DNA of 33,858 bases from Candidatus Brocadiales bacterium (GTDB lineage: Bacteria > Planctomycetota > Brocadiia > Brocadiales > Bathyanammoxibiaceae): assembly GCA_030586765.1 (NCBI GenBank), contig JAUQZZ010000002.1, forward strand, positions 1 to 33,858, given 5' to 3'. A model generated the notes under the pieces. The model was not told where the DNA came from and made no database searches. It saw only the letters and a list, made by a program, of their open reading frames with translations. The translations under genes and the position numbers were made by a program. Shown one piece after another: positions 1 to 33,858 of this stretch (position 1 is the stretch's first letter; every line of letters begins with the position of its first letter).

Positions 1-263
1 GGTCCAAGCTCCACTAATGCTGTTAGTAAAGCCTGCCAGCGCATATTTTATACATAAATCTAAATTTATTTTATTGGAAACTGAAATTAGGTAATACGCC
101 ATGGTGAGTCACAATTACTGGAGTCTCTAAAATGGTTAGTTAAGGACGCTTCAAGTCTTACCTTGCAAAGAGGGCAAATTTGGGGCGAAATATCAATCCC
201 TGTTAGTTTTAACTTCTGGTCGGTCATATAATATTGTTGAGACCTCACAAAAGTACCAAAAAT

Positions 264-368
264 GGATAGGCAGCCTTTTATAGCCCAGGTGCTCTGCCAC
301 CTGGGCTGTGGGGACGGAGCCCCACAGCTATGACCCCGCATAAACGGGGCTAAAAGCCCCGCCTATCC
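264..368. repeat. Composite multi-hairpin palindromic intergenic element
   Basis: Outer arms GGATAGGC (264-271) / GCCTATCC (361-368). Inner perfect stems AGCCCAGGT (282-290)/ACCTGGGCT (299-307), GCTGTGGGG (305-313)/CCCCACAGC (320-328), and GGGGCT (346-351)/AGCCCC (355-360) or the alternative CCCCG (334-338)/CGGGG (345-349). Confidence 0.7.
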
Positions 369-386
369 CTGGTGGGACAGCCTCTA

Positions 387-437
387 TTATTATACCTATT
401 CCTTCACCCTTTCTATCTTTGCACCAAGCTGGGCAAA
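387..437 (-). pseudogene. Remnant/duplicate of the murA 3' end (FAQLGAKIERVKE*)
   Basis: Ungapped match to 938-988 (constant offset 551), about 43/51 identical by eye. The minus-strand translation FAQLGAKIERVKE* parallels the MurA C-terminus KFAQLGARIERVQEEV*. Confidence 0.75.
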
Positions 438-440
438 GCG

Positions 441-686
441 TTATTTAGGCTTGCCTCTTCCCGATTCAGGTGGACGTGTAGGCCTGGCAACATCTTCGAT
501 GACGACCTGCTTAAAGACATCTTTGTCGCCTAGACGTTTCACTGCGTCCAATATCTCGATTCCTGCCAGATGTCCCTCAGCGTCGTAATCTGCGGCTAAA
601 CCCTCGGCCAGATGTTTAGTAGTTACCGTTGTCTCTTTGAAGCGTATATAAAGGGCATCTACCTCAGGGTCATAAGTAATTTTCAT
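441..686 (-). CDS. DUF2283 family protein
   Basis: MKITYDPEVDALYIRF...EGLAADYDAEGHLAGIEILDA matches the DUF2283 pattern (YD...D.LYI, D.d..G...GiEil.a). AGAGG-type ribosome-binding site just upstream of the ATG. Confidence 0.8.
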   Translation of the reverse strand: MKITYDPEVDALYIRFKETTVTTKHLAEGLAADYDAEGHLAGIEILDAVKRLGDKDVFKQVVIEDVARPTRPPESGRGKPK

Positions 687-700
687 TGGATTACCTCTTT

Positions 701-842
701 GAGACCTATGAAAAAGTAAGAAAAATCCTTCTTACTTGTCATTGCGAGCGTAGCGAAGCAATCTCCCGATGTATAAAAACTAGATTGCTTCAGGGCTAAA
801 GCCCTTCGCAATGACAACTTCGCTGGATTTTTCAGAGGTCTC
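701..842. repeat. MITE/REP-like palindromic element with ~15-bp terminal inverted repeats
   Basis: Ends GAGACCTATGAAAAA (701-715) / TTTTTCAGAGGTCTC (828-842), 14/15 complementary. Inner arms TTGTCATTGCGA (736-747)/TCGCAATGACAA (806-817), GAAGCAATCT (755-764)/AGATTGCTTC (782-791), AAGTAAGAA (714-722)/TTCTTACTT (729-737), AGGGCT/AGCCCT (792-805). Confidence 0.8.
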
Positions 843-864
843 CTCTCTATATTTATATATTTAT

Positions 865-923
865 TGTAGCGCAAGGCTTTAGCCCTGCCCCCATAATAAG
901 CAGACCTAAAGGTCTGCGCTACA
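865..923. repeat. Palindromic intergenic repeat
   Basis: TGTAGCGCA (865-873) / TGCGCTACA (915-923), perfect outer arms. Internal hairpin GCAGACCT (900-907)-AA-AGGTCTGC (910-917). Confidence 0.7.
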
Positions 924-940
924 GAGTTAATAAAATTTTA

Positions 941-2218
941 TTATACCTCCTCCTGCACCCGTTCTATCCTTGCGCCCAGTTGGGCAAATTTGGCCTCCAG
1001 AGACTCGTAACCCCTGTCCAGGTAGTGGAGACCACTGATTTCGGTGGTGCCTTTTGCTACTAGACCCGCTAAGACCAGGGCCGCCCCGGCCCTCAAATCA
1101 GAGGCCGTTACCTGGGCCCCAGAGAGATGGGACACCCCATTAACTATGGCGCTAGGGCCTTCCTTTCTTATGCTGGCGCCCATTCTGTTCAGTTCTGCAA
1201 TATGCATAAACCTGTCGGGAAAGACCTTCTCAGTAATAACGCTTGTACCCTGGGCAATACTTAGTAAAGACATTAACTGAGGTTGCATATCTGTGGGTAA
1301 TCCCGGATAGGGAAGGGTTGTAATAGAGGTAGAAAGGATATTATCTCCACCCTTTACACTACAGCCCCATAGCTCCTGGGTAATCTCAACCCCTATATCA
1401 CGAAACTTTTCCATAACTGCGCCCAGGTGGTCTAACCTGACGTTCTCCAATACTACGTCGCCCCTTGTAATGGCAGCAGCGGCCATAAATGTGCCGGCTT
1501 CAATCCTGTCGGGGATAATCTGGTAATCTACGGAATGGAGCTCCTTCACACCTTCAATAATTAAACGGTTGGTGCCTACACCAGATATCTTTGCCCCTGC
1601 CTGGATAAGGAAGTTGGCCAGGTCCTGCACCTCAGGTTCACAGGCGGCGCTCTCAATAACAGTGGTGCCTTCTGCCAGGGTAGCGGCCATCATAATGTTA
1701 CAGGTGCCGAGGACTGTAGAGCCGTAGGCCCCACCTAGATATATCTCCGCCCCTTTCAGCCTATCGGCCTTGGCCACTACATAGCCGTCCTTGAAGGATA
1801 TCTCTGCCCCCAGGGTCTGGAGACCCTTTATGTGGAGGTCTATGGGGCGCTGTCCTATTACACAGCCACCTGGCAGGGCAACCTTGGCCTTACCACGACT
1901 TCCCAGGAGGGGGCCCAGCACACATATAGAGCCGCGCATCTCATTAACTAGCTCGTAAGGGGCTGTTACAAGGTTTTCCTTCTCTGTGCATATCTCTAGA
2001 ACCCCTTCCCCTGAGTGATTCACCTGGAGCCCTAAGAAGCACAGAAGTTCTTCCATGAGCTTCACGTCAGTAAGTTGTCTGGGTATGCCTTTTATGCGAG
2101 AAGTGCCCTGGGTAAGGATACAGGCCGCTATGATGGGTAAGGCAGCATTTTTGGCCCCACTTATATTCACCCTTCCCTTGAGACGGCCACCGCCCTGGAT
2201 GACTATCTTATCCCTCAC
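941..2218 (-). CDS. murA: UDP-N-acetylglucosamine 1-carboxyvinyltransferase
   Basis: IQGGGRLKGRVNISGAKNAALPIIAA...PDRIEAGTFMAAAAITRGDV...HYLDRGYE are MurA signatures. The GTG at 2218 (VRDKIVIQGGG) is the likely start; the ORF track extends to 2230. Overlaps the prmC stop. Confidence 0.97.
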   Translation of the reverse strand: MRDKIVIQGGGRLKGRVNISGAKNAALPIIAACILTQGTSRIKGIPRQLTDVKLMEELLCFLGLQVNHSGEGVLEICTEKENLVTAPYELVNEMRGSICVLGPLLGSRGKAKVALPGGCVIGQRPIDLHIKGLQTLGAEISFKDGYVVAKADRLKGAEIYLGGAYGSTVLGTCNIMMAATLAEGTTVIESAACEPEVQDLANFLIQAGAKISGVGTNRLIIEGVKELHSVDYQIIPDRIEAGTFMAAAAITRGDVVLENVRLDHLGAVMEKFRDIGVEITQELWGCSVKGGDNILSTSITTLPYPGLPTDMQPQLMSLLSIAQGTSVITEKVFPDRFMHIAELNRMGASIRKEGPSAIVNGVSHLSGAQVTASDLRAGAALVLAGLVAKGTTEISGLHYLDRGYESLEAKFAQLGARIERVQEEV

Positions 2219-3104
2219 GCTGCCTGGCAATTATTACCCGCCTTATGCCTTGAAGGTCCTTTACTAGGGTAATATCCCCTAGTTCTGCCACCCCCCTTAG
2301 AAGCGCTTCCACCCCATCTGCCTGGTCTTCTCCCAGCTCCAGGACAAGCCAGCCCCCTGGCCTTAGCCATCTCGGTGCACCCTTCACTATGACACGGTAG
2401 CAATCCAGCCCCTCCCCGCCCCCAAGGAGGGCCCTGGGGTCCTCGTAGTCCCTAACCTCTGGCTGAAGGGCCTTCCACTCCCCCTCCGGCACATAGGGTG
2501 GATTAGAGACTATAAAATCTACATGGCCTTCCAGGCCAAGCCCTTCAAAGGGCTCGTAGAGGGAACCATGCAAAAAGGAGACCCTGTCTTCCACTAAATA
2601 TCTCTCAGCGTTTAGTCTGGCCAGTCTCAAGGCCTTTTGGGAGATATCAGAGGCATAGACCCTTGCACCGACTATCATCACCGCCAGGGAGACGGCTATA
2701 TTGCCACTGCCCGTGCCTATATCCAGTATCTTTACCTCCTTGGAGACATCCGCCCTCTCTAGGACCGCCTCCACCACGAGCTCTGTCTCTGGCCTGGGGA
2801 TAAATATACCCTTTTTGATTAAAAAGTCTAGGGACATAAATTCAACGTGCCCTACAAGGTATTGCAAGGGTATGCGCTTTGACCTCTTAGAGATGGCCCT
2901 CTTGAAGCGTCCGAGGGGCTTTTTCTCCAGGGTATCATGGAGTCTGGCATAGAGTTGGTGGCGAGGTAGGCCCATGACCTCCCCGAGCAGTATCTCGGCG
3001 TCCAGGCGGGCGGAATCTATTCCTACCTCCTCTAAGAGCCTTGTTGCCCTAGTCAAGGCCTCTTGAAGGCTTGGTCCCTTCTTTTCTGTAGGTGGACGGC
3101 TCAT
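2208..3104 (-). CDS. prmC: Peptide chain release factor N5-glutamine methyltransferase
   Basis: SAM motif ILDIGTGSGNIAVSLA and catalytic NPPY (IVSNPPYVPEGE). Located between prfA and murA. Confidence 0.95.
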   Translation of the reverse strand: MSRPPTEKKGPSLQEALTRATRLLEEVGIDSARLDAEILLGEVMGLPRHQLYARLHDTLEKKPLGRFKRAISKRSKRIPLQYLVGHVEFMSLDFLIKKGIFIPRPETELVVEAVLERADVSKEVKILDIGTGSGNIAVSLAVMIVGARVYASDISQKALRLARLNAERYLVEDRVSFLHGSLYEPFEGLGLEGHVDFIVSNPPYVPEGEWKALQPEVRDYEDPRALLGGGEGLDCYRVIVKGAPRWLRPGGWLVLELGEDQADGVEALLRGVAELGDITLVKDLQGIRRVIIARQREG

Positions 3105-3147
3105 AGAAAGGAAGGAGGATTAGAGGGGTTAAAGGGTTGGTGAGGGA

Positions 3148-4239
3148 TTAGGAGGCCGCTGCCAGGAGTTTTAATTGTTCCTCTTTCTCGAAGGCCAGGA
3201 GCTTTTCTATCAGTTCCTCCATACGGCCCAACATCACACTCTCAAGGTCGTAAAGGGCAAAATTTATCCTGTGGTCTGTGACGCGGTTCTGGGGGAAGTT
3301 GTAAGTTCTAATCTTTTCGCTCCTGTCGCCTGTACCTATCTGGACCCTGCGGGCCTTATCCCTTTTTGTCCTCTCTTGCTCCTCTATAGACTCATGGAGA
3401 CGGCTTCTAAGGATACGCATGGCCTTTGCCTTGTTTTTGTGCTGAGATTTTTCGTCCTGGCATCTCACAGTAATACCTGTAGAGATGTGGGTTATCCTTA
3501 CTGCAGAACTTGTCTTATTTACCTTCTGGCCCCCAGGGCCTGAGGACCTCATGGTCTCTATCTTGAGGTCTTTAGGGTCTATATTTATCTCTACCTCTTC
3601 AATCTCTGGCAGCACAGCTACAGTGGCAGCAGAGGTATGTATCCTGCCCTGGGTTTCGGTGGCTGGTACCCTCTGTACCCTATGGGTCCCACTCTCGTAG
3701 CGGAGCTTCTGGTAAGCGCCCCCCCCTTCCACAGAGAAGATAATCTCTTTAAACCCACCTAACTCGGTAGGGCTACTATCAAAGACCTCCACCTTCCACC
3801 CCTGTCTCTCAGCATACTTTACATACATCCTGAAGAGGTCTGCAACGAAAAGGCCTGCTTCCTCCCCTCCTGTCCCAGCGCGAACCTCCACTATCACCCC
3901 TTTATGGGCGTTGCTATCCTTAGAAAGGAGCAGGTCTTTTATCTCCTCAAGGAGCTCTTCCTCCCTTTTATCTATCCCCTGGAGTTCTTCCTGGGCCAGA
4001 TGACGCAATTCCTCATCATGGCCCCCTTCGGAGATTATCTTCCTGGCCTCTTCTTTCTTAGAGAGGAGGTCGTTCAGTTGGAGGTACTTGCTGACTATCT
4101 TGGTCAGACCGCCTCGTTCCTTCATGTAGGCACTGTACTGTGGGGGATTGGTTATCACTGCTGGGTCTGCTATTAGTTGCTCCAGCTGTACATACCTTTC
4201 ATGGAGGGTTTTTAGTTTCTGTACTAATCCTTTATCCAT
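3148..4239 (-). CDS. prfA: Peptide chain release factor 1
   Basis: GGQ motif ([20 protein letters not shown]) and RF-1 architecture. Start overlaps the rpmE stop (TAATG). Confidence 0.97.
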
Positions 4240-4463
4240 TACACCTTCTCTTCTTTCGCAGGCTCACTTACCTTAAACCTGCGGCGGAACCTCTCCACCT
4301 TACCCGTAGTGTCCACCAGCTTCTGCTTTCCAGTATAAAAGGGATGACACTTAGAACAAATCTCTACAGCTATCTTTGGCTTGGTGGATCGGGTCTTAAA
4401 ACTCTCTCCACAACCGCAGGTTACTGTAGCTTCTACATATTCTGGATGGATGCCTTCTTTCAT
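4239..4463 (-). CDS. rpmE: 50S ribosomal protein L31 (zinc-binding form)
   Basis: [27 protein letters not shown]...[28 protein letters not shown]; CxC...CxxC zinc motif. Confidence 0.96.
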
Positions 4464-4530
4464 CTCCTTACCTCACAATCTTTATCTAATAAATTTTAAC
4501 AAAACACAGGGCTAAGGGCAATACAAAAGG

Positions 4531-6018
4531 CTAATGGGTCCTGGCCTCTTCCTTGCTATAAGAGGCTCCTACGAAGTTCTTTAATCTTTCTATCAGCCTG
4601 GATTCATCCCCCCAGACGCCAGCCCTTTGCAGATTGAAATAAAGAACACTGCCTGAGGGTGCCCTCTCCACCAGGTAGCTGGCCCTGTACCACCTCCCCC
4701 AGGCCCTAAAGAGCATCCCAAAGAATATCACCGGGGCCACTACCCAAAGGATGGGGACCCCTGGGTCGTGACGGTAGCTGAGGACTGTACCAGCACGGAT
4801 ATTTTCCACCCTTAACTTCACACCCATAATCTCCTTACCTTCTCCTTCAAAGAGCTTGAAGACCTGCGGTTTTTTTTCCTCTCCACCCTCCGGAGTGGAA
4901 TAGGTAAGTCTCAGAAAGGGCTTCAGGGTGCAGGCCTTACCGTCCTTGAGATGTAAGGTGCCTGAGACGACCTGCTGGGTAGCGAACTCCCCCTCCACAC
5001 CTGGGAGTTTATAATGACCCTTTTCGTCGGGAGAGAGTTTGTCGTCTCCTGCGTAAAGGTCAAACTTGTAGTCGTAGGCACTCTGGTATAGGGTTAGACC
5101 TCTATAACGAAGGGGCACGTTCACCTTGACGATTGCTTCCTTTTGGGGTATACCTTTTTCGTATACAACCAAATGGCTTGAGTATTCGATAGGATAGTAG
5201 CTATCCTCGGGAGAAGCAACGGTAAGCCCTCCCAGGCTCAAGGTTTCCTTTAGCCTGGGGCCAAAACCCTTCGCGGGGAAGTCCTTTACTATAGGTTTAG
5301 GGACATATTTTATGGAAAAACCTTTTAGCCCTAGCTTAAATCTTTTTTCCTCTGGAATGATTAGGTTCTCTGAGGAGTGCATGAGCTTACTCCACTTGGT
5401 CTGCTGGGATACGGTAGCTACCTCCGCAGGCTCCCCAGGGTATATGGTAAGCTCGGACTCAAAGGCAAAAAGAAAGGTTATGGTAGCCCCTATAACCGCT
5501 AGGATAATGGACAGATGATATGCCAGGGAGAGCCATACATAGTGGGGGAAGCCCTGTTCATAAATCCCCCCAGAATGCACCTCTTCGCCACGGATGCGGG
5601 AAGACTTCTTCAGGAATAGCCTCCAGCGGAAAAAGGTCTCTACCTTTCTTGTGACCTCCTCTGGAGAATAGGGCAGGGGGAGCTTGACCGTGGCCCTATG
5701 GGCAGAGAGGGTAGTAGGGGTCAGTTCTGCAGGCCTCCTTATCCTTATCATCCACAGGAGGCGCCTATAGACACAAAATCCCAGGTTTAAGAAAAGAAGC
5801 CCTACTGTGGTAAGAAACCAGGGTCCTGAATAAACGTTCAGGAGGTCTAGGCCCTCTATGACGTTACGTACAAATCCTGTAGCCTTTATCTGTTCGTAAC
5901 TACCTCCGTAGGGAAGGACGTTCCCCACCAGGAAGAAGAGCATTAATATAGCAAAAAGTACAATAGTGGTCTTGGTGGAGGTCAAGACATTGTATAAGGC
6001 CTCAAGTATTCTACTCAT
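4531..6018 (-). CDS. resB: Cytochrome c biogenesis protein ResB (System II)
   Basis: N-terminal transmembrane hairpin plus large extracytoplasmic region (VKVNVPLRYRGLTLYQSAYDY) typical of ResB. Next to ccsA. Confidence 0.9.
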   Translation of the reverse strand: MSRILEALYNVLTSTKTTIVLFAILMLFFLVGNVLPYGGSYEQIKATGFVRNVIEGLDLLNVYSGPWFLTTVGLLFLNLGFCVYRRLLWMIRIRRPAELTPTTLSAHRATVKLPLPYSPEEVTRKVETFFRWRLFLKKSSRIRGEEVHSGGIYEQGFPHYVWLSLAYHLSIILAVIGATITFLFAFESELTIYPGEPAEVATVSQQTKWSKLMHSSENLIIPEEKRFKLGLKGFSIKYVPKPIVKDFPAKGFGPRLKETLSLGGLTVASPEDSYYPIEYSSHLVVYEKGIPQKEAIVKVNVPLRYRGLTLYQSAYDYKFDLYAGDDKLSPDEKGHYKLPGVEGEFATQQVVSGTLHLKDGKACTLKPFLRLTYSTPEGGEEKKPQVFKLFEGEGKEIMGVKLRVENIRAGTVLSYRHDPGVPILWVVAPVIFFGMLFRAWGRWYRASYLVERAPSGSVLYFNLQRAGVWGDESRLIERLKNFVGASYSKEEARTH

Positions 6019-6079
6019 AGTATTCTTAGTAAAGGGTTTTCATGGAATGGAGGCAATGTCAAGAAGGCCAGCCAGCCCT

Positions 6080-6967
6080 TTAGTAGGCATGCATACTGTA
6101 GAGGCCAAAGAGTCTTGTCAGGAACCCTGACCCCATAAAGGTGATGAGCATAGAGGCGAAACCCAGGAGACAGAAGACGGAGCCCCAGGACTCCTTCCAC
6201 TTTGGTATGCTCATGGTATGGAGATACATACCGAAGGCCGTCCAGGTAATGAGGGAAAGTATCTCAAAGGGGTCCCAGGACCAGTACCTCCCCCAGGCCT
6301 CATCGGCCCAGGCAGCCCCAGAGACTATTCCAAAGGTCAGCAGAGGAAAACCCAAAAGGACCAGATTATAGGACAACTTGTGGAAGGGGTCTACGTCAAG
6401 GGAGGGCAGTCCAAAATCCTCCCAGGTCCTTCTGCCATATTGGAGGGCCTTAATTATCAGATAAGAGAGTTCCACGGAGCATCCCACCACGAAGACCGCA
6501 TAGGCCCCAAAGGCTATGAGCACGTGCCAGAAGTACCATGGGCTCTGCAAGGCAGGTGCTAAGGGGGTTACCGCTGGACTGTACTTGTTAATGGCCAGGA
6601 AGAGCGCCGCTATGGAGAGCATAGTAACGAAGATGCCCGGCAGGGTAAGCTCCCTCCACCTCCTCCTTATATATAGATAAGTCGCCGTATTACACCAGGC
6701 AAACCAGGAAAGGCATTCGTATTTATTCTGCACAGGGGGCTGGCCCTCCTCTATCCATCTAACTATTATCAGGAGGGTATGGGCAATTACAGCCAGGTAT
6801 AAGAGCCTTGTGGCCATCCTGCCCACAGCAAAATTTCTGAAAAAGGTGCTCACCCCAAACTGCAGTATGTGCAATAGGCAGCTTAATGAGTAAAGGATGA
6901 TGACCGCAAATAATATCCTGAGTTCCAGGGTCAATAGGCTACTATCGCGGACAAAGACCTCTTCCAT
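6080..6967 (-). CDS. ccsA: Cytochrome c biogenesis protein CcsA/ResC (System II)
   Basis: Multi-pass membrane protein with the tryptophan-rich heme-handling motif AAWADEAWGRYWSWDPFEILSLITW. Confidence 0.93.
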   Translation of the reverse strand: MEEVFVRDSSLLTLELRILFAVIILYSLSCLLHILQFGVSTFFRNFAVGRMATRLLYLAVIAHTLLIIVRWIEEGQPPVQNKYECLSWFAWCNTATYLYIRRRWRELTLPGIFVTMLSIAALFLAINKYSPAVTPLAPALQSPWYFWHVLIAFGAYAVFVVGCSVELSYLIIKALQYGRRTWEDFGLPSLDVDPFHKLSYNLVLLGFPLLTFGIVSGAAWADEAWGRYWSWDPFEILSLITWTAFGMYLHTMSIPKWKESWGSVFCLLGFASMLITFMGSGFLTRLFGLYSMHAY

Positions 6968-7083
6968 GATACCGACTCCTTAAGGCTTGTTTTCTTGGGC
7001 AGTTTAATTTATTATTTTATCAATAAAAGATTGGAAATGCAATGCCCAATCTAACAACTCTGTCCGATACCAGTGATTTCCAT

Positions 7084-7112
7084 TTGACAAGAGACCCTGG
7101 TGTTGATAACAT
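7084..7112 (+). promoter_or_regulatory. Putative sigma70-type promoter for panC
   Basis: TTGACA (7084-7089), 17-nt spacer, TAACAT (7107-7112), about 30 nt before the panC ATG. Confidence 0.4.
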
Positions 7113-7142
7113 CCAAGTTTAATACGGCCAAGGACTAAAGAG

Positions 7143-8048
7143 ATGAAAACTATAGCTCCTATAAAGGGAATGAAGGAGTGGGTAGCCTTCCTAAGGACCA
7201 AGGGTCTCACCCTGGGCCTGGTGCCTACTATGGGGGCACTCCATCAGGGGCATGTTAGTCTTATAAGGCGGGCCAGGGAGGAAAACGACAAGGTCATCCT
7301 GGGTATCTTCGTAAACCCTATTCAATTTGATAAAGAAAAAGACCTCCTGAGCTACCCCAGGGACATAGAAAAGGACAAGGAACTAGCCTCAAGGGAAGGA
7401 GTGGATATAATCTTCGCCCCAAGCGTAGAGGAGATATACCCCAAGGGCTTTTCCACCTTCGTGGAGGAAGAGGACCTAACAGAGAGACTCTGTGGTGAGC
7501 ATCGTCCTGGTCACTTCCGAGGTGTAACCACAGTGGTAACGAAACTCCTTAACATAATAAGTCCAGACAGGGCCTACTTTGGGCTAAAGGACCTACAGCA
7601 GTCTCATGTAATAAAGAAGATGGTGCGGGACCTGAATATGAACGTGGAGGTGGTGGTGCTCCCAACGGTGAGAGATAAAGACGGCCTGGCCCTAAGCTCC
7701 CGTAATCAGCACCTGAGCAGGACCGAGAGGCAGACAGCCCTCTCTATATACAAGGCCCTTATAAGGGCCAGGGAACTCTTCGCCTCAGGAGAAACCAACT
7801 CCTGTGAGATACTCCAGGAGATGCACGGTATCCTACACAAGGCGGGTATATTTCAGATAGATTATACCTCTGTAGTCGACCCCGAGACTCTGGAGGAGTT
7901 GGAAGAGGCGAGACCAGATGCGGTGGTAGCCCTGGCCTGCTGGGTAGGAAACACGAGACTGATTGATAACATGGGCCTCTCGGAAACTACAAGCCTCAAA
8001 GAACGGTTGCCCGCCCTGAGTTCCTTAGAGAGGGAGGCGCACGCTTAA
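7143..8048 (+). CDS. panC: Pantothenate synthetase
   Basis: LVPTMGALHQGHVSLIRRAR, FVNPIQFDKEKDLLSYPR, AYFGLKDLQQSHVIKKMV, RDKDGLALSSRN: PanC motifs. Confidence 0.97.
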   Translation: MKTIAPIKGMKEWVAFLRTKGLTLGLVPTMGALHQGHVSLIRRAREENDKVILGIFVNPIQFDKEKDLLSYPRDIEKDKELASREGVDIIFAPSVEEIYPKGFSTFVEEEDLTERLCGEHRPGHFRGVTTVVTKLLNIISPDRAYFGLKDLQQSHVIKKMVRDLNMNVEVVVLPTVRDKDGLALSSRNQHLSRTERQTALSIYKALIRARELFASGETNSCEILQEMHGILHKAGIFQIDYTSVVDPETLEELEEARPDAVVALACWVGNTRLIDNMGLSETTSLKERLPALSSLEREAHA

Positions 8049-8064
8049 TAGTTTTAATGTTTTA

Positions 8065-8322
8065 ATGAGAATCTTATTACTCTCTCATGTACATGAAAAA
8101 CTTGCAGCAAGAAAGATTACTAAAAGCCTGGTAGAAGAAACTATCTCTAACCCAAACAGTGTTGTTTGTGGAAAAAGAGGCAGGAAGGTATCGCAAAGAA
8201 AATACTTTGACAATGAGAAGAAAAAGGAATATTTGTTGAGAGTAGTTTTCGAAGAGCGGGGAGACACGAAAATAATCATCACCGCTTACAGGACTTCTAA
8301 AATCGAAAAATATCAAAAGTAA
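8065..8322 (+). CDS. DUF4258-like small protein (candidate toxin-like component)
   Basis: HVHEKLAARKITKSLVEETISNPNSVVCGKRGRKVSQRKYFD...YLLRVVFEERGDTKIIITAYRTSKIEKY matches the DUF4258 pattern (H...K...R.I....V...i..P......r......yLrVv.......ivTaY...K..KY). Confidence 0.7.
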   Translation: MRILLLSHVHEKLAARKITKSLVEETISNPNSVVCGKRGRKVSQRKYFDNEKKKEYLLRVVFEERGDTKIIITAYRTSKIEKYQK

Positions 8323-8330
8323 AGAAATTT

Positions 8331-8633
8331 ATGAAGACATCCTACGATTCCCAGGCCGATGTCCTATATATAGTAATCGCTGAAGGAGAGATTGAAGAAA
8401 GCGATGAGATAGCCGAAGGTGTTATTATAGACCTTGATGTTGAAGGAAATCCCCTGGGCTTAGAGATTCTGGATGCCTCTAAACTCATGGGCGGCCAGAG
8501 GAAAATAGAAACACTCTTAAAAGCCGGAGAGGATAAGCTTAAAGAGTTTGTTGCCTTAACCCTGGCGAAAAGGTTCGATCAACAAGAAATATTGTACTTA
8601 ATCGAGGAATTAAAGAAGGCGAAGACAGGTTAG
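8331..8633 (+). CDS. DUF2283 family protein (candidate antitoxin-like partner)
   Basis: [53 protein letters not shown]. Begins 8 nt after the DUF4258 ORF. Confidence 0.82.
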
Positions 8634-8670
8634 CTTACCTAGGTTGCTTAAGATAGAGGGAAATAAATAT

Positions 8671-9051
8671 ATGTACCGAGAGATGTGTAAGTCGAAGATA
8701 CAGACCGCCACTGTGACAGAAACCAATCTCTACTATCAAGGTAGTGTGACAATAGATAAGGCCCTTACGGAGGCAGGAGATATCCTGGAGTACGAGAAGG
8801 TGCAGATACTGAATGTCAACAACGGGCAGAGGATAGAGACCTACGTAATAGAAGGGGAGAGGGACTCCGGCACCATCTGCCTGAATGGCGCCGCTGCCCG
8901 ATGGGCACACCCTGGGGACAAAGTCATTATCATATCCTACTGCCTCGTGGAAGAAGGCAGGGCAAAGAACTGGAGGCCAAAGATAGTCCTTGTGGATGAG
9001 AGCAATAGGCCACTAAAGACCGTCCTCTCTGCAAACCCATCCACCCAGTAA
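8671..9051 (+). CDS. panD: Aspartate 1-decarboxylase
   Basis: [90 protein letters not shown] includes the YxGS self-cleavage motif. ATG at 8671 preferred over the TTG at 8644 in the ORF track. Confidence 0.95.
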
Positions 9052-9052
9052 G

Positions 9053-9925
9053 ATGAATCGCACGCTTCTAGAGATACCTATCCCTTTCCTGGACTGGCAC
9101 ATCCCCATCTATTCCTACGGTTTCATGCTCATGATGGGCTTCCTCTTCGGACTTCTCGTTGTCCGCAGGAAGGCCAGGGCTGAGGGGCTAGACCCTGACC
9201 TTATGACAGACCTGTGTCTATACATCCTTCTAGCCGGGGTACTAGGGGGTAGGTTGCTCTTCGTAATCCATCATTTTGGGGACTATGCGGGAAATCCCCT
9301 GGAGATACTGAAGGTCTTTAAGGGAGGCCTATCTTTTTATGGTGGTTTCTTTGCTGCCACCACAACAGCGGCAGTTTTTTGCAAGAAGAAAGGGCTGCCT
9401 GCACTAAAGGTCTTGGATATGGCAGCCGTAGGCCTGGCCCTGGGTATGGTCTTCGGGAGGATAGGGTGCTTCCTGAATGGGTGCTGTTACGGTGATAGGG
9501 CGCAGGAAGGATTCCTCTTTGCTGTTCAATTCCCCAAGACAAAAGACGCCCTGGGAAATGTTGACGGCAGTCCAGCCTTTCTCCACCACCTGGAAGAAGG
9601 TTGGGTGGGTTTTGCCGACCCATTTTCATTACCCGTCCATCCCACCCAGTTATACTCCTCCCTGGGAGACTTCTTTCTATTCCTGGCCCTTAGCGCCCTT
9701 TATAGCTACAAAAAGAGGGATGGCGAGATGGTACTCCTCTTCTGCATATTCTACGCCCCCATGCGCTTTATATTGGAAATCCTCAGGGATGATAGCACTC
9801 CAGTACTCTACGGTCTTACCCTATCCCAGGTCATAAGCATCCCTGTATTCCTTCTGGCCCTGGGACTGTTTATTTACGAGAGGAGAGGTCTTAAGAAGGC
9901 AGGGTTAGAAAAGAAAGGGGCCTAG
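9053..9925 (+). CDS. lgt: Prolipoprotein diacylglyceryl transferase
   Basis: IYSYGFMLMMGFLFG, GGLSFYGGFFA, GRIGCFLNGCCYG, HPTQLYSSLGDF: Lgt signatures. Confidence 0.95.
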   Translation: MNRTLLEIPIPFLDWHIPIYSYGFMLMMGFLFGLLVVRRKARAEGLDPDLMTDLCLYILLAGVLGGRLLFVIHHFGDYAGNPLEILKVFKGGLSFYGGFFAATTTAAVFCKKKGLPALKVLDMAAVGLALGMVFGRIGCFLNGCCYGDRAQEGFLFAVQFPKTKDALGNVDGSPAFLHHLEEGWVGFADPFSLPVHPTQLYSSLGDFFLFLALSALYSYKKRDGEMVLLFCIFYAPMRFILEILRDDSTPVLYGLTLSQVISIPVFLLALGLFIYERRGLKKAGLEKKGA

Positions 9926-11226
9926 GCCCTTGCTTGAGAAACTTCGGCTATCTCCAAGTCACTAGCTAGCTTAGAGAGCTTGGGTATATACCTTTTCTCA
10001 ATAAGTATACGGAAGTGTAGTTTGTGGCCATCTAATTTCCTGCTAAGCACATACCCCTTCTCATAGAGGTAGGCCAGGAGTCTCCCCTCGGCAGTACCAC
10101 AGGTAAGCTCAAGCTCCACGCACCTCTTGTCAAGAAAATCTACTATCTTCTCCTTGAGCTCTCCCAGGCCCTGCCCACTGAGGGCAGAAACGTTAACAGA
10201 ACAGGGATGCTTTGCCTTGAGAAGGGTCAGGGTGGCCTCATCAAAGGGAGCATCTATCTTATTAAGGACTAAGATGGTGGGCTTATGATGGCAACCCAGT
10301 TCTTCCAGAACCTCATCAACGGACTTTATCTGCTCAATTACTGCAGGGGAACTCATGTCCACAACATGGAGGAGCAGGTCGGCCTGTCTTGCCTCCTCTA
10401 AAGTAGCATGGAAGGAGGCCACTAAGTGATGGGGCAACTTCTTTATGAAGCCTACTGTGTCACTGAGAAGGGCCTTCCTGCCGCTCTCTAAGGAGAGGAG
10501 TCTTGTTCTTGTATCCAGGGTAGAGAAGAGCTTGTCTTCGACAAGGACACCGGCATGGGTCAGGGCATTCATTAAGGTAGACTTGCCTGCGTTAGTGTAA
10601 CCTACCAGGGATATCCTAAAATGGTCCCTTCTTGCAGAGACCTGCTGTTCCCTTCGGCCCTCTATCTGGCGAAGCTTCTTTTTAAGCTCATATATCTTCC
10701 TGGATACCAGCCGGCGGTCTACCTCGAGCTGTTTTTCCCCAGGACCTTTTATGCCTATTCCGCCACCTATCCTATCCAGGTGAGTCCACATGCGCCTTAA
10801 CCTGGGCAGGGTGTATTCCAGTTGCGCCAGTTCCACCTGCATCTGGGCCTGACTTGTCTTTGCCCTGGTAGCGAAGATGTAGAGGATGAGTTCACTTCGG
10901 TCTACTACCTTGGTATCCAGCACATGTTCCAGATTCCTTACCTGTGCGGGAGTAAGGTCATCGTCGCAGATAACAACATCTATATCCCCCTCCTTACAGA
11001 GGGAGGCTAATTCCAGGGTCTTACCTCTGCCGATATAATAGGTGGGGTCTATACGCTCTCTTTTCTGAAGCACTCCCTGGACAACCTTTGCGCCTGCTGT
11101 CTCTGCCAGCTTAGCAAGCTCCTGGAAGGACTCTTTACCCCCTCCATCCCCTCTAAAAAAAGAAGCACCCAAAAGTAGTGCCCTTTCGGCCCTTACCGAA
11201 AGTTCTTTCCTTTTTGCCTCTACCAC
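9922..11226 (-). CDS. hflX: GTPase HflX
   Basis: GIGIKGPGEKQLEVDRR, GYTNAGKSTLMNALT, DTVGFIKKLPHHLVASFHATLEE, NKID. Confidence 0.96.
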   Translation of the reverse strand: MVEAKRKELSVRAERALLLGASFFRGDGGGKESFQELAKLAETAGAKVVQGVLQKRERIDPTYYIGRGKTLELASLCKEGDIDVVICDDDLTPAQVRNLEHVLDTKVVDRSELILYIFATRAKTSQAQMQVELAQLEYTLPRLRRMWTHLDRIGGGIGIKGPGEKQLEVDRRLVSRKIYELKKKLRQIEGRREQQVSARRDHFRISLVGYTNAGKSTLMNALTHAGVLVEDKLFSTLDTRTRLLSLESGRKALLSDTVGFIKKLPHHLVASFHATLEEARQADLLLHVVDMSSPAVIEQIKSVDEVLEELGCHHKPTILVLNKIDAPFDEATLTLLKAKHPCSVNVSALSGQGLGELKEKIVDFLDKRCVELELTCGTAEGRLLAYLYEKGYVLSRKLDGHKLHFRILIEKRYIPKLSKLASDLEIAEVSQARA

Positions 11227-11273
11227 TTAACTCCTAAATAAAAAGTGAAAAAAATAAATCCGCTTCTACTAAG

Positions 11274-11303
11274 ATTATATCACCCATGAGCCGTTACCTT
11301 CAA
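11274..11303 (-). promoter_or_regulatory. Putative sigma70-type promoter for hflX
   Basis: On the minus strand: TTGAAG (11303-11298), 18-nt spacer, TATAAT (11279-11274), about 48 nt upstream of the hflX start. Confidence 0.45.
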
Positions 11304-11308
11304 GGATG

Positions 11309-12064
11309 CTACCGCCTCTCCTGCATCTCAACCAGCAGGTCCTTGGGGAGGTTAAAATTAGCATAGACCTCCTGTACGTCCTCATGGTCTTCCAGGGCCT
11401 CCAAAAGCTCCACCACCCTTTTTCCTGTCTCGGCATCAAGGTCTACAAAATTCTTAGGCAGCCAACTGATTTCTGAAGACTCCGGGGGGATGCCTTGTTC
11501 TTTTAGAAACTTCTTAACCTTTTCTAATTCCGTGGGTAAGCAGATTACCTGATAGACATGCTCCACCTTTAAGACGTCCTCTGCCCCTGCCTCCAGGGCA
11601 ACCATCATCAGACGGTCCTCCTCTACCTTCTTACTGTCTACCACTAACATACCCCGTTTTTCAAAGATCCAGGACACGCATCCAGAGCTTCCCAAACTGC
11701 CACCATACCTCTCAAAGATATTCCTTATCTCCGACGTGGTGCGATTTTTGTTGTCGGTGAGTACTTCTACCATGATAGCAACACCGTGGGGGCCGTAGCC
11801 CTCATAAAGAGAATGCTGGAGGTCTTCCCCTCCCCCAGCACCTGTACCCTTCTGGATAGCCCTTTCAATATTATCTTTAGGCATATTAGCCCCTTTGGCC
11901 TTTTCAATGGCGTACTGGAGCTTTATGTTCATAGTTGGGTCACTGCCTCCCTCTCTGGCCGCCACGGTTATGTTTCTTGCCAATTTAGAAAAGACCTTTC
12001 CTTTCTTGGCGTCAACAGCACCCTTTTTCCGTTTGATACTTGCCCAGTGAGAATGTCCAGCCAT
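11309..12064 (-). CDS. yebC: YebC/PmpR family transcription/translation regulator
   Basis: MAGHSHWASIKRKKGAVDAKKGKVFSKLARNITVAAREGGSDP...YEGYGPHGVAIMVEVLTDNKNRT. Confidence 0.97.
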   Translation of the reverse strand: MAGHSHWASIKRKKGAVDAKKGKVFSKLARNITVAAREGGSDPTMNIKLQYAIEKAKGANMPKDNIERAIQKGTGAGGGEDLQHSLYEGYGPHGVAIMVEVLTDNKNRTTSEIRNIFERYGGSLGSSGCVSWIFEKRGMLVVDSKKVEEDRLMMVALEAGAEDVLKVEHVYQVICLPTELEKVKKFLKEQGIPPESSEISWLPKNFVDLDAETGKRVVELLEALEDHEDVQEVYANFNLPKDLLVEMQERR

Positions 12065-12083
12065 GTCTTAAATCCTCAGTGCC

Positions 12084-13631
12084 TTACTGGTAGCTGAGAT
12101 AATCCTCTTGCCTCTCTTCAAGGCTCTTCAAGGAATCAAGCCGTTCCAGTTTTTCTTTGATTTCCCTTAAGACAGCATGCTCTCCATATTCTGCTCCAAA
12201 CTCCTCCAGGGCCTTCTTCCACTGTTTTCTGGCCTTCTCCCACTTGCCGAGGCTGTAGTATACCTCTCCTATATGCTTATATATCTCGGGGTCATGGGAG
12301 TTCTTAGCCGCCTCCAGGAGCTTTTCTAGGGCTAATTCTAGCTTTCTGTCCTCCTGGTCCTCGGTGGCCTGTTTGAAATATACCCATCCCAGGCTATCAA
12401 GATAAGCACCATTTTGTGGCTGTGCTGTTAGTGCCTTCTGCACCAATCGAAGGGCCTCCTCCAGCTCCACCCCCCTCTCTGCATAGAAATATCCCAGAAA
12501 ATTGCTGGCCTCGTGGAAATCAGGGTCTATCCTGAGAACCTCCTTAAGCTCGCTTTCTGCCTCTCTTTCACGGTCTATCTCATAATAAAGGCTGGCCAAC
12601 ATAAAATGGACGTCCCTTCCCTCCTTCCTGCCTTCTGTAACAGCTATGGCCCTTTCCATCACCCCAAGTGCCTCCTCCTTCTTATTCTCTGCCAGGAGGA
12701 GTTTTGCCAGGGTTATATGCTCCTTGGGATCATCTGACCCTAAGACTACCTTCTGCTGTAGTATCTCTACGGTGCGGGCCCTATGCAACTCTGCCCGTTC
12801 TGGGTTCTCAACCCTTTCATACAAATTGGCTAAAAAGGCATGGGCTAGCCATGTCTCGGGTGAGGTCTCTACGAAGGCCTCAGCTTCTACAACAGCTTTC
12901 TCTAACTCTCCCTGCTCTTCATAGACCAAGGCAAGGTAGAGCCTGGCAATATAGAGGCTTGGTTCCAACCCCTTGCATAGCTCCAGCTCTTCTCTGGCCT
13001 TCACAAAATCTCCAGCTTCAATGTAGGCCCTACCTATCTCGCAATGGAGCTTACCAAGGTTACCGGGCGGACTTAACTTAAGGATGTCCTTCAGACAAGG
13101 GATTGCCTTGGCAGGCTCTCCCTTCTTAAGGTAAAGATAAGCAAGGTGATAGAGTGCGTCCGCTACAAGGGCCTTATCCACCTCTGATAAGTCACTCCTA
13201 CAGGCCCTCTCATACTCCAAAATGGCATCCTCAGACCTTCCCTCGTTTTCATGGAGGTTTCCCAGGGTATAGTGCATGGTAAAATCCTGGAAGCTTATGT
13301 CTGAGAGCTTCCTCATAAACCCCAGGGCTTTATCCCTCTCCCCCAACTGTAAATGACAGCCAATAAGATAGCGTAAGATCCTTTCAGAATTTGGGTCTTC
13401 CTCTGAGGCCCTTTCCAGATAGGTGGCGGCCTTGCTCCAATCCCCTTCTACCATAGAGTGAAAGCCTGCACAGAAGTTGGCCAGGGCTGCTGTGGGGATT
13501 TCTTTCTTTTTAGGAGGAACAAGTACTTCTGGGACTGGCTCTTCCACCTTCTGAGGAGCAGCACAGCCCCACAAGGCCACGACTAATATGAAGAACCAAA
13601 AGACCTCTTTGAACCTTTTATGCCTACTCAT
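12084..13631 (-). CDS. TPR-repeat putative lipoprotein
   Basis: N-terminal hydrophobic segment ending LWGC|AAP (lipobox-like), then repeated ~34-aa TPR units (e.g. AIPCLKDILKLSPPGNLGKLHCEIGRAYIEAGDFVKAREEL). Confidence 0.85.
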   Translation of the reverse strand: MSRHKRFKEVFWFFILVVALWGCAAPQKVEEPVPEVLVPPKKKEIPTAALANFCAGFHSMVEGDWSKAATYLERASEEDPNSERILRYLIGCHLQLGERDKALGFMRKLSDISFQDFTMHYTLGNLHENEGRSEDAILEYERACRSDLSEVDKALVADALYHLAYLYLKKGEPAKAIPCLKDILKLSPPGNLGKLHCEIGRAYIEAGDFVKAREELELCKGLEPSLYIARLYLALVYEEQGELEKAVVEAEAFVETSPETWLAHAFLANLYERVENPERAELHRARTVEILQQKVVLGSDDPKEHITLAKLLLAENKKEEALGVMERAIAVTEGRKEGRDVHFMLASLYYEIDREREAESELKEVLRIDPDFHEASNFLGYFYAERGVELEEALRLVQKALTAQPQNGAYLDSLGWVYFKQATEDQEDRKLELALEKLLEAAKNSHDPEIYKHIGEVYYSLGKWEKARKQWKKALEEFGAEYGEHAVLREIKEKLERLDSLKSLEERQEDYLSYQ

Positions 13632-13740
13632 ACAACCGTATCAGCCTGTACTATAATCTTAGCCTGCCAGCTAAAAACAATACCCAAAGCCCAAAAATAC
13701 TACGAAAAGAGCCTCCGCTTTTGCCAAGCATATAGGGCAC

Positions 13741-14613
13741 TTAAAGGATAACCTTATTAAGGGAATACTCGATAATACCCTCGGCCCCTGCCCTCTTCAA
13801 CTCTGGTATAATCCGTCTGGCCACGGTCTCATCTAACACCGTCTCTATAGCATAGCCAGCACCTTCTGCCAGGGGGGAGACGGTAGGTTTTCTGAGGGCA
13901 GGTAGTTTCTTTAACACTGCCTCCAGGCAGCTATCAGGGACATTCATCTTTAGGCCCACCTTTTCGCAGGCAATAATAGCACCTGTAAAGAGCATGGACA
14001 GGTTTTCAATCTTCTGTCTTTTCCATGGGTCTTGCCAGGCATCAAAGCTGGCAATGAACTGGGTGACAGACTCCATCACTGTATCCACGATGCGAAGTTT
14101 GTTGGCCTTTAAACTACTCCCCGTTTCCGTAAGTTCCACGATGGCATCCACTAAATGGGGGGCCTTGGCCTCTGTGGCCCCATGAGAAAACTCCACCTCC
14201 GCCTGAACACCTCTCTCTTTTAGGAACTCTTTGGTCACATTTACCAGCTCCGTAGCAATCCTCTTTCCCTTTAAGTCATTGACCGTACGAACGGAGGAGT
14301 CCTCTGGCACGGCTAGCACCCAACGTACCTTTGTAAGCTGCTGCTTGGCGTAGAGGAGACTAGCTACTACCTTTACATTAGAGCCGTTCTCCTTTACCCA
14401 ATCGGCACCTGTTAGCCCAGCATCTACTATCCCCTTTTCTACATACCTGGACATGTCCTGGGGGCGGATGAGTCTGCCTATGAGCTCCTCATCATCAATG
14501 GCAGGATAGTAAGACCTGTCTGTGACACGTACCCTGAAGCCGGCCCTTTGCATCATCTCACAAGTTGCCTGCTGTAAACTCCCTTTGGGTATTCCCAGTA
14601 CTAGCCTTGACAC
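13741..14613 (-). CDS. hisG: ATP phosphoribosyltransferase, long (HisG-L) form
   Basis: LVLGIPKGSLQQAT...DAGLTGADWVKENG...KGKRIATELVNVTKEFL...DAIVELTETGSSLKANKLRIVD. The 290-aa length and C-terminus ARRIIPELKRAGAEGIIEYSLNKVI fit the long form. Confidence 0.95.
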   Translation of the reverse strand: MSRLVLGIPKGSLQQATCEMMQRAGFRVRVTDRSYYPAIDDEELIGRLIRPQDMSRYVEKGIVDAGLTGADWVKENGSNVKVVASLLYAKQQLTKVRWVLAVPEDSSVRTVNDLKGKRIATELVNVTKEFLKERGVQAEVEFSHGATEAKAPHLVDAIVELTETGSSLKANKLRIVDTVMESVTQFIASFDAWQDPWKRQKIENLSMLFTGAIIACEKVGLKMNVPDSCLEAVLKKLPALRKPTVSPLAEGAGYAIETVLDETVARRIIPELKRAGAEGIIEYSLNKVIL

Positions 14614-14969
14614 TCTACTTCCCCACCCTCCTTTGATATCTCCTCTATGAGCCTTGATACATAAAGGCCTTTCTCGGCAGTCTCATCCAGGCAAAAGGTC
14701 AGCACCGGTGTGTATCTAACACCCAGGCGCTTCCCTGCCACTGACTGGATGTGGCCCCTGGCATGCTCTATGGCCCTTAAGGTCTTCCTTTTTAAAGCCT
14801 CATCGCCGAGGATGGATATATGGACCTTGGCCGTGCGCAGATCCGCAGAGAGTTCTACCCTTGTTAAGGTAATAAATTTTATCCTTGGGTCCTTAAGTTC
14901 GTAAAGGATTATACTGCTCAGTTCCCGCCTTAGGGCCTCCTCCAACTTTTTGGACCTTCTTGTACTCAA
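14601..14969 (-). CDS. rbfA: 30S ribosome-binding factor A
   Basis: Starts STRRSKKLEEALRRELSSIILYELKDPRI.FITLTRVELSADLRTAKVHISILGD; in the nusA-infB cluster. Confidence 0.93.
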   Translation of the reverse strand: MSTRRSKKLEEALRRELSSIILYELKDPRIKFITLTRVELSADLRTAKVHISILGDEALKRKTLRAIEHARGHIQSVAGKRLGVRYTPVLTFCLDETAEKGLYVSRLIEEISKEGGEVECQG

Positions 14970-14975
14970 GGTACG

Positions 14976-15257
14976 CTACATTAGCTCCAGGTTGTAATCC
15001 ACTAACTCTACCTTTGGGAAGGATTTAAAGAAATTAACCAGGATGGAGAGGGTGCTGTTAACGTGCTTCCTATCATTACCCACCATGGCTATACCCATGA
15101 GACACTGCTGATGATGGTCACGAGAACCCATCTCTGAGAGGGAGACGTTAAACCTCTGCCTTATCCTGTCCTTGAGACTACTAATAACCCGGCGTTTGTC
15201 CTTCAGGGAATGAGAGTCTCTTATAACTATCCTGACACTTAAAATTCCAACTGTCAT
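14976..15257 (-). CDS. DUF503 (YlxP-like) protein
   Basis: MTVGILSVRIVIRDSHSLKDKRRVISSLKDRIRQRFNVSLSEMGSRDHHQ; canonical position between infB and rbfA. Confidence 0.92.
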   Translation of the reverse strand: MTVGILSVRIVIRDSHSLKDKRRVISSLKDRIRQRFNVSLSEMGSRDHHQQCLMGIAMVGNDRKHVNSTLSILVNFFKSFPKVELVDYNLELM

Positions 15258-15293
15258 GAAAGAGTATGTGGGGGAGATATCCCCACGGGCGGG

Positions 15294-17525
15294 TTACCCA
15301 CTAAGGGTACGGGCAATCTGCTGGACCTCATAGGCTTCTATTATATCACCGACTTTTAGGTCATCAAAGCCAGCTACCTTCATGCCGCACTCTAGACCTT
15401 GACGCACCTCTTTTACATCATCTTTTACAATCCTTAAGGAGGCTAGCTTGCCCTCATGGATAACATTACCCTCCCTGACTACCCTGATGAGGGCGTTCCT
15501 AAGAATCTTCCCCGTTTTTACGAAGCAGCCTGCCACATTACCCATCTTCGAGACCTTAAAGACCTGCTTTATCTCTGCATGGCCCAGCAATACCTCCTTG
15601 CGCTCAGGTTCCAGCATCCCCTCCATAGCTGCCTTTATGTCCCTGGATACATCATATATCACCTGATAGAGTCTTATCTCCACCCCTCTCTCCTCTGCCA
15701 GGCCAGAAATCCCCTCTTCGGGGGTTACATAAAAGCCAATAATAACTGCATCAGAAGCATCGGCTAAGATGACATCAGACTCTGTAATGCCTCCAACTCC
15801 ACTATGCAGGATTCTTACTTTCACCTCCTCGGTGGAAAGCTCCTCTAGCATCTTATCCAATACCTCCACAGAGCCTTTAACATCCGCCTTGAGTATGACC
15901 TTTAACTCCTTTACCTTACCTTCCTCTATTTTGTTATAGAGGTTTTCTAGGGTAACATGCCTTCGCTCCTGGAGACCAGCTTCCCTGAACTTTTTCTGCC
16001 TCTCCGTGGCAATTTCTTTCGCCTTCTGGATATCCCTCACCACGTAGAACTTTTCCCCAGCCTCAGGCACAGTGGAGAGGCCTGATACAGAAACTGGATA
16101 AGAAGGCCCCGCCTCTCTAACCTCCTTACCCCTGTCGTTATACATAGCCCTGATCCTTCCAAAGGCCTGACCGCAGAAGATTATATCTCCCAGGCGCAGG
16201 GTGCCATCCTGAACTATAATCGTAGCCACTACGCCCCTACCCTCATGGAGCCGTGCGTCCAGCACCACACCCTTAGCAGGGTTCTTGGGATTGGCTTTGA
16301 GTTCCAATATCTCTGCCTCAAGAAGCAACCTCTCCAAGAGTTCATCCAGCCCCTGCTTTGTCATCGCCGAGGTTTCTACAAATTGGGTCTTACCTCCCCA
16401 TTCCTCTGGAACAAGCCCCAGCTTGGCCAGTTGCTGCTTCACCCTCTGGGGATTGGCACCAGGCTTGTCTATCTTATTTACAGCCACCACAACAGGTACC
16501 CCAGCAGCCCGCGCATGGTTAAGGGCCTCCTCCGTCTGGGGCATTACTCCGTCATCCGCTGCCACTACCAGCACAGCTACGTCTGTAACCTGAGAACCCC
16601 TGGCTCGCATCTGGGTAAAGGCCTCGTGACCAGGGGTATCCAGAAATACCACTGCACGACCGTTGGTCTCCACTCGAGAAGCGCCTATGTGTTGGGTAAT
16701 GCCCCCCACCTCGCCAGCGGCAACACTAGTCTTTCTTATAACGTCCAATAAGGACGTCTTGCCGTGGTCCACATGGCCCATAAAGGTGACTATAGGAGGT
16801 CTGGGCACCAGCTCCTCTGGTTTAGCAGGAAGCATCTCAAATTCCTTTTCAACCGCTTCCTCGGACACCTTTACTTTCTTGAATTCTATCTCCGCACCTA
16901 ATTCCATGCCGAGGAGCGCTACCACATCCTCGTCCAGGGTCTGGTTCATAGTGGCATGAATATTATGCTCCATAAGGAGTTTTGTGATAATAGTACTGGC
17001 CTTTACCCCTAGCTCGCTGGAGAGGTCTTTTACAGTAATAGGAGGCTCCAATACCAGCTTAAGCCCCTTAAGTGAGGGCCTTGGGGTGGGTGCTATCTCC
17101 TTGGTTGGCCTCTTCACCTCCTTCTTCCACCTTGGACCCGCTTCCCGTCCGCGCCGTCTAAATGCGGGACGCCGTGGGATTTCTATAAGCTTCGTAGGCC
17201 TTATTAGCTTAGATAATACCTTTTCTGGAACCGGCACTTCCATGGTAGGCTTAACAGAGGGTTTTACCCCTACCACTGGTTTCTTTTCCTCTGGGGGCAA
17301 GACCTGAGGTCCTCTCTCCACCTCCTTGGGTGGAATAGGGGGCGCGGTTACCTCAGGAGTCGCTTTAGCTGCGAAGAGACTGCGTATAAGCGCGGCCTCC
17401 TGCTCATCCACAGCATTGGCATGGTGATTAATATGCCCAAGGCCATGCTCATGGCACTTCTCTATGACGAGACCGCTCTTTATCCCCAGCTCTTTTGCTA
17501 AAGAACTAATCCTAATTTTCACCAT
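15294..17525 (-). CDS. infB: Translation initiation factor IF-2
   Basis: [42 protein letters not shown], and IF2_N motifs. ATG at 17525 ([18 protein letters not shown]) is the probable start. Confidence 0.97.
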
Positions 17526-18582
17526 GTAGCCCACCCTCTTTATCTTCTACCTCTTTATCTTTAGATGAAGAGGTAGTCACTTCTTGCTCTTGTTCCGAGG
17601 GGGTTTGCTCAGGAGCACCTTCTTGTGTTAGAGCCTCCTTTTGAGAGTATTCCTCCTCGGTAAGGATATCTATATCCCAACCAGTCAGTTTTGCCGCTAA
17701 CCGGACGTTTTGACCCCTCTTTCCAATGGCCAGAGATAGTTGGTCTTCAGGGACAACCACGGTAGCCTGGTGGGTCTCTGGAGACAGCATTATCCCTGTA
17801 ACCTCCGCTGGCTTAAGGGTATTGGGTATTAACACCTCCGGGGCTTCATCCCACCGTATAATATCTATCTTTTCACCACCGAGCTCGTTCACTATATGTT
17901 TTATCCTGGTGCCACGGACGCCAACGCATGTCCCTACACAGTCTATGTGGGGATCCCGTGAGACTACGGCTATTTTGGTCCTGTACCCTGCCTCCCTGGC
18001 TATTGCCTTTACCTCTATCACCTTCTCAGCTATTTCAGGCACTTCCAGTTCAAAAAGTTTTCTTACAAAGTCAGGATGACTCCTAGAAAGGACTATCTTT
18101 ACCCTGTGGACCACTTTCTTTACATCAAGAAGCAGGGCGCGGATTCTATCACCAGGGCGATAAACTTCTTCTGCAATCTGCTCCGCCCTGTGCAGTATAC
18201 CTTCTGCTTTACCGATGTTCACCACTATAGTAGAACCTTCAAGACGCTGGACCGATCCTGTTACAATGGTGCCCTTCCTGTTTATAAAGTCATCGTAGAG
18301 GACATCCCTCTCTGCCTCCCGTATCTTCTGTATCATTACCTGCTTGGCTGCCTGGGCACTTATCCTGCCCAACTCTGCTGGGTCTATTTTCCTATCTCCT
18401 TCCTGCGCAATAAGTTCCCCTGTAGTCCTGTCTATCTTTATAGAAATAGCATCCCCGGAGGGAAAATGTTTCCTGGCAGCAGACATAAGGGCTGCCTCTA
18501 TGCCTTGAAACACTATCTCCTTGTCTATGTCTTTGTCTTTATGTAGTGTCTCTATCAGCCTGAGAAGTTCGCTCTTGTCCAC
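17512..18582 (-). CDS. nusA: Transcription termination/antitermination factor NusA
   Basis: S1 and KH motifs (FVRKLFELEVPEI, DPHIDCVGTCVGVRGTRIKHIVNELGGEKIDII, LAIGKRGQNVRLAAKLTGWDIDI). GTG at 18582 preceded by GGAGG is the likely start; the ORF-track extension to 18627 runs through a palindrome. Confidence 0.96.
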   Translation of the reverse strand: MDKSELLRLIETLHKDKDIDKEIVFQGIEAALMSAARKHFPSGDAISIKIDRTTGELIAQEGDRKIDPAELGRISAQAAKQVMIQKIREAERDVLYDDFINRKGTIVTGSVQRLEGSTIVVNIGKAEGILHRAEQIAEEVYRPGDRIRALLLDVKKVVHRVKIVLSRSHPDFVRKLFELEVPEIAEKVIEVKAIAREAGYRTKIAVVSRDPHIDCVGTCVGVRGTRIKHIVNELGGEKIDIIRWDEAPEVLIPNTLKPAEVTGIMLSPETHQATVVVPEDQLSLAIGKRGQNVRLAAKLTGWDIDILTEEEYSQKEALTQEGAPEQTPSEQEQEVTTSSSKDKEVEDKEGGLHGEN

Positions 18583-18610
18583 TGCGAAACCTCCAACTCC
18601 GTAAAATAAA

Positions 18611-18630
18611 AGAGTGGGAATTCCCACTCT
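18611..18630. promoter_or_regulatory. Perfect 20-bp palindrome in the nusA 5' leader
   Basis: AGAGTGGGAATTCCCACTCT reads identically on both strands, 28 nt before the inferred nusA GTG. Confidence 0.6.
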
Positions 18631-18700
18631 ACCTGCCCTCCTTACCCTTTTGCAACCTCTCGTAATTTTTGACTTTACATGGATTGAGCCTTAATAGTAT

Positions 18701-18728
18701 ATTTAATCCTTTTGAGAGCTCTTGTCAA
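18701..18728 (-). promoter_or_regulatory. Putative promoter of the nusA operon
   Basis: Minus strand TTGACA (18728-18723), 16-nt spacer, TTAAAT (18706-18701). Confidence 0.4.
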
Positions 18729-18753
18729 GTCTTTTTAAGTCAGAGAAAACCAG

Positions 18754-18782
18754 TTGAAGTATTATTTAAAGGTTGATATAAT
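18754..18782 (+). promoter_or_regulatory. Putative sigma70-type promoter of plsC
   Basis: TTGAAG (18754-18759), 17-nt spacer, TATAAT (18777-18782). Confidence 0.5.
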
Positions 18783-18870
18783 TTTTTACTTTAGGCGATC
18801 CTTCCTTGTCTGAAGGGTTGGGCTGGATTTGTATACCCATCTTGATATAAGATATTGGAGGAACTAGAAG

Positions 18871-19599
18871 TTGACAGGATGGCTAACTCATAAAAGGGAG
18901 GCATCCGCTGTGCCAACAAGAGGATCTAAGAAGCGGAAAAGAGGGCTCTTAGCCCGTTGGGTATACGATTCTTTAGGCTATTTAGCCTATAAGATAATGT
19001 GGATATTGTCCTTCCCGGTCCTAAAGCTCCTTTTTGGACTAGAAGTAAGGAATGCGCACCGCATACCTAGGGAGGGGCCTATCATCTTGGCCGCAAATCA
19101 TTTTAGCATCCTAGACCCTTGGATACTGCAGATGGCCTTCCCCAGGAGAATCATTTATATGGTGGGGGCTATCTTCTACCAGGGAAAAGGAAGATGGTTC
19201 TATAAGATGCATAAGGCCATTCCTGTGAAAGAAAGAGGCCTTAACAAGGATGCCTTCGTTGCGGGATTAGATGTATTAAAGGATAGTGGGGTGTTGGGCA
19301 TCTTTCCAGAGGGGTGGGAAGAGAGGTATGGTAGCCAGCTTCAGCCTGGTAATCCAGGCGTAGCTATGCTTTCCTGTAAGAGCCATGTTCCAGTACTGCC
19401 TGCCTACATCTCTGGTACCAACAAGATATTGCCCAAGGGCTCGATACTCCCCCGTTTTACTAAGATAACGGTTACCTACGGAGAACCTATAGACTTTAAT
19501 GGCGCAGAGCGGCCAGACAAAGAGACCCTACGCAGGATGACAGATACAATAATGGAGAGAATCAGTAAGCTGAATCATGCAGATAATTCAAAGAATTAG
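18871..19599 (+). CDS. Lysophospholipid/1-acyl-sn-glycerol-3-phosphate acyltransferase (PlsC family)
   Basis: HX4D motif NHFSILD, IFPEGWEERYG, VPVLPAYISGT. TTG start preceded by GGAGGA. Confidence 0.9.
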   Translation: MTGWLTHKREASAVPTRGSKKRKRGLLARWVYDSLGYLAYKIMWILSFPVLKLLFGLEVRNAHRIPREGPIILAANHFSILDPWILQMAFPRRIIYMVGAIFYQGKGRWFYKMHKAIPVKERGLNKDAFVAGLDVLKDSGVLGIFPEGWEERYGSQLQPGNPGVAMLSCKSHVPVLPAYISGTNKILPKGSILPRFTKITVTYGEPIDFNGAERPDKETLRRMTDTIMERISKLNHADNSKN

Positions 19600-20572
19600 C
19601 TTACCTTTCCTAACCCTTTGCTCTTCCTTTGCAAACGTCACCCTTGCTAGGGGCACGAAGATAGTCCGAAGAATTGGTCTAAACTTCCTAGACCTCTATG
19701 GCTCCCTAAGCACTGCTCTTTCTAGGAGGCAACGCCCGGTTATCGAAGACCTCGCCCTTTATAGTGAGGAATTTACCCTGGGGAAAGGCCCCAGGGCCTG
19801 TCTGCTCATCCATGGGCTGGGCTGTGGACCTATACAGATGAAAGAACTGGCAGAGCATCTCTCCCTGGCAGGCTTTACGACCCGCGGAATCCTGCTTCCA
19901 GGCCACTGCTCCTCACCGGAGGCGTTAGAAGGGGTCTCCTGGCAGGACTGGGAGGAAAAGGTGGAGAGGGAGTATATGAAGCTTAAAGGTGAATACAGGA
20001 GTGTATCTGTGATAGGCTTTTCCGTAGGGGGGTTGCTGGCCCTCAGACTGGGGACAAAACATGCCTTAGATAAGATTATTAGCCTGGGGGCGCCCTTGTT
20101 TATCATAAGAGAGTACTTCCCCTTTAAGAAACTTCTTTTCATTACCGAAAAACTCTTCAGTAGGATAAAGACGGTGAGAAAGAAGTGGTTCATCCAGTCA
20201 GGAGAGCTCTCTGGGTTCTTAAGATTTCCGACGGTCTCTCATTATCCCATAGCAACCATAAAGGCCATGGGTGAACTTATCAGAATCACTAAAGTAGATT
20301 TGGAGAGGATAAAATCACCCTTACTGGTGGTCCATTCAAGAAAGGATATGGTAGCCGCACCCTTCAGCGCCTTTTATATCATGCACTACGCAGGGTCTCA
20401 GGATAAGAGACTGGTATGGCTTAATAGAAGTGACCACCTAATGATGTTTGACAAAGAGAAGGCCTTACTCTTCCATGCTGTCAAGGAATTTATGGAAAGA
20501 GATACCAAGGAGGGGCCGTCCCTGGGTAAAGTTGTGCCTCACCTGGTAGCCGAAGGGGCACCTATAGCGTAG
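19577..20572 (+). CDS. Alpha/beta hydrolase (carboxylesterase / monoacylglycerol lipase-like)
   Basis: LLIHGLGCGP, nucleophile elbow GFSVGG, HSRKDMV (Asp) and SDHLMMFD (His) form a plausible triad. Overlaps the plsC end. Confidence 0.88.
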   Translation: MQIIQRISLPFLTLCSSFANVTLARGTKIVRRIGLNFLDLYGSLSTALSRRQRPVIEDLALYSEEFTLGKGPRACLLIHGLGCGPIQMKELAEHLSLAGFTTRGILLPGHCSSPEALEGVSWQDWEEKVEREYMKLKGEYRSVSVIGFSVGGLLALRLGTKHALDKIISLGAPLFIIREYFPFKKLLFITEKLFSRIKTVRKKWFIQSGELSGFLRFPTVSHYPIATIKAMGELIRITKVDLERIKSPLLVVHSRKDMVAAPFSAFYIMHYAGSQDKRLVWLNRSDHLMMFDKEKALLFHAVKEFMERDTKEGPSLGKVVPHLVAEGAPIA

Positions 20573-21705
20573 ACATAGTTATCATTAGAACCCACGTAAA
20601 GGGTTCCATCTGGACCAATGGCCGGTGAAGATTCTATCCAGTCTCCAGCCTCAAAGGCCCAGAGGGGTTTTCCTCCTGAATCTAGGGCGTAGAGTCTGCC
20701 TATATTCCCTCTGGTCTTATCCCACCCACCTGTACCAAAGTACACGGCACCCTGGGCATCTACAGCAGGGGAAGATTCTATCCACCCTTCCGTCTCAAAA
20801 GACCACTTTAAAGCACCTTCCTTTTTCACAGCATAAAAGTTCCTATCGTAAGAGCCAAAATAGATGGTGCCATCCCTTCCCAGGGCTGGGGTGCATTGGA
20901 TGGCCTTACCTGACTGGATTCTGAGGACCACCTCTCCCTGATGCGTTAGGCCGTATACCCTACCATTCTCTGAGCCTATAAAGATATTACCATCAGAACC
21001 CATGGCTGGTGAGGAAAAGGATGCATAGACCTCCCTGCCGAACCTCTTACTCCATTTTAGGCCGCCTCCTGGGTCTAGGGCGAAGAGTACACCGCCATTT
21101 GTGCCAAAGTATATGGTACCATCTAGCCCTATGCAGACACTGGAACTGATGGGGCTGGGAACCCGATAATCCCACTTCAGCTTCCCTCCCTGGTCAAGGG
21201 CGTACAGTTTATAATCACTAGAGCCAATATAGATAGTGCCATCAGGGGCTATAGTGGGAGAGGAAACGATACTGTCTCCCGTCTCAAAAGACCACCTCAG
21301 GCCTCCATCAGCCCTTATGGCATAGAGCCTCTTATCCCTGGAACCCACATAGACAGTCCCGTCCGTACCAAGGGCAGGGGAAGAGGTGATACCTTCCTGG
21401 GTAGAAAAACTCCACTTGCTTTCCCCTTCAGGAGTTATAGCGTAAAGGTTACCGTCTTCTGAACCCACATACACCGTACCGTCCAGGCCTATAACAGGAG
21501 AAGATGTTACGTTACCTGCGGTTAGAAATTTCCACCTAAGCATGCCCTCTTTTGGCCCTGAGTACGGACTCAGACCAGTATGTCTGGGGTCATGCCTAAA
21601 CATCTGCCACGGGATTTCCACATCCCCAGAGGCCCCACGAGATACACTGGACAGCACCAATAGTGCAATGAGCATGCATATGTTTCTAATACTGCACCCA
21701 GACAT
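20539..21705 (-). CDS. Secreted PQQ-like beta-propeller repeat protein, 8 repeats
   Basis: Signal-like N-terminus, WQMFRHDPRHTGLSPY, then eight ~40-aa units of (K/R)WSFxTxxxIxSSPAxGxDGTxYxGSxDxxLYAxxxxGxL. Confidence 0.92.
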   Translation of the reverse strand: MSGCSIRNICMLIALLVLSSVSRGASGDVEIPWQMFRHDPRHTGLSPYSGPKEGMLRWKFLTAGNVTSSPVIGLDGTVYVGSEDGNLYAITPEGESKWSFSTQEGITSSPALGTDGTVYVGSRDKRLYAIRADGGLRWSFETGDSIVSSPTIAPDGTIYIGSSDYKLYALDQGGKLKWDYRVPSPISSSVCIGLDGTIYFGTNGGVLFALDPGGGLKWSKRFGREVYASFSSPAMGSDGNIFIGSENGRVYGLTHQGEVVLRIQSGKAIQCTPALGRDGTIYFGSYDRNFYAVKKEGALKWSFETEGWIESSPAVDAQGAVYFGTGGWDKTRGNIGRLYALDSGGKPLWAFEAGDWIESSPAIGPDGTLYVGSNDNYVYAIGAPSATR

Positions 21706-21721
21706 CCCAGCCTCCTTTATC

Positions 21722-22828
21722 TTAAGGTCTCCCTCCTACGGCATAGAGTCCACCATCGCCAGAACCAAAATATATGGTGCCGTCTTCCCCTAAGGCAGGG
21801 GAGGAACGGATGACGCCTTGGGTCAAAAAGGTCCATTTTATTCCGCCATCTTTGTCTACGGCATAGAGTTTTTTATCCCAGGAGCCTACATACACGGTTC
21901 CTTGGGAGTCAACGGCAGGAGAAGAGGTAATTACACCACCTGTGGTACATGTCCACTTAAGGACACCCTCACTGGTAACGGCATAGAGTCTACCATCATT
22001 AGAGCCGAAGTAAATGGTGCCGTCTGGTCCTACGGCAGGAGAGGAATCTATCCAATGCCTCACCCCCAGGCTCCACCTCACTGTTCCTTTAGAGTCCAGG
22101 GCATAAAAGATGCCATTACTGGAACCCACGTATATAGAGCCATCTCCACCCACCGCCGGGGAGGAAGTCACAGGGCCGTGGGCGTTAAACCTCCACCTCA
22201 GCGTGCCGTCTTCATGCACTGCGTAGAGATAGGAATCATTCGAGCCTACATAAACTATACCCTCTGGCCCTATGGCAGGAGAGGAATCTATATACTTCCT
22301 GGTAGGAAATACCCATTGGACCTCCCCGTTCCCATTTATGGCATAAAGGTTATAGTTATCTGACCCAAGGTATATATCTCCTTTTCCTGTAACAACCGGG
22401 GAGGAAGTGACCCTTCCTGGAATCTGTCGCATCCACTTAAGCGTGCCTCTATGGTCTAAGGCAAAGAACTTCCCTCCCCAGGAGCAGAAATATATGTTAC
22501 CATCAGGTGACAGGGTCGGTGAGGCATACACCTTATCCTCGGCTGAAAAACTCCACTCTAGTTTTCCCTCACTGTTAAGGGCATAGAGTTTTCCATCTAG
22601 GGAAGCAAAATATATCCTGCCATCGCTACCCACTATGGGAGAAGAGTCCACGGATTTTCCCGTCTTAAAACACCATTTAAGGGAGGCCGTGGGGCTGCCG
22701 GGGTAGGGGCTTAGGCCTGTGCGCTGGGAGTCGTGGCGAAACATGGGCCAGGGAGGTGCCTCCCCCAAGAGCAAGAGACCTGGCGGAGATAGAATAAAGA
22801 AGAGTGCCAGGCAGGAGCTTAACCCCAT
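21722..22828 (-). CDS. Secreted PQQ-like beta-propeller repeat protein, 8 repeats (paralog of the adjacent gene)
   Basis: Signal-like N-terminus, WPMFRHDSQRTGLSPYPG, then eight 40-aa units such as RWSLGVRHWIDSSPAVGPDGTIYFGSNDGRLYAVTSEGVL. Confidence 0.92.
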   Translation of the reverse strand: MGLSSCLALFFILSPPGLLLLGEAPPWPMFRHDSQRTGLSPYPGSPTASLKWCFKTGKSVDSSPIVGSDGRIYFASLDGKLYALNSEGKLEWSFSAEDKVYASPTLSPDGNIYFCSWGGKFFALDHRGTLKWMRQIPGRVTSSPVVTGKGDIYLGSDNYNLYAINGNGEVQWVFPTRKYIDSSPAIGPEGIVYVGSNDSYLYAVHEDGTLRWRFNAHGPVTSSPAVGGDGSIYVGSSNGIFYALDSKGTVRWSLGVRHWIDSSPAVGPDGTIYFGSNDGRLYAVTSEGVLKWTCTTGGVITSSPAVDSQGTVYVGSWDKKLYAVDKDGGIKWTFLTQGVIRSSPALGEDGTIYFGSGDGGLYAVGGRP

Positions 22829-22860
22829 CTTCCCTCCTCATAGTGATTCAATAATAAAGG

Positions 22861-22944
22861 AGAGTTCTGAAAAACACAAGAAGAGGCAGGAAAACCCTCT
22901 GTAGGGCGGGCGAGGCGCCCACCCTACCCAGTTTTTCAGAGGTC
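22861..22944. repeat. Second MITE-like palindromic element with the same end motif as 701-842
   Basis: TCTGAAAAAC (22866-22875) / GTTTTTCAGA (22931-22940) followed by GGTC. Internal hairpin GTAGGGCGGGCG (22901-22912)-AGG-CGCCCACCCTAC (22916-22927), one mismatch. Confidence 0.7.
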
Positions 22945-23070
22945 TTTAAATATTATAACAGCCTTAGCCTCCCTTCAATGATAATCTCTTTCCCCTTGAC
23001 CAGGTCAGGAAGGCCTAGTATTATTCAGCTACAAAGTCCCTTTCAAGGATTATTATGGTCTTTTCGTAAG

Positions 23071-24069
23071 ATGAGGAAAAGGACTCCAGTACCCACAAGG
23101 TTGATACCACTCCTTTTAGGTCTCGCCATGGGAGGGGTTCTTTTTGGGGGTGAGAATACCAGCAAGCTTCCCCGTCTGGTTTTTGATGAAACCCAGCATA
23201 ACTTCGGCGAGGTCTATAGGGGAGAAAAGGTAAGCCATAAATTTATTCTTAAGAATGAGGGAGAAGGTACCCTGGAGGTCCAGGGGGTGAGGCCCTCTTG
23301 TGGGTGCACAGCCGCAGCGCCCTCCAAAAATAACCTGGCCCCAGGAGAACAGGGCGATATAGAGGTTACCTTCCAATCGGATGTATTTGTCGGTAAGGTT
23401 ACTAAGACCATTGTTGTTGACACCAACGACCCAGAAACGCCCCATTACACCCTGACCATAGAAGCAGATGTTAAAGAAGAGGTGACAGCCAACCCTAGAC
23501 GATTATTCCTCGAACAAGTAAGGCAAGGACAATCCTTAAAGACAGAGATAGAGATAAAAGCAGTGACAGACCTAGACCTGGAGGTCACGAAGATTAATTC
23601 TTCCAGTCCTGTATTAGAGCTGGAAAAAAGACAGAGGGGTAATACCCATATCATAGAAGTCAGTATTAAGAAAGACGCACCCCTGGGCAGGTTTGGAGGA
23701 GATATCCTGGTTTTTACCAACAGCAAGAGACAGCCCGTCCTCACGATACCCTTCTTTGGGGAGATAATAAGTGACATCTCCATCTTCCCTCCCACGATAT
23801 CATATGGCACCATATCTAAAGGTAGCGAGGCGATGAGGCAGGTTCTCATCACTATCTACCAGGAGGGGGTGAAACTGACCAGGTTAGAGGCCATGCCCGA
23901 ATTTCTTAATCTTCGGGAGGCTACTGAGACAGGCGGTCGCTTCCACAGGCTGGAAGTCATCATCACTAAGGACGCCCCCGCAGGGAGACTGGAGGGCAGT
24001 CTTAAGATATACTCCACTAGCAAGGCCCAGCCTATTATAAATGTCCCTGTATATGCAGTGGTAAAGTAA
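23071..24069 (+). CDS. DUF1573-containing exported protein
   Basis: FDETQHNFGEVYRGEKVSHKFILKNEGEGTLEVQGVRPSCGCTAAAPSKNNLAPGEQGDIEVTF is the DUF1573 signature with the SCGCT cysteines. ATG at 23071 gives a signal peptide (MRKRTPVPTRLIPLLLGLAMGGVLFG). Confidence 0.9.
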   Translation: MRKRTPVPTRLIPLLLGLAMGGVLFGGENTSKLPRLVFDETQHNFGEVYRGEKVSHKFILKNEGEGTLEVQGVRPSCGCTAAAPSKNNLAPGEQGDIEVTFQSDVFVGKVTKTIVVDTNDPETPHYTLTIEADVKEEVTANPRRLFLEQVRQGQSLKTEIEIKAVTDLDLEVTKINSSSPVLELEKRQRGNTHIIEVSIKKDAPLGRFGGDILVFTNSKRQPVLTIPFFGEIISDISIFPPTISYGTISKGSEAMRQVLITIYQEGVKLTRLEAMPEFLNLREATETGGRFHRLEVIITKDAPAGRLEGSLKIYSTSKAQPIINVPVYAVVK

Positions 24070-24070
24070 G

Positions 24071-25378
24071 GTGAGACTCCTTGCCCTTATATTTCTCTCC
24101 CTTTACATATCCCTTCCCTCCTATGCAGAAGTAACAATCATCTTTAGTGGTGAAGAATCCGGCTATCTGGAGCCCTGCGGCTGCACAAAGGAACCCCTGG
24201 GGGGAATCGCCAAGAGACACAGCCTCCTTTCTCTCCAAGGGGGTCCGAATAAACTCCTGCCCATAAGTCTGGGAGACCTGGTAGGTCATGTAACAAGACA
24301 AAACGAAATAAAGATGGAGACCATGGTGGAATCCCTAAGGCAGATGGACTACATCCTCCACAACATAGGCGAGAAGGATATACACATAGGGCCAGAGGTC
24401 CTAAGCTATATCTTTTACTCTAGCCCTTTAGAACTGCTCTCTTCCAATGTGCTAATTTCCTCCTCCTACGGCCTAAAGGTCAGTCCTTTTGTAATCAAAG
24501 AGATAGAAGAGGGAGGTACTAAGGTAAAGATTGGCTTTTTAGGTATCTTGTCCCCTCACCTCCTTGAAGATAATCACAAGGATATAGAAATAATCCCACC
24601 CTCTGAAGCCCTCCGCCCTCTGGTGAACCAGCTAAAGGACCGAGTAGACCTCCTCATACTTCTCTCCCACGCCCCCTTTGAGGAGTCTTTAAATTTGTCC
24701 AGTATATTTCCTGAGTTCCAGCTGATTGTATCTGGACACGATGTTGACCACCCCATTGTAAGACGCTCGGGTAATACCACAGTTGTCACCTGTGGTACCA
24801 AGGGAAAACACATAGGGCTCTACCAGCCCCTCCATAAGCCCGGAGGGTTGGAGATATTCACCCTTGATGACCGTTACCACGAGTCCCAGGAGATGCTCAG
24901 CCTTCTCCAGTCCTATCAGCAGCGGCTTAGGGATGAGGACCTATTAAGTAAGGTAGAAAGGCAAGCTCCTCCAGGAGATGCCGCCTATGCAGGTAATATC
25001 ATCTGCGGCACCTGCCACCAGGCGGCCTTCCTCCACTGGAAGACCACGGGGCATGCAACTGCCTATGAGACCCTTGTCAGGGTGGAACACCAGTACGACC
25101 CCGAGTGTATCTCCTGTCATGTTACAGGGCTATATTACACTACAGGCTTTGAGTCTATAGAAAATACACCTCTGCTCAAGGGGGTTGGCTGCGAGGCCTG
25201 CCATGGCCCAGGAAGTCTTCATAAGGAACAAGCGATTAAGGGCCTTAAAGCCGAAGGCTATGGCAAGAGTACTGCCGGCACGTGTCAAACCTGCCACGAC
25301 CTAGAGCATGGCCCTGACTTCCATTTTGAAGGCTTTTGGCAGAAGATAATACACCCGAAGGAAGAGGTTAAGGGGTAG
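24071..25378 (+). CDS. Exported metallophosphatase-like (5'-nucleotidase-like) domain fused to a tetraheme cytochrome c554-like domain
   Basis: Signal peptide, then VTIIFSGEESGYLEPCGCTKEPLGGIAKR, LPISLGDLVGH, LIVSGHDVDHP. Four CxxCH: CGTCH (25004-25018), CISCH (25106-25120), CEACH (25190-25204), CQTCH (25283-25297). GTG start. Confidence 0.88.
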   Translation: MRLLALIFLSLYISLPSYAEVTIIFSGEESGYLEPCGCTKEPLGGIAKRHSLLSLQGGPNKLLPISLGDLVGHVTRQNEIKMETMVESLRQMDYILHNIGEKDIHIGPEVLSYIFYSSPLELLSSNVLISSSYGLKVSPFVIKEIEEGGTKVKIGFLGILSPHLLEDNHKDIEIIPPSEALRPLVNQLKDRVDLLILLSHAPFEESLNLSSIFPEFQLIVSGHDVDHPIVRRSGNTTVVTCGTKGKHIGLYQPLHKPGGLEIFTLDDRYHESQEMLSLLQSYQQRLRDEDLLSKVERQAPPGDAAYAGNIICGTCHQAAFLHWKTTGHATAYETLVRVEHQYDPECISCHVTGLYYTTGFESIENTPLLKGVGCEACHGPGSLHKEQAIKGLKAEGYGKSTAGTCQTCHDLEHGPDFHFEGFWQKIIHPKEEVKG

Positions 25379-25476
25379 CTCCCTCCTTTGCACTTGATTT
25401 TAGAGGCTAGGGTCTTTAGAATCTATTTTGATGGAGCGTTTACCTATACAAATAAGTTCTTAATTCTAGGAAACTT

Positions 25477-27633
25477 ATGATATATCTAGCCTTCTTCTGG
25501 CACTTTCACCAACCCTTTTACAAGGATTCTGCCACAGGGGAGTATCTCCTGCCCTGGGTAAGACTCCACGGCATAAAGGACTATACAGGCATGGCCCTGA
25601 TCCTCAAGGACTACCCTGAGATAAGGCAGACCTTTAACTTCGTCCCCTGTATGCTTGAGCAGCTAGAGGAATACTCGAAAGGTATAGCTCGCGATAAGTT
25701 CTTGAAACTCAGTGAGTTATCTCAAAGTGAGCTCTTAGAGAAGGATGTACATTTTATTCTAGACAACTTCTTTTCTGCCCACTGGGAGAATATGATAGAG
25801 GTACACCCCAGATACCGTGAACTCCTACGCAAACGGGCCTTCGGAAAGAAGAGCGTAGATAGGGCTACACGAGATTTCGGGGAAAGGGATATCAGGGACC
25901 TCCAGGTGTGGGCAAACCTTTCGTGGTTCCATCCCCTAGTAATCCAGTCTGACCAAGAGCTCAAGGCCCTTATACAGAAGGGCAAAGACTTCACTGAAGC
26001 GGAAAAACAATTAGTGCTTGCTAAAGAGATTCAGGTGATTAGGGATATACTGCCTCTGTACAAAAAACTGGAGGACTCAGGACAAATAGAGACCACCACC
26101 AGCCCTTTCTATCACCCCATCCTGCCCCTCCTCTGTGACCCCTTAACGGCACGTCAGGCCCTTCCCAAGATACCTCTACCCGAGACAAGACTAGAGGCAG
26201 AAGAGGACGCAAGGCTACAAGTAGAGAGGGCTGTGTCGGCCCACGAGATGTACTTTGGCCGTAGACCCAGGGGACTCTGGCCCTCGGAAGGTGCCGTGAG
26301 CCACCACATCATACCCATACTATCTCGAGCGGGGATAAAGTGGACCGCCTCAGATGAGGAGATACTTGCCAGGAGCCTGCATATCCAGTTCTCTAGAGAC
26401 GACCAGGGCAAACTCAACCTGCCCCGTGTGTTGTACAAACCCTATAAGCTGGAGTCTGGAGATTCTCAAGTGAACATTATCTTCCGCGACCATAGTCTAT
26501 CGGACCTAATTGGCTTCCAGTACCAGAGGTATAATGTCTCTTTAGCAGTAGAAGACTTTATAAAGAGGATTAAGTCTCTGAAGGACACACCTCAGCCTCT
26601 CCTGGTAAGTGTAATCTTAGATGGGGAAAACGCCTGGGAGTACTACCCCAATAACGGACTAGACTTTCTGCGGAAACTGTATAGTAGACTGCAAGAGGAA
26701 AAAGGAATTAAGACAGTAAGAGTAAGTGACTATATGGAGATGCATCCTCCACAGGATACCATCAAAGAACTCTATGCAGGTTCCTGGATAGGACACAATC
26801 TTGCTACCTGGGTAGGGCATGAAGAGAAGAACAAGGCCTGGAACTACCTGGCCCATGCCAGAGACTACCTTAAAAAGGCAGGACCTCGGGACACAAACCA
26901 TCTGGATTTGGCCTGGGAACAACTCTATATAGCGGAAGGGAGTGATTGGTTCTGGTGGTATGGTGATGACCATTCCTCCGCCTATGATGAGACCTTTGAT
27001 AGACTCTTCCGAACGCATCTTAAAAACCTCTATAAATTCATGTCTGCGGTGTATCCCAGGGTACTAGACGTGCCCATCCTAAGACCCAGAAGGAAGAGGC
27101 CCTACAGCCTACCCAAGGGCTTCCTCCAGATAAAACTGGATGGTAAGGTGAGCAGTTTTCTAGAATGGATTTCCGCTGGGCGCTTTGTAGCCAAGGACAC
27201 CCCAGTGATGCACAGGGCCTCGGGAAGGGTTGTAACAGAGGCTTACTTTGGTTTTGATGAGGAAAATTTCTACCTGCGGCTAGATTTTGAAGAAGGCGAG
27301 ATAGAGCGTATAGGCACCCATGATAAGGTCCTTGTGACCTTCTTACATCCCCATGAGGCCAGGCTATGCATTACTGGGCCCTTAAGGCCCACCATGGACC
27401 TAGAAGTGCTAAGGGGGCCGAGTCCCAGGATAATCCCAGGGCTAGTAGCCACAGGGGAGATACTGGAACTAAGATGCCCCTTCTCAGAAATCGGTCTTGC
27501 ACCAACACATGAAGTGGAATTCCTGGTAGAGATAGAAAAAGACGGACAGGTAAGCGAAAGAATCCCAGAGCACTACGCCTTTGCCTTTACCACGCCTACA
27601 AAGGACTTCGAAAGGATACTTTGGCAGGTCTAA
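25477..27633 (+). CDS. Glycoside hydrolase family 57 protein (amylolytic type)
   Basis: YLAFFWHFHQPFY, RGLWPSEGAVS (nucleophile-region motif), SVILDGENAWEYYPNNGLDFLRKLY, and an additional C-terminal beta-rich domain. Confidence 0.9.
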   Translation: MIYLAFFWHFHQPFYKDSATGEYLLPWVRLHGIKDYTGMALILKDYPEIRQTFNFVPCMLEQLEEYSKGIARDKFLKLSELSQSELLEKDVHFILDNFFSAHWENMIEVHPRYRELLRKRAFGKKSVDRATRDFGERDIRDLQVWANLSWFHPLVIQSDQELKALIQKGKDFTEAEKQLVLAKEIQVIRDILPLYKKLEDSGQIETTTSPFYHPILPLLCDPLTARQALPKIPLPETRLEAEEDARLQVERAVSAHEMYFGRRPRGLWPSEGAVSHHIIPILSRAGIKWTASDEEILARSLHIQFSRDDQGKLNLPRVLYKPYKLESGDSQVNIIFRDHSLSDLIGFQYQRYNVSLAVEDFIKRIKSLKDTPQPLLVSVILDGENAWEYYPNNGLDFLRKLYSRLQEEKGIKTVRVSDYMEMHPPQDTIKELYAGSWIGHNLATWVGHEEKNKAWNYLAHARDYLKKAGPRDTNHLDLAWEQLYIAEGSDWFWWYGDDHSSAYDETFDRLFRTHLKNLYKFMSAVYPRVLDVPILRPRRKRPYSLPKGFLQIKLDGKVSSFLEWISAGRFVAKDTPVMHRASGRVVTEAYFGFDEENFYLRLDFEEGEIERIGTHDKVLVTFLHPHEARLCITGPLRPTMDLEVLRGPSPRIIPGLVATGEILELRCPFSEIGLAPTHEVEFLVEIEKDGQVSERIPEHYAFAFTTPTKDFERILWQV

Positions 27634-27645
27634 CAAGGAGCCCAC

Positions 27646-28656
27646 ATGCCAGAACTAAGAAAAGAGCCTGTATCAGGACGATGGGTAATTATAGCCACAG
27701 AGAGGGCACTAAGGCCCTCCGATTTTATCGCTGTGCCTCCCCCTACCATCAAGGGCAACTTTTGCCCCTTCTGCGAAGGTAACGAGGATAAGACCCCTCC
27801 AGAGATTATGGCCTACAGAGAAAGGGATACCAGACCAAACACCAGGGGTTGGAGGGTACGGGTAGTACCTAACAAATTTCCTGCCCTGGTAATAGAGGGA
27901 GGCCTAAATAAACGGGGAGACGGAATATACGATATCATGAATGGGATAGGTGCCCACGAGGTGATCATCGAGTGCCCACAACACAAGATATCCCTAACAT
28001 CCCTGCCACCTGCCCACGTCCAGGAGATAATATGGACCTATAGGGACAGGTTGGTAGACCTCAAGAAAGACAAGAGACTCATCTATGGAATGCTCTTTAA
28101 GAACGTGGGTGCAGTAGCTGGGGCCAGCCTTGAGCACACCCACACCCAGCTCATAGTTACCCCTATCGTTCCTCTGGTGGTTGCTTCTGAGATGGAGGGC
28201 TCTATGGCCTTCTACAAATACAGGGGAAGATGCCTCTTTTGTGACATGATAAATCAGGAGTTATCTAATGGGAGCCGAATGGTACTGGAAGGGGAGCACT
28301 TTGTAACCTTTGCACCCTATGCAGCTAGGTTCCCATTCGAGCTCTGGATACTCCCCAAAAACCACTCCTCCCACTTTGAAAATATACAAAGGTCCGAGGT
28401 GGAGGAGCTAGCAGAAACCCTGAGGGCCGCCCTCTGTAAGCTGGAGGGGGCTCTGGAACAACCCCCCTACAATTTTATCATCCATACCAGCCCCTTCGAC
28501 CAGCCAGAGTTGGCCCATTACCACTGGCATATAGAAATCATCCCAAGGCTTACCCGGGTAGCAGGCTTTGAGTGGGGGACCGGCTTCTATATAAACCCCG
28601 TTCCTCCAGAGAATGCCGCAGAATACCTTAAAAAAGTAGAAGTACCGCCATGCTAG
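27646..28656 (+). CDS. galT: Galactose-1-phosphate uridylyltransferase family (HIT superfamily)
   Basis: [36 protein letters not shown], catalytic HTHTQ ([15 protein letters not shown]), [32 protein letters not shown]. Confidence 0.92.
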
Positions 28657-28670
28657 AAAGGAGATAAGAA

Positions 28671-30116
28671 ATGGATATAACCTATGTTTCTTCGGAGGTT
28701 GTGCCCTTTGCCAGAACAGGCGGGTTGAGCGATGTGGCTGGGGCCCTGCCAAAGAGTCTACAGGAACTAGGCCATAAGGTCTACCTCTTCATGCCCCTTT
28801 ATAAGAAGATAAAACAAGGCCCCTTCAAGCTCTCTCCTACCAAAGGGAGTCTCTCTATACCCATGGGCAATAAGACCAGCACTGGGCTGGTATATAGCGC
28901 CCCCCTGCCCGGCACCCGCATATCCACATATTTTATAGAAAATACGACCTACTACGATAGAGAGGGTCTATACCAGGACCCAGCCACGGGAAAGGACTAT
29001 AAAGACAATTGCGAGAGATTCTCCTTCTTTTCTAAGGCTGTACTGGAAACCCTGCAGGTTTTAGGAATTAAACCAGATATAATTCACTGTAATGACTGGC
29101 AGTCTGCTCTGGTGCCTACTTACCTCAAGACCCTCTATAAGGATAATAATTCCTTTCGCGGGACCGCTAGCCTCTTTACCATCCATAATCTCTCCTACCA
29201 GGGGCTCTTCCCTAAGGAGGACATGCCCCTGACAGGACTGGATTGGAGTTACTTCAACTGGAAGCAGCTAGAATTTTACGGGAAAATCAATCTCCTCAAG
29301 GCAGGAATAGTCTTCTCGGATATAATCACCACTGTCAGTAGAAAGTACGCAGAGGAGATACAGACAGCGGAGTTCGGCGTAGGACTGGAAGGGGTACTGC
29401 GGGAGAGAACCGTAGACCTTTATGGAGTACTCAATGGGGCCGATTACTCCGTATGGAACCCCGAAAAGGATAAACTCATCCCTGCTAACTACAGCCTGAA
29501 GAACCTTAAAGGCAAAAAAGCCTGCAAGCAACATCTTCAGAGGAAGTTAAAGCTGCCTCAAAGCGACGCTCCTATAATAGGAATGATAGGAAGGGTTGCC
29601 TCCCAAAAGGGGTTAGATTTAGTAATGGAATGTTGGGACGAGTTAATGAAAGAGGATATAGAGTTTGTCCTCCTGGGCACAGGCGAGCCAAATATTGAAC
29701 AGGCCCTAAAGTCCGCGGCCGCTAGGTATCCTGGCAAGGCCTCTATCAACATAGGCTTCGATAACCAACTCTCCCACGAGATAGAGGCAGGGGCAGACAT
29801 GTTTCTCATGCCCTCCAAATTCGAGCCCTGTGGGTTAAACCAACTATACAGTCTAAAATACGGAACTGTGCCCATAGTGCGCAGTACCGGAGGTCTTGCC
29901 GATACTATAGACGCCTCGGTGGGCTTCTCCTTCCAGTCCTATTCATCCAAGGAGATGCTGGAAACCATAAAGAAGGCCTTAAAACTCTACCGTGACCAGT
30001 CAAAGTGGTTAGAACTCATGAAAATGGGGATGCTTCAGGACTGGTCCTGGGAAAAGAGCGCAAGGGAGTATCTCACTCTATATCAAAAGGCCCTTGCCAA
30101 GGTAAAGGGGGCATGA
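28671..30116 (+). CDS. glgA: Glycogen/starch synthase (GT5)
   Basis: MDITYVSSEVVPFARTGGLSDVAGALPKSL, HCNDWQSALVPTYLK, TVSRKYAEEIQT, MPSKFEPCGLNQLYSLKYGTVPIVRSTGGLADTI. Confidence 0.96.
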   Translation: MDITYVSSEVVPFARTGGLSDVAGALPKSLQELGHKVYLFMPLYKKIKQGPFKLSPTKGSLSIPMGNKTSTGLVYSAPLPGTRISTYFIENTTYYDREGLYQDPATGKDYKDNCERFSFFSKAVLETLQVLGIKPDIIHCNDWQSALVPTYLKTLYKDNNSFRGTASLFTIHNLSYQGLFPKEDMPLTGLDWSYFNWKQLEFYGKINLLKAGIVFSDIITTVSRKYAEEIQTAEFGVGLEGVLRERTVDLYGVLNGADYSVWNPEKDKLIPANYSLKNLKGKKACKQHLQRKLKLPQSDAPIIGMIGRVASQKGLDLVMECWDELMKEDIEFVLLGTGEPNIEQALKSAAARYPGKASINIGFDNQLSHEIEAGADMFLMPSKFEPCGLNQLYSLKYGTVPIVRSTGGLADTIDASVGFSFQSYSSKEMLETIKKALKLYRDQSKWLELMKMGMLQDWSWEKSAREYLTLYQKALAKVKGA

Positions 30117-32236
30117 ATCAGGTATATTTAATCCTAGCGCTACATAATCATCAACCCGTAGGCAATTTTAACCATGTCTTCGAAGAGGCCTGCTCCAGGG
30201 CATACCAGCCCTTCCTGGAGACACTGGAAAAATACCCAAGGATAAGGATAGTAGTACATTATTCGGGAAGCCTGCTGGAGTGGCTCTACACCCATAAGCC
30301 CAACCTCTTTGAAAAGCTAAGGTCCTTGGTCAAGAGGGGTCAGGTAGAGGTCCTGGGGGGAGGTTTCTACGAACCCATTATGGTCATGCTCCCTGAGAGG
30401 GATAGGCTAAGACAGATACACACCTACAGCCATTGGCTTAAGGACCACCTGGGAGTGGATGTTCGGGGCATATGGCTCGCCGAGAGGGTATGGGAACAAT
30501 CCCTGGTAAGGTCCCTGAGGAACGCAGGCATAGAGTACACAGTGGTAGATGACTCCCACTTTAAACATGCTGGACTAGAGGAAGAGGAACTGGATGGATA
30601 TTTCCTTACAGAGGACGAGGGTGAGATACTGAAGATCTTTCCAGCCTCTGAACACCTTCGATACTGTATACCCTTTGAAAACCCTGAAAAGACCCTGAAC
30701 CATCTCCGCCAATTGGGACAGAGGAGAGAAAACGCCCTGGTGGTGTACGCCGATGACGGAGAGAAGTTCGGCGGATGGCCAAAGACCTTTAAGCATGTCT
30801 ATGAAGATGGGTGGCTGGAGAACTTCTTCAGCACACTTCAGGCCCAGGGGGACTGGCTAAAGCTCATTACCTTTAGCGAAGCTGTTGAACGCTTCAGCCC
30901 CAGAGGTAAGATATATCTCCCTGACGCCTCCTACAGGGAGATGATGGAATGGGCCCTGCCAGTAAAGGGAATCTTCCAATACGAAGAGGTCTCCCACGCC
31001 CTGGGAGGCCAACCCTGGGCTCATCTCGCCAGGAGGTTTATCAAGGGAGGATGCTGGAGGAACTTCAGGGTAAAATACCCAGAAGCCTATCAGATGTATG
31101 CAAGGATGCTTGAGGTCAGTAAGAAGATCGCCTCCCTGGACAGGAGCTCAGAGATATTCCTCCCTGCGGAAAAAGAGCTCCACAAGGCCCAATGTAACGA
31201 TGCCTACTGGCATGGGATCTTTGGTGGACTCTATCTTCCTCACCTTCGCACCGCCATCTTCAGACACCTCCTAACAGCGGAGACCCTGGCGGATAGCCAC
31301 CCAAAGACCTCCCTAGAGACCCTTGACTATGACCTGGACACCAAAAAGGAGGTGAAAATCTCTAACCCAATGATAAATGCGTACTTCAAACCCGAAAGGG
31401 GAGGTCACCTCTACGAATTAGACTACAAGCCCAGGGCGGTCAACCTCTTGAACACCCTCAGCCGCAGGGAAGAGGCCTATCACAGAAAGGTCCTTTCCCA
31501 AAAAGAGACAGGGGAAGGGGCGGGCATCAAGAGTATCCATGAACTGGCCCCAAGGATAGAAGAAGGCTTAAAGGAGATACTTTTCTACGACACCTACCAG
31601 AGGGAGAGTCTGATAGACCACTTCTTCCAGCGCAGTGCCAGTCTGAAGGATTTCGCTAACGGACAGATACTGCAGTTAGGCGATTTCCTTACCGCCCCTT
31701 ACCAGCCACGGGCAGAGGAGAGGGCGGATAGAATTATCCTGGGGATGGAACGTTCTGGCAGCCTCTTACAAGGACAGGAAGGCCTTCCCTTGAAGGTGAA
31801 GAAAAGGGTAGAAGTGGACCATCTCAACCCCGTAATTCTTATCGCCTATTCCATTGAAAATTTATCTAGAAGGACTCTAGAAAGCTCTTTTGGTGTAGAG
31901 TTTAATTTCTCTATGTCCTCCGGAGATGCCCCAGGACGATATTATCTCTTAAAGGACGAGACCCCTGCGGGGCACCTGGCCTTAGAAGCAACCTTTACTT
32001 CTCAGAAAAAGATATCGCTGGTGGATGAAGGGCTTGGGTTAAGGGTGTCTCTGGAGTGGAATCCTCCCTGTGATGTATGGGTCCTACCCATACATACCGT
32101 CTCCCAGTCTGAATCAGGCTTTGAAAAGGTATATCAAGGTTCTACCCTACTCTTAAAATGGAATATAACCCTGGAGCCTGCAAGCACCTGGGGGACAGAG
32201 ATAAGAAAAGAAATAAAGGAGGTTAAGCCCCTCTAA
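30113..32236 (+). CDS. GH57 alpha-amylase / 4-alpha-glucanotransferase
   Basis: LILALHNHQPVGNF, GIWLAERVWEQSLV, VVYADDGEKFGGWP. C-terminal DUF1925/DUF1926-like region. ATG at 30113 overlaps the glgA stop (ATGA); the ORF-track start at 30005 lies inside glgA. Confidence 0.92.
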   Translation: MNQVYLILALHNHQPVGNFNHVFEEACSRAYQPFLETLEKYPRIRIVVHYSGSLLEWLYTHKPNLFEKLRSLVKRGQVEVLGGGFYEPIMVMLPERDRLRQIHTYSHWLKDHLGVDVRGIWLAERVWEQSLVRSLRNAGIEYTVVDDSHFKHAGLEEEELDGYFLTEDEGEILKIFPASEHLRYCIPFENPEKTLNHLRQLGQRRENALVVYADDGEKFGGWPKTFKHVYEDGWLENFFSTLQAQGDWLKLITFSEAVERFSPRGKIYLPDASYREMMEWALPVKGIFQYEEVSHALGGQPWAHLARRFIKGGCWRNFRVKYPEAYQMYARMLEVSKKIASLDRSSEIFLPAEKELHKAQCNDAYWHGIFGGLYLPHLRTAIFRHLLTAETLADSHPKTSLETLDYDLDTKKEVKISNPMINAYFKPERGGHLYELDYKPRAVNLLNTLSRREEAYHRKVLSQKETGEGAGIKSIHELAPRIEEGLKEILFYDTYQRESLIDHFFQRSASLKDFANGQILQLGDFLTAPYQPRAEERADRIILGMERSGSLLQGQEGLPLKVKKRVEVDHLNPVILIAYSIENLSRRTLESSFGVEFNFSMSSGDAPGRYYLLKDETPAGHLALEATFTSQKKISLVDEGLGLRVSLEWNPPCDVWVLPIHTVSQSESGFEKVYQGSTLLLKWNITLEPASTWGTEIRKEIKEVKPL

Positions 32237-32369
32237 GAGGTCAAAAACATCCCCAGAAAAATGGATGAATCAGAAAGAGATATAAGGTAAAATAATAAAG
32301 TAGCGAAGGCAAAGTCCTGGCATTAAGGATATACATAAAGGCGGTCCTTGGTAACCGAGGTCTGGAAAT

Positions 32370-33858
32370 ATGCCCCTCAGCAATAAAGAACACGAAGTAA
32401 TCAACAATATAAACAAGATTATCTGCATGGCCTTTGATATAAGGGATATCTATTCCAATATTGTGGCTGAACTGAAGCGGGTAATGGACTTTGACCGTAT
32501 GAGCATCTCCCTAATTACTGAGGGAAAGAACATGGCTGTAACCTACGTATCCTCTACCAGTCACCGGACCTCGGCCCTCAAGGAAGGGCACACCTATCCC
32601 CTGGAAGGTAGCCTGTTGAACAAAGTCGTTACCACTGGAAGCCCTGCAATTATCGAGGACACAGAAAAAGGGGAACTGGCCACCGACGGGCTCCTCCTAA
32701 AGGATGGAATAAGGTCCAGATTAGGCTTCCCCCTAAAAGTGGCTGGTAAGACTATCGGTAGTATAAACTTTGGCGGTAAGGAACCTAAGACCTTCTCACC
32801 CCATCACCTCTTCCTCCTGGAGCAGATTGCCCCCCAGCTTTCTATGGTAACGGAAAACACTATCCTCTTTCAGAAGATCAAAGCCTCTGAAGAAAAGTAT
32901 AAAGACCTCTACGACCATGCTCCTGCCATGTACTGCACCTATAGGAAAGACGGTACTATCTTAGAATGTAATGAGACGGTCGCAAAGGTACTGGGTTACC
33001 CAAGAGATGCACTGGTGGGCAGGAGTCTATACGAACTCATTGCCCAGGAAGGAAGAAAAGAGGCGGTGGAGGTCCTTCAAAATGGCTATTTAAAGGAACT
33101 GGAGTTCAGGCTGGTAAGGCAGGGTGGTGATTACGTTGACGTTAGTGCAAATGTCGCACCCCAGTATGATGAGACAGGCAACATAACAGGTTCCAGGATG
33201 GTCCTCAGGGACATCACCGAGGAAAAACACTCCGAAGAAAAACTCCTCCAGGAGAAAGAGAAACTGGAACAGGTGGTGGAAGCCTTACGGGTAGGGTTGT
33301 GTTTAATGGACAAAAACTTGAGCATAGTATGGGCTAATGATAACCTCTTAAAAATCTGGGGCTTGCCCCAGATACCCTTAGGTCAGCAGTATTCCGTGGT
33401 CTTCCAATGTGCCGAAGCAGACTGCCCAGTTACCGGTGCCCTTCAAGGGGGACAGAGACCCCGGGAGATTAAGGTCATCACAAAAGATGGGCAGAGAAAG
33501 TATATCGAAAACATTGCCACACCTATACAAAATAAGAATGGAGATGTGGTATCAGTTCTTCTACTGTCCAGGGATATCACTGCCAGGGAGAGCAGGATAC
33601 ATCAACTCTCCCTCCTCAGGCAACTAGGAAACGCCCTCCAGCACACACTCCAGCCCGAAAAAGTCTTTCAACTGGTACTAACCTGTGTGACGGCTGGACA
33701 TGCCATGGGATTCAACCGCGCCTTCCTCTTCCTGGTCAACGAGGAGAGTACCGCTATCTGTGGAATGATGGCCGTGGGACCCTCCAATGCCCAGGAGGCT
33801 GGGAGGATATGGCAGGAAGTGTCTACTAAATACCGCTCCCTGGAAGACCTCCTGGAGG
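32370..33858 (+). CDS. GAF-PAS-PAS-GAF sensor protein, truncated by window end
   Basis: Manual translation from ATG 32370 is open to 33858. GAF-like start (DFDRMSISLITEG...SRLGFPLKVAGKTIGSINFGG), PAS (YKDLYDHAPAMYCTYRKDGTILECNETVAKVLGYPRDALVGRSLYEL...RDITEEK), a second PAS (EALRVGLCLMDKNLSIVWANDNLLKIW...LSRDITARE), then the start of another GAF. Confidence 0.88.
   Translation, partial: MPLSNKEHEVINNINKIICMAFDIRDIYSNIVAELKRVMDFDRMSISLITEGKNMAVTYVSSTSHRTSALKEGHTYPLEGSLLNKVVTTGSPAIIEDTEKGELATDGLLLKDGIRSRLGFPLKVAGKTIGSINFGGKEPKTFSPHHLFLLEQIAPQLSMVTENTILFQKIKASEEKYKDLYDHAPAMYCTYRKDGTILECNETVAKVLGYPRDALVGRSLYELIAQEGRKEAVEVLQNGYLKELEFRLVRQGGDYVDVSANVAPQYDETGNITGSRMVLRDITEEKHSEEKLLQEKEKLEQVVEALRVGLCLMDKNLSIVWANDNLLKIWGLPQIPLGQQYSVVFQCAEADCPVTGALQGGQRPREIKVITKDGQRKYIENIATPIQNKNGDVVSVLLLSRDITARESRIHQLSLLRQLGNALQHTLQPEKVFQLVLTCVTAGHAMGFNRAFLFLVNEESTAICGMMAVGPSNAQEAGRIWQEVSTKYRSLEDLLE

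Follow-up and report, generated by a model that had tools for sequence, protein, structure and literature searches.

Organization of the locus

The window, by which we mean the whole 33,858-nucleotide stretch of DNA analysed here, comes from a 1.96 Mb draft genome of a Candidatus Brocadiales bacterium. It contains an ORF for a UshA-like protein with a C-terminal tetraheme domain and, directly upstream, a DUF1573 gene whose stop codon ends one base ahead of the GTG start of that ORF. The features of the two genes are as follows.

22978..24069, + strand: DUF1573 / OS_HP2-like gene directly upstream of the UshA-like gene; an internal ATG near 23071 may be its actual start
23296..23310, + strand: SCGCT motif of the DUF1573 protein, residues 107-111; UGC in selenoprotein relatives
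24071..25378, + strand: UshA-like / tetraheme c554-like protein, 435 aa, GTG start
24071..24127, + strand: likely Sec signal peptide (MRLLALIFLSLYISLPSYA), from sequence reading and the N-terminal helix in the AlphaFold2 model
24128..24970, + strand: UshA/SoxB-type metallophosphatase-fold domain with a degenerate metal site, from profile, PDB match, alignment and AlphaFold2/Foldseek
24170..24184, + strand: EPCGC motif, E34-C38; the C38 position is selenocysteine (Sec, TGA) in relatives
25004..25018, + strand: heme site 1, CGTCH, residues 312-316
25106..25120, + strand: heme site 2, CISCH, residues 346-350
25190..25204, + strand: heme site 3, CEACH, residues 374-378
25283..25297, + strand: heme site 4, CQTCH, residues 405-409 (all four heme sites from motif, Pfam and the 52-sequence alignment)

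The UshA-like protein carries GEESGYLEPCGC at residues 27-38, LGDLVG at 67-72, GEKD at 100-103 and GHDVDH at 222-227, and the codons of both C36 and C38 are TGC. A lipoprotein reading of the CGC was rejected, the lipobox being absent. The N-terminal part of the protein matched the Thermus 5'-nucleotidase structure 2z1a (E 4.4e-7). The C-terminal domain, with four CxxCH sites, matched Pfam Cytochrome_C554 (PF13435) at 56.1 bits (gathering score 20.8) and the Nitrosomonas cytochrome c554 structure 1bvb (E 2.9e-14). AlphaFold2, run with a 52-sequence alignment, confidently predicted a UshA-type fold, with a mean pLDDT of 90.8 and a pTM of 0.89; this alignment replaced a shallow one of 24 close relatives, which had given a pLDDT of 66 and a poor heme domain. 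Since full-length homologues are present in most of 58 related genomes, the AlphaFold2 model is confident and 5'-nucleotidases ranked first in Foldseek (best E 1.3e-19), the ORF at 24071-25378 is not a product of chance. Its close relatives are found in Brocadiales including Scalindua, Brocadia, Jettenia and Kuenenia. A first-pass annotation of this DNA had read a calcineurin/5'-nucleotidase fold from the GD and GHDVDH motifs, followed by a tetraheme c554-like domain, and had proposed AlphaFold modelling as a check; the structural matches and the model bear out both domains. It had overlooked the upstream CxC partner gene and the known (seleno)protein status of both families.

The product of the upstream gene passed Pfam DUF1573 (PF07610) with 102.7 bits against a cut-off of 26.1 and also matched Ig-like Pfam families, and it scored 94 bits against NCBIfam OS_HP2 (NF041425), under the curated cut-off of 100. 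A PDB sequence search with this protein returned nothing beyond marginal SLC30A1 matches (E about 0.01). Both cysteines of its CxC motif were present in 60 of 60 sequences. Among 51 Brocadiales-order genomes carrying the UshA-like gene, most have a single DUF1573 gene, and in 46 it lies immediately upstream on the same strand; in one of the five exceptions (G049) the gene starts 653 bases from a contig end. Genome G016, with 99% estimated completeness, has neither gene. The co-occurrence of the two gave a Fisher p of 0.0007, a statistic that ignores relatedness and completeness. The pairing is also present in many other Planctomycetota, and among 79 loci drawn from several phyla, 55 had a DUF1573 homologue at position -1, a fraction biased by the choice of the loci by similarity. 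The DUF1573 protein with its invariant CxC is the operon partner, and occasionally the fusion partner, of the UshA-like protein.

On a contig filed under Omnitrophica (L040), a copy with the same upstream partner was nested among Brocadiales sequences and is probably a binning error or a recent transfer. Two adjoining PQQ-type beta-propeller genes (Beta-prop_ACSF4) occupy 20539-22828 of the window on the - strand, divergent from the DUF1573 gene, and a glycogen-type cluster (GH57, galT-like, glgA, GH57 amylase/glucanotransferase) occupies 25477-32236. Homologues of GH57, galT and glgA recur downstream of the UshA-like gene in several Brocadiales, and Wzy and a glycosyltransferase lie upstream in other Planctomycetota; both sets were set aside as system members, being lineage-specific.

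Conserved cysteines and hemes, drifting metal ligands

When the window protein was aligned to 2z1a, D-x-H read E28-x-S30, GD was kept (D69), GNH(E/D) read GEKD (E101, K102), as the first-pass annotation had it, the later SH was kept (H200), and GHxH retained its first His alone (H223). In what we take to be the corresponding UshA numbering, D41 is replaced by E, H43 by S and N116 by E, and H254 is lost. The full two-metal ligand set of 5'-nucleotidase/UshA (D-x-H, GD, GNH(E/D), H, GHxH) is therefore incomplete in the window protein. The CGC is located in the loop following strand 1. The D-x-H motif had been described as replaced around the CGC; its loss was found as described, but the CGC is not the replacement, since it sits 6 to 8 residues beyond the D-x-H site. 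Moreover, PCG(C/U) coexists with an intact D-x-H (L080, FTSDVHGYLEPCGU) or with E-x-H in several relatives. As judged from these alignments, the CGC is an addition beside the D-x-H site and not a substitute for it.

Conservation was assessed in 52 diverse relatives from Planctomycetota, Armatimonadota, Poribacteria and others, with Sec counted as Cys. In this family-wide alignment, a check proposed earlier, C36 was kept in 52 of 52 sequences and C38 in 51, the single exception being Phe. Q77, K81, N126 and every heme His were present in all 52, and the four heme sites are invariant. Cytochrome c554 has three bis-His hemes and one five-coordinate heme; three additional His (H328, H384, H428) are invariant in the 52 UshA-like sequences and would be compatible with such ligation. 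A PCGF motif, in which the second Cys is replaced, was found in a gene on a long branch (L086, 7926-9206) with two tandem DUF1573-like genes upstream.

The positions of the metal ligands were far more variable. D69 (equivalent to UshA D84) was Asp in 25 of the 52 relatives, H200 was His in 38, H223 (UshA H252) was His in 18, and residue 30 (UshA H43) was His in 13. Across the 52 relatives the family thus retains PCG(C/U) and the hemes and abandons the metal site. Among 25 close relatives, which form the window's clade, G-E-E, LEPCGC (LVPCGC in one), D69, E101, H200 and H223 show little or no variation, and given the last four, proteins of this clade may still hold one metal ion. The earlier description of a degenerate phosphatase scaffold is accordingly apt for the family, in which the ligands drift, and less so for the window's own clade. 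Conserved canonical metal ligands, named at that time as evidence that would speak against a redox reading, were not found over the 52 relatives, apart from the four positions kept in the clade.

Selenocysteine forms and fused genes

L085 (Abyssobacteria) and L080 (Poribacteria) have an in-frame TGA at the second Cys codon (PCGU), and the reading frame continues without a stop before and after it. In both, a 6-bp hairpin with the apical loop AGGUC begins 15 nt from the UGA, and tRNA-Sec scored above threshold in both genomes. In a further Planctomycetota lineage a PCGU gene is followed by a Cys paralogue. There, L126 (6019-9598) and its relatives (G080, G108, G234) have two UshA-like tetraheme genes in tandem, of which the first encodes PCGU (Sec) and the second the Cys motif VCGC, which makes a natural Sec/Cys paralogue pair. 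The tree of the UshA-like family requires at least two Cys/Sec changes, and selenocysteine occupies the C38 position in at least two lineages. The window's genome encodes a tRNA-Sec (G000:C215:3308-3400, 72 bits), and its organism likely makes selenoproteins, although its own UshA-like protein has Cys at this position.

In genome G080, where a PCGU gene is present, two DUF1573 genes carry TGA instead of the first Cys codon of their motif (GUGC, TUGC); they lie on contigs other than that of the PCGU gene.

L137 about 4500 and L138 about 4600, - strand: candidate UGC DUF1573 genes of G080, one of them adjoining a Cys-form DUF1573 gene

DUF1573 is therewith itself a predicted selenoprotein (UGC) in this genome, alongside the PCGU protein. 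Sec/Cys exchange is an established mark of catalytic redox cysteines in selenoproteins, and it occurs here at the conserved motif; Cys and Sec can also serve as metal ligands.

Both families are found in selenoprotein lists, where UshA-like is given as CxU and OS_HP2/DUF1573 as UxC or UGC (PMC2398784, PMC9312934, PMC13188914). PMC2398784 did not count UshA-like among the families that conserve a Cys-based redox motif, yet its own table gives CxU. Members of these selenoprotein families from Desulfobacterota are recorded in PMC9312934 and PMC13188914.

Three single ORFs from two lineages, all in draft genomes, combine DUF1573 repeats, the UshA-like domain and the tetraheme domain in one polypeptide. 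That of L022 (genome G009) is 696 aa long and has TCDCT and then EPCGC. Those of L135 (900 aa) and L136 (1017 aa), both in genome G085, have SCGC and PCTC, respectively, in place of PCGC. The L022 junction lacks the end portion of DUF1573 as well as the UshA-like protein's signal peptide, and is therefore more than a missed stop codon.

Relation to known families and proposed role

The best NCBIfam match of the window protein was NF041198, UshA-like (seleno)protein (CxU, COG0737), at 255.3 bits with both domains covered, a little under the cut-off of 275. Like that family, it has the UshA fold, PCG(C/U) after strand 1 and the C554-like tetraheme domain (profile positions 354-519 matched), and its EPCGC (34-38) aligns with the TGA-encoded U of L080 and L085. 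The suspicion that related fusions were already in databases was thus right, as NF041198 covers the UshA fold together with the tetraheme domain. However, the window protein is under the cut-off, is a Cys form and has DUF1573 directly upstream, and the tree places the anammox-lineage group on a starred branch of its own. From these comparisons it is best placed in a related Cys-form subfamily near NF041198 and is not filed as a member. The upstream gene shares the DUF1573 domain and the invariant CxC with OS_HP2 (NF041425)/PF07610; OS_HP2 members have UGC, whereas the window gene is a Cys form and is paired with a UshA-like gene.

The N-terminal domain fold is shared with Thermus 5'-nucleotidase 2z1a and E. 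coli UshA, but the window protein is shorter, its dinuclear-site ligands are altered and it carries a heme domain where UshA has its C-terminal domain. Four CxxCH in a similar layout are present in Nitrosomonas cytochrome c554 (1bvb), whereas in the window protein the heme domain is fused to the UshA-like domain; the Nitrosomonas-type model NF043010 gave 51 bits against a cut-off of 400. The SoxB thiosulfohydrolase belongs to the same fold superfamily but has no heme domain, and its model gave 24.2 bits (cut-off 550), nucleotidase models being likewise weak. In the literature searched, from which most subscription papers fell outside coverage, we found no link between the UshA-like and DUF1573 families, no fusion and no function; searches on metallophosphatase or nucleotidase with multiheme/c554 returned nothing, and no biochemical characterisation of any family member was found. 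The UshA-like family and its use of Sec are already published and catalogued. What is new is the connection of UshA-like with DUF1573 through adjacency, fusion and parallel Sec use.

Because PCG(C/U) and the hemes are conserved, Sec is exchanged for Cys, DUF1573 is adjacent and fusions occur, we think that the window protein is probably an exported thiol (selenol in relatives)-disulfide oxidoreductase built on the UshA fold. The PCGC cysteines would cycle between dithiol and disulfide near the former active-site cleft and would trade electrons with the DUF1573 CxC or a DUF1573-bound substrate. The c554-like tetraheme chain would accept or donate these electrons and connect the pair to respiratory cytochromes. 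More broadly, and only tentatively, DUF1573/OS_HP2, with CxC or UGC, and the UshA-like tetraheme protein, with PCGC or PCGU, could together make up a single extracytoplasmic thiol/selenol relay, wired by hemes and so far undescribed. This relay would be common among Planctomycetota, anammox bacteria included, would also occur in several other phyla, and might act on carrier-bound sulfur species or protein disulfides. The acidic and His ligands conserved in the window's clade, which a pure thiol oxidoreductase does not need, count against the oxidoreductase reading, as do the possible role of Cys/Sec as metal ligands, the PCGF of L086 and the exclusion of UshA-like by PMC2398784.

Those clade-wide ligands would be explained if C36 and C38 ligated a redox-active or structural metal together with D69, E101, H200 and H223 in a remodelled site, the hemes supplying electrons to the metal. 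Sec is known as a metal ligand in some enzymes, and the CGC loop follows strand 1, as does UshA's ligand-bearing loop. We nevertheless consider this rather unlikely, since D/H ligands are lost while the CGC persists across the 52 relatives, so that a shared metal site is no family-wide need.

SoxB works with a cysteine-carrying partner, and SoxB and the SoxB-SoxYZ complex were among the Foldseek matches. In a SoxB/SoxYZ-like sulfur pathway, the Ig-like DUF1573 protein with its reactive Cys pair would carry sulfur species and the heme-bearing UshA-like domain would process the cargo, an arrangement with which the common fold, the Ig-like matches of DUF1573 and the tight pairing and fusion agree. 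This seems improbable to us, as no Sox gene adjoined the pair among the annotated neighbour clusters and the catalytic metal site of SoxB is degenerate in the UshA-like family.

The protein is very improbably still a phosphohydrolase or nucleotidase with a tetraheme domain merely appended. The fold and several ligand positions persist, but the four UshA ligand changes listed above are found in the window protein, the D84 and H252 equivalents are lost family-wide, and Sec/Cys exchange has no role in hydrolytic chemistry; nucleotidase activity of the window protein is thus unlikely on sequence grounds. A fifth heme on the CGC as a contracted CxCH-type motif, an attachment reportedly described in an anammox bacterium, can be dismissed, because residue 39 is S, A, T, Y, F or E and never His in 52 sequences and Sec at the C38 position is incompatible with it.

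As to the oxidoreductase reading, the first-pass preference for redox over nucleotidase chemistry is partly supported, indirectly, by PCG(C/U)/heme conservation and Sec exchange. The module points to an uncharacterised electron-transfer system that would act extracytoplasmically on sulfur or selenium bonds. Selenoprotein lists have included the UshA-like and DUF1573 families since 2008, and the literature searched gives no function for either; adjacency, fusion and parallel Sec use turn these two orphan families into one testable system. The UshA-like family also illustrates clearly how a hydrolase fold has apparently been turned to redox use. Anammox energy metabolism runs on multiheme proteins, and anammox bacteria gain here a conserved candidate redox partner pair.
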